Source: Flavobacterium sp. SLB02 (GTDB lineage Bacteria > Bacteroidota > Bacteroidia > Flavobacteriales > Flavobacteriaceae). Taken from it: DNA of 64,000 bases. Made by a program: the position numbers and the translations under genes. Shown here piece by piece: positions 1-64,000 of this stretch. Under the pieces are notes generated by a model. The model did not search any database. It worked only from the letters and a program-made list of their open reading frames with translations, and was not told where the DNA came from. Position 1 is the stretch's first letter, and each line of letters starts with the position of its first letter. Location: positions 5,558,565-5,622,564 of the forward strand of contig NZ_CP045928.1 in NCBI RefSeq assembly GCF_009664855.1. The letters are read 5' to 3'.

Positions 1-264
1 GCCGAAATTGATATCTATTGGGGTTTAAAAACCGAAACGGATTACCGTATCACAAAAGGAACAGGTTGGTTAGAAATTGGAGGTTGCGGAATGGTAGATC
101 CAAACGTTCTTAAAAATTGCGACATCAATCCGGACGAATTCAACGGTTTTGCTTTCGGAATGGGAGTAGAGCGTATTGCAATGTTGTTGTACCAAATTGG
201 TGATATTCGTATGTTCTACGAAAACGATGTTCGTTTCTTAGAGCAATTCAAAGCCAATATTTAA
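1..264 (+). CDS. pheS: Phenylalanine--tRNA ligase alpha subunit, C-terminal part (5' end outside window)
   Basis: This is the last 87 codons of a gene that begins before the window. It forms the catalytic alpha chain of the cytoplasmic (alpha-beta)2 enzyme that charges tRNA-Phe. The visible part carries the class II synthetase motif 3 region: [10 protein letters not shown], then [11 protein letters not shown] with the ATP-binding arginine, then the usual ending around [15 protein letters not shown]. The reading frame is open from base 1 to a TAA stop. A hairpin at 329-364 probably ends the transcript. The N-terminal coiled coil and motifs 1 and 2 cannot be checked here. Confidence 0.95.
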
Positions 265-328
265 CTTTAGAAATTAGATTGTAGATTTTAGATTAATTTT
301 TGAAAGATATAGTTCTCATTAATACAAT

Positions 329-364
329 AAACCTTTGTTGAAGTTTAGACTTTGACAAAGGTTT
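329..364 (+). terminator. Hairpin terminator after pheS
   Basis: The arms AAACCTTTGT and ACAAAGGTTT are perfect inverted repeats around a partly pairing loop, and the 3' arm runs into TTTT. It lies 65 bases after the pheS stop and just before the next start codon, so it could also act as a leader hairpin for the 380-787 gene. Confidence 0.6.
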
Positions 365-379
365 TAAAATTTAATAAAA

Positions 380-787
380 ATGAAAGCAGATATAACAATC
401 CCAGAAGTAGAAAACGTATTCATTGCCGCTGTTCAGGAATGGAGCGATGATTTTATGGAAAAAGTGTGGTACGCTTATCTAGTAAACGACAGTGACTTTA
501 ATCTTGATAGTGTAATGGTAGTTTCAAAAGCATTTGGAACTATCGATGGCGAAATGAAAAAAACATCTGTTCTTCGTCACGCTTTTGTAGAAGTTCCTGC
601 AGTTTCGGTAGTAAAAATCGAAATGGTCGAAAAGAGCTTGTTGGTTTTAAACAACGAATTCATGGTGACTTTCTTCATTGACAATAAACTGTACGACAAG
701 AAATTCATTTTCAAATCAAACATAATCAATGAGAACGATACAGAAGAAGTGCCGATTTTGTTTGTTGAAGGGGTGATGGTGAAGTAG
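380..787 (+). CDS. Small conserved hypothetical protein (135 aa)
   Basis: I do not recognise a named family. The product is soluble, acidic and has no signal peptide or membrane segment. It reads as an alternating beta-rich protein, with a phenylalanine-rich strand pair near residues 90-110 (MVTFFIDNKLYDKKFIF). Codon use resembles the neighbouring genes and the frame is clean from ATG to TAG. It sits alone between pheS and a convergent terminator at 840-880. Small proteins of this general kind beside pheS are, as I remember, common in flavobacteria, but no function can be inferred from the sequence. Confidence 0.7.
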   Translation: MKADITIPEVENVFIAAVQEWSDDFMEKVWYAYLVNDSDFNLDSVMVVSKAFGTIDGEMKKTSVLRHAFVEVPAVSVVKIEMVEKSLLVLNNEFMVTFFIDNKLYDKKFIFKSNIINENDTEEVPILFVEGVMVK

Positions 788-835
788 AGAGAATAGAGTA
801 GAGAATATAGAGAATAGACTTTAGAAAAATAGATA
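786..835. repeat. AT-rich intergenic repeat, GAGAATAGA type
   Basis: A run built from TAGAGAATAGA-like units (GTAGAGAGAATAGAGTAGAGAATATAG and so on, interrupted) lies just after the 135-aa gene. A related run in inverted orientation lies at 897-931 (TCTATTCTCTATATTC). The two flank the terminator as large imperfect arms. Confidence 0.5.
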
Positions 836-839
836 AATG

Positions 840-880
840 AAAAGAGTCAAGACAAAATTTAATTAGTCTTGACTCTTTTT
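840..880. terminator. Bidirectional terminator
   Basis: Perfect arms AAAGAGTCAAGAC and GTCTTGACTCTTT flank a 12-base AT-rich loop, with A and T tracts on the two sides. It sits between the convergent 380-787 gene and the cytochrome c peroxidase gene and can serve both. Confidence 0.85.
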
Positions 881-938
881 TATTCTCAAAGTATAGAAAT
901 CTATTCTCTATATTCTTTACTCTATCTTCTCAAAAAAA

Positions 939-2078
939 CTATTGCGGTAACTCAGGTGGTCTCATTTTATAAGCACCCGTAGACAAACTACCTATAAAAG
1001 CTTCCAAGGCATTTAATTCTGATTGATTCAGTTTTAATTTTTGAATCAGTCTGGAAGTTGTAGGGAATAATGTATCGTTTGCTTGGCTTTCCTTTCTTTT
1101 AGGTTGAGGCATTCCCGCATTATACATGTTTAGAACGCCGCGTAAATTAGGGAATAAACCATTGTGCATATAAGGGGCATTTTGAGCAACTCCTCTTAAA
1201 GATTGCGTTTTAAATTCGCCAACATTTTCTTTTTTCCCAGTCACATTATATCTTCCTAAATCCTCATATTCTCTTCCGTAATACGTTAGACCAATATTAT
1301 GGAATTTATTATCAGAGAAATTGGCCGTATTATGACAATTTATGCAACGTGCTTTGGTACGGAATAAATGCAAACCTTCGACTTCTTTATTGCTCAGTTG
1401 AGTTGAATCACCCGCCACAAATTTGTCGAATCTGCTTTTTGGACTTATTAAGGTTCTTTCGAAAGTAGCAATGGCTTTTAGAATTTCGGTCTGAGTGAGT
1501 TTTTCTTTTCCAAAAGCCTTTTGAAAATAAGGTTTGTAGCCTTTTATCTTATTCAGTCTCTTTGTCGCTAAATCGATATGAAAATTCATCTCTTTGGTAT
1601 CTTTTATAGGAAAGCTTGCCTGGTCTTCGAGCGTTGCTGCTCTGCCATCCCAGAAGAAAACTTTCGCATAAGCGATATTCATCAAACTCGGAGAATTTCT
1701 AATGCCTTGCAATCTTCCTTCTCCGTAAGAAACCCTTCTGGCATCGCCCCAATTCAGTTCAGGATCATGGCAATTGGCACAGGAAATTTGTCCCGATTTT
1801 GATAATCTCGGATCAAAAAAAAGGACTTTACCTAATGCTGCTTTTTCTTCGGTATATTTATTGTCTTCAGGGAATTCAGGTTGGCCCAGAGTTCCTATAT
1901 CTTCAAAACCCTGCGCGTAAACAAGCGAATCAACTTCAGGTTTTGGCCATTTTTGATAATCACCGCTGCTGTATAATCTCTTTAATTGAGCAATAGAAAG
2001 CGTTGTGTTAATCTTAGCATAAGAAACGATAATAAGTGATAGTACCATTACCCCAATGGCAATAAACTTTGTTTTCAT
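939..2078 (-). CDS. Di-heme cytochrome c peroxidase / MauG family protein
   Basis: A periplasmic di-heme protein of about 379 aa. Members of this family reduce H2O2 or oxidise a partner protein. An N-terminal hydrophobic signal segment (about residues 3-20) is followed by two haem-binding CxxCH motifs, CANCH at residues 100-104 and CINCH at 245-249, and by the family motif FFWDGRAATLEDQA. I place the start at 2078 because that ATG begins the signal sequence and follows the upstream stop by 2 bases; a longer reading from 2114 would overlap that gene. It is the last gene of the TonB receptor operon, which suggests a role linked to that transporter. The natural electron donor is unknown. Confidence 0.93.
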   Translation of the reverse strand: MKTKFIAIGVMVLSLIIVSYAKINTTLSIAQLKRLYSSGDYQKWPKPEVDSLVYAQGFEDIGTLGQPEFPEDNKYTEEKAALGKVLFFDPRLSKSGQISCANCHDPELNWGDARRVSYGEGRLQGIRNSPSLMNIAYAKVFFWDGRAATLEDQASFPIKDTKEMNFHIDLATKRLNKIKGYKPYFQKAFGKEKLTQTEILKAIATFERTLISPKSRFDKFVAGDSTQLSNKEVEGLHLFRTKARCINCHNTANFSDNKFHNIGLTYYGREYEDLGRYNVTGKKENVGEFKTQSLRGVAQNAPYMHNGLFPNLRGVLNMYNAGMPQPKRKESQANDTLFPTTSRLIQKLKLNQSELNALEAFIGSLSTGAYKMRPPELPQ

Positions 2079-2080
2079 TT

Positions 2081-3682
2081 TTAATAATTTAATTGTACAC
2101 CACATTGAATCCAATAAGTAGTATTGGTATTAATAATAGTGGCATAATCATTTTGTTTTTTTAGTGCTATTTTTTCTTTAAGATTGGTAAAGAAAACTAC
2201 AGTTTTGTTATTTTTTACAGGATAGCTGTATTCTAATCGTATTGCCGGCGCAAAATAATTGGTTGTACTCACGACATAGTCATGAATGATAACCTCGTTG
2301 AAAAAAGTGCTATTAGTACCACCTGAAGTATCGTAATAATCAAGTTTAGATGATGGTAATGGAAAATACATATTAAAACTTACTGTTGTATTTAGTTTGC
2401 TTTTATCAAATGAAAAATCATGGCTTGCGAATATGCCTGTATTTAGCGAGTTAATTTCGAGATTAGTGGTTGCCATGACATCATGATATTCGTTTTGTTG
2501 GTAAAGCACATCAAATCCAAGTAAATAATCTATATGTGAACCTGTTTTTTTTGAAAGTGTAGTTAACCAGCTAATTGCATTTAATTTATTCTTATAGTTG
2601 TAGCCATTATTTTTTACATCAAAATTTTTACCATCGCTCATGTCATATTTTAAAGTTGATTTTAACTCTTTTTTACCCCACTGATGCAATGCAAATAATT
2701 CGGCGTGATTAGTTGTAGTTTCAATTTTTAGTCTTTGGTTATCTTCATTGTCAAAAACATCGGAATAAAAATTATTATTTAATTTTTGGTTGTAATATAA
2801 AGCCGTGAAACGAGTGTTCTTATTGCTAAAGTTATAACCGAAACCAATTTTGTTTTGATTCTCCTTGTAAAGAAATCGTGTACTATTGTAATAATTGGAT
2901 TTGAAATAATTGATAATCCTGCCATAACCTGTATTGAATCTTAAATAAGTTTCAGGTTTTACTTCAACATTAGAATGATCATCTTTATATAGATATGAAA
3001 AATCTTTGTCTGAGCGCGTATAATTGGCCAAAGCAAAAATTTTATGATTTTCTTTTAGGTCGTACCCCACTTGTATTTCACCACCAATTTTTTTCGAAAT
3101 AATTTGCGGTCTCGGATCTAAATTTCGACTGTATTTTGCTACTTCATAACCTAACTTTGAAGCAAAAGATATTTTACGCGTGAGCTGTTTAGAAAGACCT
3201 CCGTTGACTACATATTGCTGGTTGGTCCAGTTTGCTTTTCTCGGAACAAAAAAATAATGAGGCATAATAACTTCCTGTTCTTCTGAACGATCATCAGATA
3301 GTACCCATCCTAAATCCTTTTCATCTATTTTTTTTAGAGATAAATTTCCAAATAATTTCCATTTCGAAGTTGTTGTATAATAACCTTGAGCTAAAAACTG
3401 ATAGGTGTTTATTTCATTTGCAATTTGTTTTCGGGCAAATTCATTTTTTTGATATTCGTATGAGACTTCAGTAAACGTAAAATCTTTAATATACTGTTTG
3501 GTGTAATTAACAGGACATTTAAAAATTTGATTTTTAATCTGCGAATCAATAATATGATTGGTTACAATTATACTGTCTTGTGCTTGTAAAGAAGAGATGG
3601 GAAAAATAGAAAAAAGAAGTAACGCCCAGTATTTCTGGGCATTACTCATGGTATTGTAAATTTTGATATTTTCGATTTTCAT
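2081..3682 (-). CDS. Putative outer-membrane beta-barrel protein (DUF6850-like)
   Basis: A secreted protein of 533 aa made mostly of alternating aromatic/polar strands of 10-14 residues, and ending in the strand YWIQCGVQLNY, as outer-membrane barrels often do. The signal peptide (LLLFSIFPISSLQAQ) is best read from Met12 at 3649, so the real start may be 3649 rather than 3682. From memory it resembles the DUF6850 family found beside DUF4876 genes in Bacteroidota, but I cannot test that here. It lies between the DUF4876 lipoprotein gene (11-base gap) and the cytochrome c peroxidase gene (2-base gap), so it is very likely co-transcribed. Function unknown. Confidence 0.7.
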   Translation of the reverse strand: MKIENIKIYNTMSNAQKYWALLLFSIFPISSLQAQDSIIVTNHIIDSQIKNQIFKCPVNYTKQYIKDFTFTEVSYEYQKNEFARKQIANEINTYQFLAQGYYTTTSKWKLFGNLSLKKIDEKDLGWVLSDDRSEEQEVIMPHYFFVPRKANWTNQQYVVNGGLSKQLTRKISFASKLGYEVAKYSRNLDPRPQIISKKIGGEIQVGYDLKENHKIFALANYTRSDKDFSYLYKDDHSNVEVKPETYLRFNTGYGRIINYFKSNYYNSTRFLYKENQNKIGFGYNFSNKNTRFTALYYNQKLNNNFYSDVFDNEDNQRLKIETTTNHAELFALHQWGKKELKSTLKYDMSDGKNFDVKNNGYNYKNKLNAISWLTTLSKKTGSHIDYLLGFDVLYQQNEYHDVMATTNLEINSLNTGIFASHDFSFDKSKLNTTVSFNMYFPLPSSKLDYYDTSGGTNSTFFNEVIIHDYVVSTTNYFAPAIRLEYSYPVKNNKTVVFFTNLKEKIALKKQNDYATIINTNTTYWIQCGVQLNY

Positions 3683-3693
3683 TAATGAAAATT

Positions 3694-5004
3694 TTAATTG
3701 AATCCTCTAGGGTTTGCGGTTATTTCAACAAAGTCATTAGTTGAATTATTAGTATCCTGTAATATGATTCTTCCTGCAATCGTAGTTTTTGTCCTTCTTA
3801 TTACTGATTTTGAAGAATAGTTTCCAGAAGGCAAATAAGTATTTCCTCCATCAATTTGTGCTGGTAACTTTTTAGGTATTAATCCTGATCCTAAATCTTT
3901 TGTAGTATCAACACCATCGATAAGAACCGAGTTAGGAATTTGAAGAAATAAATTTTTGTCTCCTTTAGGATTTTTATATTTTTTCAGCGCTGCAAATTCT
4001 GCATCGGTCATTTTAAAAATAGCGTAAGCCTGTCTTCCATTAGTATCTAATATCATATCATTATTACTGTTTCCCCAGTAGGCAATCTCTACATCCGGAA
4101 CAGCTGGATTTTGAATGTCATATTGATATAAGTCGCCTGAAAAAGTACCTAAGAATGATTCAAAATCTGCGTTGCTTAAATCTACAGTCAATTCAGGATT
4201 TAAAATACTTACGGCTTTTCCGTTATTGTCAATGTAGTTAGATTTATGGTTAATTGCATTTTGAGCAATAACAATACTTTTACCCGGTTGTACAGGATAT
4301 TTAGTACCATTTCCAGGAATTTTTATAATATTAATTCCATAAACATAATCAGTATTTGCACTATTACCTTCCGTCATTCCTTCTGCTTTGCTCCAGTCAA
4401 ACTGCCCATTAGCCAAAGAATAAGCTGCTACTGTTGTTGTTGTAGATCCTGTAAGTTGAGCCATGTACAAACCATCTGCATATTGAACGGTATTAGAGTT
4501 ATTATAAATTTCTATAAATTGATCTCTAAAAGTAGCTCCCTTTTTTGTGTCAGATCCACCGTAGTAAATTTGTTTAAGTACAAAGTCACCTACTTTTGAG
4601 GTTTTCATTATTAAAGTTACAGGAGTAGTTTCTGTGTTTACTGTTATATTACTTTGAGAAGCATTAAAATTAATTTCAGTCTCCGATGGCGTATAACCAA
4701 AGGTTTCTGTGAATTCTGCCGACTGCATTACTTTTGTCGCTGAAACAGAATAGTTACCTGGTAAAATTTGGTTGAATTGTGCTGTTCCGTTGTCGTCTGA
4801 TTGTACAGTATATTTGTTTCCTGTTTCGCTATTTACAATAGTTACATCAGATTTTTTTGTTATAATGTTATTGAATGTTTCATCGTATTTAATAGAAACA
4901 CTAAAATTTACTGGTTTTAAAGCTTCATTTTCATCGTTATTGCTGCAGGATTGTATTAGTAATCCTAAAAGAAATGTTATAGTAATAAGAAGAGTTTTTT
5001 TCAT
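3694..5004 (-). CDS. DUF4876 domain lipoprotein
   Basis: A surface or periplasmic lipoprotein of about 436 aa. The start at 5004 gives a clean lipoprotein signal (MKKTLLITITFLLG) with lipobox cysteine in LIQSC at about residue 20; a longer reading from 5031 would overlap the receptor gene. Residues about 35-110 look like a carboxypeptidase-regulatory-like Ig fold (TGNKYTVQSDDNGTAQF). From about residue 140 the DUF4876 region begins (GDFVLKQIYYGG, FIEIYNNS), which resembles a lamin-tail-like beta domain. It sits between a TonB receptor and a beta-barrel gene. The pairing suggests a substrate-capturing partner of the receptor, comparable in position, but not in sequence, to SusD. Confidence 0.82.
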   Translation of the reverse strand: MKKTLLITITFLLGLLIQSCSNNDENEALKPVNFSVSIKYDETFNNIITKKSDVTIVNSETGNKYTVQSDDNGTAQFNQILPGNYSVSATKVMQSAEFTETFGYTPSETEINFNASQSNITVNTETTPVTLIMKTSKVGDFVLKQIYYGGSDTKKGATFRDQFIEIYNNSNTVQYADGLYMAQLTGSTTTTVAAYSLANGQFDWSKAEGMTEGNSANTDYVYGINIIKIPGNGTKYPVQPGKSIVIAQNAINHKSNYIDNNGKAVSILNPELTVDLSNADFESFLGTFSGDLYQYDIQNPAVPDVEIAYWGNSNNDMILDTNGRQAYAIFKMTDAEFAALKKYKNPKGDKNLFLQIPNSVLIDGVDTTKDLGSGLIPKKLPAQIDGGNTYLPSGNYSSKSVIRRTKTTIAGRIILQDTNNSTNDFVEITANPRGFN

Positions 5005-5020
5005 GGTATATATATTTAGT

Positions 5021-7693
5021 TTAAAATTCATAGTTTAGGCTTGTTCCAAATGAAATAGTGGCAATTTTTGATAAAATTTTATTGTCATAAGCATCATAAT
5101 AATAGGGTTTAAGATTTAAAAAGTTAGTTGCATATAATGAAGCACTGAAACCATTTAAAAAATCTTTGGAAACTCTTAAATGAAGGTTATGAAGTATGTT
5201 TGGTATCTTAGATTGAGTTTCATTTCTTACTTTAATTAAATGCCCATATTTTTGAATATTAGTCCTGTCTTCAACAGGAATTTCGTGATAAACAAGTTCT
5301 GAGTCTAAATATCCATTAGGAAAATTACTAGTTTGGGTTTTAGTATTCTGTAATAAAACATGTTCCGTTCTCATCGAAATCAATAATCCAACAGCAGGTA
5401 TATGATAATTAAAATTAAAGCTAGTTGTGAAGCTATCCATTATGCCATCTTGTGGATTGTAAACTCCGTATCTTTCAGCAGAAGTAAGACTTGAAGAAGA
5501 TTCGTATTCTTTAACATCTGAAAAATCTTTTGTATGCGTGTATGAAGCATTCATGCTTACATCCAAATTAAGAGATTTAATTTTTTTGAAATTTATGGTA
5601 GTTTCTACACCAGTATCTTCTGAACTACGGTCATTTGTTAGACTGTTATTCATGTAGTAAAATTTTTCAGTGCCAACAATGTTGTAGTTTGGAATTTCTG
5701 TACCGGTTACAATGATTTCGGCTTTTGGAATTACTCTATATACAGGGACTTTTTGACCAGAAAAACCATTATAAAGCTTATTATAATATCCGGTTAAATT
5801 AATAGAGGCAAAAGGTAATTTTATATCTAATCCAGCTTCTGTTCGATATGCCTTACTTGGCTTTAGGTTTAAATTGTCGCCGGGAGTTATGATAGTTTGA
5901 ATCCAGGCTTTTTGATAAACACCCGGATAAGTATAAATACCACTTCCAATTAATTTATCTATATAACGATCTCCAGTGTATAGTTGGTTTAAAGACGGAG
6001 CTTTTGATGAAAGGCCTAATCCTGCACGTAATCTAAATGTTTCATTAAGTGTATACGATGAATTTATACGGGGCTGTAATGAAATGTTTCCCATTTGATT
6101 ATCAAATCGTACTCCTAAATCAAGATTTAATATTCGTTCGTCTTTAAATTTTTTAAATATTCTGTCTTCGAAATAAGTAGAAATTTGATATTCTGTTTTT
6201 GAGTTAGTAAAGCTATAGTCTCTAAAACCAATTGTGCTGTTTCCTTCTCTCGAAAGAGTATAAAAATTTAACATTTCCTGGGTAGCATTTTTTCGTCCTT
6301 CACCTCTGTTTACGCTTGTTCTGTGCGAAACTCCAAGAACCAGACTGTGAATCCAATTCGATTTATTTGTTAGTGTTTTTGTAGTTTCAAGAGTGAAAAA
6401 TGTTGAAATAGGAATACCTTCTACTGTACTTATACTAGTATATTGTGATGGAACAATATTTGCCTCATGTATTCCTTCTTCTTGAGAATCAGTTGCTGCC
6501 GAAGGTGAAGTATTCATCCATTTATCTCTTCTGGAAAATTGTCGGTCATAGCTAAGACTTGCATTTACATTAATTCCGTCAACCCATAAGTTTTTGGGTT
6601 TCCACATTAAATTATTTGAAATAGAAAAACCTTTTTTCTCGTTTTTTATGACTTGAGCGCTGATATCATCCGGATCACTTTTAGAGTTATCAAGATTCAT
6701 TCGAAATGAAGTATTTACCGTGTTTTTTATAGTAGCATCATTATTCTTATATTGCCAGGATATGTTTCCGTTTATTCTTTCATAATTCAAAATATTGTCT
6801 CTCGGATCAGCTTTAGAATCGAGATAATTAATTCCAAAATTCATCGAATTATTTAAATTGAATTTTACTCCTTTTGTCAAATTAAGTTCGGATGTAGCAT
6901 CTCTGATGGACGCATAAACCCGGTAAGGACTATTTCCTACCTTTGTTGTTATTAAAACAAGACCCGAAGTTAAATCACCATACTTTGCAGAAGGAATTCC
7001 CTGGATAACTTTTATTTCTTCAATATTATTAGTAGATATTTCTCTTAAATCAACTCCTCTATTTGTATTCGTAAAAGTGTTTCCTTTTATACCAAAATCA
7101 TCTGCAAGACCTGAATTTGGATTTAAGGCCTGCATATTCTCGTTGTTAGAAATAGGAATGTCATTCATTACAAATGAAGTTCCAAAAGCCTTATTTGCGT
7201 TAGAAGCTGACAATTTTGAGGCAGTACGAAAAACTATATTCTTGAATTCATTTAAATTAAAATCTGTTGTAGTCTGCCCCGGAAGCTGCTTCAAAACATC
7301 ATCTAACGAAAAAGCCTGCACATTGTTAATAGCATTAGTCCCCAATGTTAATTCAGAATATTGGCGTTGCTTATTAGCAGTAACCACAACTTCTTTAAGA
7401 CGAAGTGTATTGTCTTCTAAAGAAACTGTAATAAAATTTTCGGTGTTTTTTAAACTAATATTAGACTCCATTTTTCCAAGTAGAGAAAAGTTCAGTGCTA
7501 TATCTTCAAAATAAGGAATCGTAATCGTAAACTTTCCCTCTTTGTCAGAAATACTCCAGTTATCAGACTTTGTATCCCGAATAAATACTCCCGATAAAGA
7601 AGTTGAGGATTCTTTATCTATGACTTTACCCGTAATAACTCTTTGAGAGAAAACAGAACCCGAGAGAAAAAGGAAAAATAAAATAAAACGCAT
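5021..7693 (-). CDS. TonB-dependent receptor (first gene of the DUF4876 operon)
   Basis: An outer-membrane active transporter of 890 aa that takes energy from TonB-ExbBD. It has a signal peptide (MRFILFFLFLSGSVFSQ), a carboxypeptidase-regulatory-like domain at about 20-100 (VITGKVIDKESSTSLSG), a plug domain at about 100-240 (VVVTANKQRQ as TonB box region, VIQGIPSAKYGDLTSGLV near its end) and then the 22-strand barrel ending in FGTSLNYEF. The substrate is unknown; a di-haem peroxidase in the same operon makes a metal or redox-linked substrate possible. A good promoter lies at 7726-7755. The operon runs 7693 to 939 with gaps of 2-16 bases. Confidence 0.95.
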   Translation of the reverse strand: MRFILFFLFLSGSVFSQRVITGKVIDKESSTSLSGVFIRDTKSDNWSISDKEGKFTITIPYFEDIALNFSLLGKMESNISLKNTENFITVSLEDNTLRLKEVVVTANKQRQYSELTLGTNAINNVQAFSLDDVLKQLPGQTTTDFNLNEFKNIVFRTASKLSASNANKAFGTSFVMNDIPISNNENMQALNPNSGLADDFGIKGNTFTNTNRGVDLREISTNNIEEIKVIQGIPSAKYGDLTSGLVLITTKVGNSPYRVYASIRDATSELNLTKGVKFNLNNSMNFGINYLDSKADPRDNILNYERINGNISWQYKNNDATIKNTVNTSFRMNLDNSKSDPDDISAQVIKNEKKGFSISNNLMWKPKNLWVDGINVNASLSYDRQFSRRDKWMNTSPSAATDSQEEGIHEANIVPSQYTSISTVEGIPISTFFTLETTKTLTNKSNWIHSLVLGVSHRTSVNRGEGRKNATQEMLNFYTLSREGNSTIGFRDYSFTNSKTEYQISTYFEDRIFKKFKDERILNLDLGVRFDNQMGNISLQPRINSSYTLNETFRLRAGLGLSSKAPSLNQLYTGDRYIDKLIGSGIYTYPGVYQKAWIQTIITPGDNLNLKPSKAYRTEAGLDIKLPFASINLTGYYNKLYNGFSGQKVPVYRVIPKAEIIVTGTEIPNYNIVGTEKFYYMNNSLTNDRSSEDTGVETTINFKKIKSLNLDVSMNASYTHTKDFSDVKEYESSSSLTSAERYGVYNPQDGIMDSFTTSFNFNYHIPAVGLLISMRTEHVLLQNTKTQTSNFPNGYLDSELVYHEIPVEDRTNIQKYGHLIKVRNETQSKIPNILHNLHLRVSKDFLNGFSASLYATNFLNLKPYYYDAYDNKILSKIATISFGTSLNYEF

Positions 7694-7725
7694 TGTCTTT
7701 AATTAGAATCAATAAAAATAATGCG

Positions 7726-7755
7726 CAAATCTATCAATAATTCTTTGTGAAGCAA
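7726..7755 (-). promoter_or_regulatory. Promoter of the TonB receptor/DUF4876 operon
   Basis: On the minus strand a TTG (7753-7755) is followed after 19 bases by TAGATTTG (7726-7733), an exact match to the Bacteroidota primary-sigma form TTG-N19-TAnnTTTG. It lies 33 bases before the receptor start codon. Confidence 0.7.
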
Positions 7756-8002
7756 TGAAAAATAAGGGGATTGTGAAATAGTGAAGACTTCAATTTGTCA
7801 GAATAAGATATTCAGTATAATTCTGAAATTTTAGGTTAAAGTGTTGATAGACAGTTGGATGATGTTTTGGTGGTTTTGTAAGTACAACGGGTTAACTTTT
7901 TTTTGGTAAGATGTAGGTTTGATGTATTCTGAAGCAGAATATTTCTTGTTAATTCATTTGATTTTTTCGCTTCAGCTCAAGATTTTCTAAAGATTGGACA
8001 TA
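7756..8002. other. Intergenic stretch with no recognised gene
   Basis: Between the receptor promoter and the gpsA terminator there is AT-rich sequence without a credible reading frame, repeat or RNA gene. It may carry regulatory sites for the receptor operon, but none is recognisable by eye. Confidence 0.5.
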
Positions 8003-8041
8003 AAAAAAGAGTCAGGAAATTTATATTTCCTGACTCTTTTT
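8003..8041 (-). terminator. Terminator after gpsA
   Basis: Perfect 17-base arms (AAAAAGAGTCAGGAAAT and its complement) around a 4-base loop, with T runs on both strands. It lies about 60 bases past the gpsA stop on the minus strand. Confidence 0.85.
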
Positions 8042-8098
8042 TATTTTTATCCTAATAAGATATAAGCTTTAAAACCGCAATTGATACTGCGACTAAAC

Positions 8099-9094
8099 TT
8101 AATCCAAAGATTCTGTTAGTTTTTTAAACACAGTTTTAGCATCTTTTCCTTCATATAAAATAGCGTAAACAGCATCTATAATTGGCGTTTTTGCTCCGTA
8201 ACCCTGATTAAGTTTATAAGCACTTTTTGTAGCATAATAACCTTCGGCAACCATACTCATCTCCATCATGGCACTTTTTACGGTATAACCTTTTCCAATC
8301 ATGTTTCCGAACATTCTGTTTCTCGAAAATACAGAATATCCCGTAACCAATAAATCGCCTAAATAAGCCGAATCATTGATGTTACGTTTCATTTTATGTA
8401 CTTTTTTGATGAATTTTTTCATCTCACGAATTCCGTTACTCATCATAACCGATTGAAAGTTATCTCCGTAACCCAAACCATGCGCAATTCCGGCTGCGAT
8501 TGCATAAATATTTTTAAGCATTGCAGCATATTCGGTACCAATAATATCATCAGAAATTTTGGCTTTGATGTAATTTCCGGACAATGTTTTAGCAACAACT
8601 TTTGCCTTATCAGGATCGCCACAAGCAATAGTTAAGTACGAAAGCCTTTCTAATGCTACTTCTTCAGCATGGCAAGGACCTGTAATAACCCCAATGTTGT
8701 AATATGGAATGTCGTATTGAATATGAAAGTGTTCTCCAACAATTAAACTCGTCTCAGGAACAATTCCTTTAATGGCCGAAAAGATAATTTTATCAGATAA
8801 AGAAACTGTTAAATGCTTTAATTCAGCATCTAAGAAAGCAGACGGAATAGCAAAAATTACATAATCTGCATATTCGACCGCTTCGTTTATATTGTTGGTT
8901 AATTTAAGTTTTGCGATATCAAATTCAACCGAACTTAAATAATTTGGATTGTGTTTGTATTTCTGAATGTGCTCGATCGCAGCATCATTGCGCATATACC
9001 AGGCAATTTCTGAAAGATTCACGCATAACATTTTTGCAATTGCCGTAGCCCAGCTTCCTCCTCCAATTACTGCAAATTTTAGATTTTCGCTCAT
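8099..9094 (-). CDS. gpsA: Glycerol-3-phosphate dehydrogenase [NAD(P)+]
   Basis: A cytoplasmic enzyme that reduces dihydroxyacetone phosphate to sn-glycerol 3-phosphate for phospholipid synthesis. At 331 aa it has the family's normal length. The N-terminal Rossmann motif VIGGGSWATAIAK (about residues 9-21) is followed by VIFAIPSAFL, the GPCHAEEV segment, and the catalytic lysine in EYAAMLKNIYAIAAG. The C-terminal helical domain carries GDLLVT and NRMFGNMIGKG as expected. It is a single gene with its own promoter (9113-9144) and terminator (8003-8041). Confidence 0.96.
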   Translation of the reverse strand: MSENLKFAVIGGGSWATAIAKMLCVNLSEIAWYMRNDAAIEHIQKYKHNPNYLSSVEFDIAKLKLTNNINEAVEYADYVIFAIPSAFLDAELKHLTVSLSDKIIFSAIKGIVPETSLIVGEHFHIQYDIPYYNIGVITGPCHAEEVALERLSYLTIACGDPDKAKVVAKTLSGNYIKAKISDDIIGTEYAAMLKNIYAIAAGIAHGLGYGDNFQSVMMSNGIREMKKFIKKVHKMKRNINDSAYLGDLLVTGYSVFSRNRMFGNMIGKGYTVKSAMMEMSMVAEGYYATKSAYKLNQGYGAKTPIIDAVYAILYEGKDAKTVFKKLTESLD

Positions 9095-9112
9095 TTTTTT
9101 AATAATTTAAAA

Positions 9113-9144
9113 CAAAAGTACTTAATAATGCAGTAATATCACAA
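9113..9144 (-). promoter_or_regulatory. Probable gpsA promoter
   Basis: On the minus strand TTG (9142-9144) is followed after 21 bases by TACTTTTG (9113-9120), matching TTG-N21-TAnnTTTG. It sits 18 bases upstream of the gpsA start codon, giving a very short leader. Confidence 0.55.
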
Positions 9145-9267
9145 AATCTGATTTAAGAAATTTAAAAACAGGTTTTAAGATCGAAATAGAATGAGTTGAT
9201 TTTTTTTATCTTTAAAAAAATTAAATGAATTCAAAAAACCTTACATTCGGTGAAATTTCTCTCAAAT

Positions 9268-11754
9268 ATGACGACTAAAATTTTCAATATTATTTTGATT
9301 TTGACAACCAGTTTCTCCTTCTCACAAAATTCAGATCGGATTTATTATGATAAAGATTGGAAAGAAACAACCAAAGAAAATGCTTCTTTTTACAGAATTA
9401 AACCATCAAAAAAAGTTGGTAATCTGTTTTTAATGCAGGATTTCTATAGTAATAATACACCGCAGTTTCAAGGTTATGCTTTGCAAAGCGACGAGAATAG
9501 TTATGTGGGAGATATCGTTTGGTATGATGAAAATGGTTTTGATACGGCGGTTTATCAATATTATAATAATACAGCAGTTCCTGTTTTGACTTATTATTAT
9601 CCTAATGGAAAAAAACGAAAAACCATTGAATATAAAAACGGAAGGAAAAACGGATTTTCGATTGTTTATCATCAGGACGGAACTATTTTAATGAAAGGAA
9701 AATATCTTAATGGTAAACCGGTCGAAGGAGATTTTGAAGAAGTTAGAAATTGGGATGATTACCGAAACAACAAGTCAGAGGAAGAAGCTTATAAGGAGCG
9801 GACCGAAGTTATGGTCGAGACGGCACCGGTAATGGTTGAAGATTATCAGTCTGGAACTACAAAAAAGGTGATAAAGAAAATAGTCAGGAAAAAAATATTC
9901 TGGATCAATTCAAAACAATTGGCCCAGGAAATATGGTATGATATTGAATATGACCGAATGCATCCTTTTAAACAGATAAATTATGATGCGACGGGAAAAA
10001 TACTCCAAACCCTCAATCAAAATGATTTTGAAGAATATGGCAGTGATATTTCAAACGGTACTGTTTATGAATACTACATTCAGAACAAATTTGCTGTTAG
10101 CACTAAATCGAAAATTGGTTATAAGCAGGGAAAAAAATTTGGCGAACAAATTAATTATTATCCAAATGGTAAAATTCACGAACTGACTAAATATTTAGAT
10201 GGTGAAAGAGTAGGCGATGAGATCGTTTATAATAAAGATGAAACCATAATGAAAAAGCGATTATATAAAAATGGTGAACCCTTTGAGGGGAATTTTGAAG
10301 AAAATTTTGCCGGAAGATTACTAATTAATCAAAATTATGTGAAAGGTTTAAAAGAAGGAGAAGCGATTGTAAGAACTGAGACTGACAGTATTGTTGCTAA
10401 AGGGATTTACAAAAATGGTAAACCTTATAACGGAACATTTATCGTAAAAACCGGAGAAGATCTTCATGAATTAATTCATGTTACTGACTTTAAGAAAAAC
10501 GGATTGCAAAAAGTTTTTAATTACGATATTAATAATGCTGTCAAAACCTACAATTGCTTAAATGATATTGTCGATGGTGAGACTATTTTTTATGAAGATG
10601 GAAAAGTTACCGGAAAACTCGAATATAAAAACGGTTTGCCGTATGAGGGAAAATTAGTAGAAGGCGAAAAAGCCATCATCTATAAAAAAGGAGCAATTGC
10701 CGAGGAAATCTTTTATAGAAATAAATATGGAAGGACCGATGAAAATAATATTCTAAGAGCGAAGTATTATACAAACGGAAAACTCTCAAAAATAGACAAT
10801 CATTCTTTTACGATTGCAGGAAATGTCGAGGATTCTTACGAAGGAATTTATAAAGATGAAAAGCCTTATTCAGGATATTTTGCAACAGATTTCAACGAAT
10901 TTAATCACGTAGATTATTATGAAAATGGAAAAATAAAATATCAATATTCGAATAATTATTTAGAAAACCTTGAAAAATATCAATACCCAAATTATGATGT
11001 AAAATCGACTTATAAAGACGGGAAAATAATAGACGGAGTAGAATATGTAAAGCTGGACCGCCAGTTTATTTCGAAATATTGGAAAAAGGGAGTTTTACAA
11101 AGTTTTGATTTTGATGTTTTTGCCATGCATTATTTTAATCGTTATCATTTTGAGTTAAAAAATAATGCTATCGAGCTTGAAGAATTTAATAAAAAAGTAA
11201 AAGCAAAAATCGTTTTAGAAAAATCAGGCAATAAAAATATCGGAAAATTTAGTATTGATGGCAAGTTGCTTGCTGTAAGTTCTTTATTAGATGTTAATGA
11301 TGCCGCGCCAGTTGAAACAGGAAGTATTTTGTATTTTGAAAACAACAATAATATTGAGGCAAGGCTTTTTACTATAACAGAAGGAAATGATGATAAAAGA
11401 CGGGATTCAGAAATGTTTAATACCGTATTTACTTTATACATAGACCATAATAAAACGATCGAAGAAAATTTTAATTTAATAGCTCAAAGAATTTCTTCAG
11501 AAAAAGATGTTGAATTATTATTTGGAAATGAACTGAAAGGAAATATGATTGGAGGACTAAGGCTCAATCAGGCAAAAAAACCGGAAATAGGAACTCTGAT
11601 ATTAAAAAACAAAAATAATTCCTATGATTTAAAACTGTTTTTGGATAAAAAGGTTTTAGCAGAAAAAAAGAATATTGATTTTAAAAATCTAAGTAATGAG
11701 ATTAAAACCCTGAATGATGTTTTAGATAAGAAATTAAATGAAGACTCTAAATAA
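9268..11754 (+). CDS. Secreted MORN / YwqK-like repeat protein
   Basis: A large exported protein of about 828 aa. I place the start at the ATG at 9268, which begins a signal peptide (MTTKIFNIILILTTSFSFSQ); the frame can be extended to a GTG at 9250. The first two thirds hold many degenerate repeats of the form YYxNGKxxxxxxYKNGxxxG, for example YYPNGKKRKTIEYKNGRKNG and YKNGKPYNGTF, the pattern of MORN and 'toxin-antitoxin YwqK' proteins. The last ~200 residues lack repeats. The gene stands alone with a terminator at 11911-11946. No catalytic residues are visible; a surface binding or scaffold role is plausible but unproven. Confidence 0.8.
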   Translation: MTTKIFNIILILTTSFSFSQNSDRIYYDKDWKETTKENASFYRIKPSKKVGNLFLMQDFYSNNTPQFQGYALQSDENSYVGDIVWYDENGFDTAVYQYYNNTAVPVLTYYYPNGKKRKTIEYKNGRKNGFSIVYHQDGTILMKGKYLNGKPVEGDFEEVRNWDDYRNNKSEEEAYKERTEVMVETAPVMVEDYQSGTTKKVIKKIVRKKIFWINSKQLAQEIWYDIEYDRMHPFKQINYDATGKILQTLNQNDFEEYGSDISNGTVYEYYIQNKFAVSTKSKIGYKQGKKFGEQINYYPNGKIHELTKYLDGERVGDEIVYNKDETIMKKRLYKNGEPFEGNFEENFAGRLLINQNYVKGLKEGEAIVRTETDSIVAKGIYKNGKPYNGTFIVKTGEDLHELIHVTDFKKNGLQKVFNYDINNAVKTYNCLNDIVDGETIFYEDGKVTGKLEYKNGLPYEGKLVEGEKAIIYKKGAIAEEIFYRNKYGRTDENNILRAKYYTNGKLSKIDNHSFTIAGNVEDSYEGIYKDEKPYSGYFATDFNEFNHVDYYENGKIKYQYSNNYLENLEKYQYPNYDVKSTYKDGKIIDGVEYVKLDRQFISKYWKKGVLQSFDFDVFAMHYFNRYHFELKNNAIELEEFNKKVKAKIVLEKSGNKNIGKFSIDGKLLAVSSLLDVNDAAPVETGSILYFENNNNIEARLFTITEGNDDKRRDSEMFNTVFTLYIDHNKTIEENFNLIAQRISSEKDVELLFGNELKGNMIGGLRLNQAKKPEIGTLILKNKNNSYDLKLFLDKKVLAEKKNIDFKNLSNEIKTLNDVLDKKLNEDSK

Positions 11755-11910
11755 GCTGTTTTCTGTGACTTTAAATGAGATTAGAAAAAAATAAAAAATT
11801 AATTTTAATTATACACAATAAAAATAAAACTGCTACGTTGTAACTACTTATAAATTAGAATTTAATGAGTTTAGCAAAAATTGAGTTAGTTAGTTTTGTT
11901 TTAGTATTGT

Positions 11911-11946
11911 AAAAAGGCGTTCCTGAAAAATTCAAGAACGCCTTTT
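11911..11946 (+). terminator. Terminator after the MORN-like gene
   Basis: Arms AAAAAGGCGTTC and GAACGCCTTTTT around a 12-base loop, followed by a T run. It is about 155 bases after the stop codon; the AT-rich stretch in between holds no recognised gene. Confidence 0.8.
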
Positions 11947-11949
11947 TTT

Positions 11950-12010
11950 TAGTTTTCAGTTTACGGTCACAGTTTTCAGTTTAAACTGAGACTCAATACT
12001 GCGACTGCGA
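11950..12010. repeat. Dispersed repeat, 'AGTTTTCAG...CTGCGACTG' type
   Basis: The phrase CAGTTTTCAGTTT...ACTGCGACTGCG recurs at 55806-55875 and in part near 8075-8097. Each copy lies at the end of, or between, genes. Confidence 0.5.
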
Positions 12011-13168
12011 TTAATAGCTCATCTCAACAATCGACTTCACTTTATCTAAAGTAATCAATTGTTTTTCTCCTAAACCTTTCCAGCCTCTTTTGTCAAAACG
12101 ATTTACAATAAAATCGGCTGTTTTGCCGTAATCTTCAATGTATTGAGACAGTTTAGTATCCATTCCCATCGTATGGAAAAATTCAACAGTTTTATTGATC
12201 GCTTCTTTAGCAACTACATCATCAGAACCTGTTAAGTTGAAAATTCTTCTTCCGTATTGCGCTAATTTTTCTTTTTTGGTATCAAACATCACCTCGTATA
12301 AACTTGGGCCTATAATCGCTAAAGTTCTCGCGTGATCAATTCCATACAAAGCTGTTAATTCATGACCAATCATATGCGTTGCCCAGTCTGATGGAACACC
12401 TTTTTGAATCAATCCGTTTAGTGCCATTGTACAGCTCCACATAAAGTTCGAAGCCAAAGCATAATTAGTTGGATTTTCGACCACTTTTGGACCAACTTCT
12501 ATTAATGTTTGAAGAATACCCTCAGCAATTCGGTCTTGCAAATAGCCTTCGTGCGGATACGTCAGATATTGTTCCATTACGTGCGTATAAGCATCGACAA
12601 CACCATTTTGTAATTGTCTTTTTGGTAAAGAAGCAATAACTGTTGGGTCGCAAATAGAAAATTGAGGAAACATCGCGCTTCCGCCAAAAGCCAGTTTTTC
12701 CTGAGTTTCTGTAATCGTAACTACAGCTCCTGAATTCATCTCACTTCCTGTTGCAGGTAAAGTCAAAACAGTTCCAAAAGGCATTGCATTTTCTTTTATC
12801 AGCAAACGTTTTTGCAAAATATCAATCGGATTTCCGTCAAAGTTCACAGCAGCCGAAATAAATTTTACACCATCAATAACAGATCCGCCACCAACAGCCA
12901 GGATAAAAGTAATTTTCTCCTTTTTGATCACTTCAACGGCTTTCATTAAAGTTTCAAAATGAGGATTCGGCTCAATTCCGCCAAATTCAACAATATCAAA
13001 ACCTTTCAAATTTTTGATTACCTGTTCGTGAATTCCGTTATTAAAAATACTTCCGCCACCATAAGCCAATAAGATTTTAGCATCTTTTGGAACTAAAGTC
13101 GAAAGTTTTTCTATTTGTCCTTTTCCGAAGATTAAATTCGTCGGATTGTATAATTCAAAGTTTAGCAT
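12011..13168 (-). CDS. yqhD: YqhD-type iron-containing alcohol dehydrogenase
   Basis: A cytoplasmic group III metal-dependent alcohol dehydrogenase of 385 aa, very like E. coli YqhD throughout (FGGIEPNP, LTLPATGSE, NGVVDAY). YqhD uses NADPH to reduce short-chain and lipid-peroxide-derived aldehydes. The nucleotide-binding GGGSVID is at residues 93-99. The four metal ligands expected from YqhD are present as Asp192, His196, His265 and His279. It lies just downstream of the DJ-1-like gene on the same strand, and the pair fits aldehyde or glyoxal detoxification. An inverted repeat separates the two. Confidence 0.9.
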   Translation of the reverse strand: MLNFELYNPTNLIFGKGQIEKLSTLVPKDAKILLAYGGGSIFNNGIHEQVIKNLKGFDIVEFGGIEPNPHFETLMKAVEVIKKEKITFILAVGGGSVIDGVKFISAAVNFDGNPIDILQKRLLIKENAMPFGTVLTLPATGSEMNSGAVVTITETQEKLAFGGSAMFPQFSICDPTVIASLPKRQLQNGVVDAYTHVMEQYLTYPHEGYLQDRIAEGILQTLIEVGPKVVENPTNYALASNFMWSCTMALNGLIQKGVPSDWATHMIGHELTALYGIDHARTLAIIGPSLYEVMFDTKKEKLAQYGRRIFNLTGSDDVVAKEAINKTVEFFHTMGMDTKLSQYIEDYGKTADFIVNRFDKRGWKGLGEKQLITLDKVKSIVEMSY

Positions 13169-13185
13169 GATTTTTTTTAAGTTTC

Positions 13186-13251
13186 TGAGATGCTGAGCTA
13201 CTAAGTGGCTAAGTTTTTAATCTTAGTGACTTAGCCACTTAGCATCTTATT
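13186..13251. repeat. Inverted intergenic repeat, 'TAGCCACTTAGCATC' type
   Basis: The left arm (GATGCTGAGCTACTAAGTGGCTAAG, split here by an 8-base insertion relative to the right arm) and the right arm CTTAGCCACTTAGCATC can fold into a hairpin. It fills the gap between yqhD and the DJ-1-like gene and overlaps the end of the latter. Confidence 0.55.
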
Positions 13252-14012
13252 TATTTTAATTTTTCCAATAATTTACCAGCTACCAATTTAGATGATGCCG
13301 GATTTTGTCCTGTAATCAAAAGTCCATCTTCTACAACATAAGGAGCCCAGTTTGGTCCTTTTGAGAATTTAGCCCCATTTTGAGTCAATGCATCTTCTAA
13401 TAAAAACGGAACAACTTTGGTCAAACCAACTGCTTCTTCCTCTTCATTAGTAAAACCGGTTACTTTTTTACCTTTTACTAAAAATTCACCATTTACTTTT
13501 ACGTTTTTCAAAACTGCAGGAGCATGGCAAACAAAAGCTACTGGTTTTTTATGCGTATAAAAAGATTCGATTAAAGCAATTGAGTTTTTATCTTCGACTA
13601 AATCCCAAAGAGGTCCGTGACCACCAGGATAGAAAACGGCATCGTAATCTTTTTGATTAATAGTCGAAAGTTTATGTGTGTGTTTTAGTTTTTCCTGTAA
13701 TGTTTTATCAGCATCAAAACGTTTTGTGTCTTCGGTTGCAGATGCCGGATCAGCACTTTTTGGATCAATTGGTGGCTGACCTCCAAGCGGAGTTGCAATC
13801 GTAATTTCTACTCCCTGATCTAATAATTCATAATAAGGTGCAGCAAGTTCTTCTGACCAAAATCCTGTTTTTTCTCCTGTATTGCCCAGTTTATCGTTAC
13901 TGGTCACAACAAATAATACTTTTTTCATACTTTTTTTATTTGTTTTTTGAGCTATAGCTGTTGAGCTAAAAGCTGTTAAGGTTATAATCGCGAGTAATGC
14001 TATTTTTTTCAT
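13251..14012 (-). CDS. Exported DJ-1/PfpI (Hsp31-like) family protein
   Basis: A 253-aa protein with a signal peptide (MKKIALLAIITLTAFSSTAIAQ), so probably periplasmic. The DJ-1/PfpI fold is shown by YDAVFYPGGHGPLWDL and the nucleophile elbow AFVCHAPAVL, with Cys162 followed by His163. An acidic pair in WSEELAAPY (Glu54/Glu55) sits where the family glutamate is expected. This Cys-His-Glu set resembles Hsp31-type proteins with glyoxalase III or chaperone activity. Export is less usual for the family. It is transcribed away from a LysR regulator that probably controls it, and next to yqhD. Confidence 0.88.
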   Translation of the reverse strand: MKKIALLAIITLTAFSSTAIAQKTNKKSMKKVLFVVTSNDKLGNTGEKTGFWSEELAAPYYELLDQGVEITIATPLGGQPPIDPKSADPASATEDTKRFDADKTLQEKLKHTHKLSTINQKDYDAVFYPGGHGPLWDLVEDKNSIALIESFYTHKKPVAFVCHAPAVLKNVKVNGEFLVKGKKVTGFTNEEEEAVGLTKVVPFLLEDALTQNGAKFSKGPNWAPYVVEDGLLITGQNPASSKLVAGKLLEKLK

Positions 14013-14097
14013 AAGTTTAATTTTTTGTCAAATTTACTGCTTAAGTGATATTTGTAAAAATAAAATAAACTATGTTTGTTATAAATAAATTTATGTC

Positions 14098-15003
14098 ATG
14101 GTAAATCTCGAATGGTACAGAACATTTAAAGCGGTTTATAAAAACGGAAATTTTTCTATCGCTGCAAAAGAGTTGTTTATGAGCCAGCCTGCAGTGAGCC
14201 AGCAAATCTCTATGCTGGAAGCTCATGTTGGAAACAAATTGTTTAACCGAAAGTCAAAGGGCGTAGAACCAACGGAATACGCTAAGTTACTGAATAATTT
14301 GATCATTGATGCGCTCGATCGTCTTGAAAATGTAGAGAATACTTTTAGGGCAAAGGCAGAGGACGCAAACAGATTAATTTCGGTGGGTATTTCGAAAGAT
14401 CTTTTTAATTGTATTGGGAATCTGTTGATCTCTAAATTTGATTTGATCGATTTTACCTTTGCAGACAACGATGCACTTTTTGCGCTTGTCGATGCCAAAA
14501 AACTTGATTTCGCCATCACCACAAAAGGTTTTGATACGTTTGACACCATTTATGAAATCGTCGGAAAAATTAAACTGATTATGGTGGCGCCGATAGGTTT
14601 GGATGCTACGGAATTTCGTCAGAAATTAAAAGCAGACAATTTTACTGAATTAGAACTATGGCTCAACGAACAAAAATGGTACAGTCACGATGCCAGAATT
14701 CCGCATATAAAATTGTTCTGGCTGCATGCTTTTAATAAAAAACGACCATCTATGGTGCCTAATTATATTATTCCGTCAGAATCTGAAATGCTTAGAATGT
14801 TGTCAGATAATGAAGGAGTAGCCATCACCTGGAATTGTAATGCGAGAAAATATATTAAAGAGAATAAATTGCAATTATTATGGAATAGTTTTCATGTACC
14901 GGAAGAATACGTTTATTTATTAACTGCTAAAAATAACAATCTGAATTCTTTCTTTGATATTATTTCTAAAGAATTAAAGTTGTTTTTTGGTAATAGATTA
15001 TAA
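14098..15003 (+). CDS. LysR-family transcriptional regulator
   Basis: A DNA-binding regulator of 301 aa. The winged helix-turn-helix is at about residues 3-62 (NFSIAAKELFMSQPAVSQQI, LFNRKSKGVEPT), followed by a linker helix and a two-lobed effector domain. The gene is divergent from the DJ-1-like gene with an 85-base gap, the classical LysR arrangement, so that gene (and perhaps yqhD) is the likely target. Possible effectors are reactive aldehydes, which is inferred from the targets only. The C-terminal domain is somewhat unlike canonical LysR substrate domains. Confidence 0.92.
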   Translation: MVNLEWYRTFKAVYKNGNFSIAAKELFMSQPAVSQQISMLEAHVGNKLFNRKSKGVEPTEYAKLLNNLIIDALDRLENVENTFRAKAEDANRLISVGISKDLFNCIGNLLISKFDLIDFTFADNDALFALVDAKKLDFAITTKGFDTFDTIYEIVGKIKLIMVAPIGLDATEFRQKLKADNFTELELWLNEQKWYSHDARIPHIKLFWLHAFNKKRPSMVPNYIIPSESEMLRMLSDNEGVAITWNCNARKYIKENKLQLLWNSFHVPEEYVYLLTAKNNNLNSFFDIISKELKLFFGNRL

Positions 15004-15008
15004 TTTTT

Positions 15009-15165
15009 TAGCCACAAAATCTTTTTTTGGGCCACGAATTCCATGAATTAGCACTAATTCTTTGTGGTTAAAAAGTTAGCCACAGATTAAAAGATTCTCA
15101 CAGATTCGAAATCATTTTAATCTTTTAATCTGTGGCAAAATAATAATTCGATAAAATTAGTGCAA
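15009..15165. repeat. Dispersed repeat, 'GCCACAGATTAAAAGATT' type, copy 1
   Basis: An imperfect inverted repeat built of GCCACAGATTAAAAGATT and AATCTTTTAATCTGTGGC, with CACGAATTCCATGAATT and TTAGTGCAATTCGT as outer elements. Related copies occur at 30677-30835 and 62255-62315. It fills the gap between the LysR gene and nrtR. Confidence 0.7.
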
Positions 15166-15191
15166 TTCGTCGTAAACTCTTTTTTTAAGTT

Positions 15192-15884
15192 ATGGAAAAT
15201 TTACAAAATATTAGAATCGCCGTTGATGCCATTGTTTTTGGATATAAAAACAACGGTTTATATGTTCTTTTAATCGAACAAAAATTTGGCTCTGCCGATA
15301 AATATTGGGCTTTACCAGGCGGATTAGTAAAAAATGATGAATCGCTGAGCGATGCGGTGATACGCGAATTGCACGAAGAAACAAATGTGCAGCTTACTTT
15401 TATGGAGCAGTTGTACACTTTTGGAGATGATATTTGCAGGGATTCCAGAAACCGTGTTATATCTGTTGCTTATTATGCTTTGGTAGACGCTTCGAATCTG
15501 GAAATCAAAGCCGATACGGATGCTGAAAAAGTACAATGGTTTAAAATAGATGAAATCCCGTCTTTGGCATTTGATCATAATTTAATTCTTGAAACAGCCA
15601 TTAAAAGATTAAAAGCAAAACTAACCTATGAGCCAATTGGTTTCGATTTACTTCCGGAGGAATTTTTGTTTTCCGACCTTGAAAACCTTTATTGTACCAT
15701 TTTAGAAAAAGAAATTGACCGACGAAACTTTAGAAAAAAAATCCTTAGTTATGGCTTTTTAGATCAAACAGAACATTTTTCTCCTATAAAAAGCGGTCGT
15801 CCAGCAAAACTTTTTAAGTTTAATAATTTGAAATACAATGAATTAATTAAAAAAGGTTTTCACTTCGAAATAAAGTTTGCGTAA
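15192..15884 (+). CDS. nrtR: NrtR-type Nudix-related transcriptional regulator of NAD metabolism
   Basis: A 230-aa protein with an N-terminal Nudix domain (about 1-140) and a C-terminal winged helix domain (about 150-225). The family senses ADP-ribose or related NAD metabolites and represses NAD genes. The Nudix box is complete, G44-x5-E50-x7-R58-E59-L-x-E62-E63, with only the usual glycine after it changed to Asn65, so hydrolase activity may be retained. The C-terminal part has the family hallmarks DRRNFRKKIL and GRPAKLFKF. It sits directly upstream of a prs-like gene, and two palindromes that look like its operators lie at 15876-15948. The first overlaps its own stop codon. Confidence 0.9.
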   Translation: MENLQNIRIAVDAIVFGYKNNGLYVLLIEQKFGSADKYWALPGGLVKNDESLSDAVIRELHEETNVQLTFMEQLYTFGDDICRDSRNRVISVAYYALVDASNLEIKADTDAEKVQWFKIDEIPSLAFDHNLILETAIKRLKAKLTYEPIGFDLLPEEFLFSDLENLYCTILEKEIDRRNFRKKILSYGFLDQTEHFSPIKSGRPAKLFKFNNLKYNELIKKGFHFEIKFA

Positions 15885-15896
15885 TTTTTACACAAA
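15876..15896. promoter_or_regulatory. Candidate NrtR operator O1 (imperfect)
   Basis: TTTGCGT-N7-ACACAAA: the same 21-bp layout as the perfect site at 15928-15948, with one mismatch in the right arm. It covers the nrtR stop codon. The centre-to-centre distance to O2 is 52 bases, close to five helical turns, so two regulators would bind on the same face of the DNA. Confidence 0.55.
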
Positions 15897-15901
15897 ATAA
15901 A

Positions 15902-15931
15902 TTGTTTATTTAAAATTTAACTCTACATTTG
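15902..15931 (+). promoter_or_regulatory. Promoter of the prs-like gene / NAD island
   Basis: TTG (15902-15904), a 19-base spacer and TACATTTG (15924-15931) match the Bacteroidota consensus exactly. The -7 element shares its TTTG with the left arm of the palindrome O2, so a repressor bound there would block the promoter. Confidence 0.75.
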
Positions 15932-15948
15932 CGTATAATTAACGCAAA
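15928..15948. promoter_or_regulatory. Candidate NrtR operator O2 (perfect palindrome)
   Basis: TTTGCGT-N7-ACGCAAA, a perfect 7+7 inverted repeat around ATAATTA. It overlaps the promoter -7 element and the presumed transcription start, and ends 11 bases before the prs-like start codon. The nearby nrtR gene makes NrtR the obvious ligand. Confidence 0.75.
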
Positions 15949-15959
15949 CTATAAAAGCT

Positions 15960-16787
15960 ATGATACTTAACCTAGACCCAAAATTCACTCCGATACTTAA
16001 TCAGGAAGAAATCAAATTTCAAAGTTTTACATTTTCTGGAGGAGAACCTCACATTAAAATCAATCCTGATTTTGATCATAATGAAAAAGTAACCATCACA
16101 CACCGTTTAAATTCATTCAACGATTTAGGATTGTTGTGTATCACGGTAGATGCTCTACGCAGAATGGATGTTAAAGTAATCGACTTGTTTATTCCGTATT
16201 TCCCGGCTGCAAGACAGGATCGTGTGATGATCAAAGGAGAATCTTTATCTGTAAAAGTATATGCGGATATCATCAACGGACTTCAATTGAATAAAGTTTT
16301 TGTTTTTGATGCCCATTCTGAAGTTACTCCGGCATTGGTAAACAACTGCGAAGTGATTCCGAATCATACTTTTATTCAACAAGTTCTAAAAGTTACAGGC
16401 GAAAACGTAAAACTAATTTCTCCGGATGGTGGTGCTTTGAAGAAAATCTACAAAGTTTCTGAATTTTTAGGCGGAGTTGATGTTGTGGAATGCAGTAAAA
16501 GCAGAGATGTAAAAACCGGAAAATTATCTGGATTTAAAGTATACGAAGACGACCTAAACGGCATAGATTGTTTAATTGTGGATGACATTTGCGATGGCGG
16601 CGGAACTTTTGTTGGCTTAGCCGAAGAATTAAGAAAGAAAAATGCCGGCAAATTATACTTAGCCGTAAGTCACGGAATCTTCAATAAAGGATTTGAAGTT
16701 TTAGATTGTTTTGACAAGATATTCACCACCAATTCTTTTAAAGATTTCGAAAATGAAAAGGTTGAGGTTGTAAAATTAGAATTATGA
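15960..16787 (+). CDS. Prs-like pyrophosphokinase (ribose-phosphate diphosphokinase family)
   Basis: A cytoplasmic protein of 275 aa, about 40 residues shorter than housekeeping PRPP synthetases. Core motifs are kept: IPYFPAARQDR (RQDR at 85-88), the DAHSE version of the ATP/Mg site (117-121), SPDGGALKK, and the PRPP-type loop VDDICDGGGT (207-216). The loop that holds the 5'-phosphate normally reads DTxGT; here it is DGGGT. The C-terminal end is missing. It may make PRPP for the NadV-like enzyme at 24924, or it may act on another sugar phosphate such as ADP-ribose, as the phage NARP1 ADP-ribose pyrophosphate synthetases do. It is the first gene behind the NrtR operators. Confidence 0.85.
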   Translation: MILNLDPKFTPILNQEEIKFQSFTFSGGEPHIKINPDFDHNEKVTITHRLNSFNDLGLLCITVDALRRMDVKVIDLFIPYFPAARQDRVMIKGESLSVKVYADIINGLQLNKVFVFDAHSEVTPALVNNCEVIPNHTFIQQVLKVTGENVKLISPDGGALKKIYKVSEFLGGVDVVECSKSRDVKTGKLSGFKVYEDDLNGIDCLIVDDICDGGGTFVGLAEELRKKNAGKLYLAVSHGIFNKGFEVLDCFDKIFTTNSFKDFENEKVEVVKLEL

Positions 16788-16797
16788 GTAAAAATTT

Positions 16798-17616
16798 ATG
16801 AGTAAAAATTATAGAGTAGAAATAGCCAATAAAACCTTAGAAATCATAAAGAATGGTTTTTATGATTATAAAGGCAAAAAGATTGACATAGAAAAAGAAC
16901 TTAAAGAGTCCGTAGAAAATACGTTTACAATTGCGCCAAACGATTGGGACACAATTTTGAAAAACCCAATTGAAAATAAATTTGAAACAGAAATTGTTAT
17001 AAAAAACTGTTCTACAATTAAGGCAATCGTTCAGGAGAAAAACGGCAAAATTTGCGTTCTGAATTTCGCTTCTGCAAAAAATCCGGGCGGTGGGTTTTTA
17101 GGAGGTGCATCCGCTCAGGAAGAAAGTTTAGCGAGATCTTCAAATCTTTATGAAACGCAAATCAAAGACAAAGCGATGTATGATTTTAACAAAAAGCAGT
17201 CTTCGTTTTTATATTCAGATTACATGATATATAGTCCTGATGTCTTGTTTTGGAACGATGATAATGGAGAATATTTTCAGCAACCATTAGTTGCAGACGT
17301 GATTACAGCAGCAGCACCAAACAAAGGCGCGATGCTGCAACATAACAGGAAAGAAGAAATTGCCGAAATAGAAGATATCTTAAAAAAAAGAATGGATAAA
17401 GTGTTGGCAATTGCTTTAAAGCAAAAAAGTGATACCATTATTTTAGGAGCCTGGGGTTGTGGAGTTTTTAGAAATGAACCCAAAGATGTAGCACAATTAT
17501 TCAAAGAAATTATTGCAGAAAAATATACAGGAGCTTTCAAAAAAATAGTTTTTGCAGTATTTGACAATTCTGAAAAAAAATCAAATTTTAAACAATTTGA
17601 AGAGACATTAAATTAG
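16798..17616 (+). CDS. Bacterial-type poly(ADP-ribose) glycohydrolase (TIGR02452 family)
   Basis: A macrodomain-fold hydrolase of 272 aa. The bacterial PARG signature is plain: GGG at residues 97-99, eight residues later QEE at 107-109, whose two glutamates cleave the ribose-ribose or ribose-protein bond. Further conserved blocks are PDVLFWND and LGAWGCGVFRN. The enzyme would free ADP-ribose from modified proteins or polymers in the cytoplasm. It starts 10 bases after the prs-like stop, so the two are co-transcribed. The junction carries a 13-base direct repeat (ATGAGTAAAAATT), so a second ATG lies 14 bases upstream but out of frame. Confidence 0.9.
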   Translation: MSKNYRVEIANKTLEIIKNGFYDYKGKKIDIEKELKESVENTFTIAPNDWDTILKNPIENKFETEIVIKNCSTIKAIVQEKNGKICVLNFASAKNPGGGFLGGASAQEESLARSSNLYETQIKDKAMYDFNKKQSSFLYSDYMIYSPDVLFWNDDNGEYFQQPLVADVITAAAPNKGAMLQHNRKEEIAEIEDILKKRMDKVLAIALKQKSDTIILGAWGCGVFRNEPKDVAQLFKEIIAEKYTGAFKKIVFAVFDNSEKKSNFKQFEETLN

Positions 17617-17617
17617 G

Positions 17618-17777
17618 TTGAAAAGTTTCAGGTTTCAAGTTGTTGTAGAGAACATGAAACCTAAAACAGAGAAAACCTGAACAAAAAAGAAAAGCTATTA
17701 ACCGTTTTAAGTTTGATATTCCAAGTTTTAAGTCTCGTGTAAAACCTGAAACCTGAAACAAAGAAAACTTGAAACTA
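17618..17777. repeat. Dispersed repeat, 'GTTTCAGGTTTCAAG' type, copy 1
   Basis: Repeated GAAACCTGAAAC / GTTTCAGGTTTCAAG segments in both orientations fill the gap between the PARG gene and the next. A shorter copy is at 59549-59608. No promoter or gene is recognised inside. Confidence 0.6.
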
Positions 17778-17790
17778 AACCACAAAAACA

Positions 17791-18126
17791 ATGAGTGATG
17801 ATTTAAAACCAAGATTCATTGAATCTTTAAAAAGAAACAATGATCAGATTAGAGAAGACAGAGCCAAAACAATTGGTGAGGATTCTGAATTAATTTACAG
17901 ACGCCGTGTTGAAGATATTGAACTAAAAATAAAAAGATTAGAAAGAGAACAAGAAGGACTTATCGATATTAGTCCGCTGGATAAAAACAGTTTGACTTTT
18001 GCTGATTTTCAACCCGAAGCATTTGTGCAGAGAGATATGGAATTGTCATTGACAATTAGGAATTTAAACATTCAGTTTGAAGTGACAAAAAAGAGATTCG
18101 AATATTTATTTGGTAAAACATTTTAG
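17791..18126 (+). CDS. Small charged coiled-coil protein (111 aa), partner of the VWA protein
   Basis: I do not recognise a family. The protein is highly charged, has no signal peptide and is predicted largely helical, with a likely coiled coil at about residues 33-55 (DIELKIKRLEREQE) and a second helix at 80-105. The stop codon is 2 bases before the next start, so it is translationally linked to the VWA-like gene at 18129. Such a pair suggests an adaptor and its platform protein. It sits inside the NAD/ADP-ribose island but has no visible link to nucleotide chemistry. Confidence 0.75.
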   Translation: MSDDLKPRFIESLKRNNDQIREDRAKTIGEDSELIYRRRVEDIELKIKRLEREQEGLIDISPLDKNSLTFADFQPEAFVQRDMELSLTIRNLNIQFEVTKKRFEYLFGKTF

Positions 18127-18128
18127 TT

Positions 18129-19004
18129 ATGGGAGGTACAAGATATGACTTAGGCGCTCGTTTGAGCAGAGCAACAGCAGCAGGTTACGGATCTAAATCT
18201 GCGGGAGAGATTTTTACGCAAAATTCTTTACGAATGGCGCACGAATCTATGAATCCAAACGGTATTACGTTTAGAGAAGCAAGAGATTCAGAAGTGCATC
18301 CTAATACAGTTCCAATTATTTTAGGACTGGATGTTACGGGAAGTATGGGACACATCCCGCACGAATTAATCAAAGATGGTCTTCCTAAATTAATGGGGGG
18401 AATTATTCAGGGCGGTGTTCCGGATCCGGCACTTTTGTTTGTAGGAATTGGAGATCATGAATGCGACAGATATCCGCTTCAGGTAGGACAATTCGAATCT
18501 GGAGATGAAGAACTGGATATGTGGCTGACCAGAACTTATATTGAAGGCGGAGGAGGAGGAAATGCAGGAGAAAGCTATTTATTAGCCTGGTATTTTGCCG
18601 CTTTTCATACTAAAACCGATGCTTTCGAAAAAAGAGGTCAAAAAGGATTGTTGTTTACCGTGGGTGATGAACCTAATTTAGAAACACTTCCGGCATCTGC
18701 CATAAAAGAAATTATGGGTCAGGGACAGCAAACCTATACGCATCTTGAATTATTAAAAGAAGCGCAAAAACGTTACGAAGTATATCACATTAGTGTATTG
18801 CATTCTGATCAGGCTGTAAGAGCGAATGTAGCGTGGAAAGAGTTACTGGGACAAAATTGTTTGTCTATCGAAGATCACAAAGAAATCCCGAATGTGATCA
18901 AGAAAATCATTTGCGATAAACATAAAAATTCAGGATTAGGTTTAGGAACAATACCAGTTTCTGATACAAATGATACAGGTTTAGATAATATACAAATGCT
19001 TTAA
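18129..19004 (+). CDS. Von Willebrand factor A-like protein with MIDAS motif
   Basis: A 291-aa cytoplasmic protein without signal or membrane segment. A MIDAS-type metal site is visible as DVTGS (Asp68, Thr70, Ser72), preceded by strand VPIILGL. The glycine run GGGGG near residues 139-143 and later VGDEP could supply the other metal contacts. The start MGGTRYDLGARLSRA is unusually glycine- and arginine-rich. VWA domains of this soluble type normally act as binding platforms for multi-protein complexes, often with AAA+ ATPases; none is next to it here. It follows its 111-aa partner by 2 bases. A repeat element separates it from the PurA-like gene. Confidence 0.78.
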   Translation: MGGTRYDLGARLSRATAAGYGSKSAGEIFTQNSLRMAHESMNPNGITFREARDSEVHPNTVPIILGLDVTGSMGHIPHELIKDGLPKLMGGIIQGGVPDPALLFVGIGDHECDRYPLQVGQFESGDEELDMWLTRTYIEGGGGGNAGESYLLAWYFAAFHTKTDAFEKRGQKGLLFTVGDEPNLETLPASAIKEIMGQGQQTYTHLELLKEAQKRYEVYHISVLHSDQAVRANVAWKELLGQNCLSIEDHKEIPNVIKKIICDKHKNSGLGLGTIPVSDTNDTGLDNIQML

Positions 19005-19007
19005 ATT

Positions 19008-19146
19008 AAACGCATAGAAACATAGGTTTTTGTTTGTGAATAAAAGAAAAAAAAAGAAACTAGTTTCTAACACATAGTGACTATGTGAATTTAAACTAGT
19101 GAAACGCCTTTTTTAAGCTTTGAAAGTCTATGATTCTATGTGTTTA
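19008..19146. repeat. Dispersed repeat, 'CATAG...GAAACGCCTTTTTTAAGC...CTATGTGTT' type, copy 1
   Basis: An element of about 140 bases with inverted ends (CATAGAAACATAG and CTATGATTCTATGTG) and the inner core GAAACGCCTTTTTTAAGC at 19101-19118. A second copy in the same orientation is at 62321-62457, with the core identical over at least 18 bases (62414-62431). It occupies most of the gap between the VWA and PurA-like genes. Confidence 0.75.
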
Positions 19147-19171
19147 AAATAATTGCGTAACAGTTAAAAAA

Positions 19172-20254
19172 ATGAAAACAGCACAGATAGTTATAGGTTT
19201 AGGATTTGGTGATGAAGGAAAAGGAATTACAACAGATTTTCTGGCGAAGCAAAATCCTGAATCTATAGTTATTCGGTTTTCAGGAGGACAGCAAGCGGCA
19301 CATACGGTTATGATTGGCGATAAAAAACACGTTCATTCAAGTTTTGCCAGCGGCGCACTTCGCGGTTTACCTTCTTATTATAGTGAACATTGCACTATTC
19401 ATCCGGTTTTTTTATTCAATGAAAAAAAGGAACTCGAAGAATTAGGCGGAAACACGGAACTACACATTCATCCATTAGCCAAAATCACAACGCCATTTGA
19501 TGTTTGGCAAAACCGAACTAACGTCAGGAATCTGGATAACGGAACTTGTGGCAAAGGAGTTGGAGCCACAATGAAACGGAATGAAGGCCAGTACAAATTA
19601 TTCGCCATAGACCTCATTGCTCCCCGCCAAATGCTTTTAGCAAAACTGGAAAAGATAGCCTATTACTACGGTTTTCTGAATGAAAGTGAAATCGACGAAG
19701 AAGTCAGTCATTTCCTTGAAGTGATTGATGAAATAAAATGGAACATTAGTGATTACAGCTTTTTAGAAAACTACCAGAATCTTATTTTCGAAGGAAGTCA
19801 AGGGATTTTACTCGACATGGATCATGGCGTTTTCCCAAATGTAACGTACGCCAATACAACATCTAAAAATGCATTTGAGATCTGTCAAAAATTACAAATT
19901 GAAAATATCGAAATGTATTATGTAACCAGAAGTTATGCAACCCGACACGGAAGTGGCTGGATGAGTAACGAAAGGGAATTAAAATTAAAAAATAACGAAG
20001 AAGAAACCTGCGTTTACAATGACTTTCAGAAAGAATTGCGAACCGGCGATTTAGATTATGATCTTTTAAATTATAGTTTAAAGCTCGATGCAGCTTATAG
20101 TCCAAAAGCCAGAAGAAATTTGATTGTAACCTGTATGGATCAGATCGAAATGGATTATGAATTTGAAAAGTTAACGACGGAGTTTACTGAAATCCACGGA
20201 TCATTTTCACCCGATTCTAAAGATTTTAAGCAGTTGACTTCTTTGTTTCAATAA
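19172..20254 (+). CDS. Divergent adenylosuccinate synthetase (PurA) paralog
   Basis: A 360-aa member of the PurA fold family; housekeeping PurA is about 425-430 aa. Catalytic elements are recognisable: GFGDEGKG with Asp14, His44 in the AAHTV segment, GTCGKGVGATMK (124-135), FEGSQGILLDMDHG (206-219) and TRSYATRHGSG. The guanine-recognising TKxD motif is replaced by TCMD (320-323), and the C-terminal ~65 residues, including the TTTxxR aspartate loop, are missing or rewritten. PurA joins aspartate to IMP using GTP; this paralog probably has another nucleotide donor or acceptor. The context of NAD/ADP-ribose genes, starting 9 bases before a NADAR gene, suggests a nucleotide or dinucleotide substrate. 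Confidence 0.82.
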   Translation: MKTAQIVIGLGFGDEGKGITTDFLAKQNPESIVIRFSGGQQAAHTVMIGDKKHVHSSFASGALRGLPSYYSEHCTIHPVFLFNEKKELEELGGNTELHIHPLAKITTPFDVWQNRTNVRNLDNGTCGKGVGATMKRNEGQYKLFAIDLIAPRQMLLAKLEKIAYYYGFLNESEIDEEVSHFLEVIDEIKWNISDYSFLENYQNLIFEGSQGILLDMDHGVFPNVTYANTTSKNAFEICQKLQIENIEMYYVTRSYATRHGSGWMSNERELKLKNNEEETCVYNDFQKELRTGDLDYDLLNYSLKLDAAYSPKARRNLIVTCMDQIEMDYEFEKLTTEFTEIHGSFSPDSKDFKQLTSLFQ

Positions 20255-20262
20255 AGAGAAAA

Positions 20263-20790
20263 ATGAAATATACTATAGAAAATATACCTCCGGAAAATAA
20301 ATTTTTATTTTTCTGGGGACACCAACCCAATAAAGACGGAAGCATTTCTAAAACCTGTTTTAGTCAATGGTGGTTAAGCTCTTTTGAAGTCGACAACGTG
20401 ACTTACAAAACTGCAGAACACTGGATGATGGCTAAAAAAGCCGAATTGTTTAAAGATGATAAAATTTTGGAGAAAATCCTTCTGGCTAAATCTCCTGCGG
20501 AAGCCAAAAAATTTGGTAGAGAAGTAAAGAATTATAATGAAACCTTGTGGTTAGCAGCGAGATTTAATATTGTGAAAGAAGGCAATTTTCATAAATTCAG
20601 TCAAAATCCGGAATTAAAAACTTTTTTACTCAATACTAATGACAGAGTCATAGTAGAAGCAAGTCCGGTCGACGCCATTTGGGGAATAGGAATGGCGGGT
20701 GATCACAAAGATGTTTTGAATCCTGCCAAATGGAAAGGCTTGAATTTGTTAGGTTTTGCTTTGATGGAAGTTAGGGATGAATTGAAATAA
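20263..20790 (+). CDS. NADAR domain protein (YbiA-like)
   Basis: A 175-aa NADAR (NAD and ADP-ribose associated) protein. The family fold is shown by [26 protein letters not shown] (Glu52 in the position of the conserved glutamate), [14 protein letters not shown], and the C-terminal [10 protein letters not shown] and [16 protein letters not shown] blocks. NADAR proteins are N-glycosidases; some remove ADP-ribose from guanine in DNA and others act in riboflavin or ADP-ribose metabolism. It follows the PurA-like gene by 8 bases and precedes the macro-ADP-ribosylglycohydrolase gene by 7, so the three are one transcriptional unit. Confidence 0.92.
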
Positions 20791-20797
20791 ATTAATA

Positions 20798-22255
20798 ATG
20801 AAAATAGAAATCCTTAAAGCCGATATAACAGAAATTAAAGTGGATGCAATTGTAAATGCAGCGAATACGTCTTTGCTTGGCGGAGGAGGAGTTGATGGTG
20901 CAATTCATAGAAAAGGAGGAAAAGCTATTTTAGACGATTGCGTTAAAATTCGAAATAAGCAAGGAGGCTGTAAAGTTGGAGATGCCGTGATTACAACAGC
21001 TGGAAATTTACCGGCAAAATATGTGATTCATACCGTTGGTCCGGTTTGGAATAATGGTAAAAGTCTTGAAGAAGAATTATTGGAAAGCTGTTATTTACGT
21101 GTGTTGGAATTAGCGGTTGATAATAATATCAAAACTATTGCTTTCCCTAATATAAGTACGGGTATATATAAATTCCCAAAAGAATTAGCTGCAGAAATTG
21201 CAATTAATACGATCTCTGTTTTTGAACCCGGAGAACAATTCGAAAAAATCATTTTTGTTTGTTATGATGATGAAAATTTCAAAATTTATAATAACATAAT
21301 AGAAAGCGATTTTGAGTACAAGATTAAATCTGGTTTGTTTGGAGTCGCAGTTGGTGATGCTCTAGGTGTTCCGGTTGAATTCAAAACAAGAGATACTTTA
21401 AGAGAAAATCCTGCTTTGGATATGATGGGTTATATGTGCTGGAACCAGCCTCCGGGAACCTGGAGCGATGATAGCTCATTAACTTTTTGTACCGCAGAAA
21501 GTTTGTCTAAAGGTTATGACATAGAAAATATGGCGCTGCTTTTTGTTAAATGGATGCAGGAAGGATATTGGGGAGCGCATCATAAAGTATTTGATATAGG
21601 TGGTTCTACAAGATATTCTTTAGCAAGAGTGGTGCAGGGAGAATCTGCCAGGTTTTCAGGTAATTTCTTTGCAGAAGATAACGGAAATGGTTCCCTGATG
21701 AGAATTTTACCTTTAGCTTTTTATCTTCAAAAGCAGACTGAGATCGAAATTATTTACAAAAAAGTAAAAGAAGTATCTTCTATCACTCATGCTCATTTCA
21801 GATCCGGATTTGCCTGTTTTATCTATGTGGTGTATTGTTTAGAAATTTTAAAAGGCACTGATAAAGTAGAAGCGTATAAAAATATGCAAAAGATTGTTTC
21901 TGATTTTTTAAGTGATAAGCAATTTAATTTTTCTGAAATTCAGTTGTTTGATAGGATTTTAAAAAATAATATAACGGACTATCCTGAAAATGAAATTGAA
22001 TCATCGGGTTATGTTCTTCATAGTTTGGAAGCGAGTTTCTGGTGTTTTCTAAATTGGAATTCTTATGAAGACACTGTTTTAAAAGCAGTGAATTTAGGCG
22101 GAGATACAGATACAACTGCAGCAATTACAGGAGGTTTGGCAGGAATGTATTACGGAATTGAAAATATTCCCCAAAAGTGGATTTTGGCATTAGCAAGAAA
22201 AAACGATATTGATGATTTGTGCGAGCGATTGTCTTTAAAGTTGAAAAAAATGTAA
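20798..22255 (+). CDS. Macrodomain - ADP-ribosylglycohydrolase fusion protein
   Basis: A 485-aa protein with two ADP-ribose hydrolase folds. Residues 1-170 are a YmdB/MacroD-type macrodomain ([18 protein letters not shown] at 20-37, [12 protein letters not shown]), which removes ADP-ribose from acidic residues or O-acetyl-ADP-ribose. Residues 175-485 are a DraG/ARH domain ([17 protein letters not shown], metal ligands in SDDSS at 223-227 and GGDTDTT at 434-440). Both active sites look intact. The fusion should release free ADP-ribose from two types of linkage. It is followed by a repeat-filled gap of 148 bases. Confidence 0.94.
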
Positions 22256-22265
22256 ACACGCGTTT

Positions 22266-22344
22266 TTGCTGTTCCATAGGAACATCTCATCGGTAGAAAA
22301 AAAATAATTATGGGGTTGTATTTACGTTCCGTAGGAACGTTTGA
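22266..22344. repeat. Dispersed repeat with GTTCCNTAGGAAC units
   Basis: Two small palindromes, GTTCCATAGGAAC and GTTCCGTAGGAAC, bracket an A-rich middle. A related palindrome-rich element (CCCAGAGGGACGAT and CCCCATCGGGGTGAT) lies at 26422-26560. Both flank the same gene island. Confidence 0.6.
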
Positions 22345-22373
22345 TCAGTTCAAATTATAATTAAAAAATAAAA

Positions 22374-22397
22374 ACACACAATGAAGATATTGTGTGT
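22374..22397 (+). promoter_or_regulatory. Hairpin in the leader of the DUF4291 gene
   Basis: Perfect 9-base arms ACACACAAT and ATTGTGTGT around a 6-base loop, ending 6 bases before the DUF4291 ATG at 22404. A seven-codon reading frame (ATG at 22381) runs through it and its TAA overlaps that ATG. It could hamper or couple translation of the downstream gene. Confidence 0.4.
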
Positions 22398-22403
22398 AAA
22401 ATA

Positions 22404-23006
22404 ATGAAAATAGAATTAAAAAAATATGATGAGCAAATAATAGAATGGCCAAAATCAGGCTATCACATTATGGCTCAATATGACGAGGAAGAAATAATAG
22501 TGTATCAATCCTATAGAAAAGAAATAGGTGAATTTGCTGTAAAAAATCAGTTTTTTGCAGGAGAATTTAGCCTTACCAGAATGACCTGGATTAAACCCAA
22601 TTTTCTTTGGATGATGTACAGAAACGGCTGGGGAACTAAAGAAGGGCAATAAGTTGTTTTGGCGATTCATCTTAAAATAGCAGCATTCAATAAATACCTA
22701 AAAAATGCAGTTTACTCGTATTATGATCCGTCACTCGGTATAAGTCGTGAAGAATGGCAAGATGAGGTGAAAACATCGTCAGTAAGATTACAATGGGATC
22801 CCGAACAGGATCTGTTTGGAAATAAGTTAGAACGAAGAGCCATTCAGATTGGTTTAAGAGACGATTTTATAAAGTCTTTTGCAAAAGAACAATATCATTT
22901 TGTTCAAGATGGTCAATTAGAAAAATTAGTAGTTCCTGCTGAAAAGCCATTAGTATTTAAGGATGAAGAACTCAATAAAAAAATAAAAATTTCAGAGAAA
23001 TCATGA
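22404..23006 (+). pseudogene. DUF4291 family protein interrupted by an in-frame TAA stop
   Basis: Read through one stop codon, this is a DUF4291 protein of about 200 codons, the family's usual length. The first part (YDEEEIIVYQSYRKEIGEF, MTWIKPNFLWMMYRNGW) and the second (VRLQWDPEQDLFG, RRAIQIGLRDDF) are in the same frame and join exactly where the family runs on, at the GQExVLAI segment. The stop is TAA at 22650-22652, where the family has a glutamate, so a single GAA-to-TAA change explains it. The second half could still be made by restart at TTG 22659. Its end overlaps the kptA start (ATGA), so the operon structure is intact and the lesion looks recent. The function of DUF4291 is unknown. 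Confidence 0.82.
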
Positions 23007-23551
23007 ATGAAAAAATAGCAAAAACAGTGAGCAAATTTCTAAGTTTAGTACTTAGACATTCTCCAGAAAAAATAGGATTAAAACTAGACGAAAATGGCTG
23101 GGCAGATGTAGAAGAACTAATTGTGAAATGTTCTCAAAAAGGAAACAAATTAGATGCTGTTCTTTTAGATTACGTAGTAGAAAATAACGATAAAAAACGT
23201 TTCGCCTTTAATGAAGATAAAACGAAAATCAGAGCAAGTCAGGGACATTCGATTTCGGTTGAATTGAATTTACCAGAAACAGAACCTTCAGAATATTTGT
23301 ATCACGGAACGATTGGAAAGTTTATGGACAACATTCAGAAAGAAGGTTTGAAAAAAATGAGCCGCCAGCACGTACATCTTTCAAAAGATAAAGAAACGGC
23401 CATAAGAGTAGGAAGCAGACGTGGTGCTCCTCAGATTCTAACGGTAAGAAGCGGTGCTATGCACAGAGACGGATTTAAATTTTATTTGTCTGAAAATAAT
23501 GTTTGGTTAACAGATGAGGTTCCGGCGAAGTATATCGAATTTAAATCGTGA
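23003..23551 (+). CDS. kptA: RNA 2'-phosphotransferase (Tpt1/KptA family)
   Basis: A cytoplasmic 182-aa enzyme that moves an internal RNA 2'-phosphate to NAD+, giving ADP-ribose 1''-2'' cyclic phosphate and nicotinamide. The N-terminal winged helix carries FLSLVLRHSPEKIGL with the catalytic Arg18-His19. The C-terminal ADP-ribosyltransferase-like fold carries YHGT, HVHLSKDKETA and VGSRRG. The start overlaps the DUF4291 stop by ATGA. Bacteria seldom have tRNA substrates for it, so its place among ADP-ribose enzymes suggests RNA repair or a NAD-linked task. Its nicotinamide product would feed the NadV-like enzyme downstream. Confidence 0.95.
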   Translation: MNEKIAKTVSKFLSLVLRHSPEKIGLKLDENGWADVEELIVKCSQKGNKLDAVLLDYVVENNDKKRFAFNEDKTKIRASQGHSISVELNLPETEPSEYLYHGTIGKFMDNIQKEGLKKMSRQHVHLSKDKETAIRVGSRRGAPQILTVRSGAMHRDGFKFYLSENNVWLTDEVPAKYIEFKS

Positions 23552-23603
23552 TAAAGCGCTGCTTTAGATTTTATAAAAGACTATTAATCATGAATGTATA
23601 ATT

Positions 23604-24164
23604 ATGGTAGCCATTATTAATGAAGCAACAGAAATTTATACAATCAATAATTTTCTTACGATTGATGAGTGTAATAAGTTGATAGAAAAAAGCGAACAAG
23701 TCGGTTTTCAGGAAGCAGAAATAAATATTGATGGAGCACAAAAAATGATAAAAATGGTACGCAATAACGAACGTATCATGTATCAAGATGAAGAGTATGC
23801 ATCTTTTTTATGGCAAAAATTGCAGCCTTATATTAAGTCTGAAGTAGGAAACAGTTTCGCTACGGGATTAAATGAAATGTTCAGGTTTTATAAGTATAAT
23901 CCGGGTCAACGTTTTAAAATGCATCGTGACGGAAGTTATAAGCGCAGTGAATCTGAATTTAGTTATTATACATTTCTCATTTATTTGAATGATAGATATG
24001 AAGGCGGAGAAACAAAATTTGCTTCGGGTGAAATTATTACGCCCAAAACCGGAACAGCGCTTATTTTTGAACACAGTCAACGTCATGAAGGATCGGCTTT
24101 GATTTCTGGAATAAAGTATGTTTTAAGAAGTGATGTTATGTATAAACTTAAAAACAACATCTAA
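23604..24164 (+). CDS. 2-oxoglutarate/Fe(II)-dependent oxygenase, prolyl 4-hydroxylase type
   Basis: A 186-aa double-stranded beta-helix oxygenase. The iron triad is visible as His107 and Asp109 in MHRDGS and His161 in RHEG. The 2-oxoglutarate-binding basic residue is probably Lys171 or Arg175 in KYVLRSDVMY. The segments FLIYLND and YEGGETKF are typical of P4Hc proteins. It would hydroxylate or demethylate a protein or nucleic acid side group, consuming O2 and 2-oxoglutarate. It lies between kptA and a phosphatase gene with short gaps (52 and 3 bases). The substrate is not predictable from sequence. Confidence 0.9.
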   Translation: MVAIINEATEIYTINNFLTIDECNKLIEKSEQVGFQEAEINIDGAQKMIKMVRNNERIMYQDEEYASFLWQKLQPYIKSEVGNSFATGLNEMFRFYKYNPGQRFKMHRDGSYKRSESEFSYYTFLIYLNDRYEGGETKFASGEIITPKTGTALIFEHSQRHEGSALISGIKYVLRSDVMYKLKNNI

Positions 24165-24167
24165 CTG

Positions 24168-24899
24168 ATGAAAAGAACTTTAGTTTTTGGAGATATTCAT
24201 GGTGGATTAAAAGCATTAATTCAGTTATTAGACAGAATTGATTATTCAGAAAATGACCGATTTATTTTTCTGGGAGATTATGTCGATGGCTGGAGTGAAT
24301 CGGCACAATTGCTTGACTTTCTGATTGATTTATCCCAAAAACAGGAATGCATTTTTATAAGAGGTAATCATGATGTTTGGTGTCACGAATGGCTGAAGAA
24401 CGATATTATAAACGATATTTGGTTTTTGCACGGAGGAAAATCAACTATAGAAAGTTATCAGGACGTTGATCTTTTGGCAAGAAAAAAACATTGTGATTTT
24501 TTTGAAAGCATGAAAGATTATTTTGTGGATGAAAATAATAATTTGTTTATTCACGCAGGATTTTCGTCTATGCATGGTCCGGACAAGGAACATTACAAAA
24601 CAAATTATTCCTGGGACAGGACCCTTTGGGAAATGGCTCTGACAATGGATAAGCGAATACAAAAAGATTCACTTTCTTATCCTAAAAGATTATTGCTTTA
24701 TAATGAGATTTACATTGGCCACACACCAACGCTTCATTATAATATAGAGATTCCAATGCAAGGTTGCAATGTCTGGAATATTGATACCGGAGCAGGTTTT
24801 TATGGTAAATTAACCGGTCTTGATGTCGAAACAAAAGCATTTTGGCAAAGTGATGCAGTAGAATCCTTTTATCCAAAAGAAAAAGGAAGAAATAAATAA
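24168..24899 (+). CDS. Calcineurin-like metallophosphatase (serine/threonine phosphatase / ApaH-like)
   Basis: A 243-aa two-metal phosphoesterase. All motifs are present in order: GDIHGG (Asp9, His11), GDYVDG (Asp37), GNHD (66-69), a HAGFS block and GHTPT near residue 183. The family includes PP2A-like protein phosphatases, the diadenosine tetraphosphatase ApaH and Pnkp-type RNA repair phosphatases, and the short inserts do not decide between them. It begins 3 bases after the oxygenase stop and ends 24 bases before nadV. In this setting a dinucleotide, ADP-ribose phosphate or RNA 2',3'-cyclic end is the most attractive substrate, but this is inference. Confidence 0.9.
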   Translation: MKRTLVFGDIHGGLKALIQLLDRIDYSENDRFIFLGDYVDGWSESAQLLDFLIDLSQKQECIFIRGNHDVWCHEWLKNDIINDIWFLHGGKSTIESYQDVDLLARKKHCDFFESMKDYFVDENNNLFIHAGFSSMHGPDKEHYKTNYSWDRTLWEMALTMDKRIQKDSLSYPKRLLLYNEIYIGHTPTLHYNIEIPMQGCNVWNIDTGAGFYGKLTGLDVETKAFWQSDAVESFYPKEKGRNK

Positions 24900-24923
24900 T
24901 TTAAAAATTAACGAAGAACTTAT

Positions 24924-26393
24924 ATGAACACATTACTATTAACAGACGGTTACAAAGTTGACCACAGAAGACAATACCCAGACAAAACCACATTAGTATA
25001 TTCTAACTGGACGCCTAGAAAATCAAGAATCGAAGGACTTGATGAGGTCGTGTTTTTTGGATTGCAATATTTTATCAAGAAATATATTATTCATGATTTT
25101 GATACATATTTCTTCAAACAGCCAAAAGAAGAAGTGGTTAAAAAATACGCACGCCGAATCAATAATTATTTAGGTGAAAACCAGGTTGGGACAAAACATA
25201 TCGAAGATTTACACGATTTAGGATATATCCCGATGGTTTTTAAAGCTTTGCCGGAAGGAGTAAGCGTACCTTTGAGAGTGCCAATGTTTACGATGTACAA
25301 TACGATTCCGGAATTTTTCTGGTTGACGAATTATTTCGAAACTCTACTTTCAGCAGTAGTTTGGTTGCCTTGTAACTCTGCTACAATTGCGAAAGAATAT
25401 AGAAAAGTATTAGACAAATATGCTGATGAAACGTCCTCTGTTCCTGAATTTGTAGACTGGCAGGCACATGATTTCTCAATGAGAGGAATGGGTGGAATAG
25501 AAGCGGCAATAACTTCTGCAGCAGGACATTTGTTAAGCTTTACAGGTTCTGATACAATTCCGGTAATTGATTTCTTCGAAGAATATTACAATGCCAATTC
25601 AGATACTGAATTAATCGCAGGTTCAGTTGCCGCAACAGAGCATTCTGTAATGTGCATGGGAACTACCGAAGGCGAATGCGAAACGTTCAAAAGATTAGTG
25701 ACAGAAGTTTATCCAAAAGGAATCGTTTCTATCGTTTCTGATACCTGGGATTTATGGAAAGTGCTAACGGACTATTTGCCAAGATTAAAAGAAGATATTG
25801 TTGCCAGAGAAGGTAAAGTTGTGATTCGTCCTGATAGCGGTGATCCGGTTGATATTATCTGCGGAAATCCAAACGGAAAAACCGAACAAGAGAAGAAAGG
25901 TGTAATTGAGCTGCTTTGGGATGTTTTTGGAGGTACAACTAATGCAAAAGGATACAAAGAGCTTATTCCTCAAATTGGAGCTATTTACGGGGATAGTATT
26001 ACGGTAGCAAGAGCGATTCAAATTTGCGAGAGATTAAAAGAAAAAGGTTTCGCTTCGACCAATGTTGTTTTAGGAATTGGATCATTTACCTATCAATACA
26101 ATACCAGAGATACTTTTGGTTTTGCGATGAAAGCCACTTACGGAGAAGTGGATGGAGAAGGAAGAGCCATCTTCAAAGATCCAATCACAGATGACGGAAC
26201 TAAAAAATCTGCCAAAGGATTAATGAAAATCGACTTAATTGACGGTGTATATCATTTAACCGATAATGTTTCATGGGAAGAAGAAAAACAAGGGGAATTG
26301 AAAGAAGTTTTCAGAGACGGAAAACTTTTAGTAGATCAGTCTTTAAGTGATATTAGATCACGTGTTAAAAGTGATGTTAATATTGAAGCATAA
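24924..26393 (+). CDS. nadV: Nicotinamide phosphoribosyltransferase (NadV/NAMPT type)
   Basis: A cytoplasmic 489-aa enzyme of NAMPT length. NAMPT-type active-site residues are visible: HDFSMRG with Arg187, GSDT with Asp210 (the residue that favours nicotinamide over nicotinate), His240 in AATEHSVM, and IRPDSGDP with Arg302 and Asp304. It would join nicotinamide to PRPP giving NMN. The related phage NARP1 transferase instead uses ADP-ribose pyrophosphate and gives NAD+ directly. No NMN adenylyltransferase is in this operon. It is the last gene of the island, followed by repeats and a terminator at 26591-26616. Together with the Prs-like gene it brackets the island. Confidence 0.92.
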   Translation: MNTLLLTDGYKVDHRRQYPDKTTLVYSNWTPRKSRIEGLDEVVFFGLQYFIKKYIIHDFDTYFFKQPKEEVVKKYARRINNYLGENQVGTKHIEDLHDLGYIPMVFKALPEGVSVPLRVPMFTMYNTIPEFFWLTNYFETLLSAVVWLPCNSATIAKEYRKVLDKYADETSSVPEFVDWQAHDFSMRGMGGIEAAITSAAGHLLSFTGSDTIPVIDFFEEYYNANSDTELIAGSVAATEHSVMCMGTTEGECETFKRLVTEVYPKGIVSIVSDTWDLWKVLTDYLPRLKEDIVAREGKVVIRPDSGDPVDIICGNPNGKTEQEKKGVIELLWDVFGGTTNAKGYKELIPQIGAIYGDSITVARAIQICERLKEKGFASTNVVLGIGSFTYQYNTRDTFGFAMKATYGEVDGEGRAIFKDPITDDGTKKSAKGLMKIDLIDGVYHLTDNVSWEEEKQGELKEVFRDGKLLVDQSLSDIRSRVKSDVNIEA

Positions 26394-26421
26394 CAATTCA
26401 ACTATCTGTTGAATTGATAGA

Positions 26422-26560
26422 AGTCCCAGAGGGACGATATATTTATAGCATTGAAGTGTTCTATTTCAAAAAGCCCCATCGGGGTGATATATGTCGCTCA
26501 GCTGGAGCTTTAAAATGTTTGTGAATTATTTTTTCTATAAATATTTAGCTTCTCTGGAGC
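26422..26560. repeat. Dispersed palindromic repeat, CCCAGAGGGACGATAT type
   Basis: Two or three imperfect units (TCCCAGAGGGACGATAT, CCCCATCGGGGTGATAT, AGCTGGAGCT) with small palindromic cores separated by TTTATAG-like spacers. It lies directly after nadV. Confidence 0.6.
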
Positions 26561-26590
26561 TGTTTATGAAGTAAATTATATTAAAAACGA

Positions 26591-26620
26591 AAGCCTGAAT
26601 TTTGAAATTCAGGCTTTTTT
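26591..26620. terminator. Bidirectional terminator after nadV
   Basis: Perfect arms AAGCCTGAATTT and AAATTCAGGCTT with a minimal loop and a T run. It separates the NAD island from the convergent 26635-27339 gene. Confidence 0.88.
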
Positions 26621-26634
26621 CTTTTTGTACTTAT

Positions 26635-27339
26635 CTAACAGCAATATTTTGCTCTCAATTCTTGTGCTTCTTCATCAGAATCGTATCCTATCAAAAGCAA
26701 TCCTTCTGTACATTCCATCCTTTTTTCTCTAATCAATTTTGCAATAAAAAGTTCAAATTTCATGAATGAACGATATTCAGAATTTATTAAATTTAGATAT
26801 CTTCTTTGATATGGGATTTTTTCATTGGTAATGATATTCAATAAAGCTGATTGTAATTCATCAATATGTCTTTCGGAATCTAATTTAAAATTTAGGGAAA
26901 TTTTTTGATCATCATAAACGAAAGAAATTGAGTTATGTACTCCGTTACTGTACATCGGACCAGATCGTGTGTTTTCATTTCTTTGACCAGAGTACGAATT
27001 TCCAAATACAATTAAATCTTCAATTTTATTGTATAAATATTCCTTTGATTCAATAAGTAAAAAGTCATCTTCAAAAGACATACTTCCTATAAAATGACCA
27101 TTTAAATTTTCATATTCATTTAACCGAATTGCGCCCCCAATAATATAAGTTATAAAAGGAATTATAAGTAAACAATATGTATATTCTGAAATATCGTATC
27201 CAAATGATTTTTCAATAAAAACAAGCAATAACGAATATGAAATAATTGCAGTTAAAGAATACCAAGTTAGCTTTTCAGACAAAGTAAAGTCGAATTGTCT
27301 GGATTTCTTCGGATAAAAAATCGAAGCGGAGAAAGACAT
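26635..27339 (-). CDS. Hypothetical two-transmembrane-segment protein
   Basis: An unrecognised 234-aa protein. Two hydrophobic segments at about residues 26-46 (LTAIISYSLLLVFIEKSFG) and 53-72 (TYCLLIIPFITYIIGGAI) would hold it in the inner membrane. The rest is a soluble domain with a PH-like, beta-rich look (FEDDFLLIESKEYLYNKIEDL), and the C-terminus ends in Cys-Cys. It begins directly at the nadD stop with no gap, so it is co-transcribed with nadD. Relatives with a 'two TM plus PH-like' layout are often bacterial membrane-anchored proteins of unknown function. Confidence 0.65.
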   Translation of the reverse strand: MSFSASIFYPKKSRQFDFTLSEKLTWYSLTAIISYSLLLVFIEKSFGYDISEYTYCLLIIPFITYIIGGAIRLNEYENLNGHFIGSMSFEDDFLLIESKEYLYNKIEDLIVFGNSYSGQRNENTRSGPMYSNGVHNSISFVYDDQKISLNFKLDSERHIDELQSALLNIITNEKIPYQRRYLNLINSEYRSFMKFELFIAKLIREKRMECTEGLLLIGYDSDEEAQELRAKYCC

Positions 27340-27945
27340 TTATTTCTTGTAAAAATTATTATGATCAATATATTCCCAAACTTTCGGAGGCAATAACGGT
27401 TGAATATTTTTCCCTTCTTTAATACTTTTTCGAATAAAAGTAGCCGAAATCTCTACAATAGGCGCATCAATAATATGAATATTAGGATGCGATTTTAAAG
27501 TGTTTGGTTCTTCCTCTAAAGTTTCACCAGTTTGTGTTTTGTCTTCGAGTCTTGGATAAACATAAATTTCGTAGTGCTCTAAAAGTACCTCATAGTTTTT
27601 CCATTTATGAAGCGTTTTCAGATTGTCTTCGCCCATGATTAAGGAGAAATCATGCGTAGGATACTTTTCATGCAAATGAACCAAAGTATTTACCGTATAA
27701 TTGGGTTGAGGTAATTTGAATTCAATATCAGACGGCTTTATTTTAGGATAATCTTCTGTTGCCAGATGCACCATTTCTAAACGTTGATGATCGTCTAATA
27801 AGGTAGATTTCTTTTTTAACGGATTATGAGGCGTAACCACCATCCAAATCTGATCTAAATCGGCAAACTCAGCCATATGATTGGCAATAATTAAGTGGCC
27901 AACATGAATGGGATTATACGTTCCGAAATAAAGGCCTATCTTCAT
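27340..27945 (-). CDS. nadD: Nicotinate-nucleotide adenylyltransferase
   Basis: A cytoplasmic enzyme that joins nicotinate mononucleotide to ATP to give deamido-NAD in the main NAD pathway. The start at 27945 begins MKIGLYFGTYNPIHVGHL, the nucleotidyltransferase GxxNPxHxGH motif; a reading from 27969 adds eight doubtful residues. The second signature, SATFIRKSI near the C-terminus, binds the ATP triphosphate. At 201 aa it has the normal length. It is the only adenylyltransferase in the window and lies convergent to the NadV island, with no NrtR-like site visible near it. It belongs to the yicC-gmk-nadD cluster typical of Bacteroidota. Confidence 0.95.
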   Translation of the reverse strand: MKIGLYFGTYNPIHVGHLIIANHMAEFADLDQIWMVVTPHNPLKKKSTLLDDHQRLEMVHLATEDYPKIKPSDIEFKLPQPNYTVNTLVHLHEKYPTHDFSLIMGEDNLKTLHKWKNYEVLLEHYEIYVYPRLEDKTQTGETLEEEPNTLKSHPNIHIIDAPIVEISATFIRKSIKEGKNIQPLLPPKVWEYIDHNNFYKK

Positions 27946-28013
27946 AAAAGAGTTTTTTTCATAATTCAAATAGTAAGTATTACATTCAAATTAATCTGTG
28001 GTATTAAAATAGC

Positions 28014-28436
28014 TTAGTAACGATTCTTTTTTGAAATCAAACAATCAATAGAGAATTTACCACTTCCGGTTACCAAAAGAAGTAGATAAAACAGCAAATA
28101 TAAAATTCCCATTTCCTTTACATCGATTGGATCAGCGCCATGAATAACAAATACAGCAACCAGCATTGTAATAATTAATGGCAAAGTAGCCAATCTTGTG
28201 GCTAAACCAATAAAAATAAAAAAAGAACAAATTACTTCTGCAAAAACAGCAAGACTCAACGAAGCTGTTTTTCCTACTCCAAGCGGATCAGGAAACTGAA
28301 TTTCACCTCCGGCCAAAAGCATATTGAGTTTAGATAATCCGTGAGAAATCATCAATGTCGCAATGGCTATTCTAATGACAAGAATAATGATGCTTAGATA
28401 ATTCTCGTTTCTTTTTATTTCAAATAAATTAATCAT
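28014..28436 (-). CDS. DoxX family membrane protein
   Basis: A 140-aa inner-membrane protein with four hydrophobic helices (about 17-35, 52-78, 82-102, 110-128) and the DoxX-type segments RIAIATLMISHGLSKL and LATLPLIITMLVAVFVIHG. The family is named after a subunit of an archaeal terminal quinol oxidase, but most bacterial members have no proven role; some act in redox stress. It lies between gmk and nadD on the same strand, 68 bases from nadD. Confidence 0.88.
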   Translation of the reverse strand: MINLFEIKRNENYLSIIILVIRIAIATLMISHGLSKLNMLLAGGEIQFPDPLGVGKTASLSLAVFAEVICSFFIFIGLATRLATLPLIITMLVAVFVIHGADPIDVKEMGILYLLFYLLLLVTGSGKFSIDCLISKKNRY

Positions 28437-28511
28437 AATACAGATATTAATAGCGGTTAGATCAAAAGCTAACGGCTGTTTCTCTAAAAAAGTATTGATT
28501 TTATGAAGTTT

Positions 28512-29087
28512 CTAATCTTTATTTACAAAAGCTTTTACCAATTGATACGCTTCTTCTTTAGCCGTATCTAAATCGTAATTTTTTATAATAGTATCAAACT
28601 GAGGGGCAGTAGCCAACTCAACAGAAGCTTTTGCAATACGCATATTGATCTTGTCATCACTTTCGGTAGAACGCTCTTTCAATCTGCGTTTTAGTTCATC
28701 TACACTTGGTGGTTTTACAAAAACAGCCAAAGTCTGATCCGGAAATTTGTGTTTGATACGCAATCCGCCGGCAACATCAATATCAAAAATTACATTTTTA
28801 CCCAAAGCCCAGATACGTTCTATTTCGGCTTTCAAAGTACCGTAAAAATTGTCACGATATACTTCTTCCCATTCCAGGAAATTCTCGGCTTTAATGTGTT
28901 TTTTGAATTCTTCCAGCGAAATAAAATAATAATCTTTTCCGTGTTCCTCTTCTCCACGTGGGTCGCGTGAAGCCGCTGAGATCGAAAATTCTAAATTTAA
29001 ATCTTCTTTCCCAAGTAAGTGTCTTACTATAGTTGTTTTTCCTGATCCCGAAGGTGCTGAGAAAACAATTAATTTTCCTTTGTTCAT
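28512..29087 (-). CDS. gmk: Guanylate kinase
   Basis: A cytoplasmic kinase that phosphorylates GMP to GDP with ATP. At 191 aa it is of normal length. The P-loop FSAPSGSGKTT is at about residues 8-18, the GMP-binding block SAASRDPRGEEEHGKDY follows, and the lid contains RLKERSTESDDKINMR. The usual threonine of the SxTTRxPRxGE block is replaced here by SAASRDPR, as in other Bacteroidota. It is downstream of yicC and a small secreted protein gene on the same strand. Confidence 0.95.
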   Translation of the reverse strand: MNKGKLIVFSAPSGSGKTTIVRHLLGKEDLNLEFSISAASRDPRGEEEHGKDYYFISLEEFKKHIKAENFLEWEEVYRDNFYGTLKAEIERIWALGKNVIFDIDVAGGLRIKHKFPDQTLAVFVKPPSVDELKRRLKERSTESDDKINMRIAKASVELATAPQFDTIIKNYDLDTAKEEAYQLVKAFVNKD

Positions 29088-29113
29088 TCTTTATTTATAT
29101 GTGATCAATCATT

Positions 29114-29713
29114 TCAGAGATTAAACTCTTTCTTTAGGATTGATAATATTTCATTATATGCGATTAGTTCATCAACTTTTGGATAGTATTTTAAATAGGT
29201 TTCCGGATTATAAAAAGAAAAGTTATTCTCAATCTTTCCATTTTTAATATAAACCTGATATCCCACTCCATCTGTAACAACAACTTTTTTTCTGTTAAGT
29301 ACCTTTTCTCCCTTTTGTAAATCTATAAATGGAGTGCTTAATTTGTATTCTACTCTTTCTATATCTGGAAGAAATTCCACATTCGTTAACAGTAAATTAA
29401 GCCAGATTAAGTTCGCATCTTTTGGCTTCAATTTTCCAATAGATTCTTTAGGGAAAATTAATCCATCAATTTTTGTTACTTGATTTAGGTTTTTGGAGTA
29501 TGAATACTTATAAACTTTCCAATTGTCTTTCCCTTCATCATACATTCTCAATATTTGCATTGTGTTGGTAATGGAATAATCTTTATAAATGCGAATTTCT
29601 TTTTCAAATCCTAACATATCCGATATTTCTAAAACCTTATTGATTTCTGAAATTTCCTGAGCTTTAACATGAAAGCTAAACAAAAGGATAATGAGAAAAA
29701 GAAAAACTTTCAT
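29114..29713 (-). CDS. Secreted hypothetical protein (199 aa)
   Basis: No known family is recognised. A signal peptide (MKVFLFLIILLFSFHVKAQE) predicts export to the periplasm or outer membrane, without a lipobox. The mature part mixes beta strands and helices and has no cysteines. It sits between yicC (6-base gap) and gmk (26-base gap) on the same strand and is probably co-transcribed, though its function need not be related to theirs. Codon use looks like its neighbours. Confidence 0.7.
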   Translation of the reverse strand: MKVFLFLIILLFSFHVKAQEISEINKVLEISDMLGFEKEIRIYKDYSITNTMQILRMYDEGKDNWKVYKYSYSKNLNQVTKIDGLIFPKESIGKLKPKDANLIWLNLLLTNVEFLPDIERVEYKLSTPFIDLQKGEKVLNRKKVVVTDGVGYQVYIKNGKIENNFSFYNPETYLKYYPKVDELIAYNEILSILKKEFNL

Positions 29714-29719
29714 CAGGAT

Positions 29720-30580
29720 TTAAAGTACATTTAATACCTGTTCCTTGATCTTCTCCAGTTCATCCTTCATCATCACCACCAACTTTTGCATTTGCGCATG
29801 ATTCGATTTAGAGCCCATAGTATTGATCTCGCGACCCATTTCCTGAGTTATAAAACCTAATTTACGACCATTCGCTTCAGTACCTTTTATAGTTTCTAAG
29901 AAATAATCTAAATGATTTGTCAAACGCACTTTTTCCTCCGTAATATCCAGTTTTTCCAGATAATAAATCAATTCCTGTTCGAAACGATTTTCATCAACAT
30001 TCACTTTCAATTCAGCTATTGCAGTTTGCAAACGATCTTTGATAGCCTGAACACGTTCTGGATCAAGAGCCAAAGCGTCGTTCATATACTGGCGGATATT
30101 TCCAATTCTTAAGTTGAATTCTTTTTCAAGAGATTCGCCTTCGTCTTTTCTAAAAGTTAAGATATTTTGCAGCGCTTCGTCAATAATCACCTGAATTTGT
30201 TCCCAATCGTTTTCATCGATTTCCTCACGTTCCGTTTTTAGCGTATCAGGCATACGAACCGCCATTTTCATCAATTCAGTTTCGTCAGCATCAGGATAAA
30301 CTTCTCTAAGCTGAGCAATGTAGTTTTTTACAACAGGTACATTTACTTTAGTCGAAGTTTGTTCAGAAGTACTTTCAATGTAAATCCCGAAATCAATCTT
30401 TCCTCTTTCTAGTTTTGTAGAGATCAAAGTCCTTAAACCTAATTCCATTTCGCGATAAAGCGACGGCATTCTTACGTTTAAATCTAAACCTTTACTATTT
30501 AAGGATTTTACTTCAACGGTAATTTTTTTTGTAGGCAATTGCAAAGAAGCTTTGCCAAACCCTGTCATAGATTGTATCAT
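29720..30580 (-). CDS. yicC: YicC/YloC family endoribonuclease
   Basis: A cytoplasmic 286-aa protein. The family signature MTGFGKA is at the N-terminus, EVKSLNSKGLDLNVRMP follows at about residues 24-40, and the conserved C-terminal block reads GRKLGFITQEMGREINTMGSK. E. coli YicC is an endoribonuclease that acts on certain small RNAs such as RyhB. It heads the yicC - small secreted protein - gmk - doxX - nadD gene string, a conserved arrangement with gmk in many bacteria. Confidence 0.93.
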   Translation of the reverse strand: MIQSMTGFGKASLQLPTKKITVEVKSLNSKGLDLNVRMPSLYREMELGLRTLISTKLERGKIDFGIYIESTSEQTSTKVNVPVVKNYIAQLREVYPDADETELMKMAVRMPDTLKTEREEIDENDWEQIQVIIDEALQNILTFRKDEGESLEKEFNLRIGNIRQYMNDALALDPERVQAIKDRLQTAIAELKVNVDENRFEQELIYYLEKLDITEEKVRLTNHLDYFLETIKGTEANGRKLGFITQEMGREINTMGSKSNHAQMQKLVVMMKDELEKIKEQVLNVL

Positions 30581-30676
30581 ATAATTGAGTATAAAGGCGC
30601 AAAGATAAATAAAACTTTGCAGTCTTGGGTTGTAAATAACTAATCTGTTAAAACCGTTATTAGATTAAGATTTTTT

Positions 30677-30835
30677 CGCCACGAATTTCACGAATTTGAA
30701 CCAATTATTTGTTGAGCTTAAAAGTTGCCACAGATTAAAAAGATTCTCAAAGATTGGTAAAATCTATAAAATCATTTTAATTTGTGGCAAAAGAAAAACA
30801 CTGAATTCACAATAATTAAATTCGTGGCTAACTTT
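30677..30835. repeat. Dispersed repeat, 'GCCACAGATTAAAAAGATT' type, copy 2
   Basis: The same element as at 15009-15165: CGCCACGAATTTCACGAATT, then GCCACAGATTAAAAAGATTC, then TTTGTGGCAAA and AATTCGTGGC. It fills the first half of the gap upstream of yicC. No gene is recognised here. Confidence 0.7.
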
Positions 30836-30855
30836 TTTATAACCAGAATTTTAAT

Positions 30856-30955
30856 TTGGGCGTTTCCTCCGGCCGGGCTATCCGCTTGAATCTTTTTTTG
30901 AGCAGAAAAAGCTCAAAAAAAGGATTTCCGCTTCTATCCCCAACCCAAACTAGTA
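30856..30955. repeat. Hairpin-forming intergenic repeat, 'GGATTTCCGCTTCTATCCC' type
   Basis: GGGCGTTTCCTCCGGCCGGG and GGATTTCCGCTTCTATCCC flank a perfect hairpin with arms CTTTTTTTGAGC (30892-30903) and GCTCAAAAAAAG (30911-30922). I recall closely similar 'GGGCGTTTCC...CTATCCGCT...GGATTTCCGCTTCTATCCC' elements in many copies in Flavobacterium genomes. It behaves like a REP-type element; an apparent 64-codon frame across it is an artefact. Confidence 0.65.
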
Positions 30956-30976
30956 TTCATTACAGCTTTAAAGTTA

Positions 30977-31330
30977 TTATTGTTCTAAAGCTTTCTGAAC
31001 CTGCAATGTTACAGGTTGTGTATTACCAATATAAATCTTTTCATCAATAATAAAAACCGGACGACTTAAAAAAGTATAATGTTCTAAAATGTATTTTTTA
31101 TAATCATCCTCAGTCAACGATTTATTCTTTAAATCCATCGATTTGTACAATTGGGCTTTCTTGCTAAACAAAGCCTCGTAGCTTCCGGCAAGCTTGTACA
31201 TTTTTTCCAGTTCTGCCTCTGTAATTGGGTTTTGTTTGATATCATGAAAAACCAGATTATTGTCCTTTGGTAAGCTTTTGATGATTTTGCGACACGTATC
31301 GCAAGAAGCCAAATAATATATTTTATTCAT
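30977..31330 (-). CDS. Arsenate reductase / Spx family protein (thioredoxin fold)
   Basis: A 117-aa cytoplasmic protein of the ArsC/Spx/YffB fold. The start at 31330 gives MNKIYYLASCDTCRK with a CxxC pair (Cys10, Cys13) at the usual place after the first strand; a reading from 31366 adds an unlikely N-terminus. The segments DIKQNPITEAEL and LSRPVFIIDEKIYIG match the family. Single-cysteine reduction of arsenate or a Spx-like regulatory role cannot be told apart; true ArsC usually has CxxS or CxT and further arginines not clear here. It stands alone and is divergent from the DinB-like gene. Confidence 0.85.
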   Translation of the reverse strand: MNKIYYLASCDTCRKIIKSLPKDNNLVFHDIKQNPITEAELEKMYKLAGSYEALFSKKAQLYKSMDLKNKSLTEDDYKKYILEHYTFLSRPVFIIDEKIYIGNTQPVTLQVQKALEQ

Positions 31331-31408
31331 GTTTTTTAAATTTAAGAGACTACAAAGAAAATTCATTTAAAACTGAAAAATGCCTAATTTTAGAAAAAAA
31401 ATAAAATT

Positions 31409-31864
31409 ATGAACTCAGTTTTTGAAGTACAGAAAACCATTAGGGAAATTCTTCTAAAGGTTTTAGATCATCATTCATTAGAACAATTAAATAAAATTCC
31501 GCAAGGATTTAGCAATAACCTGATCTGGAATATTGCCCATTGCATTTCCTCGCAACAGGTTTTAATCTATAAATTGTCAGGTTTGCCAACCATGGCTTCA
31601 GATGAATTTATTGCACGATACAAAAAAGGAACCAAACCAGAAGGTGATGTTTCACAAGTTGAAGTTGATGAAATCAGAATCTTACTTTCTACAACTTTGC
31701 ATCAAACCGAACAGGATTTTGCAAATAACCTGTTTGTAAATTACAATGAATACACCACAAGCTTAGGCTTTACGCTCAAAAATATCGATGGAGCTTTAGA
31801 TTTTAATAATTATCATGAAGGAATCCATAGCGGAATTATCATGAGTATTAGAAAGTTTGTTTAA
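31409..31864 (+). CDS. DinB family protein
   Basis: A 151-aa four-helix DinB-like protein (DinB_2 type). Histidines that could bind a metal are visible at about residue 45 (NIAHCISSQQ) and near the end (NYHEGIHSG), in the arrangement seen in DinB/YfiT proteins. Many members are bacillithiol- or other thiol-dependent transferases; the rest are uncharacterised. It is a single gene with a terminator at 31900-31932. The exact reaction cannot be predicted. Confidence 0.88.
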   Translation: MNSVFEVQKTIREILLKVLDHHSLEQLNKIPQGFSNNLIWNIAHCISSQQVLIYKLSGLPTMASDEFIARYKKGTKPEGDVSQVEVDEIRILLSTTLHQTEQDFANNLFVNYNEYTTSLGFTLKNIDGALDFNNYHEGIHSGIIMSIRKFV

Positions 31865-31899
31865 GCTTTAGATGCACTTCTATTATTATTTAAAATAGA

Positions 31900-31932
31900 A
31901 AACCCGACAGGATTTTAAAACCTGTCGGGTTT
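31900..31932. terminator. Bidirectional terminator
   Basis: Perfect arms AAACCCGACAGG and CCTGTCGGGTTT around a 9-base loop, between the DinB-like gene and the convergent rlpA-like gene. Confidence 0.82.
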
Positions 31933-31949
31933 GAATATCGAATATTTCA

Positions 31950-32447
31950 TTATTCCACTATAGTTTCTATTGTTACTTTCATTGCGCCACTTCCTTTGCT
32001 CTTGGTGATTTCCATAAAAGCCCTTTTAGATAAATCAAGTTCTCTTGTTCTCACAAACGGTCCGCGATCTGTTACTTTAACGATGACAAATTTTCCGTTA
32101 GCTTCATTTGTTACTTTTATTCTGGTGCCAAATGGCAGTTTTTTATGCGCTGCAGTATATTTACTATTACTAAATCGGGCTCCGCTTGCTGTTTTTTTTC
32201 CGTTAAAACGGTCAGCGTAGTAAGAGGCGTGAGCATTTTTTTTATAAGGTTTTAGCTTTAAACCTTTATCAGTAAAAACAGAATCGGTTGGGATGGCAAG
32301 TATATCGGGTTTTACCATTTTTACCGTATCCTGCGAGGTTTTAGGTTTAGGTTCTGTTGCTGGTTTTGTTTGACTTATGACATAAGTAAAACAGCTTAAA
32401 AAAGTTATTGTAAGGCTGGTAAGTATAATGTTTTTTTTACTTCTCAT
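31950..32447 (-). CDS. rlpA: RlpA-family septal ring lytic transglycosylase (double-psi beta-barrel)
   Basis: A 165-aa exported protein: signal or anchor segment at about residues 7-25, a proline/lysine/threonine-rich linker (TKPATEPKPKTSQ) and a double-psi beta-barrel at about 70-165 with the RlpA signature ASYYADRFNGKKTASG, LPFGTRIKVTN and VTDRGPF. RlpA proteins cut naked glycan strands at the division septum. The SPOR domain found in longer members is missing, so only the catalytic barrel remains; this short form is common in flavobacteria. Confidence 0.9.
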   Translation of the reverse strand: MRSKKNIILTSLTITFLSCFTYVISQTKPATEPKPKTSQDTVKMVKPDILAIPTDSVFTDKGLKLKPYKKNAHASYYADRFNGKKTASGARFSNSKYTAAHKKLPFGTRIKVTNEANGKFVIVKVTDRGPFVRTRELDLSKRAFMEITKSKGSGAMKVTIETIVE

Positions 32448-32502
32448 GGGTTATTTTTTTTCAGACTTGGGGAGTTTGTACAAATAATATGCCGAGATAA
32501 AA

Positions 32503-32526
32503 AAAGCCCTATTATTTTAGGGCTTT
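32503..32526 (-). terminator. Terminator after the 140-aa membrane protein gene
   Basis: Arms AAAGCCCT and AGGGCTTT around an 8-base loop, followed by seven T on the minus strand. Confidence 0.78.
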
Positions 32527-32535
32527 AATTGGTTT

Positions 32536-32958
32536 TTAGAACCAAAGGTTCCATGGGATTCTACTTAATATAAGCAATAATCCTAATCCGTAATAAATAG
32601 CAAAAGTTTTAAATTTAGCTTCGCTATTAATTAATTTTTTATGTTTCGACCATCCAATAGTGATCAAAATGATAGCAATAAGATTGATTAATGGATGTTC
32701 TAGTGAAGTTAATCTTAGTTCTGCATTAGACATTTGCCCGAAAGCTGCTTTTCCTAAAGGAGAAACAAAATAAAGTATTATTCCAATCAATAATTGAGTG
32801 TGAGTTCCGATTAAGGCAAACAATGCAATTTTACGATCCTTAGCTGTAAAATCTTTCTTTGAAGTTACTCCAATAATGGCATTTACAACTGCAATTAATA
32901 AAAGCAAAAGTGCTAAATAAGCCCAGCCAGAATGGAATTTTTGTAGAAAATGGTACAT
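32536..32958 (-). CDS. Four-helix inner-membrane protein, function unknown
   Basis: A 140-aa protein with four membrane helices (about 12-32, 44-66, 86-104, 121-138). Histidines near helix ends (His9, His53, His87 and His105) might hold a haem, and as I recall such flavobacterial proteins are sometimes named 'cytochrome B'; this is not demonstrated. No signal peptide is present. The gene is alone between two hairpin terminators and is transcribed on its own. Confidence 0.7.
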   Translation of the reverse strand: MYHFLQKFHSGWAYLALLLLLIAVVNAIIGVTSKKDFTAKDRKIALFALIGTHTQLLIGIILYFVSPLGKAAFGQMSNAELRLTSLEHPLINLIAIILITIGWSKHKKLINSEAKFKTFAIYYGLGLLLILSRIPWNLWF

Positions 32959-33004
32959 AAATTAATTTTTTTGTTAAAACAAATATAGCAAAAAAGGCAT
33001 AAAA

Positions 33005-33040
33005 AAAACGGCATTAGACTAAAAGTCAACGCCGTTTTTT
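33005..33040 (-). terminator. Terminator after the second TonB receptor
   Basis: Arms AAAACGGC and GCCGTTTT with a further inner pairing GACT/AGTC, and eight T on the minus strand after the stem. Confidence 0.8.
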
Positions 33041-33063
33041 GGTATTTATTTAGATTCTAAATA

Positions 33064-35880
33064 TTAGAAATCGTAACGTAGTGTAAAGTTCCATGTTCTT
33101 CCAAATCCGAAGTAAACTTGGTTAGCGTCAGCTAAACCTTTGTAAAGTCTGTTGTTAGAAGCATAAGTTCCTAAAGCAGCATTTGTTGTACTTACGTTGT
33201 CATCAGAAAAAATGTTAGTTCTTGATTCCGCAATGTAAACTTTATCAAAAAGGTTGTTTACGTTTAATCTGAAGTTTACAGATTTGTCTTTGTTTTTACC
33301 AGTTAACATTTTGTATGAGAAACCAGCATCTACTAATCCGTAAGAAGGCAACTCTAATGCTCCTTTGTTGTCAGGAGATGAAAAGTTAATTGGGCTCAAT
33401 CCAGCGTATAACTTATCGTTAAAGTTGTAGTTAGCATCAATAGTAACTCTTGTTAAGATTTCGTAAGCAGCGCCTAACGAAGCCGTCATTTGAGCAGCAT
33501 CACCAACTTTTACTTTGTCCATGTATACTGGAATTCCAGAGAATCCTGGTACTGCTGTGTTGTCTACTTGGTAGTAAGCATTAACAGTAGCGTTTCCTTT
33601 GTATTCCCAAATTCCGTAAGAGAACATAGCATTAAGTTTCAATCTTTCTGTTATGTTAGAACTTGCTTCTAACTCAAATCCAGAGTGTACTTCGTTAAGA
33701 CCTACGTATTCTGTGTAAGTATTATTGTCACTTGGAAGAGCGTTACCTTTCAAGTATCTGTCGTTCCATGTAGTATTGTAAAGATTTACTGTAGCAGTAA
33801 ATGTTCTTGTACGGAAACCATATCCAGCTTCAAAACCAAGGATTTTCTCGTTAGTTAGGTTAGGGTTTACAGTTGATCTGTTGTTAGGATAAACTGAGTT
33901 AAAGAACGGTTGTCTTGAGTAGTAACCTGCGTTTACATAAACATTGTTTTTCTCATCAAGGTTGTAGTTTGCTCCAGCTTTTACGTTTCCACCTAAGATG
34001 TTTTTGTAATCAGTAGATGATAATGGATCTGTTGGTAAGTAAACAAAATTATCTTCTCTTTTGAATCCTTGCTCTGAAATTGCTCCCTGAACAAATGCAG
34101 TTAAGTTATCTTTAGAGTATTCTAATTGTGTAAACAGACCATACCATTTAACTTTTCCAGTACTGTTAAAAGATATTTTGTCGTAGTTTTTTTTATCAAA
34201 AACGTTCCATTGAACATCTGTACCGTAAGTTGATGTAAGATTTCTTCCTGTTGGTTTTAAACTTGCAATGTTGTTGTCATAAAATGCATCTGCACCCAAT
34301 AAATCATTTACTACTGTAAAGTGATATCCTGTGTAAGTTCTTGCATCGATACCAAAATCTAAAGTTAAGGTATTGCTTAATTTTTTATTTAAGTTGATAA
34401 CAGCTCCAAACCAGTCATGAGAGTTGATAGAAGAAGTTTGTGAGATACCTGAAGTGGTATTGTAAACATAAGGAGAAGCAGTTGTTCCTTGTCCTGTTCT
34501 TCCTGTTGAAGAACTGTTTTGAAAACCAACACCCGCAACTGGAGTTCTTGTTCTGTTTGCTCCGTTAAAGAAAACTTGTCCAGTACCGTTGTTCCATGCT
34601 TGGATTTTGTCGTAATTAACAGATCCGTCTGCATTTAAGAAAACTGATCCGTTGTATGTTGATCCACCAACACCACCACCAGCACTTGCTCCGGCTCCAC
34701 GACCCATAGACGCATAAAGAACAGTAGAAAGTTTTGTAGTTTCGTTGATTTTATAATCCCAGTTAACAGATGCAACCGGTTTGTGGTAGTAGTTTTTTCT
34801 GATGTTGTATTGTTCACCATTCAAATATCCTGCATCAGCATTATATCTTGTATTTGGATCGCCATTTGTACCATATTTTAGGTAAGTAGCAATCGTAGGA
34901 GTAGTAGATCTTTGGTTGTGCCATTGTGGTGCTCCAGTTACTGTAAGTTGAAAGTCATGCTTGTTGTTTTTTGTAGCATATCCTAAAGCTACATAATAGT
35001 TAGAACCTTCAAATTGAGTTCCCTGAATGTATCCATCTCCCATTGTTTGAGACAATAAGATAGAAGCAGAAAGACCATTATCTAATTTTCCAGTACTGTA
35101 TGAACCTTGAATTTTAAAGTTTCTTGCGTTTCCGAAACCTGAAGAGAAAGATCCACCTTCTTTTCTGTCTGAAGCTTTAGTTACAATGTTAATTGTTCCC
35201 CCAACTGAAGGAGTTGCAAGTTTAGAAGCTCCTAAACCTCTTTGTACCTGAATAGCAGAAGCAACTTCTGATAATCCAGCCCAGTTACTCCAGTAAACAG
35301 AACCATTTTCCATGTCGTTAACTGGCATACCGTTGATCATTACAGCGATGTTGTTTTGGTTGAATCCACGAATGTTGATTCTTGCATCTCCAAAACCACC
35401 ACCTGATTTAGTAACATATACTGAAGGAGTGTTTCTTAAGATCTCCGGAAATTCCTGAGTTCCTAATTTTTCCTGAATTTCAGCAGCTTTAATTGTAGAA
35501 ACTGCTACAGGAGTTTTTCTGTCCTTTGCAATATCGACAACTGTACTTTTTACAACAATTTCGCTTAATTCGTTTGAGTTAGAAGTTAAAACGATTGTTC
35601 CTAAGTTTGTAGAACCGCCAGAAACTGAAAATTTTACAGTTTTGTTTTCGTAACCTAAAAAAGAAATAACGATTTCTCCTGTACTTGTTGTTGCATTCAA
35701 AGTAAATTTACCGTCAAAATCTGTAGAAGTTGCAGTCGTAGATCCTTTGATCACTACGTTTGCTCCCGGTAATGATCCAACTCCGTCGGTAATCATACCT
35801 GTAATTTTTCCTTGAGAAAATGCGGTTGAAACTATCATGAACAATAGTCCAGTGAGTAACCAATTTTTCATTGTCTTCAT
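33064..35880 (-). CDS. TonB-dependent receptor
   Basis: An outer-membrane transporter of 938 aa. It has a signal peptide (NWLLTGLLFMIVSTAFSQ), a carboxypeptidase-regulatory-like domain at about 24-110 (GKITGMITDGVGSLPGANV), a plug at about 120-250 (VVKSTVVDIAKDRKTPVAVS, VQRGLGASKLATPSVGGTI) and a barrel with a C-terminal strand ending TLRYDF. The plug is most like FecA-type receptors that take up ferric complexes, so a siderophore or haem substrate is plausible. No SusD-like partner follows; the gene is alone, with a terminator at 33005-33040. Its composition is a little less AT-rich than its neighbours, as for highly expressed genes. Confidence 0.95.
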   Translation of the reverse strand: MKTMKNWLLTGLLFMIVSTAFSQGKITGMITDGVGSLPGANVVIKGSTTATSTDFDGKFTLNATTSTGEIVISFLGYENKTVKFSVSGGSTNLGTIVLTSNSNELSEIVVKSTVVDIAKDRKTPVAVSTIKAAEIQEKLGTQEFPEILRNTPSVYVTKSGGGFGDARINIRGFNQNNIAVMINGMPVNDMENGSVYWSNWAGLSEVASAIQVQRGLGASKLATPSVGGTINIVTKASDRKEGGSFSSGFGNARNFKIQGSYSTGKLDNGLSASILLSQTMGDGYIQGTQFEGSNYYVALGYATKNNKHDFQLTVTGAPQWHNQRSTTPTIATYLKYGTNGDPNTRYNADAGYLNGEQYNIRKNYYHKPVASVNWDYKINETTKLSTVLYASMGRGAGASAGGGVGGSTYNGSVFLNADGSVNYDKIQAWNNGTGQVFFNGANRTRTPVAGVGFQNSSSTGRTGQGTTASPYVYNTTSGISQTSSINSHDWFGAVINLNKKLSNTLTLDFGIDARTYTGYHFTVVNDLLGADAFYDNNIASLKPTGRNLTSTYGTDVQWNVFDKKNYDKISFNSTGKVKWYGLFTQLEYSKDNLTAFVQGAISEQGFKREDNFVYLPTDPLSSTDYKNILGGNVKAGANYNLDEKNNVYVNAGYYSRQPFFNSVYPNNRSTVNPNLTNEKILGFEAGYGFRTRTFTATVNLYNTTWNDRYLKGNALPSDNNTYTEYVGLNEVHSGFELEASSNITERLKLNAMFSYGIWEYKGNATVNAYYQVDNTAVPGFSGIPVYMDKVKVGDAAQMTASLGAAYEILTRVTIDANYNFNDKLYAGLSPINFSSPDNKGALELPSYGLVDAGFSYKMLTGKNKDKSVNFRLNVNNLFDKVYIAESRTNIFSDDNVSTTNAALGTYASNNRLYKGLADANQVYFGFGRTWNFTLRYDF

Positions 35881-36133
35881 TTGTTATTAGTTTATTGTTT
35901 TTGGCAAAATTATAACAATTAAATCAGATAGTGTTATCAAAATGTTAAGAAAAATAAGTTTTATCTAATCTGTTGCGCATTAAAATGATTTTTTCTTTTT
36001 TTCTTAAATAAAATAACGTTTTTTTGATTTTTTAGGATAGTATTTTGTTAAAATCGTAATGATTCTCATGGTCTTGTAGTGCTAAACTTGCAATAATCAG
36101 TGTTTTAGGGGTGTTTTGGGTGGTATTTATACG
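35881..36133. other. Leader and upstream region of the TonB receptor; no gene recognised
   Basis: On the minus strand a TAATTTTG -7-like element lies about 30 bases before the start codon, but no TTG is found at the usual distance. The rest is AT-rich with no frame or repeat I can support. An iron-responsive operator is possible but not visible. Confidence 0.4.
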
Positions 36134-36169
36134 AAAAAACGCCTTAATTTTTCTTAAATTAAGGCGTTT
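36134..36169 (-). terminator. Terminator after pgi
   Basis: Perfect 14-base arms AAACGCCTTAATTT and its complement around a 5-base loop, followed by six T on the minus strand. Confidence 0.88.
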
Positions 36170-36198
36170 CAGTTTGTTGTGAATTTTTTATTCGGGTT

Positions 36199-37842
36199 CT
36201 ATTTGTTCTTCAAAAAGTGATTTAACAAAAATGAAGTTGAACTATCGTGATTTTTTACGGTTTTAGTGTTAATTTCATCTAAAATAGAGTTCGCTAATTG
36301 CTTTCCTAATTCTACTCCCCACTGATCAAAACTAAAAATATTCCAAATAACACCCTGAACAAAAATCTTGTGCTCGTATAAAGCAATTAACGAACCTAAA
36401 GATTTAGGAGTTAATTTTTGAATTAAGATTGTATTGGTTGGTTTGTTTCCTGTAAAAACTTTGAATGGTAATAAATACGATGCTTTTTCTGCAGAAAGTC
36501 CTTGCTTGTCAAATTCAGCCTGAACTTGTGCTGCCGTTTTTCCGTTTAATAAAGCTTCTGTCTGAGCAAAAAAGTTCGACATCAGTTTATCATGATGATC
36601 TTCGTTTCTGTATAATGGTTTTACGAATCCAATAAAATCAGTTGGGATTAATTTTGTTCCCTGGTGAATTAATTGAAAAAAGGCATGTTGAGAATTTGTT
36701 CCCGGTTCTCCCCAGATAATAGTTCCGGTTTGATAGTTTACAGGTTTTCCGTCACGGCCAACACTTTTTCCGTTGCTTTCCATAGTGGCCTGTTGCAAAT
36801 ATGGGGCTAATTTTTGTAAATATTGAGTATAAGGAATCAAAGCTTCGCTTTCTGCTCCAAAGAAATTATTATACCAAACACTTAACAAAGCCAGAATTAC
36901 AGGAATGTTTTCGTCAAATTCAGCCGATTTAAAATGCTCGTCCATTTCGTTGGCACCTTTCAATAAATCATTATAATTATCAAAACCAATTGCCAAACTA
37001 ATGCTTAATCCAACAGCGCTCCATAAAGAGAATCTTCCTCCAACCCAGTCCCACATTGGGAAAACATTGTCAGGATCGATTCCAAATTCAGTTACTTTTT
37101 GAATATTAGTTGAAACAGCAACGAAATGTTTTGCAATATCTTCCTGAGAAGCCGATTTCAAAAACCATTCTTTGATCGTTTCAGAATTTGATAAAGTTTC
37201 CTGAGTAGTAAAAGTTTTAGAAACAATTAAAAATAATGTTGTTTCAGGATTTAATTTTTTGATGACTTCGTTTACGTGATCCCCATCAACATTTGAAACA
37301 AAGTGAAGGTTTAAATGATTTTTGTAAAATTGCAATGCTTCAACTGCCATAACCGGACCAAGGTCAGAACCTCCAATGCCAATATTTACAACATCAGTAA
37401 AAGCTTTTCCGGTATATCCTTTTCTTTCTCCGGATATTACTTCGTGACTGAATTGTTTGATTTTATTTTTTACTTCGTAAACTTCAGGAATTACATTTTC
37501 TCCGTCAACTTTTATAACTGCCGATTCCGGAGCACGTAATGCTGTATGTAAAACAGCACGATTTTCTGTTTGATTGATGATTTCTCCTCCAAAATATTGG
37601 GCGATCGCTTCTTTTAATCCAATTGAGTTGGCCAATTCTAATAAAAGAGAAACAGTTTCCTGGCTGATATTGTTTTTAGAATAATCAACTAAAAAGTCAT
37701 TCCATTGTATATTGAATTTTTCAACACGGGCATTATCCTGTTGAAATAATTCTTGTATCGTAGTTTCGTGAATTGCGTTATAGTGGTTTTGCAGATTTTT
37801 CCACGCTTCAGTCCCGGTTGGGTTTGTTGTGTTTAAAGCCAT
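36199..37842 (-). CDS. pgi: Glucose-6-phosphate isomerase
   Basis: The cytoplasmic glycolytic enzyme that interconverts glucose 6-phosphate and fructose 6-phosphate; 547 aa, the normal length. Both PGI signatures are present: [12 protein letters not shown] and the sugar-phosphate site [14 protein letters not shown], plus the SIS-like block [30 protein letters not shown] with the catalytic histidine, and EHKIFVQG. It is a single gene with its own terminator. Nothing unusual. Confidence 0.97.
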
Positions 37843-37955
37843 TTTTTTTGTTTAATTGAGAATGTGGTTATAAAAAACAAAAATACTGAAATTACTTTTA
37901 ATAGCTTTAAGGTTCACAATTATATAACAAATAGTTACGAAAACGATTTATGAAG

Positions 37956-38291
37956 TTATTTGTTTTTTATTCTTGTCATTATTATAATCGCGCCATCATT
38001 TTCTTTTTCATTATAAATGATACGACTACTGTTTTTGTTTAAAAAGTCTAAAGTTAAAATATCTGATTTTTTGAGAGGTAGTAATATAGTATCTTGTTTT
38101 TTGTCGTATTTGAAAGGAATTCCGTTTATTACAATTAAAGGCGATTTGTCAATTTGATTTTCTTCAAAGGCTTGGTTGACTAATTCTAAGACGAAATATT
38201 TATTTTTCGTTGTGTCATTCAATATAAAAGCGTGTGGATTAGAGCATCCTAAAAGTATTGTTGAAGAGAGTATTAATAAAGTTCGTTTCAT
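37956..38291 (-). CDS. Small lipoprotein (111 aa), function unknown
   Basis: A short exported protein with a lipoprotein signal (MKRTLLILSSTILLGCSN, cysteine at residue 16). The rest is beta-rich with the segment SPLIVINGIPFKYDKKQDT, which recalls the 'plug-like' fragments of TonB receptor homologues in Bacteroidota, though it is far too short to be one. It lies downstream of the 206-aa gene on the same strand with a 40-base gap. No function can be named. Confidence 0.68.
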   Translation of the reverse strand: MKRTLLILSSTILLGCSNPHAFILNDTTKNKYFVLELVNQAFEENQIDKSPLIVINGIPFKYDKKQDTILLPLKKSDILTLDFLNKNSSRIIYNEKENDGAIIIMTRIKNK

Positions 38292-38331
38292 TAATTAATA
38301 AATTTAGTAAAATGTTGTTTTTAGCTAACCT

Positions 38332-38952
38332 TTACCAAATCTTCCACCATGGCTTTTTATTGACTTCAATTGTTTTTCGGGCAATATCAATTTCTATTCT
38401 TTTTATTTCTTCTGTTTTAATTTTAGAATCATCAAAAAATAGTTGGCCATTTTCATCTATTCCAATGGGGGATCTAGTTCTTTCTTTCCAGTTTTCGGTT
38501 TGTAGTTCCGGAACTAAAGGCAAATTGATTTTGTCTGAAAATTTTTTTTGCGCTTTTTCTATAATTTCTTCCTCTAAGTTTGAAGTTGAATTTTTAAGAA
38601 GCGTTAAGGAATTGTCCGGAATGTTTAAAAGAAAAACCTGTGTTTTGTTTTCGATTTTATAAATGTCCAATACTTTAAAATAAGCAATAGAGTCTAAGAG
38701 AAAGTGACCATTTTTTACTGAATCTGGATTGAATTTCGATAAATCCTTAGGATGAGCGCTCGCTATTAAATATCTTAAATTTCCGGAAAGTCCACCGCCC
38801 AAAGAACTCATGTCAGTAAATCCTTTTTCCTGAATGATTTGTCCAACTTTGTAATTCGAAATTAGGGTGTCAGATAAAGTGGTGTCTCTGTAAAAAAGTT
38901 TTAAACCTGAAAAAGTTTCATTGTAAATTGCTTTAAGACGAGCGTTTTTCAT
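38332..38952 (-). CDS. Hypothetical protein (206 aa)
   Basis: Not recognised. No signal peptide or membrane helix; the N-terminus MKNARLKAIYNETFSG is basic and the C-terminus ends in KKPWWKIW. A glycine-rich stretch MSSLGGGLSGNLRYLIASAHP near residues 48-69 resembles a flexible loop. The gene sits between the M23 peptidase gene (38-base gap) and a small lipoprotein gene, all on the minus strand, so it may be in one transcript with them. Coding potential is supported by length and codon use only. Confidence 0.62.
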   Translation of the reverse strand: MKNARLKAIYNETFSGLKLFYRDTTLSDTLISNYKVGQIIQEKGFTDMSSLGGGLSGNLRYLIASAHPKDLSKFNPDSVKNGHFLLDSIAYFKVLDIYKIENKTQVFLLNIPDNSLTLLKNSTSNLEEEIIEKAQKKFSDKINLPLVPELQTENWKERTRSPIGIDENGQLFFDDSKIKTEEIKRIEIDIARKTIEVNKKPWWKIW

Positions 38953-38990
38953 GTTTTCGATATTTTTAAAATTGAGATTTTAATAAAAAC

Positions 38991-40211
38991 TTACAAATTA
39001 CCAATACTATCCAATTCTCTTTTCAAAGGTTCGATTTGTTTCATGAAACGTGTTCTGTCATTTCCTGTCAAAGATTCGCCGGTTGGTAAATTCAGTCGAA
39101 GAGCATCAACCTGAACTCCGTTTTTCCAGAAGCGATAACAAACGTGAGGTCCGGTCGCCAATCCTGTGCTTCCTACTAATCCTATGGTTTGTCCTTGCGT
39201 AACTCTTTGTCCTCGTTTTACTAAAATTCTGGACATGTGTAAATACTGAGTCGAGTAGGTTCCGTTGTGTTTTACTTTTACAAAGTTCCCGTTTCCTGCT
39301 GTATATCCCGTGGCTTCTACAACTCCTGCTGCTGTTGTCGAAATTGGCGTTCCTGTTGGAGCAGCATAATCTGTTCCTTTGTGCGCTTTCCAGGTGTGTT
39401 GTACAGGGTGGAATCTGTTTGCGGTAAACCTTGAAGTGATTCGGCTAAATTTGATTGGTGTTTTCAGGAAAAAGTTTTTCAACGTTCTACCCTGATCGTC
39501 ATAATATTCTACTTTTCCTGAAAGGGTATCTTTCTCAAAAGGGAATGCATAAATGATTTTACCTTTATATTCAAAAAATGCCGCTTCAAGATCTTCAACT
39601 CCGTCGTAGGTTTTGCCGTTTATAAAGCGTTCGGTAAAAATTAATCCGTAACGATCTCCTTTTTTTAGTTTAAAGAAGTCAATAGACCAGGAGAATACTT
39701 TTGTAATTCTGCTGGCTAGCGCTGTTTCTACACTTTCGTTGCCTAAAGTTTCAGATAGCGAACTTTTTAAAACGCCACCAATAATTTTACGTTTAAGTGT
39801 AACGGGTTTTACTTTTTTGTAAGCTTTTGCAATGCTATCACGAAAATCAATTACATAATAGGATAGTGCGTCCGGCTGATATATAAAAAGCTCAAGTTTG
39901 TTGGTTTTATTTTTTGATCGAAGAATAGTGTAAGGTTTATTGTATCGAATCGTTCTTACATTAAAAGAATCTTTTATTTGCTCTACGACATCGTAGACTT
40001 TTTTGTCGCCAATATTTTGACGTTGAATGATAGATCCAAAAGAATCTCCTTTTTTTATAGTGTCTTGAAGAACATTAAAATCGGCGTAATTAAAACCAAA
40101 TTCGACTTTCTTAGTTTTTGGTTTTGTAATTTTAATTTCAACTTTTTCAGCGGTTTTATTACATGAAATTATTGAAAATAATAGGATTATAATTACGAAT
40201 ACTTTTTTCAA
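38991..40211 (-). CDS. M23-family peptidoglycan DD-endopeptidase lipoprotein with His-x-Cys metal site
   Basis: A 406-aa lipoprotein (MKKVFVIIILLFSIISC, cysteine 17) with an N-terminal region of LysM/OapA-like character and a C-terminal LytM/M23 barrel. Zinc motif 1 is intact (His277 and Asp281 in HKGTD), the catalytic His325 lies in YLHMS, but motif 2 reads HVC instead of HxH: His356 is kept and Cys358 replaces the usual third zinc ligand. Cysteine can bind zinc, and I recall the same GPHVCYRF block in other Bacteroidota members, so the enzyme is probably active. It would cut peptide cross-links during cell growth or division. Confidence 0.9.
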   Translation of the reverse strand: MKKVFVIIILLFSIISCNKTAEKVEIKITKPKTKKVEFGFNYADFNVLQDTIKKGDSFGSIIQRQNIGDKKVYDVVEQIKDSFNVRTIRYNKPYTILRSKNKTNKLELFIYQPDALSYYVIDFRDSIAKAYKKVKPVTLKRKIIGGVLKSSLSETLGNESVETALASRITKVFSWSIDFFKLKKGDRYGLIFTERFINGKTYDGVEDLEAAFFEYKGKIIYAFPFEKDTLSGKVEYYDDQGRTLKNFFLKTPIKFSRITSRFTANRFHPVQHTWKAHKGTDYAAPTGTPISTTAAGVVEATGYTAGNGNFVKVKHNGTYSTQYLHMSRILVKRGQRVTQGQTIGLVGSTGLATGPHVCYRFWKNGVQVDALRLNLPTGESLTGNDRTRFMKQIEPLKRELDSIGNL

Positions 40212-40232
40212 ACTTATTTATTTTTTTGGAAA

Positions 40233-41174
40233 TTAAACTGTGGTTTCAGTTCCCCAATTAGACAATTCTTCTTCGGTCCACAATTTAGGAAAAAAGATGC
40301 GTCTTTGGTATTTTGGATGCATATATTTTTGCCAGTCACTTCCTCCTGTGGCTTCACCATTGCCTTTTCCGCTTTCTAAAATATATTTTCTTGCTGTGTT
40401 TAAATGCTGCATAACCCAGGTGATATTCACTGTTTTATCATAATGACGCATTGCATCAATTAATTCTTGATTTTGCTGATCTTCTAGTGGAAGTTGTGTG
40501 AATTTCTGCCAAATATTTTTGTTTTTAAACGTAGCTATTTGTTTTAGAAATTGATCCTTATATTTTTTTTCAAACTCGTTAAGTAAGTATGATTTTTCTC
40601 CTGTATGATAATCTTTTCCCGCAGCTTGCCAGTAGAGATGTTCAAAGCTGGTTTCTAAATCTGTATTTTCATCAAAGTTTGCTTTGTACCTGCGATCGGT
40701 TAAATTGATAACGTCAGTCGAAGCAAATTCAATCAATCTGTATTGTGCGCTTTGAAAACCACTTGCCGGAGTTAGCGTATTTCTGAATTTCATATATTGG
40801 TCAACGTCCATTCCGTTTTCCATGATGCTGAAAGAATTGGTCAGCATATCGAAATAACGCGTAATTCTGGACAATCTTTCGCTAAAAAAATCAACCTGAA
40901 TATTTTGTGTGTCGGCAATTTGATCGATTTCCCACAAAATCATTTTAAAAATTAATTCATTTACCTGATGATACATGATAAAAACCATTTCGTCAGGAAG
41001 TGTGGTGCGTTGTATTTGTAAATTCAGCAGCGCATCAGTCTGAATGTAATCCCAATAAGTAATTGGTTTTGACCAAAGCAATCCTTCTAACTGAACTTCA
41101 GTTTTTTGGTTTATAGCCTGGAATTTTAAGTCAATTTCTTTTAGAATTGATTCAGCATTATCTGTGGTATTCAT
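40233..41174 (-). CDS. kynA: Tryptophan 2,3-dioxygenase
   Basis: A cytoplasmic haem enzyme of 313 aa that opens the indole ring of tryptophan to N-formylkynurenine, the first step of the kynurenine route. The family blocks are TYWDYIQTDALLNLQ, DEMVFIMYHQVNELIFK (with the substrate-base histidine) and YRLIEFAS; the haem-ligand histidine is probably in WVMQHLNTARKYI. The start codon overlaps the stop of the upstream DUF3108 gene by one base, so the two are coupled. No other kynurenine genes are in the window. The product could feed de novo NAD synthesis, but that is only possible, not shown. Confidence 0.93.
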   Translation of the reverse strand: MNTTDNAESILKEIDLKFQAINQKTEVQLEGLLWSKPITYWDYIQTDALLNLQIQRTTLPDEMVFIMYHQVNELIFKMILWEIDQIADTQNIQVDFFSERLSRITRYFDMLTNSFSIMENGMDVDQYMKFRNTLTPASGFQSAQYRLIEFASTDVINLTDRRYKANFDENTDLETSFEHLYWQAAGKDYHTGEKSYLLNEFEKKYKDQFLKQIATFKNKNIWQKFTQLPLEDQQNQELIDAMRHYDKTVNITWVMQHLNTARKYILESGKGNGEATGGSDWQKYMHPKYQRRIFFPKLWTEEELSNWGTETTV

Positions 41175-41944
41175 TATTTTTTTACTTTAAATGGATTTTT
41201 TAATCCCTTATATTCGTCGAGATCTGCTTTTAGTGATCCAACGGCAAGTTCTGCTTTTATTCTAATTGGAACTTTATTGTCGTCATCTGTTATCCAGAGC
41301 GTTACGCTTTCTTTTTCCTTAAAAACCCTTCCTGTTTGCACCAAAGGTTTAAACATCATTGTAGAAACGGTTCCAAATTTAGTTGTAATATCTTGACGAC
41401 CTACATATTTTAACTTAAATTTTGTGATTTCATCATCAAAAAACATGTCAATTGTAATTGATTCACCTGATTTAAGTTTATCAATATTGGGATGATTTCT
41501 TAAGTAGTAAAAAGAGGAGATGATGTCCTGAACATTATCGGTTATAACAATTGTTTTTTCGGTTTTGCGTTTGTAGTCTTTAACTAAAATCCTGTTTTCG
41601 TTTTGATTAAAAAAGCCTTCCTGATCTTTTGTGTAACCGCCTTCGTTGATTTTTCGAACATAACGATAAGGGCTTCCGGTTTGTTTATCGAAGTAACTTT
41701 CGTATAAATCTTCGACTTTAAAGAAAAATTTCGACATTCCGGTTGTAAAGCCTTTACCCACAGCATGAAACACTTTTTTGTTGTTTATCGTGGCATCTTT
41801 TACTTCGAGGGTAGCATAGCCGGCATTTACAATTCCGTAATGAATTCGGAATTTAAAGTATTCTCCAGTATCGAAAGCATCTTCCCTTGCAGAATCGAAA
41901 CTTAGTGTAGTGAGAATTAATATGAGTAGGATTATTTTTTTCAT
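41174..41944 (-). CDS. DUF3108 domain protein
   Basis: An exported protein of about 256 aa. The start at 41944 begins a signal peptide (MKKIILLILILTTLSF); a reading from 41986 adds a second weak hydrophobic start. The DUF3108 region includes FRIHYGIVNAGYATLEV, YRYVRKINEGGYTKDQ and VTLWITDDDNKVPIRI. The family is periplasmic and found in many Gram-negatives; some authors link it to outer-membrane biogenesis. A probable promoter is at 41968-41998. Coupling to kynA is unexpected and may be only positional. Confidence 0.88.
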   Translation of the reverse strand: MKKIILLILILTTLSFDSAREDAFDTGEYFKFRIHYGIVNAGYATLEVKDATINNKKVFHAVGKGFTTGMSKFFFKVEDLYESYFDKQTGSPYRYVRKINEGGYTKDQEGFFNQNENRILVKDYKRKTEKTIVITDNVQDIISSFYYLRNHPNIDKLKSGESITIDMFFDDEITKFKLKYVGRQDITTKFGTVSTMMFKPLVQTGRVFKEKESVTLWITDDDNKVPIRIKAELAVGSLKADLDEYKGLKNPFKVKK

Positions 41945-41967
41945 AGTACAATTTTTACATTTCATTA

Positions 41968-41998
41968 TAAAGATAAAGAAATGCAAATTCTATTCCAA
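41968..41998 (-). promoter_or_regulatory. Probable promoter of the DUF3108-kynA operon
   Basis: On the minus strand TTG (41996-41998), a 20-base spacer and TATCTTTA (41968-41975), one mismatch from TAnnTTTG. It lies about 24 bases before the start codon. Confidence 0.45.
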
Positions 41999-42012
41999 AT
42001 GTACCAAAACAA

Positions 42013-42043
42013 AAAAACTCAGTCAAGGAATGACTGAGTTTTT
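42013..42043 (-). terminator. Strong hairpin terminator
   Basis: Perfect 13-base arms AAAAACTCAGTCA and its complement around AGGAA, with T runs on both strands. It precedes the DUF3108 promoter, so it is not the end of a coding gene on the minus strand unless hppD reads through 200 bases. It may end the small RNA proposed at 42013-42121. Confidence 0.85.
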
Positions 42044-42121
42044 ATGCTATTAACTAACCAAAAAACTATAAATTATGAAATTTATATCAATTCAGAAGGA
42101 AACCACCCCTTCTTGATTTGC
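42013..42121 (-). ncRNA. Candidate small RNA of about 110 nt
   Basis: On the minus strand a -7-like TATCTTTG lies at 42127-42134. The presumed transcript has a first hairpin (AGAAGG/CCTTCT), an AT-rich middle and the strong terminator at 42013-42043. No -33 TTG is found at normal spacing, and no reading frame longer than a few codons starts in it. It lies between hppD and the DUF3108 gene. An alternative is a plus-strand transcript with a 13-codon frame from 42075. Confidence 0.3.
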
Positions 42122-42243
42122 GAGTGCAAAGATATGTAGAAAATTCAAAAAATAAATAGCAAAAGGTGAGTTTAACATAACATTTGCATAAAAAGCATCA
42201 CTTTGCAGAGAATTATGCTGTTTAATGCAAAAATATTACGATT

Positions 42244-43404
42244 TTATAATGTTCCTCTCAATTCTTGTTCTCTTTCAATCGACTCAAAAAGGGCTTTAAA
42301 GTTCCCTGCGCCAAATCCTTTTGCTCCCATTCGTTGAATAATTTCGAAAAAAAGCGTCGGTCTGTCCTGAACTGGCTTCGTAAATATTTGTAATAAGTAA
42401 CCATCTTCATCGGCATCGACCATAATGGCTAATTTTTCAATTTCGTTAATATCTTCTTTCATCATATCCATATGAACTCCTAATCTTTCAGGAATTGCCT
42501 GGTAATAGGTATGAGGAGGAGCAGATAAAAATTCAACTCCGCGTGCTCTTAATTGTGATACGGTTTTAATAATATCATCGGTTGCAATGGCGATATGCTG
42601 AATTCCTGGACCTCCATAGAAATCCAAATATTCTTCGATTTGTGATTTTTTCTTTCCTTCGGCCGGTTCATTAATAGGGAATTTAATTCTTCCGTTTCCG
42701 TTAGACATTACCTTACTCATTAATGCTGAATATTCTGTGGTGATTTGCTTGTCATCAAATGATAAGAAATTTACAAACCCCATTACTTCTTCGTAGAATT
42801 TTACCCAGGTATTCATTTCGTTCCATCCCACATTACCAACCATATGATCAATATATTTTAAACCTGTTGGTTCCGGGTTGTAATCAGATTTCCATTCTTT
42901 GTAGCCCGGAAGAAAAACACCGTTGTAGTTTTTTCTCTCTACGAAAATATGAACGGTTTCTCCGTAAGTGTAGATTCCTGAACGAACCACTTCTCCAAAT
43001 TCATCTGATTCTACGGTTGGTTCCATAAAAGAACGAGCGCCGCGTTTCATGGTTTCTTCGTACGCACTTCTGGCATCTTCAACCCAAAGAGCAGCAACTT
43101 TTACACCGTCGCCATGTTTTTTTAGGTGTTCGTGAATTGGAGAATCTTGTGTTAAAGGTGTTGTTAAAACAATTCTGATTTTATCTTGTTTCAAAACATA
43201 AGAGGCTTTGTCTCTTACTCCGGTTTCTAATCCGGCATAAGCCAAAGACTGATATCCGAAAGCGGTTTTGTAATAATGTGCAGATTGTTTTGCATTTCCT
43301 ACATAGAATTCTACATAATCGGTTCCTAATAATGGAAGGAAGTCTTGTGCTCCTTCGAAGATTTTTTCTAATCCGTATTCTACTGATTTTACTTCTTTAC
43401 TCAT
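42244..43404 (-). CDS. hppD: 4-hydroxyphenylpyruvate dioxygenase
   Basis: A cytoplasmic Fe(II) enzyme of 386 aa that turns 4-hydroxyphenylpyruvate into homogentisate in tyrosine breakdown. Two VOC-fold halves are visible. The iron ligands fit YIDHMVGNV (His), GIQHIAIATDDI (His) and LFFEIIQRMG (Glu) at the C-terminus, and the GFGAGNFKALF block is typical. It lies downstream of hmgA on the same strand with a repeat-filled gap of about 225 bases. The two enzymes are consecutive steps. Confidence 0.96.
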   Translation of the reverse strand: MSKEVKSVEYGLEKIFEGAQDFLPLLGTDYVEFYVGNAKQSAHYYKTAFGYQSLAYAGLETGVRDKASYVLKQDKIRIVLTTPLTQDSPIHEHLKKHGDGVKVAALWVEDARSAYEETMKRGARSFMEPTVESDEFGEVVRSGIYTYGETVHIFVERKNYNGVFLPGYKEWKSDYNPEPTGLKYIDHMVGNVGWNEMNTWVKFYEEVMGFVNFLSFDDKQITTEYSALMSKVMSNGNGRIKFPINEPAEGKKKSQIEEYLDFYGGPGIQHIAIATDDIIKTVSQLRARGVEFLSAPPHTYYQAIPERLGVHMDMMKEDINEIEKLAIMVDADEDGYLLQIFTKPVQDRPTLFFEIIQRMGAKGFGAGNFKALFESIEREQELRGTL

Positions 43405-43475
43405 TGTGTTTATTTGTTTAATCGGTAAATCGTTTATTTGATGTGCCGAAATGTTTTTTAAGATTTGTTTTTTTT

Positions 43476-43621
43476 ACCGCAAAGTTTGCTTAGAATTTTA
43501 TCAGTAATATTTTTTGAAATCGTAAAGAACGCAAAGCTTTGCGAACTTGTTTTGATAAAACTTAGCTAGGAAATCTTTGTGAACTTTGCGTAAAATCCTT
43601 TGCGGACTTTGCGGTTAAATC
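43476..43621. repeat. Dispersed repeat, 'CTTTGCG...CGCAAAG' type, copy 1
   Basis: Segments such as CCGCAAAGTTTGC, GAACGCAAAGC, AACTTTGCG and ACTTTGCGGTTAAA occur in opposite orientations and could fold. A copy is at 52009-52075. It fills the hppD-hmgA gap. Confidence 0.6.
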
Positions 43622-43631
43622 GATTCGCTAA

Positions 43632-44789
43632 TTATTCAGTCCAGGATTTATAGTATTGCCCATCATCTAATCCCATCGCTTCTTCAGTTACCATAAGTGG
43701 TCTGAAAGTATCAACCATAACGGCTAATTCGTGGGTTTCTTTATGGCCAATGCTACGCTCCATTGCGCCTGGTGCGGGACCATGCGGAATTCCTTTTGGG
43801 TGTAAAGTGATATGACCCTGCTCAATATTATTACGGCTCATAAAATCACCATCTACATAATACAGTACTTCGTCAGAATCTATATTGCTGTGATTGTATG
43901 GCGCCGGAATTGCTTTTGGGTGATAATCGTAAAGTCTTGGGCAGAAGGAACAAACGACAAAAGTGGCCGTTTCAAAAGTTTGGTGTACCGGAGGCGGTTG
44001 GTGAACACGTCCGGTTATAGGTTCGAAATTATGAATCGAGAATCCGTATGGGAAATTGTAACCGTCCCAACCCACAACGTCAAAAGGATGTGTGGCGTAA
44101 ACTACTTCGTGAATCATTCCTTCTTTTTTGATTTTAATTAAAAAATCACCTTTTTCGTCATGCGTTTCTAATTCATTAGGCAAAATAAAATCGCGTTCGC
44201 AAAATGGCGAATGCTCTAAATGTTGACCTGATTGGTTTTTATAACGTTTTGGGGTGTAAAAAGGAGAATAAGATTCTACGTAAAAAAGTCTATTTTCTGT
44301 AGTTTCGAAATCGATTTGGTAAATAATGCCTCTTGGAATAATAAGATAATCGCCATATTCAAAAGGAATATTTCCTAACATGGTTCTTAGTTTTCCTTTT
44401 CCCTTATGGATGAAAAGCATTTCATCGGCATCGGCATTTTTATAGAAATAGTTTCGAAGCGATTCTTTTGGAGCAGCCAAACCAATGATGCAGTCCTTGT
44501 TGACTAACATGGCTTTGCGGCTATCCAGAAAATCGTTCTCTGGTTTCAATTCGAAGCCTTTAAAAAGTAATGATTTTATATTTTTTCCAATGGCAATTTT
44601 GGGCTCAACCGAATAGGAGTTTAAAATTTCTTTGACCTGAGTTGGTCTGTGAACATGATATGATAATGACGAATGTCCGTGAAAACCTTCGGTACCAAAT
44701 AATTGTTCGTAGTATAAACCTCCGTTGGGTTTTTCGAATTGGGTGTGTCTTTTTTGAGGAAAGTTTCCGAGTTTATGATATAATGGCAT
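43632..44789 (-). CDS. hmgA: Homogentisate 1,2-dioxygenase
   Basis: A cytoplasmic Fe(II) ring-cleaving enzyme of 385 aa making maleylacetoacetate from homogentisate. It has the cupin-type fold with LSYHVHRPTQ near the N-terminus, EMLFIHKGKG, FEYGDYLIIPRG, and the metal region GHITLHPKGIPHGP followed by a glutamate block (GHKETHELAVM). The family is often about 430 aa; Bacteroidota forms of this length are usual. The later pathway genes (maleylacetoacetate isomerase, fumarylacetoacetase) are not in the window. Confidence 0.94.
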   Translation of the reverse strand: MPLYHKLGNFPQKRHTQFEKPNGGLYYEQLFGTEGFHGHSSLSYHVHRPTQVKEILNSYSVEPKIAIGKNIKSLLFKGFELKPENDFLDSRKAMLVNKDCIIGLAAPKESLRNYFYKNADADEMLFIHKGKGKLRTMLGNIPFEYGDYLIIPRGIIYQIDFETTENRLFYVESYSPFYTPKRYKNQSGQHLEHSPFCERDFILPNELETHDEKGDFLIKIKKEGMIHEVVYATHPFDVVGWDGYNFPYGFSIHNFEPITGRVHQPPPVHQTFETATFVVCSFCPRLYDYHPKAIPAPYNHSNIDSDEVLYYVDGDFMSRNNIEQGHITLHPKGIPHGPAPGAMERSIGHKETHELAVMVDTFRPLMVTEEAMGLDDGQYYKSWTE

Positions 44790-45096
44790 GGCTTTTCTAT
44801 TAGATAATTGTAAATTAGATAATTCGAAAAATTTGAATTGTGTGAACAGATAATTAGCTCAATGCTGCCATTGACTAATTATCTCAATTCGGTAGTTTTA
44901 CTCAGGATTTCTCTTGATAAGGAATTGAAGATACTCTAATAAACCTGTCCATTTTGTTTTCATTATAACAAATGTCGTAATTTTTATTGATTTAAATTAT
45001 ATATTGTGTCAATTATTAACGCTAAAAAAACATTAAAAATATTTTTAAGTATAAAATATCAATCTTTATTGGGTTAATGTTTTTGAGTAAAATGCA
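44790..45096. other. Intergenic region upstream of hmgA and downstream of the patatin gene
   Basis: The first 100 bases contain TTAGATAATT/AATTATCT segments in both orientations, a short dispersed repeat. The rest is AT-rich with no frame, promoter or RNA gene that I can support. Confidence 0.45.
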
Positions 45097-47466
45097 TTAG
45101 AATTGAAATCCGATACTAAACCATGTAAAACTTTTTGACATTTGGGGAGACCATGATTGTTTGATTTCGATAGGGCCAATAATTGTTTCCAATCCATAAC
45201 CTACAGCATATCCTGAATATTTAGGCATAGAAACCCAGTCGACACTAGTAAAAATGTCATCTCCTAAGTTGGCGAAATTGGCTGTAAAGTTAATATGATT
45301 CTTTTTTAGAATTTCGTAATCTAAATTAATGTCTGCCTTTATAAAACTATTTCCGGCAATACTTAGAAAGTCGTATCCGTAAAAATAATTGAAGTTGTTG
45401 ATTTTGCTGTAGCCAAAACCTCCTAGTATAAAATCGAAAAACGGAACGCTGTCACTGCCAATATTAAATCCTGCATCGGCTCCAATTTTAATGGTGGCTT
45501 TCCTGAATAAAGTTCTCGCGATAGCGATCTCGGCTTTTGCAATCGAGAAAGGCTTGAATTGTTTGGTATAATCTGATGATGCCAAATAGGTTTGTAACTC
45601 TCCGGAAAAATATAAACCAGTATGAGGGAAATATTTATTATCGAATGAATCGTATTTTAAATATCCAAAGAGACTGAAATAATTACTTTTCTCGATAGTA
45701 TTTTCTGTGTTAGAAAGAGTTGGTGAGTCTATTTTTAGGTATTTATATTCCAGACCGCCACCCATTAAAAACTTTTGTACAAAGATGGTCTGAAAATAAG
45801 CCTGATTGGTAATGTCTAAAAAATCGACATTAATCAAATTTACATTTGAATTTTGAGCAAACAAATTACTAATGCTTGTAGTTACATTTCGATTAAACTG
45901 ATTCATTCTTGAGCGAAATCCAAAGCTGATATTGAAACCATTTTCGACATAATAGTTTAAATCATACCTGAAATTGTCGCCAAGGATAATGTCCAGCGAT
46001 GTTACATCATTTTTTAGAAATGTTTTTTTATGAGTAAGATTTAATAGAATAGCACTTTTGTACAATCCGTCATAATGCAGCCCAAGTTTAAGGTAGGTTT
46101 GTGTTGGATTTTCTTTTAAAACCAAATCAAGGTCATCTTTTGTGCCGTCTGGTTGCAGGCAATAAGAGATCGCGCTAAAGTTTTGAGTAGCATTTAAGTT
46201 GTTGATTCCTGTTTTAAGGTCATCGTATGTAATGGTACTTCCAGGTTTGAAACGAAGTTTTCCGCGAATGTACTCTCTGGTATAATTGTCTAGTTTATCA
46301 CTGTTTATTTTTTCTATTTGGATGGTATCGGTAGCAATTTTTAGTTTTGGTTTTTTATAAAAATTGTCTTCGTTTACCAATGTTTTGATTTTTTCGTAAA
46401 CGGCAAAAGCGGCTTCTTCACCTTTTCTGATGATTTGTTCGCCTTTGTCAAATGAAATAACGCCATAATCACGAATGTCCGGTTTGATATAAACATCAGT
46501 GTCTTTTATTTTGTTTTTCATTTTGTCAATCGACTGCAGATTGGTAATCTGAACTAATATTCGGGTAGCGTTTTTCAGGTTTTTTCGTTTCATTAAATCG
46601 TCCTGAACATCGACACCAATGATAATATCAGCGCCAAGATTGCGAACTTCCTGAATAGGATAATTGTTTACTACACCGCCATCGACCAATAAATTGCCGT
46701 CGATTTCTACTGGAGTAAATAACGATGGAAAAGCGGCACTCGCCATCATGGCCTGAACCAGATTTCCTTTGTTTAATAAAACCTCTTCGCCGGTTTCGAT
46801 ATTGGTACCAATACATAAAAACGGGGTTGGGAGTTTATTGAAGTCACGTACATGACGCACGTTTCGGGTAAGACTGCTTAGTAAATTATAATTGTACATT
46901 CCTTTTGAAAGTGCCTCTGGAATACCGACTCTAAAATTGCTGAATGGTAAAACGATGGCATATAATTCGTCATTTTTTTTACCGTAAAAGTTTTTTGATG
47001 AACGCGGAATATAGTCGTTAATCAATTCGTCGAAATTAGTTCTTTTAAAAATAGAATCAATTTGAGTGGCGTTGTAACCGGAAGCATAAAGTCCTCCGAT
47101 AATAGATCCCATGCTGGTTCCGCCAATATAATCGATTTTGATTCCGGCTTCTTCCAGGACTTTTAAAACTCCGATGTGTGCAAATCCTTTCGCGCCTCCG
47201 CCACTTAAAACCAAACCTATTTTTGGTCTTTTGGCTTCGTCTTGTTTGGCTTTTTCGCTGTTTTCTTGTGAAAAAGAGTTTTGTGTATTGCAGAATAAAA
47301 GCGTGAAAAACAACAACTGTCCGCCCCAGATGGAAATGGAAAACTGCGAGAGGCAAAACGATATTTTTTCCTGTAAAAAAAGAGCGACTTTAGAAGCTCC
47401 TTTTTTTGCAATAGAAAAAAATCGTTTTGACCGAGTATTTGAAATGGACAGCTGGATTGGGCGCAT
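45097..47466 (-). CDS. Patatin-like phospholipase with C-terminal outer-membrane barrel
   Basis: A 789-aa protein of the PlpD-like type (type Vd autotransporter layout). After a long, atypical N-terminal leader (hydrophobic part about residues 47-66, ending NSFSQ) the patatin domain has the oxyanion loop SGGGAKG (88-94), nucleophile Ser118 in GGTSMG and Asp262 in VDGGVVNNYP. A POTRA-like stretch at about 380-450 and a 16-strand BamA-type barrel to the C-terminus (FTWFSIGFQF) follow. It would hydrolyse lipids at the cell surface or periplasm. The true start may be further inside, because the first 40 residues look unlike a signal peptide. It follows uvrC by 9 bases. Confidence 0.9.
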   Translation of the reverse strand: MRPIQLSISNTRSKRFFSIAKKGASKVALFLQEKISFCLSQFSISIWGGQLLFFTLLFCNTQNSFSQENSEKAKQDEAKRPKIGLVLSGGGAKGFAHIGVLKVLEEAGIKIDYIGGTSMGSIIGGLYASGYNATQIDSIFKRTNFDELINDYIPRSSKNFYGKKNDELYAIVLPFSNFRVGIPEALSKGMYNYNLLSSLTRNVRHVRDFNKLPTPFLCIGTNIETGEEVLLNKGNLVQAMMASAAFPSLFTPVEIDGNLLVDGGVVNNYPIQEVRNLGADIIIGVDVQDDLMKRKNLKNATRILVQITNLQSIDKMKNKIKDTDVYIKPDIRDYGVISFDKGEQIIRKGEEAAFAVYEKIKTLVNEDNFYKKPKLKIATDTIQIEKINSDKLDNYTREYIRGKLRFKPGSTITYDDLKTGINNLNATQNFSAISYCLQPDGTKDDLDLVLKENPTQTYLKLGLHYDGLYKSAILLNLTHKKTFLKNDVTSLDIILGDNFRYDLNYYVENGFNISFGFRSRMNQFNRNVTTSISNLFAQNSNVNLINVDFLDITNQAYFQTIFVQKFLMGGGLEYKYLKIDSPTLSNTENTIEKSNYFSLFGYLKYDSFDNKYFPHTGLYFSGELQTYLASSDYTKQFKPFSIAKAEIAIARTLFRKATIKIGADAGFNIGSDSVPFFDFILGGFGYSKINNFNYFYGYDFLSIAGNSFIKADINLDYEILKKNHINFTANFANLGDDIFTSVDWVSMPKYSGYAVGYGLETIIGPIEIKQSWSPQMSKSFTWFSIGFQF

Positions 47467-47475
47467 AAAAAATAA

Positions 47476-49269
47476 CTAGTTGGTTTTGTAAAAGTCGACA
47501 ATTTTTTTGGCTTTTGATACTCCTACGACATCAGATATTTCTTTTTCGGTGGCCAGTTTCAATCTTTTAACACTTTTGAAATGTTGTATTAACGTTAGCA
47601 TGGTTTTTTCGCCAATGCCCGGAATGCTTTCTACAGAGGAATTCAGGGCTGCTTTACTTCGTTTATCACGGTGAAAGGTGATCCCGAATCGATGCGCTTC
47701 GTTTCGTAATTGCTGAATTACTTTTAATGTTTCGGATTTTTTATCCAGATATAATGGGATAGAATCTCCGGGATAAAATAATTCTTCGAGACGTTTTGCG
47801 ATTCCGATAATGGCGATTTTTCCGCGTAATTCTAAAGCATCAATACTTTTTAAGGCAGCAGAAAGTTGTCCTTTTCCACCGTCGATAATGATTAATTGCG
47901 GTAAAGGTTGGTTTTCGTCTAATAATCTTTTGTAACGACGATAGACAATTTCGGTCATCGAAGCAAAATCGTCAGGCCCTTCGACAGTTTTTACATTAAA
48001 ATGGCGATAATCTTTTTTGCTGGCTTTTCCGTCTTTAAAAACTACGCAGGCCGCAACGGGATTTGTTCCCTGAATGTTCGAGTTATCGAAACATTCTATA
48101 TGTCTGGGTTCCACCGGCAATCGCAAATCTTTTTGCATTTGCGCCATGATACGATTGGTGTGTCGGTCAGGATCTACAATTTGCAATTGTTTGAGCTGTT
48201 CGATTCTGTAAAACTTGGCGTTACGAATCGATAAATCCAGGATTTGTTTTTTATCACCAAGCTGCGGAACGGTTGTTTTGATGTTCTCGCCCAGATTCAT
48301 CTCAAACGGCACAATGATTTCTTTTGAAAGTAACTGAAAACGTTCGCGAAGTTCGATAATCGCGAGTTCTAACAACTCTTCATCGGTTTCGTCCAGTTTT
48401 TTCTTGATCTCTAAAGTATGCGAGCGAATGATCGATCCGTGCGAAATTTGAAGAAAGTTGACATAAGCCGCACTTTCGTCAGACACGATCGAAAAGACAT
48501 CGATATTGGTAATCTTCGGGTTTACAATCGTAGATCGCGATTGGTAATTCTCGAGGACTTCTATTTTTTCTTTGATTTTCTGCGCTTCCTCAAAACGTAA
48601 ATCCTGAGCGTATTGGTTCATCAATCGCTTGAAATCTTTCATACTTTCTTTGAAATTTCCTTTCAGGATTTCGCGGATCGCATCGACTTGTCTTTGATAT
48701 TCTTCCAGTGGTTCTAAACCTTCGCAAGGACCTTTGCAATTGCCAATATGATACTCGAGGCAAACTTTGAATTTGCCGGAATCAATATTGGATTTGCTTA
48801 AATCATAATTACAAGTTCTAAGCGGATATAATTCTTTGATTAATTCCAGAATGGTATGTACGGTTTTGAAACTGGTATAAGGACCAAAATATTCTGATCC
48901 GTCTTTGACCATTCGTCTGGTCGAAAATATTCTCGAAAACGGTTCTCTTTTAATACAAATCCAAGGGTAACTTTTGTCATCACGAAGCAATACATTGTAA
49001 CGAGGCTGCAGAGTTTTGATTAAATTGTTTTCCAGCAAAAGAGCATCGGTTTCGGTAGGAACAACGATGTGTTTTATAGTTACAATTTTTCGAACCAATA
49101 CATTTGTTTTGGCCGTGTCATGAATTTTATTGAAATAGGAGGAAACCCTTTTTTTTAAATTTTTGGCTTTTCCAACATATAAGATCTTTCCCTCTTTATC
49201 ATAATATTGATACACACCAGGATTGTCCGGCAGAGTTTGGATTTGAAGATCTAAAGACGGTTTTTGCAT
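47476..49269 (-). CDS. uvrC: UvrABC system protein C
   Basis: The nucleotide-excision repair nuclease subunit, 597 aa, normal length. The N-terminal GIY-YIG domain (NPGVYQYYDKEGKILYVGKAK region) makes the 3' cut, the cysteine-rich CNYDLSKSNIDSGKFKVC and UvrB-binding UVR motif (MKDFKRLMNQYAQDLRFEEA) follow, and the RNase H-like domain (ECFDNSNIQGTNPVA, IIDGGKGQL) makes the 5' cut. Two helix-hairpin-helix motifs close the protein (IPGIGEKT, VVGVSKAKKI). Gene order uvrC-patatin suggests one transcript. Confidence 0.97.
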   Translation of the reverse strand: MQKPSLDLQIQTLPDNPGVYQYYDKEGKILYVGKAKNLKKRVSSYFNKIHDTAKTNVLVRKIVTIKHIVVPTETDALLLENNLIKTLQPRYNVLLRDDKSYPWICIKREPFSRIFSTRRMVKDGSEYFGPYTSFKTVHTILELIKELYPLRTCNYDLSKSNIDSGKFKVCLEYHIGNCKGPCEGLEPLEEYQRQVDAIREILKGNFKESMKDFKRLMNQYAQDLRFEEAQKIKEKIEVLENYQSRSTIVNPKITNIDVFSIVSDESAAYVNFLQISHGSIIRSHTLEIKKKLDETDEELLELAIIELRERFQLLSKEIIVPFEMNLGENIKTTVPQLGDKKQILDLSIRNAKFYRIEQLKQLQIVDPDRHTNRIMAQMQKDLRLPVEPRHIECFDNSNIQGTNPVAACVVFKDGKASKKDYRHFNVKTVEGPDDFASMTEIVYRRYKRLLDENQPLPQLIIIDGGKGQLSAALKSIDALELRGKIAIIGIAKRLEELFYPGDSIPLYLDKKSETLKVIQQLRNEAHRFGITFHRDKRSKAALNSSVESIPGIGEKTMLTLIQHFKSVKRLKLATEKEISDVVGVSKAKKIVDFYKTN

Positions 49270-49404
49270 TCTGTTTTGTTTCTGAAGTAGCTGTAAAGCA
49301 TTTTCGAAAGTTGTTTTGATTCCGGAAAAAAGCTTAACACTGATTTAGTTTCAAATTTACGAAATCAAAAGAATAATTTCTATATTTAGATTTTATAATT
49401 CTAC

Positions 49405-50397
49405 ATGAAAAATAGTACACCCCTGGTTATTTTTGGCGAATCGGTTTTGCCTGGAGAAAATAAAACAATAAATGTTGAAATTGCGAGGTTGCATACGACG
49501 ACAAAGCTTAATATTCCCGTTATTGTGCGCCGATCAAAAATTGAAGGCCCGGTAGTTTTATTCTCGGCCGGAATTCATGGCGACGAAATTAACGGCGTTG
49601 AAATCGTACGCCAGATCATCAGCAAGAAGATTAATCGTCCGGCAAAAGGAACTATTATTTGTATCCCGATTATCAATATGTATGGTTTTGTAAATAAATC
49701 CCGCGAGTTTCCTGACGGGCGTGATTTGAATCGTGTATTTCCGGGAAGTAAAAAAGGTTCGCTGGCGAGTCGTTTTGCCTATCATATCGTGGCCGAGGTT
49801 TTGCCCATTATAGATTATGCAGTCGATTTTCATGCCGGGGGAGCAAGTAGATTTAATGCACCACAAATTAGAGTTACCGAAAACAATCCCGAATTGAAAA
49901 TTCTGGCAGATGTTTTTAATGCGCCGTTTACTTTATATTCTAAAAATATCAACGGTTCTTTCAGGAATACCTGCGAGAGAGCCAATATAAAAATGTTGCT
50001 TTTTGAAGGTGGAAAATCATTAGATATAAATAATGTAATTGCTAATGAAGGTGTAATGGGGGTGAAGCGCTTGTTGCATTATCTGAATATGCTTGATCCC
50101 AAACAAGTCGTTGAATATGCGAAGGAACAATCTATTTACATTAAAAATTCGGTTTGGCTTCGCGCGAAATGTTCCGGTTTGCTGCACGATTATAATTTGA
50201 TTGGAAAATTTGTGACCAAAGGAACTATTTTGGCCATCATTACGGATCCGTTTGGTAAATTTGAACAGAAAGTAAAAGCGCCACATGATGGTTTTGTCAT
50301 CAACGCCAATCATTCGCCCATAGTTTATGAAGGCGATGCGATTTATCATATGTCTAAAAACAGCCCCGATAATAATCCTGAAAATGCAGAAGAATAA
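49405..50397 (+). CDS. Succinylglutamate desuccinylase / aspartoacylase family deacylase
   Basis: A 330-aa zinc carboxypeptidase-fold amidohydrolase. The metal ligands fit GIHGDEINGVE (His, Glu) and DFHAGG (His), with DLNRVFPG supplying the substrate arginine region. A C-terminal biotinyl/lipoyl-like beta barrel (VTKGTILAIITDPFG, KVKAPHDGFVI) is typical of this subgroup. Members remove acyl groups from amino acids; the natural substrate here is unknown. It overlaps the next gene by 14 bases, so the two are co-transcribed. Confidence 0.9.
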   Translation: MKNSTPLVIFGESVLPGENKTINVEIARLHTTTKLNIPVIVRRSKIEGPVVLFSAGIHGDEINGVEIVRQIISKKINRPAKGTIICIPIINMYGFVNKSREFPDGRDLNRVFPGSKKGSLASRFAYHIVAEVLPIIDYAVDFHAGGASRFNAPQIRVTENNPELKILADVFNAPFTLYSKNINGSFRNTCERANIKMLLFEGGKSLDINNVIANEGVMGVKRLLHYLNMLDPKQVVEYAKEQSIYIKNSVWLRAKCSGLLHDYNLIGKFVTKGTILAIITDPFGKFEQKVKAPHDGFVINANHSPIVYEGDAIYHMSKNSPDNNPENAEE

Positions 50398-50953
50398 AAA
50401 GGAATTACGCTTACACTATAAAAATCTCCGAAAAGAAATTTCACTTGATGAACTTGAAGAGAAAAGTTTGGCTGTAGCCAATAATCTAATTCAATTACCC
50501 ATTTGGGATAAAACGTATTATCATGTTTTTCTCCCGATCGAAGAACAAAAAGAAGTTAATACAGAATATATTTTGCATTTACTTTCCGGAAAAGATAAAG
50601 AAATTGTTGTTTCAAAAAGTGATTTTGAAACTCGTGAAATGTCACATTTTTTATTAACAGATAATACTAAAATCAAAAAAAACCAATATAATATTCCGGA
50701 ACCTGTAAATGGTTTGCCAGTTCCGTCAAAAACTATCGATGTGGTTTTTATACCGCTTTTGGGTTTTGATGTTTTTGGAAACAGAGTTGGTTACGGAAAA
50801 GGTTTCTATGATAAATTTCTAGCGGAATGTAAACCGGAAACCATCAAAATCGGTCTTTCCTTTTTTGAAGCGGAAAACCAGATCGAAGATGTTTTTGAAT
50901 CGGATGTAAAGTTGGATTATTGTGTTACGCCTGAAAAGGTTTATACTTTTTAG
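50384..50953 (+). CDS. 5-formyltetrahydrofolate cyclo-ligase
   Basis: A cytoplasmic enzyme of about 189 aa that turns 5-formyl-THF and ATP into 5,10-methenyl-THF. I use the ATG at 50384 (MQKNKKELRLHYKNLRKE); a start at 50327 would give an out-of-place 19-residue extension inside the preceding gene. The family motif is seen in the C-terminal half: VFIPLLGFDVFGNRVGYGKG, then FYDKFL. The gene overlaps the end of the deacylase gene by 14 bases. Confidence 0.93.
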   Translation: MQKNKKELRLHYKNLRKEISLDELEEKSLAVANNLIQLPIWDKTYYHVFLPIEEQKEVNTEYILHLLSGKDKEIVVSKSDFETREMSHFLLTDNTKIKKNQYNIPEPVNGLPVPSKTIDVVFIPLLGFDVFGNRVGYGKGFYDKFLAECKPETIKIGLSFFEAENQIEDVFESDVKLDYCVTPEKVYTF

Positions 50954-50989
50954 AAATTTTTTCAATACAATATTTGAACAATCAAAATG

Positions 50990-51066
50990 GTAGAGACGCG
51001 CAGCAGTGTGCCTGCACAACGTTTGTCTACATGCAAGACGTAGACGCAGTGCGGTGCATCTCTACA
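50990..51066. repeat. Dispersed repeat, 'GTAGAGACGC' type
   Basis: The ends GGTAGAGACGCGCAG and GGTGCATCTCTAC are imperfect inverted repeats, and the middle has CGTTTGTCTACATGCAAGACGTAGACG, itself partly palindromic. 'GTAGAGACGC' elements are, as I remember, widespread in Flavobacterium genomes. It is richer in GC than its surroundings. Confidence 0.65.
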
Positions 51067-51182
51067 ATATGTTGGAGTGGAAACTTTTTGTTATAAATAA
51101 AAGATTTACCTAATTGTAATCAAGCTTAAATTTACTTATATCACTTATGTGGTTTAAAGCCGTAAATTGATATAAAAAATCA

Positions 51183-51214
51183 CAAATTCCAGTTTGTTGC
51201 TAAGTTGGAATTTG
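51183..51214. terminator. Terminator at the end of the bat operon
   Basis: Perfect arms CAAATTCCA and TGGAATTTG around a 14-base loop, with T runs on both strands. It lies just after the batE stop. Confidence 0.7.
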
Positions 51215-51237
51215 GGATTTTTTTATTTTTTAGAATT

Positions 51238-51984
51238 TTACTTCACTTCCTTAATAGTCGAAGCATCAATCCAGCCTTCGGTTCCGTCTGTTAATTCTAT
51301 TTTTTTCCATTGACCGACAGTTTCGGTAACGTAGACTTTTGCTCCTTCATGCAATAATATAATGGCTGCGCCTGCTTTTTGTGGTTCACTGCGAACTTCG
51401 CTTAGTTCGGCAAAAACAATTGCCGGGCGATCATTTGTAAAATGGTCTTTTTCTGTTATTGCTGCAGAAACACTCAGTAACAAAGCGATCAAAAGAACAA
51501 ACATTCCTATAAAATAAAGTCTTTTTGAAAGCGTAAGCTGAGAGAAATAATAGCCAATAAAACTCAATAAAAATACAAATGAAATTGCAACAGAAATCTT
51601 TGCCCAGGTATTATAATTGAAAATTCCTGTAAAGCTTTGAATCAGTTTTGCAAAGCCTACTTTAGGGATTTCTTTGATCTCGTCGATAGTGAGTTTTTTG
51701 GCGAATCTTAAATTGTTTAAAGTCTCCGGATCGTGAGGTTTTAAAACCAATGCTTTCTCGTAATTGTAGATTGAAGGCGCTACTTTGTTGAGTTTGTAAT
51801 AGGCATTTCCTAAGTTAAAATATAACTCTGCAGAGTGCTGCTTGTCATCTCGAACAATGCTTTCGTACACATCAACAGCTTGTTGGTATTGTCCCTTTTG
51901 GTACAAGGCATTTCCTTTTTCAAAGCTGCTTTGAGCAAAGAAAACCTGCGTGATTAATAAAAAAAGATATACTATGTTTTTCAT
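51238..51984 (-). CDS. batE: BatE-like TPR/SH3 protein
   Basis: The last gene of the bat operon, about 248 aa. The start at 51984 begins a signal peptide (MKNIVYLFLLITQVFFAQ). Three tetratricopeptide-type repeats at about 20-100 (GNALYQKGQYQQAVDVYESI, LYFNLGNAYYKL) are followed by two membrane helices at about 130-150 and 160-180 and a C-terminal bacterial SH3 domain (VYVTETVGQWKKIELTDGTEG). It would face the periplasm and help assemble the Bat complex in the inner membrane. Known Bat proteins are linked to oxygen or stress tolerance, but their mechanism is unclear. Confidence 0.9.
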   Translation of the reverse strand: MKNIVYLFLLITQVFFAQSSFEKGNALYQKGQYQQAVDVYESIVRDDKQHSAELYFNLGNAYYKLNKVAPSIYNYEKALVLKPHDPETLNNLRFAKKLTIDEIKEIPKVGFAKLIQSFTGIFNYNTWAKISVAISFVFLLSFIGYYFSQLTLSKRLYFIGMFVLLIALLLSVSAAITEKDHFTNDRPAIVFAELSEVRSEPQKAGAAIILLHEGAKVYVTETVGQWKKIELTDGTEGWIDASTIKEVK

Positions 51985-52008
51985 TTTCCTGATTTGTAAT
52001 AACATTTT

Positions 52009-52075
52009 CAACTTTGCGAACTTTAATTCAACGAAAGCTAAATCAATTTTCTTAGCGCGCTTTGCGGTTAAAAAA
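52009..52075. repeat. Dispersed repeat, 'CTTTGCG...CGCGCTTTGCGG' type, copy 2
   Basis: ACTTTGCGAACTTT and GCGCGCTTTGCGGTTAAA match the repeat at 43476-43621. It lies between batE and batD. Confidence 0.55.
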
Positions 52076-52080
52076 TTAAA

Positions 52081-53844
52081 CTAAACAATTTGTTTTTCTA
52101 ATTCTGAAATGATCAAAACCGCTTTGTCATAATCCTGCTGGATCGAAGCGCTTGATGCCGGAGCATAACGGGCAAACTCACAGTTTTCTGTCAGATTAAT
52201 AAAATTCTGAACCGATTCAGGATTTGCATTTCTCGACAATAAAAGCTCCTGAATATTATCCTTGCTCATTTCTGAGGTTTCGATATGCAGTTTTGCTTTA
52301 AGGAAATTATGCATTGCTTTTTCTAAAGCAATATAAAATGCCTCTTTATTGTTGAGTTGTTTTTTAGCCTGAGATAAATATTTCTTCGCTAATTTGTTGT
52401 TCATTCTAATACGGTTTCCTGTTATGTCACCGTCAATGGCTTCTTTTCGTTTCTTAGCCAAAACAATAATTGGCAAGATAACGAAAGGCGCGAACAACAG
52501 AAGATAATACAAATTCGAACCGTAAAAATCATTTTTAGCTATTGCAACTAATGTTGTTTTTGGTTTGATGTATTTGAATTGTTCTGTTTTAGAAATTACG
52601 TTTTTAGACGCGTTTGCAGTTGCATTTGCTTCTGCCTGCATTGGTCCGTCTAATACATCAACCATAATTTCCTGAGAAGTAATCGTTTTATATGAACCTG
52701 TACTCAAATCAAAATAAGAAAACTGCATTGGTTTTATCGCATATTTTCCTTTGTATTGCGGTACAATAGAATACTTATCTGTAATTTTTCCTGACATTCC
52801 TGAAAGTGAAGTCGTCACCTGCTCATCATGAACCGGATCATACATTTCTAATGCATTAGGAACAACAGGTTTTGGTAAAGTAAACAATTTCATGTTTCCG
52901 TTTCCTGAAGCACTCACGATTAAATCCAGACTTTCTCCACTTTTAAGTGTTGTTTTAGACGGAGTAACAGTAAAATTAAATTTACCAACAGCTCCGCTAA
53001 AGCCTTCCGGTTTGGTTGCTTCCGGTAATGCTTTTACATTAATAGTTTTGGCTCCGGCCGAAACTACTCTGTTATCAACTGTCAGAATCATTTGTCCGTA
53101 CATATCACGACGATTTGAAGGCAATTCTACACCAATGTCCAGAGAAAGCGGTTCGATTGTTAATCTTCCTGATTTTTGAGGGTATAAAATGGTCTTTTTC
53201 AGAATTACGTAATAACATCTTTGTCCCTGAAAGGTTCCTTCTGCGATAGACAGTTGTTTGATGTCTATATTCTGGTTCCAGAAATCGTTATACTTAGGTT
53301 TAGCCAATTCTTTAAAACCAGTAACATTAATGTTGTTAAAGTATAATTTATAAACCACTGTAATGGGTTCATTCAGGTACGGATTTGTTTTAGAGATTTC
53401 GGCTACAAGATTTATGGTTTCATTTGGAATTCCTTGTTGACCTTGTGGTCGGCTGTTATCGTAAGGGTCTCTTTCCTGAGCAACGGCATTTGTTACTACG
53501 ATTTTTATAGGCTGTGTTTTGTAAATCTGCCCATTATATTCGATAGCTGCTTGTTTGATAGAAAATGTTCCTTTTTGATTAGGCTGTAAAATATAAGAAT
53601 ATATTTTCTGAAAAGAGCTTCTACCGTTTACCCAAGACTGACTTACCTGCTGACTTGGTCCGCCTACAACTCTAAATCCGTCAAATGAAGGCTGATCGAA
53701 GTTGTCTCCATCAACATTCATGATAAAGTCAATACGGAATCTTTCGTTCAGTCCGAGCGTGTTTTTGCTTACTCTGGCTTCAAATTGAACTTGAGCCATA
53801 AGCCCTTGAAAAGTGAATAGTAATAGAATTAAATATCTTTTCAT
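52081..53844 (-). CDS. batD: BatD-family protein (oxygen tolerance)
   Basis: An inner-membrane protein of 587 aa with a signal peptide (MKRYLILLLFTFQGLMAQ) and several Ig-like beta domains in the periplasm (VQFEARVSKNTLGLNERFRI, ISKTNPYLNEPITVVYKLYF, TPSKTTLKSGESLDL). One membrane helix lies at about 447-467 and a cytoplasmic helical tail follows (KKYLSQAKKQLNNKEAFY). BatD lies between BatC and BatE here and probably binds the VWA proteins BatA and BatB in the periplasm. Confidence 0.93.
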   Translation of the reverse strand: MKRYLILLLFTFQGLMAQVQFEARVSKNTLGLNERFRIDFIMNVDGDNFDQPSFDGFRVVGGPSQQVSQSWVNGRSSFQKIYSYILQPNQKGTFSIKQAAIEYNGQIYKTQPIKIVVTNAVAQERDPYDNSRPQGQQGIPNETINLVAEISKTNPYLNEPITVVYKLYFNNINVTGFKELAKPKYNDFWNQNIDIKQLSIAEGTFQGQRCYYVILKKTILYPQKSGRLTIEPLSLDIGVELPSNRRDMYGQMILTVDNRVVSAGAKTINVKALPEATKPEGFSGAVGKFNFTVTPSKTTLKSGESLDLIVSASGNGNMKLFTLPKPVVPNALEMYDPVHDEQVTTSLSGMSGKITDKYSIVPQYKGKYAIKPMQFSYFDLSTGSYKTITSQEIMVDVLDGPMQAEANATANASKNVISKTEQFKYIKPKTTLVAIAKNDFYGSNLYYLLLFAPFVILPIIVLAKKRKEAIDGDITGNRIRMNNKLAKKYLSQAKKQLNNKEAFYIALEKAMHNFLKAKLHIETSEMSKDNIQELLLSRNANPESVQNFINLTENCEFARYAPASSASIQQDYDKAVLIISELEKQIV

Positions 53845-53944
53845 TAATTGTTTTTCAGTGTTTTTATATTAACTGTTTAATCGCTAATTTATTTAATCAG
53901 GTTTACAATTAAACAAATTAACAATTAAACAAATCAACTAAGTT

Positions 53945-54721
53945 TTACCAGTCTTTTTCTGTTTTTCTAGGGGTTCCTTTTGCTTTTTGAGCGTTTACTT
54001 TATCCTGAATTTTCTTTTCTTCGTTGTTTACGGCATCTAATAAATTCTGAACGCGGTCTTTAGAAATTCCTCCAGGCTGTGGTTTTGGTTCTCCTTTATT
54101 GTCAGACTTGTCATCTTTCTTAGGATCGTCTTTACCATCTTTTTTATCCTTGTCTTTATCGCCTTTGTCGTCCTTTTTATCTTTGTCCTTATCCTTGTCT
54201 TTATTTTTATCCTTGTCCTTGTCTTTATCTTTGTTTTTATCCTTGTCTTTGTCCTTATCCTTATTCTTGTCCTTGTTTTTATCGTTTTTAGGAGGATTTT
54301 CTTTTAGCTTTTGTTTGGCTAAGGCATAATTATAGCGCGTTTCATCATCAGTAGGATCGTTACGTAAAGCTTCTTTATATGCTTCAACGGCTTGCGTATA
54401 ATCTTTCTCTTTCATTAAGACATTTCCTAAATTGTGAAAAGCTTTATGTTTTTCAGGTCTTGTTTTGGCGTTCTTTATGGCTTTCGCGTAGGCGAATTTA
54501 GCTTCAGAAACCTGATTTTGTCTGTAAATAGTATTTCCTAGGTTATAGGGAGCAGTAGCACGTTTTGGAAATTTTGATTCTGAAATTCTGTAATTAGCTT
54601 CAGCGTCAATAAATTTATTCTGCTTATATTCTTCATTGGCATCAGGCAATGTCTTATCTTTCTCCTGAGCTGAAACCGCCAAAGAGAACGTTAGTAAAAT
54701 ATAAAGAAGTAAATTTTTCAT
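53945..54721 (-). CDS. batC: BatC-like TPR protein with a long Lys/Asp/Asn low-complexity tract
   Basis: A secreted TPR protein of about 258 aa. The start at 54721 begins a signal peptide (MKNLLLYILLTFSLAVSAQ). Three TPR units occupy about 30-130 (APYNLGNTIYRQNQVSEAKF, AFHNLGNVLMKEKDYTQAV). A run of KDKDKNKDKD units follows for about 65 residues (DNA 54108-54290), then a short conserved tail (GGISKDRVQNLLDAVNNEEKK). The tract is probably disordered and could bridge the complex; its repeat DNA makes length changes likely. The position between BatB and BatD supports the name. Confidence 0.88.
   Translation of the reverse strand: MKNLLLYILLTFSLAVSAQEKDKTLPDANEEYKQNKFIDAEANYRISESKFPKRATAPYNLGNTIYRQNQVSEAKFAYAKAIKNAKTRPEKHKAFHNLGNVLMKEKDYTQAVEAYKEALRNDPTDDETRYNYALAKQKLKENPPKNDKNKDKNKDKDKDKDKNKDKDKDKDKNKDKDKDKDKKDDKGDKDKDKKDGKDDPKKDDKSDNKGEPKPQPGGISKDRVQNLLDAVNNEEKKIQDKVNAQKAKGTPRKTEKDW
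54108..54290. repeat. Coding simple repeat (Lys-Asp/Asn-Lys-Asp) inside batC
   Basis: Tandem 6-base TTTATC, TTGTCC and CTTATC units (minus-strand AAG-GAY/AAY codons) run for about 180 bases with minor variation. Being made of 6-base units it keeps frame on slippage. Confidence 0.8.
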
Positions 54722-54766
54722 TCTAATGTTTTTATTTTTTTTGTTCCGAATTTCTAATGGGAACAA

Positions 54767-55801
54767 TTATTTCTTTTCGTTAAATAAATTCAACTCTTTT
54801 ATCCAATTTGTTTTTCTTTCTAAAAGGAAGATATCAATAAACAATAATAAGAAGGCAAAGCCAATGAACCACTGAAATTGCGATTGAAAATCGGCCATTT
54901 GAGTAGCCTCGAATTCGGTTTTCTGAATATTGTTTAAAGCATTTTTGATGTATTCTAAAACTTCTTTCGTATTTCCGCCATATACATAACCGCCTTTTGT
55001 CGCTTTTGCAATGGTTTTTAATCCTTCCTGATTTAGTTTTGTAATAACAGTTTGCCCGTTTTGATCTTTTTGATAGTTTTTGACTACGCCATTTTCTTTC
55101 AACGGAATTGTGCCTCCTTTTTCTGTTCCAACACCAATGGTAATGATTTTCATTCCCATTTTATTGGCTTCTTCAGCTGCTGCCGAAGCTCCTTCAGAAT
55201 GGTCTTCTCCATCAGAAATCAAAATCAATAACTTGCTTGTTTTGCTTTTTTCATCAAAATAAGTCGATGATAGTCTAATCGCTTCATCAAGAGAAGTTCC
55301 TTGCGATGAAACCATATCCGGAGTCATACTTTGCAGAAACATTTTGGCAACACTATAATCTGATGTAATCGGTAAAACGGGGAAAGCACTTCCTGCGTAA
55401 GCTACAATTCCTATTCTGTCGCTTCCTAGATTATTGATGATTTGCGAAACCAATTGTTTACTTTTCTCCAAACGGCTTGGTGCGACATCTTCGGCAAGCA
55501 TACTTTTAGAAACGTCGACAGCAAAAACAATATCAATTCCTTCGCGTTTTACGGTTTCCATTTTTGTTCCAATCTTCGGATTCACTAATCCGATAATCAA
55601 ACACGCAAGCGCCAAAAGTATTACGGATAATTTTAATACCGGTTTAAAAACAGATCTTTCCGGGCTTAGTCTTTTCACCATTTCGAGATCACCAAATTCG
55701 CGCTGTTTTTTTCTTTTCCAATACATATTGAAAAGGAAAATACACACCACAATTGGGAGTAATAATAAAAGGTATAAATATTTTTTTTCGTCTAATTCCA
55801 T
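54767..55801 (-). CDS. batB: BatB: VWA-domain membrane protein
   Basis: A 344-aa inner-membrane protein. Two N-terminal membrane helices at about 8-28 and 57-78 and one C-terminal helix (WFIGFAFLLLFIDIFLL) hold a VWA domain at about 90-280. The MIDAS reads DVSKS with the S/T ligands TSLDEA and DGEDHS. It lies 45 bases before BatC. With BatA it would form the core of a membrane platform worked on by the MoxR ATPase. Confidence 0.95.
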   Translation of the reverse strand: MELDEKKYLYLLLLLPIVVCIFLFNMYWKRKKQREFGDLEMVKRLSPERSVFKPVLKLSVILLALACLIIGLVNPKIGTKMETVKREGIDIVFAVDVSKSMLAEDVAPSRLEKSKQLVSQIINNLGSDRIGIVAYAGSAFPVLPITSDYSVAKMFLQSMTPDMVSSQGTSLDEAIRLSSTYFDEKSKTSKLLILISDGEDHSEGASAAAEEANKMGMKIITIGVGTEKGGTIPLKENGVVKNYQKDQNGQTVITKLNQEGLKTIAKATKGGYVYGGNTKEVLEYIKNALNNIQKTEFEATQMADFQSQFQWFIGFAFLLLFIDIFLLERKTNWIKELNLFNEKK

Positions 55802-55805
55802 TTTT

Positions 55806-55875
55806 AGTTCTAGTTTTCAGTCGCAATTTTCAGTCGCAGTTTTCAGCTGTAAACTGTAAACCGTGACTGCGACTA
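55806..55875. repeat. Dispersed repeat, 'AGTTTTCAGTCGCAG...GACTGCGAC' type, copy 2
   Basis: CAGTTTTCAGTCGCA units and TGACTGCGACT fill the batA-batB gap; related to the copy at 11950-12010. This gap is unusual because bat genes otherwise follow closely. Confidence 0.55.
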
Positions 55876-55880
55876 AAATA

Positions 55881-56882
55881 TTATATAAAGCTTCTGTAAA
55901 CTGTATTTCTTAAACCAACTTCTAACAATAATAAAAAGGCTGCCAGTAAAACAAAACCTCTGTATTTTTCGTCGTAATCATAGAATTTTAATTCCTGGAT
56001 TTCGGTTGTTTCTAATTTATTAATCGCGTTGTATATTTCGGCTAATCGATCATTACTTGTTGCTCTAAAGTAAGTTCCATCGGTTTTACGGGCAATGTTT
56101 TTCATCAATTGTTCGTCGATTTCAACCTTTTGCATTTTATATAAAAAGCCTCCGTTTGGTGCATAAGCATAAGGAGATTCCGCCATTCCGTTGGTACCAA
56201 TACCAATAGTGTAGACTTTTATTCCGTATTGTTTTGCAATGTCTGATGCTGTTTCAGGTTCGATAAAACCGGCATTGTTAACACCATCTGTCATTAAAAT
56301 AATCACACGGCTTTTTGCTTTACTATCTTTTAAACGGTTTACGGCAGTTGCTAATCCCATTCCAATTCCGGTTCCGTCTTGTAAAACGGTATCGTATTTA
56401 ATGCTTTTTATGGCTTCAAGAATAATCGCTTTATCACTTGTAACCGGTGTTTTGGTATACGCTTCAGATGCGTATAAAACCAGTCCAACTCTGTCATTAG
56501 GTCTTTCGCCAACAAAATCTGCGGCGACTCTTTTTAAAGCTTCCATACGGTTTGGCTTTAAATCTTTTGCCAGCATACTTCCGGAAACGTCAATCGCCAA
56601 AACAATATCAATTCCTTTAGTTGTTTTAGTCTGACTGCTAATGTCAACCGTTCTTGGTCTTGCCAAAGCTATAATTAAAGAGCTTAATCCTAAAATTCTA
56701 AAAACGTATAAAGCAGGTTTTAATTTGGTTAACAACGATTCGCTGTTTTTAAAACCCTGAGTCGAACTCATTTTTAAAGTAGCCGTTTGCTGGTTGCGTT
56801 TCCAGAAAAACCAAGCTATTGCAATTGGGATTAATAGAAACAACCAAAAGAATTCCGGATTTAAAAAAGTTATTTTTCCCAT
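55881..56882 (-). CDS. batA: BatA: VWA-domain membrane protein
   Basis: A 333-aa inner-membrane protein, paralogous to BatB. It has an N-terminal membrane helix (FFWLFLLIPIAIAWFFW), a second at about 58-76, a VWA domain at about 86-290 with a full MIDAS (DVSGSM, GTGIGMG, TDGVNN) and a C-terminal helix (FVLLAAFLLLLEVGL). It shares a base with the BatD/DUF4381-like gene upstream, so they are coupled. Confidence 0.95.
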   Translation of the reverse strand: MGKITFLNPEFFWLFLLIPIAIAWFFWKRNQQTATLKMSSTQGFKNSESLLTKLKPALYVFRILGLSSLIIALARPRTVDISSQTKTTKGIDIVLAIDVSGSMLAKDLKPNRMEALKRVAADFVGERPNDRVGLVLYASEAYTKTPVTSDKAIILEAIKSIKYDTVLQDGTGIGMGLATAVNRLKDSKAKSRVIILMTDGVNNAGFIEPETASDIAKQYGIKVYTIGIGTNGMAESPYAYAPNGGFLYKMQKVEIDEQLMKNIARKTDGTYFRATSNDRLAEIYNAINKLETTEIQELKFYDYDEKYRGFVLLAAFLLLLEVGLRNTVYRSFI

Positions 56883-58516
56883 TAGTTGCTCGCTTTTCTA
56901 AGTTCAACAGAATTTAAAATTCTAGTCGTAATATCGTTGGCGTATGTATCACCTTCTTCGTGTAAAATCATAATTTGTTGTAATCCCTGATCTTGTTTAA
57001 AGAGTAAAAGTTCATAATAAGCCTTTGTGCTGGTTTTGTCAGCTGGGTTAAAAACGGTCATTGTTCCGTATCCTTTTACACCCTGAATACCTGCACTGGT
57101 CTGAAAATCTTCTTGTTTTACAATAATATTTTGTCCGCCCTGAGCTTCGATAACTTTTAGGGATCCTTCTAATGCTTTTGCTAAATCTATATCTGTTGGG
57201 TTTTTAAACTTACTGGTTGAAACAGTTACGTAGAAATTACCAACCATACTACCATACGTGAAAAGCTGCATCTCTTTGATCAAAGCCATTGTTTCTTTAG
57301 GAAGTACTTTTTGAGTGTCCATACGTTTTAAAACCTTTGGAGTTTCAATTACCACACCAGGATTTCCGTACTCACTTTTTACCCATTCACCTTCCAGTAA
57401 TTCTTTAGACGGATGTCCAATAAGATTATCTTTTACATAGCTAAAACCTTTTGTAACAATAAAGAATGCCGTAGTAGCAATTAATAAAAACAAAACCGTT
57501 CCTGCTGCAATAGCAATACGTTTGTTACGCTTCTTTAATAACTGAAGCTTGATTTGTTTTTGTTTCTGCGCTTCATTCAGTAATTGATCTTCTTCTTCGG
57601 CCGGAACTTCAGTTGGAATCGCATTGTCAAGGGTTAAAATAACTCTTTGAATTTTATTTCTATCTTCGGTAATTTCAAAATCCAGCGGTTTAGATTTTGC
57701 AAATTTCACTAAATCGGCCTGACGTAAAACGCGTTCCAGATTCTCGACAGTTTCAGGAGTTAACGTCATCTTCTTTTTGGTCGATGCTGTTCTAATCGCC
57801 TGAATCAATTCAGAAGTGGTACTTTCCATTGCCGGAATATGAATGGCTTCTTCAATATAATTACGAGCAATATCTGTAAGTTCACTATAGTATTCTTTGA
57901 TTTCGCCTTTTTGAACCAATTCTTTTTGCTCCAGATTGTTTAGTAAGCTTGTTGCTTTTTCTATAGGAGTTTTATAAACTTCTTCTTCAATCTTTTTCTG
58001 TTGACGTTTTTTAACAAACCAATAGACAAATGCTCCAATACCAAGAATAATTATTACACCTAAAACATATTTCCACCAATCACCAATTCCGTTATCGACC
58101 GGGGTAATGTCTTTGATGTCGTACATTTTTTGCTGTAAAGTATCGACCTTTACATTTGCAACTTCAACACGGATAGAATCAGTTAAAAAAGGTTTTTTAT
58201 CTATTAAAATCTGAATACTCGGAATTACATACTTTCCGGAATCAAATTGTGTTAAACCATATTTTTTGATTAGTTCGTAAGTGTCATTTTTCTTCACTGT
58301 ATCAATTGGGTACGATTGAATTACTTCAAGTGCCCCAATTTTTTTTAGTTTAGGAAAAACAACCTTAGATTTTGAGCTGACTACCGTTTTAAGCGTTAAC
58401 TTAAATTCAGCCCCAATTTTATTTTTTGTAGTATCAATGCTCGTCTCTACTTGTTTTTGCTGGGCAAAAATAGCTGAGGAAAGTAAAAATAAAAATATGT
58501 AAAACTTTAATTTCAT
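56882..58516 (-). CDS. BatD/DUF4381-like two-membrane-helix protein
   Basis: A 544-aa protein with signal peptide (MKLKFYIFLFLLSSAIFAQ), a periplasmic beta domain (about 20-130, SSKSKVVFPKLKKIGALEVI), a membrane helix at about 148-167 (YVLGVIIILGIGAFVYWF), a cytoplasmic helical part that resembles the DUF4381 tail (EYYSELTDIARNYIEEAI) and a second helix at about 335-356 followed by a DUF4381-unrelated C-terminal domain of about 190 residues. Such proteins replace DUF4381 between DUF58 and BatA in Bacteroidota. The extra C-terminal domain is unexplained. Confidence 0.82.
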   Translation of the reverse strand: MKLKFYIFLFLLSSAIFAQQKQVETSIDTTKNKIGAEFKLTLKTVVSSKSKVVFPKLKKIGALEVIQSYPIDTVKKNDTYELIKKYGLTQFDSGKYVIPSIQILIDKKPFLTDSIRVEVANVKVDTLQQKMYDIKDITPVDNGIGDWWKYVLGVIIILGIGAFVYWFVKKRQQKKIEEEVYKTPIEKATSLLNNLEQKELVQKGEIKEYYSELTDIARNYIEEAIHIPAMESTTSELIQAIRTASTKKKMTLTPETVENLERVLRQADLVKFAKSKPLDFEITEDRNKIQRVILTLDNAIPTEVPAEEEDQLLNEAQKQKQIKLQLLKKRNKRIAIAAGTVLFLLIATTAFFIVTKGFSYVKDNLIGHPSKELLEGEWVKSEYGNPGVVIETPKVLKRMDTQKVLPKETMALIKEMQLFTYGSMVGNFYVTVSTSKFKNPTDIDLAKALEGSLKVIEAQGGQNIIVKQEDFQTSAGIQGVKGYGTMTVFNPADKTSTKAYYELLLFKQDQGLQQIMILHEEGDTYANDITTRILNSVELRKASN

Positions 58517-58676
58517 TTGATTTTTGATTTCAGATCTTATTCTAAAATGAATGTTTTAATTATGGCACGCGGATGATGTGGATGGCACAGATTTAAACGG
58601 TTTTTTATATTTAATTTTTGGCAGGAAATATAATTTATAAATTTTCAAAAAATCTAAATCTGCACTCTAAAATTAT

Positions 58677-59540
58677 TTACCTTGATTTGAAATAACCTAA
58701 TAGTTTTGTCACGTAATTTTCATCAACTCTTGTGTTTACAACGCCTGCTCCTGATTTACTAAATATATCTTTGAAATAATTGACTCTTTCCTGATAATGT
58801 TTTTCGTAATTCATTCGTACTGTTTTTGAGCCTGTATCTACCAATTGAATTTTTCCGGTTTCAGCATCCAGCATCGTTACCATTCCTAAGTTTGGGATTT
58901 TTTCTTCACGGATATCATAAACCCTAACGCCTGTAATATCGTGTTTTTTAGAAGCAATCTTCAAAGTCTGCTCGTAATTTTCGGACATGAAATCAGAAAT
59001 AACAAAAACAATCGCTTTCTTTTTCTGGGTTCCTGATAAAAATTTTAAAGCAGCTCCAACATCTGTTTTCTGACTTTTCGGTTCAAATTCGATCAATTCA
59101 CGAATGATTCTCAAAACATGCGAACGGCCTTTTTTTGGCGGAATATACAATTCTACATTGTCAGAAAATAGTATTAAACCAATTTTGTCATTATTTTGTG
59201 TAGCCGAAAAAGCCATCGTTGCCGCAATTTCGGTGACGATGTCTTTTTTGAATTGACTTTTTGAACCAAAACCTTCTGAACCTGATATATCAACCATTAA
59301 AACCATGGTCAATTCGCGTTCTTCTTCAAAAACTTTTACGTGGGCTTCGTTATAGCGTGCAGTTACATTCCAATCGATGTTACGAATGTCATCGCCATAT
59401 TGGTATTGACGTACTTCACTAAAAGTCATCCCTCGTCCTTTAAATGAAGAGTGGTATTCTCCCGAAAAGATATGATTGCTCAGTCTTTTGGTTTTGATTT
59501 CTATTTTCCGTACTTTTTTTAAAAGCTCTTTTGTATCCAT
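58677..59540 (-). CDS. DUF58 domain protein
   Basis: A 287-aa cytoplasmic protein of the moxR-bat set. The DUF58 motif GRGMTFSEVRQYQYGDDIRNI is at about residues 36-56 (shown here as two parts, GRGMTFSEVRQY and QYGDDIRNIDWN). A VWA-like domain with a MIDAS-type DISGSE follows at about 93. It lies between moxR and the membrane components and is thought to connect the ATPase with them. The gaps to its neighbours hold short repeats (58563-58608 and 59549-59608). Confidence 0.94.
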   Translation of the reverse strand: MDTKELLKKVRKIEIKTKRLSNHIFSGEYHSSFKGRGMTFSEVRQYQYGDDIRNIDWNVTARYNEAHVKVFEEERELTMVLMVDISGSEGFGSKSQFKKDIVTEIAATMAFSATQNNDKIGLILFSDNVELYIPPKKGRSHVLRIIRELIEFEPKSQKTDVGAALKFLSGTQKKKAIVFVISDFMSENYEQTLKIASKKHDITGVRVYDIREEKIPNLGMVTMLDAETGKIQLVDTGSKTVRMNYEKHYQERVNYFKDIFSKSGAGVVNTRVDENYVTKLLGYFKSR

Positions 59541-59548
59541 TTTATTTG

Positions 59549-59608
59549 TTTAAAGTTTAAAAGTTTCAAGTTTCAAGTTTGCTTTACAACAACCTGAAAC
59601 TTGAAACA
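59549..59608. repeat. Dispersed repeat, 'GTTTCAAGTTTCAAG' type, copy 2
   Basis: GTTTCAAGTTTCAAGTTT and CCTGAAACTTGAAAC are inverted around CTTTACAACAA; related to 17618-17777. It fills the moxR-DUF58 gap. Confidence 0.6.
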
Positions 59609-59620
59609 TTAAACAAATTT

Positions 59621-60625
59621 TTAAGGTACTTCAATCTCGTTTACGATTTTGTTGATAATGTCTACAGAAGTAATGTTTTCGGCTTCAGCCTCATATGTTA
59701 TTCCAACTCTGTGACGTAAAACATCATGTACAACTGCACGAACATCTTCCGGGATTACATATCCGCGACGTTTGATGAAAGCGTAACATTTTGCTGCATT
59801 AGCTAAATTGATACTTCCACGTGGTGATGCCCCAAAACTAATAAGAGGTTTTAAGTCTGCAAGTTTGTACTTCTCTGGATAACGAGTAGCAAATATGATA
59901 TCTAAAATATATTTTTCGATTTTTTCGTCCATGTAAACTTCACGAACTGCTTCCTGCGCGCGTAAAATTTGCTCTACAGAAACTACGGCATTTACTTTTT
60001 CGTAAGTTCCTTTCAGGTTTTGACGAATTACAAAACGCTCTTCATCAATTTTTGGGTAGTCGATTACAGTTTTAAGCATAAAACGATCGACTTGCGCTTC
60101 CGGAAGTTGGTATGTTCCTTCCTGCTCAACCGGGTTTTGAGTTGCCAATACTAAAAACGGACGATCTAGTTTGAAAGTGGTATCGCCAATAGTAACTTGT
60201 TTTTCCTGCATCGCCTCCAAAAGTGCTGACTGAACCTTTGCCGGAGCACGGTTAATCTCATCGGCAAGGACGAAATTGGCGAAGATTGGTCCTTTTTTGA
60301 TAGAAAATTCGTTTGCCTTGATGTTATAAATCATCGTTCCAACGACATCGGCAGGTAATAAGTCAGGTGTAAACTGAATACGACTGAACGAACCTTGTAC
60401 TGCTTGCGACAAAGTATTGATGGCTAAAGTTTTTGCCAATCCGGGAACACCTTCAAGCAAAATATGCCCTTGTCCCAAAAGTCCAATTAGTAAACGCTCG
60501 ACCATATGTTTCTGGCCCACAATAACTTTGTTCATTTCCATTGTAAGAAGGTCTATAAAAGCACTTTCTCTTTCAATTTTTTCATTTATCGCTCTAATGT
60601 CTAAAGTCGTTGTATTTTCTTCCAT
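59621..60625 (-). CDS. moxR: MoxR-family AAA+ ATPase
   Basis: A cytoplasmic ATPase of 334 aa that heads the bat operon. Walker A is GVPGLAKT (about residues 58-65), Walker B is LADEINRAP, and the sensor regions TQNPVEQEGTYQLPEAQ and FGASPRGSINL are intact. MoxR proteins act as chaperones that load metal or remodel the partner VWA proteins, here BatA, BatB and DUF58. No clear promoter consensus is visible in the 220-base gap upstream, which it shares with a divergent gene. Confidence 0.96.
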   Translation of the reverse strand: MEENTTTLDIRAINEKIERESAFIDLLTMEMNKVIVGQKHMVERLLIGLLGQGHILLEGVPGLAKTLAINTLSQAVQGSFSRIQFTPDLLPADVVGTMIYNIKANEFSIKKGPIFANFVLADEINRAPAKVQSALLEAMQEKQVTIGDTTFKLDRPFLVLATQNPVEQEGTYQLPEAQVDRFMLKTVIDYPKIDEERFVIRQNLKGTYEKVNAVVSVEQILRAQEAVREVYMDEKIEKYILDIIFATRYPEKYKLADLKPLISFGASPRGSINLANAAKCYAFIKRRGYVIPEDVRAVVHDVLRHRVGITYEAEAENITSVDIINKIVNEIEVP

Positions 60626-60848
60626 ATAAATATTTTTAAAACCTTTTTAAAACCTTGATTTCTATGCGTAGCTTTTGAGAGTGCAAATTGAATATTTTTT
60701 GAGAAGTAAGATGTTAAAGAATGGTTAAAACTTCGACCAATGACCTAATTTTAAGGACTAATTGTGAATCTATTTTTATATTTTTAAGAACTTTGATGAT
60801 TATGCTTCAGAAAAGCATTTTTATTACCAAAAATAACGCAATGAAATC

Positions 60849-61721
60849 ATGAGTAAAACAGCATTATCGCCTATAATTTCGGGCACTATGAATTGGGGAG
60901 TTTGGGATAAAAACCTTACAACTAAAGAAATGGAAAACCTGATACAGCTATGTATCGAAAACAAAATTACAACTTTTGATCACGCAGATATTTACGGATC
61001 GTATACCACAGAAGCTGATTTTGGAAAAGCATTTCACAACAGCAAAATCTCGAGAGAGAAATTACAATTAATTACCAAATGCGGAATTCAGATGATCGCC
61101 GAAAGCCGCCCAAACAAAATCAAACATTATGATTACTCCAGGGATTATATAGTTTGGTCAGTTGAAGAATCATTAAAAAAACTGAAAACAGATTATGTAG
61201 ATGTTTTTTTATTGCACAGACCAAGTCCATTAATGCAAGCCGACGAAATTGCAGAGGCGGTTGAAAAGTTAAAAGCAGAAGGAAAAATTATCGATTTCGG
61301 ACTTTCGAATTTCACGAGTTCTCAATCCGAATTAATCCGTCAAAAAACTGAAGTGAGCTATAATCAGGTACAATTTTCGGCAACGAATTTCGAACCAATG
61401 GTGGATGGAAGTTTTGATTATATGCAAATACACGGAATTCGTCCGTTATCATGGAATCCGCTTGGGACTGTATTTAGAGAAGACACTAAAAAAACACGTC
61501 GTTTGAAAAAACTGCTTGCTGATTTGGTTCAAAAATATGGTTTTGGGTCAGATACACTTTTGCTTGCCTGGATTTTAAAACATCCGTCAGCAGTTATTCC
61601 GATCGCAGGAACAGTAAATATTGCCAGAATTCAGTCATTGATGAAAGCTGTTGAACTAGAAATGGATAAAGAAGACTGGTTTGCCATCTGGACAGAAAGC
61701 AGAGGCGAAGAAGTTGCTTAA
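60849..61721 (+). CDS. Aldo/keto reductase
   Basis: A cytoplasmic NADPH-dependent oxidoreductase of 290 aa, closest in layout to YdhF. The catalytic tetrad is Asp47, Tyr49 (FDHADIYG), Lys77 (ITKCG) and His123 (LLHRPSP). The cofactor end is LRKLLADLV-like here (KKLLADLVQKYG) and IPIAGTVNIARIQ. It is followed by a GNAT gene at 15 bases, so they are co-transcribed. Natural substrate unknown. Confidence 0.94.
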   Translation: MSKTALSPIISGTMNWGVWDKNLTTKEMENLIQLCIENKITTFDHADIYGSYTTEADFGKAFHNSKISREKLQLITKCGIQMIAESRPNKIKHYDYSRDYIVWSVEESLKKLKTDYVDVFLLHRPSPLMQADEIAEAVEKLKAEGKIIDFGLSNFTSSQSELIRQKTEVSYNQVQFSATNFEPMVDGSFDYMQIHGIRPLSWNPLGTVFREDTKKTRRLKKLLADLVQKYGFGSDTLLLAWILKHPSAVIPIAGTVNIARIQSLMKAVELEMDKEDWFAIWTESRGEEVA

Positions 61722-61736
61722 ACCTTTCAACATATA

Positions 61737-62243
61737 ATGATACGATTAGAAAAATTCGATATAGCGTTTTATCCACAATTGATCAATAGCATAAAAAATG
61801 CCCGAGAATTAATGCAATTTGCAGGACCGGAATTTATCTTTCCTTTAACGGAAGAACAGATAGAGAAATCACTTTCGGATAAAAACAGGATTGCCTTTAG
61901 GGTTGTAAATATTGCTAATGATTCGACTATCGGGCATTGTGAAATTTGTTTTAAAGACGAGTTTGCAAATCTGGGAAGAATTCTGATTATGGATGAAACG
62001 CTTCGCGGAAAAGGAATTGGGAAACAAATAGTGACTTTGCTTCTGGAATTTATTCTTGAAAATAGTAAGCAGAGAAATATTGAGCTAAATGTTTTTGATT
62101 TTAATAAAAGCGCCATAAAATGTTATGAAAAGATTGGTTTTGTTATTCATCCTGATAAAAAATTTGTTCGGGAAATGGATAACGAAACCTGGACAGCTCT
62201 AAATATGAAATTGGATTTAGATCATTGGATCAGGAAAGATTGA
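61737..62243 (+). CDS. GNAT-family N-acetyltransferase
   Basis: A 168-aa protein of the RimI/RimJ-like GNAT fold. The acetyl-CoA site is the segment DETLRGKGIGKQIV (about 82-95, R/Q-x-x-G-x-G/A motif), followed by the NKSAIKCYEKIGF block typical of the family. Target amine unknown. It is the second gene of a short operon with the aldo/keto reductase; a repeat follows. Confidence 0.9.
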   Translation: MIRLEKFDIAFYPQLINSIKNARELMQFAGPEFIFPLTEEQIEKSLSDKNRIAFRVVNIANDSTIGHCEICFKDEFANLGRILIMDETLRGKGIGKQIVTLLLEFILENSKQRNIELNVFDFNKSAIKCYEKIGFVIHPDKKFVREMDNETWTALNMKLDLDHWIRKD

Positions 62244-62254
62244 AAAAAAAAATT

Positions 62255-62315
62255 TGCCACAGATTAAAATGATTCACACAGATTATAAAATCATTAAAAA
62301 CTTTTAGTCTGTGGC
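62255..62315. repeat. Dispersed repeat, 'GCCACAGATTAAAATGATT' type, copy 3
   Basis: TTTGCCACAGATTAAAATGATTC, split by CACACAGATTATAAAATC, and TAGTCTGTGGC form an inverted repeat; a short version of the elements at 15009 and 30677. The next repeat follows directly. Confidence 0.65.
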
Positions 62316-62320
62316 TATAT

Positions 62321-62457
62321 TAAACACATAGAATCATAGATTTTTATTGTTTTGAATAAGGGAAAAATAAATGACAAATCATTTTCATATAGCGATGTGA
62401 ATTCATGCAAAGTGAAACGCCTTTTTTAAGCTTTAAACTATGTATCTATGTGTTAAA
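62321..62457. repeat. Dispersed repeat, 'CATAG...GAAACGCCTTTTTTAAGC...CTATGTGTT' type, copy 2
   Basis: Inverted ends ACACATAGAATCATAG and CTATGTATCTATGTGTT, inner core GAAACGCCTTTTTTAAGC at 62414-62431, the same as in 19008-19146. It ends 20 bases before the SDR start. Confidence 0.75.
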
Positions 62458-62476
62458 AATAAAAACAAAGTAAAGA

Positions 62477-63229
62477 ATGAAAAAAACAGTTTTAATTACT
62501 GGAGCTACAAGCGGAATTGGTAAAGCAACCGCTCAAATCATGGCTAAAAATAACTATAAAGTAGTGCTTTGCGGAAGACGTAAAGACCGCTTAGCAGAAC
62601 TTGAAAAAGAACTTTCGGCTTTTACAGAAGTACATTCGTTGTCTTTTGATGTTCGCGATAAAAATGATGTTTTGGAAAGTATTAATTCTTTGCCAGCAGC
62701 ATTTTCAGATATTGATGTTTTGATCAATAACGCAGGAAATGCACATGGTTTAGATCCCATTCAAACCGGAGATTTAGACGATTGGGATGCGATGATCGAT
62801 ATCAATGTAAAAGGACTTTTGTATGTTTCGAAAGCAGTAATCCCAAAAATGACAGCCAAAAATTCCGGACATATTATTAATATTGGTTCAACAGCTGCCA
62901 AAGAAGTGTACCCAAACGGAAATGTATATTGCGGAACAAAACATGCAGTGGATGCCATTACTGCCGGAATGCGAATCGATTTGAATCCGTTTAGTATTAG
63001 AGTAGGAGCAATTCACCCGGGAATGGTAGCGACTGAATTTAGTGAAGTCCGTTTTAAAGGTGATGTCGAAAGAGCTTCGAATGTTTACAAAGGTTTCGAT
63101 CCGTTGCAGGCAGAAGATATTGCTGATATTATTCATTTTGTGGTTTCAAGACCGTATCATGTAAACATTGCCGATTTGGTTGTGATGAGCACTGCTCAGG
63201 CATCGTCGACGATTGTTAAGAGAGGTTAA
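62477..63229 (+). CDS. Short-chain dehydrogenase/reductase (YdfG-like)
   Basis: A cytoplasmic SDR of 250 aa. The NAD(P)-binding TGATSGIG is at residues 8-15, an arginine pair after it (CGRRKDR, about 32-38) favours NADP, and NNAG is at 84-87. The active site is Ser138, Tyr151 and Lys155 (YCGTK). The sequence is most like YdfG-type 3-hydroxy acid dehydrogenases (malonic semialdehyde reductase). It is a single gene. Confidence 0.94.
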   Translation: MKKTVLITGATSGIGKATAQIMAKNNYKVVLCGRRKDRLAELEKELSAFTEVHSLSFDVRDKNDVLESINSLPAAFSDIDVLINNAGNAHGLDPIQTGDLDDWDAMIDINVKGLLYVSKAVIPKMTAKNSGHIINIGSTAAKEVYPNGNVYCGTKHAVDAITAGMRIDLNPFSIRVGAIHPGMVATEFSEVRFKGDVERASNVYKGFDPLQAEDIADIIHFVVSRPYHVNIADLVVMSTAQASSTIVKRG

Positions 63230-63267
63230 TTATTTTTTATTATTATTTCTATTTTTTATTTTTAAGA

Positions 63268-63657
63268 ATGGCGAATTATAGTTGTTTTTAAGAGATGGTT
63301 ATTTATCAACTAGCTCGTGAACAGTGTAATCAAGTTTGGAATTTAATTATAACTACATCATTAGGTCAGGATTATAAATTAAGAGAACAAATAAATGGAT
63401 CCTCAGGATCAGGTATAGATAACATAGCTGAAGGATTTGGTAGAGGTGGTAATAAAGAATTTATCACATTTTTAGTTTATTCAAGAGGATCTTGTTGTGA
63501 GACTAAAGCTCAACTTCAAAGATGTTTTGATAGAAAACACATTAGAGAAGAAGTGTTTTTAGAACTAAATTTAAAAGCGCAAAATACAATTGATCAGATT
63601 TCAAAATTTATGAATTACTTAAAAACTTCTGATAGGAAAGGTTCAAAGTATGATTAA
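63268..63657 (+). pseudogene. Four-helix-bundle protein (TIGR02436/S23 type) with an early in-frame TAA
   Basis: From the ATG at 63295 a 120-aa frame gives a TIGR02436-type protein (YQLAREQCNQVWNLI, DNIAEGFGRGGNKEF, GSCCETKAQLQRCF). The family normally starts about 9 residues earlier, with FEELxVYQLARE. The same frame does extend to an ATG at 63268 (MANYSCF), but a TAA at 63289-63291 stands where a glutamate codon GAA would be expected. A product from 63295 may still be made and would lack only the first turn of helix 1. The function of these proteins is unknown; some are encoded in 23S rRNA insertions. Confidence 0.7.
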
Positions 63658-63703
63658 GTAATCAGAGAATAAAAAATAGAAATAAAAAATAAAAAATATT
63701 CAC

Positions 63704-64000
63704 ATGATCAATAAACGCCTTTTAATAAAAAATCTACTTGCTCATAACGACGAGAGCAGTTTTTATGATAAAAAAAGGCAATTGAATTTGCATTCCAGAG
63801 AAGGTAAAGGAAAGTTTCTCAAGCATATTTGCGCGTTATCAAATTCAAACCCAACCAATAATTCTTATATCGTGGTGGGTGTCGAAGATCATGATAATGA
63901 AATTGTAGGTGATGATTTCTTTGATGATAGCCGAATTCAGAATTTGGTGAATGCTTTTCTGGAAAATCCACCTAAGATTCAATATGAAAATGTACCGTTT
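63704..64000 (+). CDS. AlbA_2/Schlafen-type ATP-binding protein, N-terminal part (runs past the window)
   Basis: An open frame of 99 codons begins at ATG 63704 and is still open at the window's end. The segment SREGKGKFLKHICALSNSN followed by YIVVGVEDHDNEIVG is typical of the AlbA_2 (divergent AAA-4, Schlafen-like) domain, whose members are putative regulators or, in some defence systems, nucleases. The usual ESxxVEFK start is replaced by SFYDKKRQLNLHSREG. The C-terminal part needed to decide its type is not in the window. Confidence 0.75.
   Translation, partial: MINKRLLIKNLLAHNDESSFYDKKRQLNLHSREGKGKFLKHICALSNSNPTNNSYIVVGVEDHDNEIVGDDFFDDSRIQNLVNAFLENPPKIQYENVPF

Follow-up and report, generated by a model that had tools for sequence, protein, structure and literature searches.

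Paired putative NrtR operators at the promoter of a predicted NARP1-like NAD+-rebuilding operon in Flavobacterium

The window, a 64-kb stretch of Flavobacterium sp. SLB02 DNA, contains an nrtR gene, two palindromic sites at a predicted promoter, and a long operon in which adps-like and namat-like genes enclose genes for ADP-ribose enzymes and accessory proteins. The features are as follows.

15192..15884, + strand: nrtR, coding for a 230-aa protein with a Nudix domain and an NrtR winged helix; the Nudix box is intact, GLVKNDESLSDAVIRELHEETNV
15876-15896, no strand: distal operator (predicted), TTTGCGTAATTTTTACACAAA, at about -60 to -40, overlapping the nrtR stop
15902-15904, + strand: -33 element TTG, from the sequence; TTG lies 17–23 nt 5' of TAnnTTTG in 88 of 92 loci
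15924-15931, + strand: -7 element TACATTTG (TAnnTTTG), whose TTTG forms the first four bases of the proximal operator
15928-15948, no strand: proximal operator (predicted), TTTGCGTATAATTAACGCAAA, at about -8 to +13, over a predicted start at about 15936
15960..16787, + strand: adps-like, 275 aa; assigned by model to the PRPP-synthetase family, and closer to the Adps of phage NARP1 than to the Prs of this genome
16798..17616, + strand: microbial-type PARG (family match)
17791..18126, + strand: 111-aa protein, no Pfam match, travelling with the next two genes
18129..19004, + strand: 291-aa protein, no Pfam or NCBIfam match ('vWA-like' as an impression only)
19172..20254, + strand: adenylosuccinate-synthetase-like protein (PF00709, 8.6e-46)
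20263..20790, + strand: NADAR-domain protein (family match, 4.2e-55)
20798..22255, + strand: Macro domain fused to ADP-ribosylglycohydrolase (family match)
22365..23006, + strand: DUF4291 gene, broken by an in-frame stop in this genome (model 67-150 and 1-63)
23003..23551, + strand: KptA/Tpt1 RNA 2'-phosphotransferase (family match, 3.6e-51)
23604..24164, + strand: 2OG-Fe(II) oxygenase-like protein (weak family matches)
24168..24899, + strand: metallophosphatase, ApaH/PNKP-phosphatase-like (weak family matches)
24924..26393, + strand: namat-like, 489 aa, with signature GSFTYQYNTRD; the last operon gene

The operon organization was compared in 124 Flavobacterium-group loci (44 of the 74 Flavobacterium loci and 80 loci of named relatives), 110 of them distinct; the nearest named relatives of the window's adps are Flavobacterium or Flavobacteriaceae (80 of 376 loci kept), with an adps gene also present in Flavobacterium johnsoniae CI04 (L167). 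The adps gene is first in all 124. Wherever namat was found (118 loci) it closes the operon on the same strand, the available sequence in the other six ending 0.4–10.7 kb past adps. The inner genes are variable, with NADAR present in 109, KptA in 95, Macro/ARH in 83 and PARG in 27 of the 124 loci, and in six loci (L055, L063, L065, L074, L076 and L077) the search for inner genes gave none. The three-gene cassette at 17791-20254, coding for the 111-aa, 291-aa and adenylosuccinate-synthetase-like proteins, comes and goes nearly as a block, its genes occurring in 54, 54 and 53 of the 124 loci (47, 47 and 46 of the 110 distinct ones).

NCBIfam names the first protein as a ribose-phosphate diphosphokinase and the last as a nicotinate phosphoribosyltransferase, which would fit the same operators and repressor acting on ordinary nicotinamide salvage, with a PRPP synthetase and a nicotinamide phosphoribosyltransferase producing NMN under NAD control. 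Early NrtR work (Rodionov 2008) reportedly tied NrtR to PRPP biogenesis, and this counts in the same direction. PRPP is also usable by Namat (PMC12774641). The sequences of the two flanking genes, however, point away from ordinary salvage. The Namat signature, GSX-phi-X-phi-X-phi-TRD (PMC12774641), is present as GSFTYQYNTRD or GSYTYQYNTRD in 116 of 118 loci, or 103 of 105 when only distinct ones are counted; both exceptions are short reading frames. The best solved matches of Namat are 9w5x and 9w5w at 611 bits, compared with about 240 for human Nampt; the 9w5x row tested lies letter for letter within SPbetaL1 Namat. The Adps of the window is 41%, 42% and 32% identical to the phage Adps proteins of JohannJBalmer, ctKR88 and SPbetaL1, respectively, the genes for which adjoin namat, versus 22% to the genome's own Prs, a separate protein with a much higher family score. 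DDICDGGGT is found in Adps at all 124 loci, and the motif D-x-HS[DE]VT, or E-x-HSDVT, stands in Adps where Prs has DLHADQIQG. Because the first gene resembles phage Adps and the last, downstream in the same operon, carries the Namat signature, the operon is by sequence NARP1 and not PRPP/NMN salvage, which we consider quite improbable; it looks like a bacterial NARP1-like operon (ADP-ribose and nicotinamide to NAD+) enclosing ADP-ribose-releasing enzymes. The first-pass annotation, whose interpretation is otherwise supported in part, missed that the controlled operon is of this Adps–Namat kind.

The nrtR product matches PF21906 (3.2e-22), PF00293 (1.4e-18) and PF19368 (9.3e-16), and has what marks the NrtR family, an N-terminal Nudix-like domain joined to an NrtR winged helix and a palindrome at an NAD-gene promoter near nrtR. 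It scores 131.7 bits against NF050029, the ADPR-repressor equivalog with a curated value of 400, and judged by this score is a relative of NF050029 rather than that equivalog. The best solved match is BtAraR (5bs6, 9.6e-44), with SoNrtR (3gz5) at 2.6e-24. The BtAraR match, and an AraR_C domain match, would suit a regulator of the same architecture that responds to a pentose or another nucleotide, as BtAraR does, and not to ADP-ribose. Arg41 of SoNrtR, which contacts an ADP-ribose phosphate, aligns with Gln30 of the window NrtR at a position that varies among orthologues, so that ADP-ribose is not guaranteed as the effector. Against a pentose, the operon contains ADP-ribose enzymes and lacks the pentose target genes of AraR/XylR sugar regulators, with no sugar-gene match among the operon proteins scanned, and the intact Nudix box would fit a nucleotide-diphosphate ligand; an effector other than ADP-ribose is thus unlikely.

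An unusual feature of this NrtR is the Nudix box itself. The pattern GX5EX7RExxEE is intact in all 91 readable orthologues (the 92nd row, L073, being unreadable), whereas a degenerate box, usual but not defining for the family, is stated for the characterised NAD regulators (PMC4666351 and PMC6800001), and all five NrtR-family paralogues of this genome lose the box in alignment. The solved family protein 2fml seems to keep it, so an intact box is not unique to this branch. Its presence in every readable orthologue suggests selection for catalysis. We note that in L073 (G258:C19) nrtR has an in-frame TGA, yet the locus retains the two adps operators as well as a perfect site in the nrtR promoter. 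Tandem NrtR-family genes at G000:C1:5524249-5525652 code for proteins that share 41% and 39% identity with NrtR and have degenerate Nudix boxes.

The first-pass annotation described two 21-bp palindromes, TTTGCGT-N7-ACGCAAA and TTTGCGT-N7-ACACAAA, with centres 52 bases apart, one over the nrtR stop and one over the -7 element, and a check of the sequence bears out every coordinate. The arms of the proximal site are perfect and the distal site has one arm mismatch, the centres lie at 15938 and 15886, respectively (a separation of 52 bp), and the nrtR TAA (15882-15884) falls inside the distal site. Flavobacterial sigma-A promoters have a TTG 17–23 nt before TAnnTTTG. The promoter here reads TTG-N19-TACATTTG, with its final four bases common to the first four of the proximal site, and among the 92 pairs the pattern holds for TTG in 88, for TA in 89 and for TTTG in all 92, the TTTG also belonging to the operator. 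Mapping in F. psychrophilum placed the TAnnTTTG box at -12 to -5 (consensus in PMC9723704), and the predicted start and the operator positions relative to it given above follow if that box position holds here. The proposal that this is a layout for repression gains from the geometry, in which the proximal site covers the -7 box and start and the distal site lies just 5' of the -33 element, and from the conserved spacing, and to that extent it stands. A separate inverted repeat, with arms at 15080-15096 and 15119-15135 (CCACAGATTAAAAGATT and its complement), is located immediately 5' of nrtR, close to the position of the nrtR operator copy in relatives from outside the window's clade; perhaps it is a repeat element that displaced the old promoter.

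The pair is widely conserved. An adps-like gene is present in 74 of 299 Flavobacterium genomes (this one included), and both sites are found upstream of it in 73 of the 74 loci when scored at up to five mismatches to TTTGYGTAANNNTTACRCAAA, most having 0–2; at the remaining locus, L078, the distal site has one extra base. Because near-identical genomes are among them, the 73 loci do not count as independent cases: they comprise just 14 different distal and 16 different proximal sequences. Variation in the proximal arms is nearly confined to the symmetric positions 5 and 17 (8 to 8 among the 16 distinct sequences), and the distal arms vary also at positions 3 and 19. The spacing in Flavobacterium is 51 bp in five loci, 52 in 59, 53 in six and 55 in three. 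Outside the genus, 19 of 21 loci have the pair (up to four mismatches per site) at 50, 51, 52 (15 loci), 53 or 54 bp, and two (L224 and L225) have one site only; over all 92 pairs the spacing is 52 bp in 74 and 50–55 bp in the rest. The sites are better conserved than the sequence between them, with a spacer 51% identical to that of the window versus 79% and 83% for the sites at the 15 outside loci with 52-bp spacing, and 45% versus 90% and 83% at ten divergent Flavobacterium loci. A Persicobacter plasmid (Cytophagales) carries nrtR, a site pair with 53-bp spacing, adps and namat in direct succession.

This conservation at 92 loci bears on the reading of the palindromes as chance repeats, RNA hairpins or a terminator. 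The distal site could fold weakly, but folding is no better than in shuffled sequences (z 0.05 and 0.74), which together with the lack of any Rfam match at 15000-16100 rules out an RNA structure or riboswitch, and neither site gives a terminator-like match; explanations of this sort are scarcely credible.

The sites are also rare. The two are the only matches to TTTGCGT-N7-ACGCAAA with up to one mismatch in the window, where none has two mismatches and the six with three are background (eight in total versus 5.27 +/- 2.42 in shuffles). The whole 6.36-Mb genome has one exact and two one-mismatch matches, the pair accounting for the exact match and for one of those with a mismatch, and 39 matches at up to two mismatches compared with 48 for a reversed control, which is again background. 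A refined consensus derived from the relatives, TTTGYGTA-N5-TACRCAAA (TTTGYGTANNNNNTACRCAAA), finds exactly the pair at up to one mismatch (control 0) and 20 matches, equal to the control's 20, at up to two. The detectable regulon here is therefore one promoter, and this search gave no wider regulon above background in the genome, although more degenerate sites could exist. Each of the 40 adps-bearing genomes searched (of 74) has two to four matches to the refined consensus at up to one mismatch (control 0 to 2); of 20 genomes drawn from the 225 without adps, seven have one match each, with control matches in 11 of the 20. The remark in the first-pass annotation that there is no third copy is correct for the window and its clade but fails beyond them.

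The distribution of nrtR links it to the sites. An orthologue (E <= 1e-75) is present in 73 of the 299 Flavobacterium genomes, and these are the adps-bearing genomes with the exception of G149, which is 76% complete and has a partial nrtR match. The gene immediately precedes adps in 68 of 74 loci; in the other six, 6.6–6.8 kb lies between them and both sites stay at adps, so the distal site is not kept merely as coding sequence for the NrtR end. That it is a by-product of the conserved NrtR C-terminus (FEIKFA-stop) is ruled out by these six loci and by the split regulon of G375, in which nrtR is about 460 kb from adps. One operator pair in G375 is at adps-Macro/ARH-namat, and a second, also 52 bp apart, is beside nrtR and before ADP-ribosylglycohydrolase and KptA genes; with one regulator and two unlinked, identically built promoters, this looks like a regulon. 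G556 and G331 are less clear, with nrtR on another contig, no site with up to three mismatches around it, and one site at adps. The insert between nrtR and adps in L091–L096 codes for a 399-aa protein resembling M48 peptidases and a protein of about 1800 aa resembling helicases, the latter with DUF4011, AAA_11/AAA_12 helicase, MTES_1575 and WGR domains (scanned in L091), and is possibly a defence module.

A further copy of the site precedes nrtR itself in 47 of 92 nrtR genes (up to three mismatches within 120 bp), compared with 38 hits in 9200 mononucleotide shuffles and none in 368 coding windows. No row of the window's clade has it (39 rows; SH-aLRT 100, quick tree), which rules it out as a universal feature, and the 91-row tree requires at least five changes. 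As the copy also occurs in other genera, loss is favoured over gain as the direction of change, and autoregulation of nrtR has probably been lost in the window's clade.

A different regulator might bind the pair, such as another of the NrtR-family proteins of this genome, which has five further genes of the family (E <= 1e-25). No site with up to two mismatches occurs in the stretches examined around those paralogues, however, and the pair co-occurs with nrtR of the window type, which has a site in its own promoter in the 47 genes noted above; we consider another binder very improbable. NrtR itself had been named as the binding protein from adjacency, and the choice is strengthened by co-occurrence, by the nrtR-promoter copies and by the sites retained where nrtR is distant or unlinked. 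On comparative sequence evidence, the paired sites are very probably where NrtR sits to repress the NAD+-rebuilding operon.

This arrangement does not extend to all bacterial NARP1 loci. The stretches examined around adps-namat on Paenibacillus and Arthrobacter plasmids contain neither an NrtR relative nor sites of this kind, and the adps-namat locus of a Curtobacterium plasmid (L257) has no such site in the stretch examined, so the link between NrtR and NARP1 is not general and these three plasmid loci lend no support to NrtR as a general regulator of bacterial NARP1. L257 does code for a weakly NrtR-like Nudix protein (7656-8297; 26% identity over residues 1-184, no winged-helix match) located 2.1 kb downstream, beyond adps-TerD-namat-NADAR, and this protein might, as a diverged regulator, serve another bacterial NARP1.

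We favour, with a probability of roughly 0.78, a reading in which the palindromes would be NrtR operators, NrtR would repress the adps-namat operon from both, and ADP-ribose would lift the repression. An NrtR dimer would occupy each site, the proximal one over the -7 box and start point and the distal one just upstream of the -33 element, and, with 52 bp corresponding to five helical turns, both would lie on the same face of the helix and jointly hold off RNA polymerase. Cleavage of NAD+ or removal of ADP-ribosyl groups would raise the level of ADP-ribose, which would then release NrtR. Release from DNA upon ADP-ribose binding is described for M. smegmatis NrtR, at the 50 mM needed (PMC6800001), and for the NrtRs of S. 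oneidensis and Synechocystis (as cited in PMC4666351). Adps would then convert ADP-ribose to ADPR-pyrophosphate, which Namat would join with nicotinamide to give NAD+, and the induced operon would release more ADP-ribose from modified RNA, DNA or protein by way of PARG, NADAR, Macro-ARH and the products of KptA. Since RNA ADP-ribosylation is elsewhere a target of bacterial PARG, macro, ARH and NADAR enzymes (PMC11833690), those of the operon may feed the same pool. ADP-ribose, in both releasing NrtR and feeding Adps and Namat, would make the inducer the pathway's substrate, and could serve at once as an alarm for NAD+ loss and as raw material for the response.

The intact Nudix box leads to a more tentative extension, about which we remain doubtful. 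If the box is kept for catalysis, this NrtR branch could both bind and hydrolyse ADP-ribose, so that the sensor might destroy its own signal. The operon would then be a self-timing switch, a host-owned, ADP-ribose-induced system of NAD+ rebuilding (bacterial NARP1 with de-ADP-ribosylating enzymes) that acts after NADase-based immunity or ADP-ribosylating toxins and turns off once the sensor and Adps have consumed the signal.

A full-text literature search found no paper with NrtR together with Namat, NARP1 or ADPR-PP, and no paper on the operator was found by title or abstract start, although Rodionov 2008 and Osterman 2024 may cover part of it. The paired sites suggest a way in which bacteria regulate a pathway described chiefly from the viruses that attack them, since an NrtR-family repressor with a conserved two-operator promoter would give NARP1 a switch, an expected inducer and co-regulated partner enzymes. 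They also offer an NrtR branch with an intact Nudix catalytic box, and the likely annotation as 'prs' and 'nadV' in such operons would be corrected.

Among known systems, the NrtRs of Mycobacterium smegmatis and Shewanella oneidensis (PMC6800001; 3gz5/3gz6) share with the window a Nudix domain with a winged helix and an N7-spaced palindrome (GTTTTCGA-N7-TCGAAAAC in mycobacteria; PMC6800001), as well as repression of NAD genes with release from DNA by ADP-ribose, both being predicted in our case; their self-repression is matched by the nrtR-promoter site of many relatives of the window. They differ in that the window arms are TTTGYGT, the two sites are mostly 52 bp apart and the target is an Adps–Namat ADP-ribose operon rather than nadABC, and in that the Nudix box is degenerate in MsNrtR and SoNrtR, with MsNrtR having a broken box and no detectable hydrolase activity (PMC6800001). 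The BtAraR/XylR branch of Bacteroides (PMC4666351) is the closest in solved sequence and has a 21-bp motif with tandem sites before an operon, but these are separated by 3 or 42 nt (by our calculation about 24 or 63 bp between centres, versus 52 bp), and BtAraR senses L-arabinose, controls sugar genes and has lost its Nudix box. The NARP1 systems of phage SPbetaL1 and Paenibacillus foliorum (PMC12774641) similarly have adps before namat, the Namat clamp signature and a PRPP-synthetase-like Adps, whereas in the window type as many as ten ADP-ribose and accessory genes lie between adps and namat, and these two are predicted to be under a dedicated repressor acting at paired operators.
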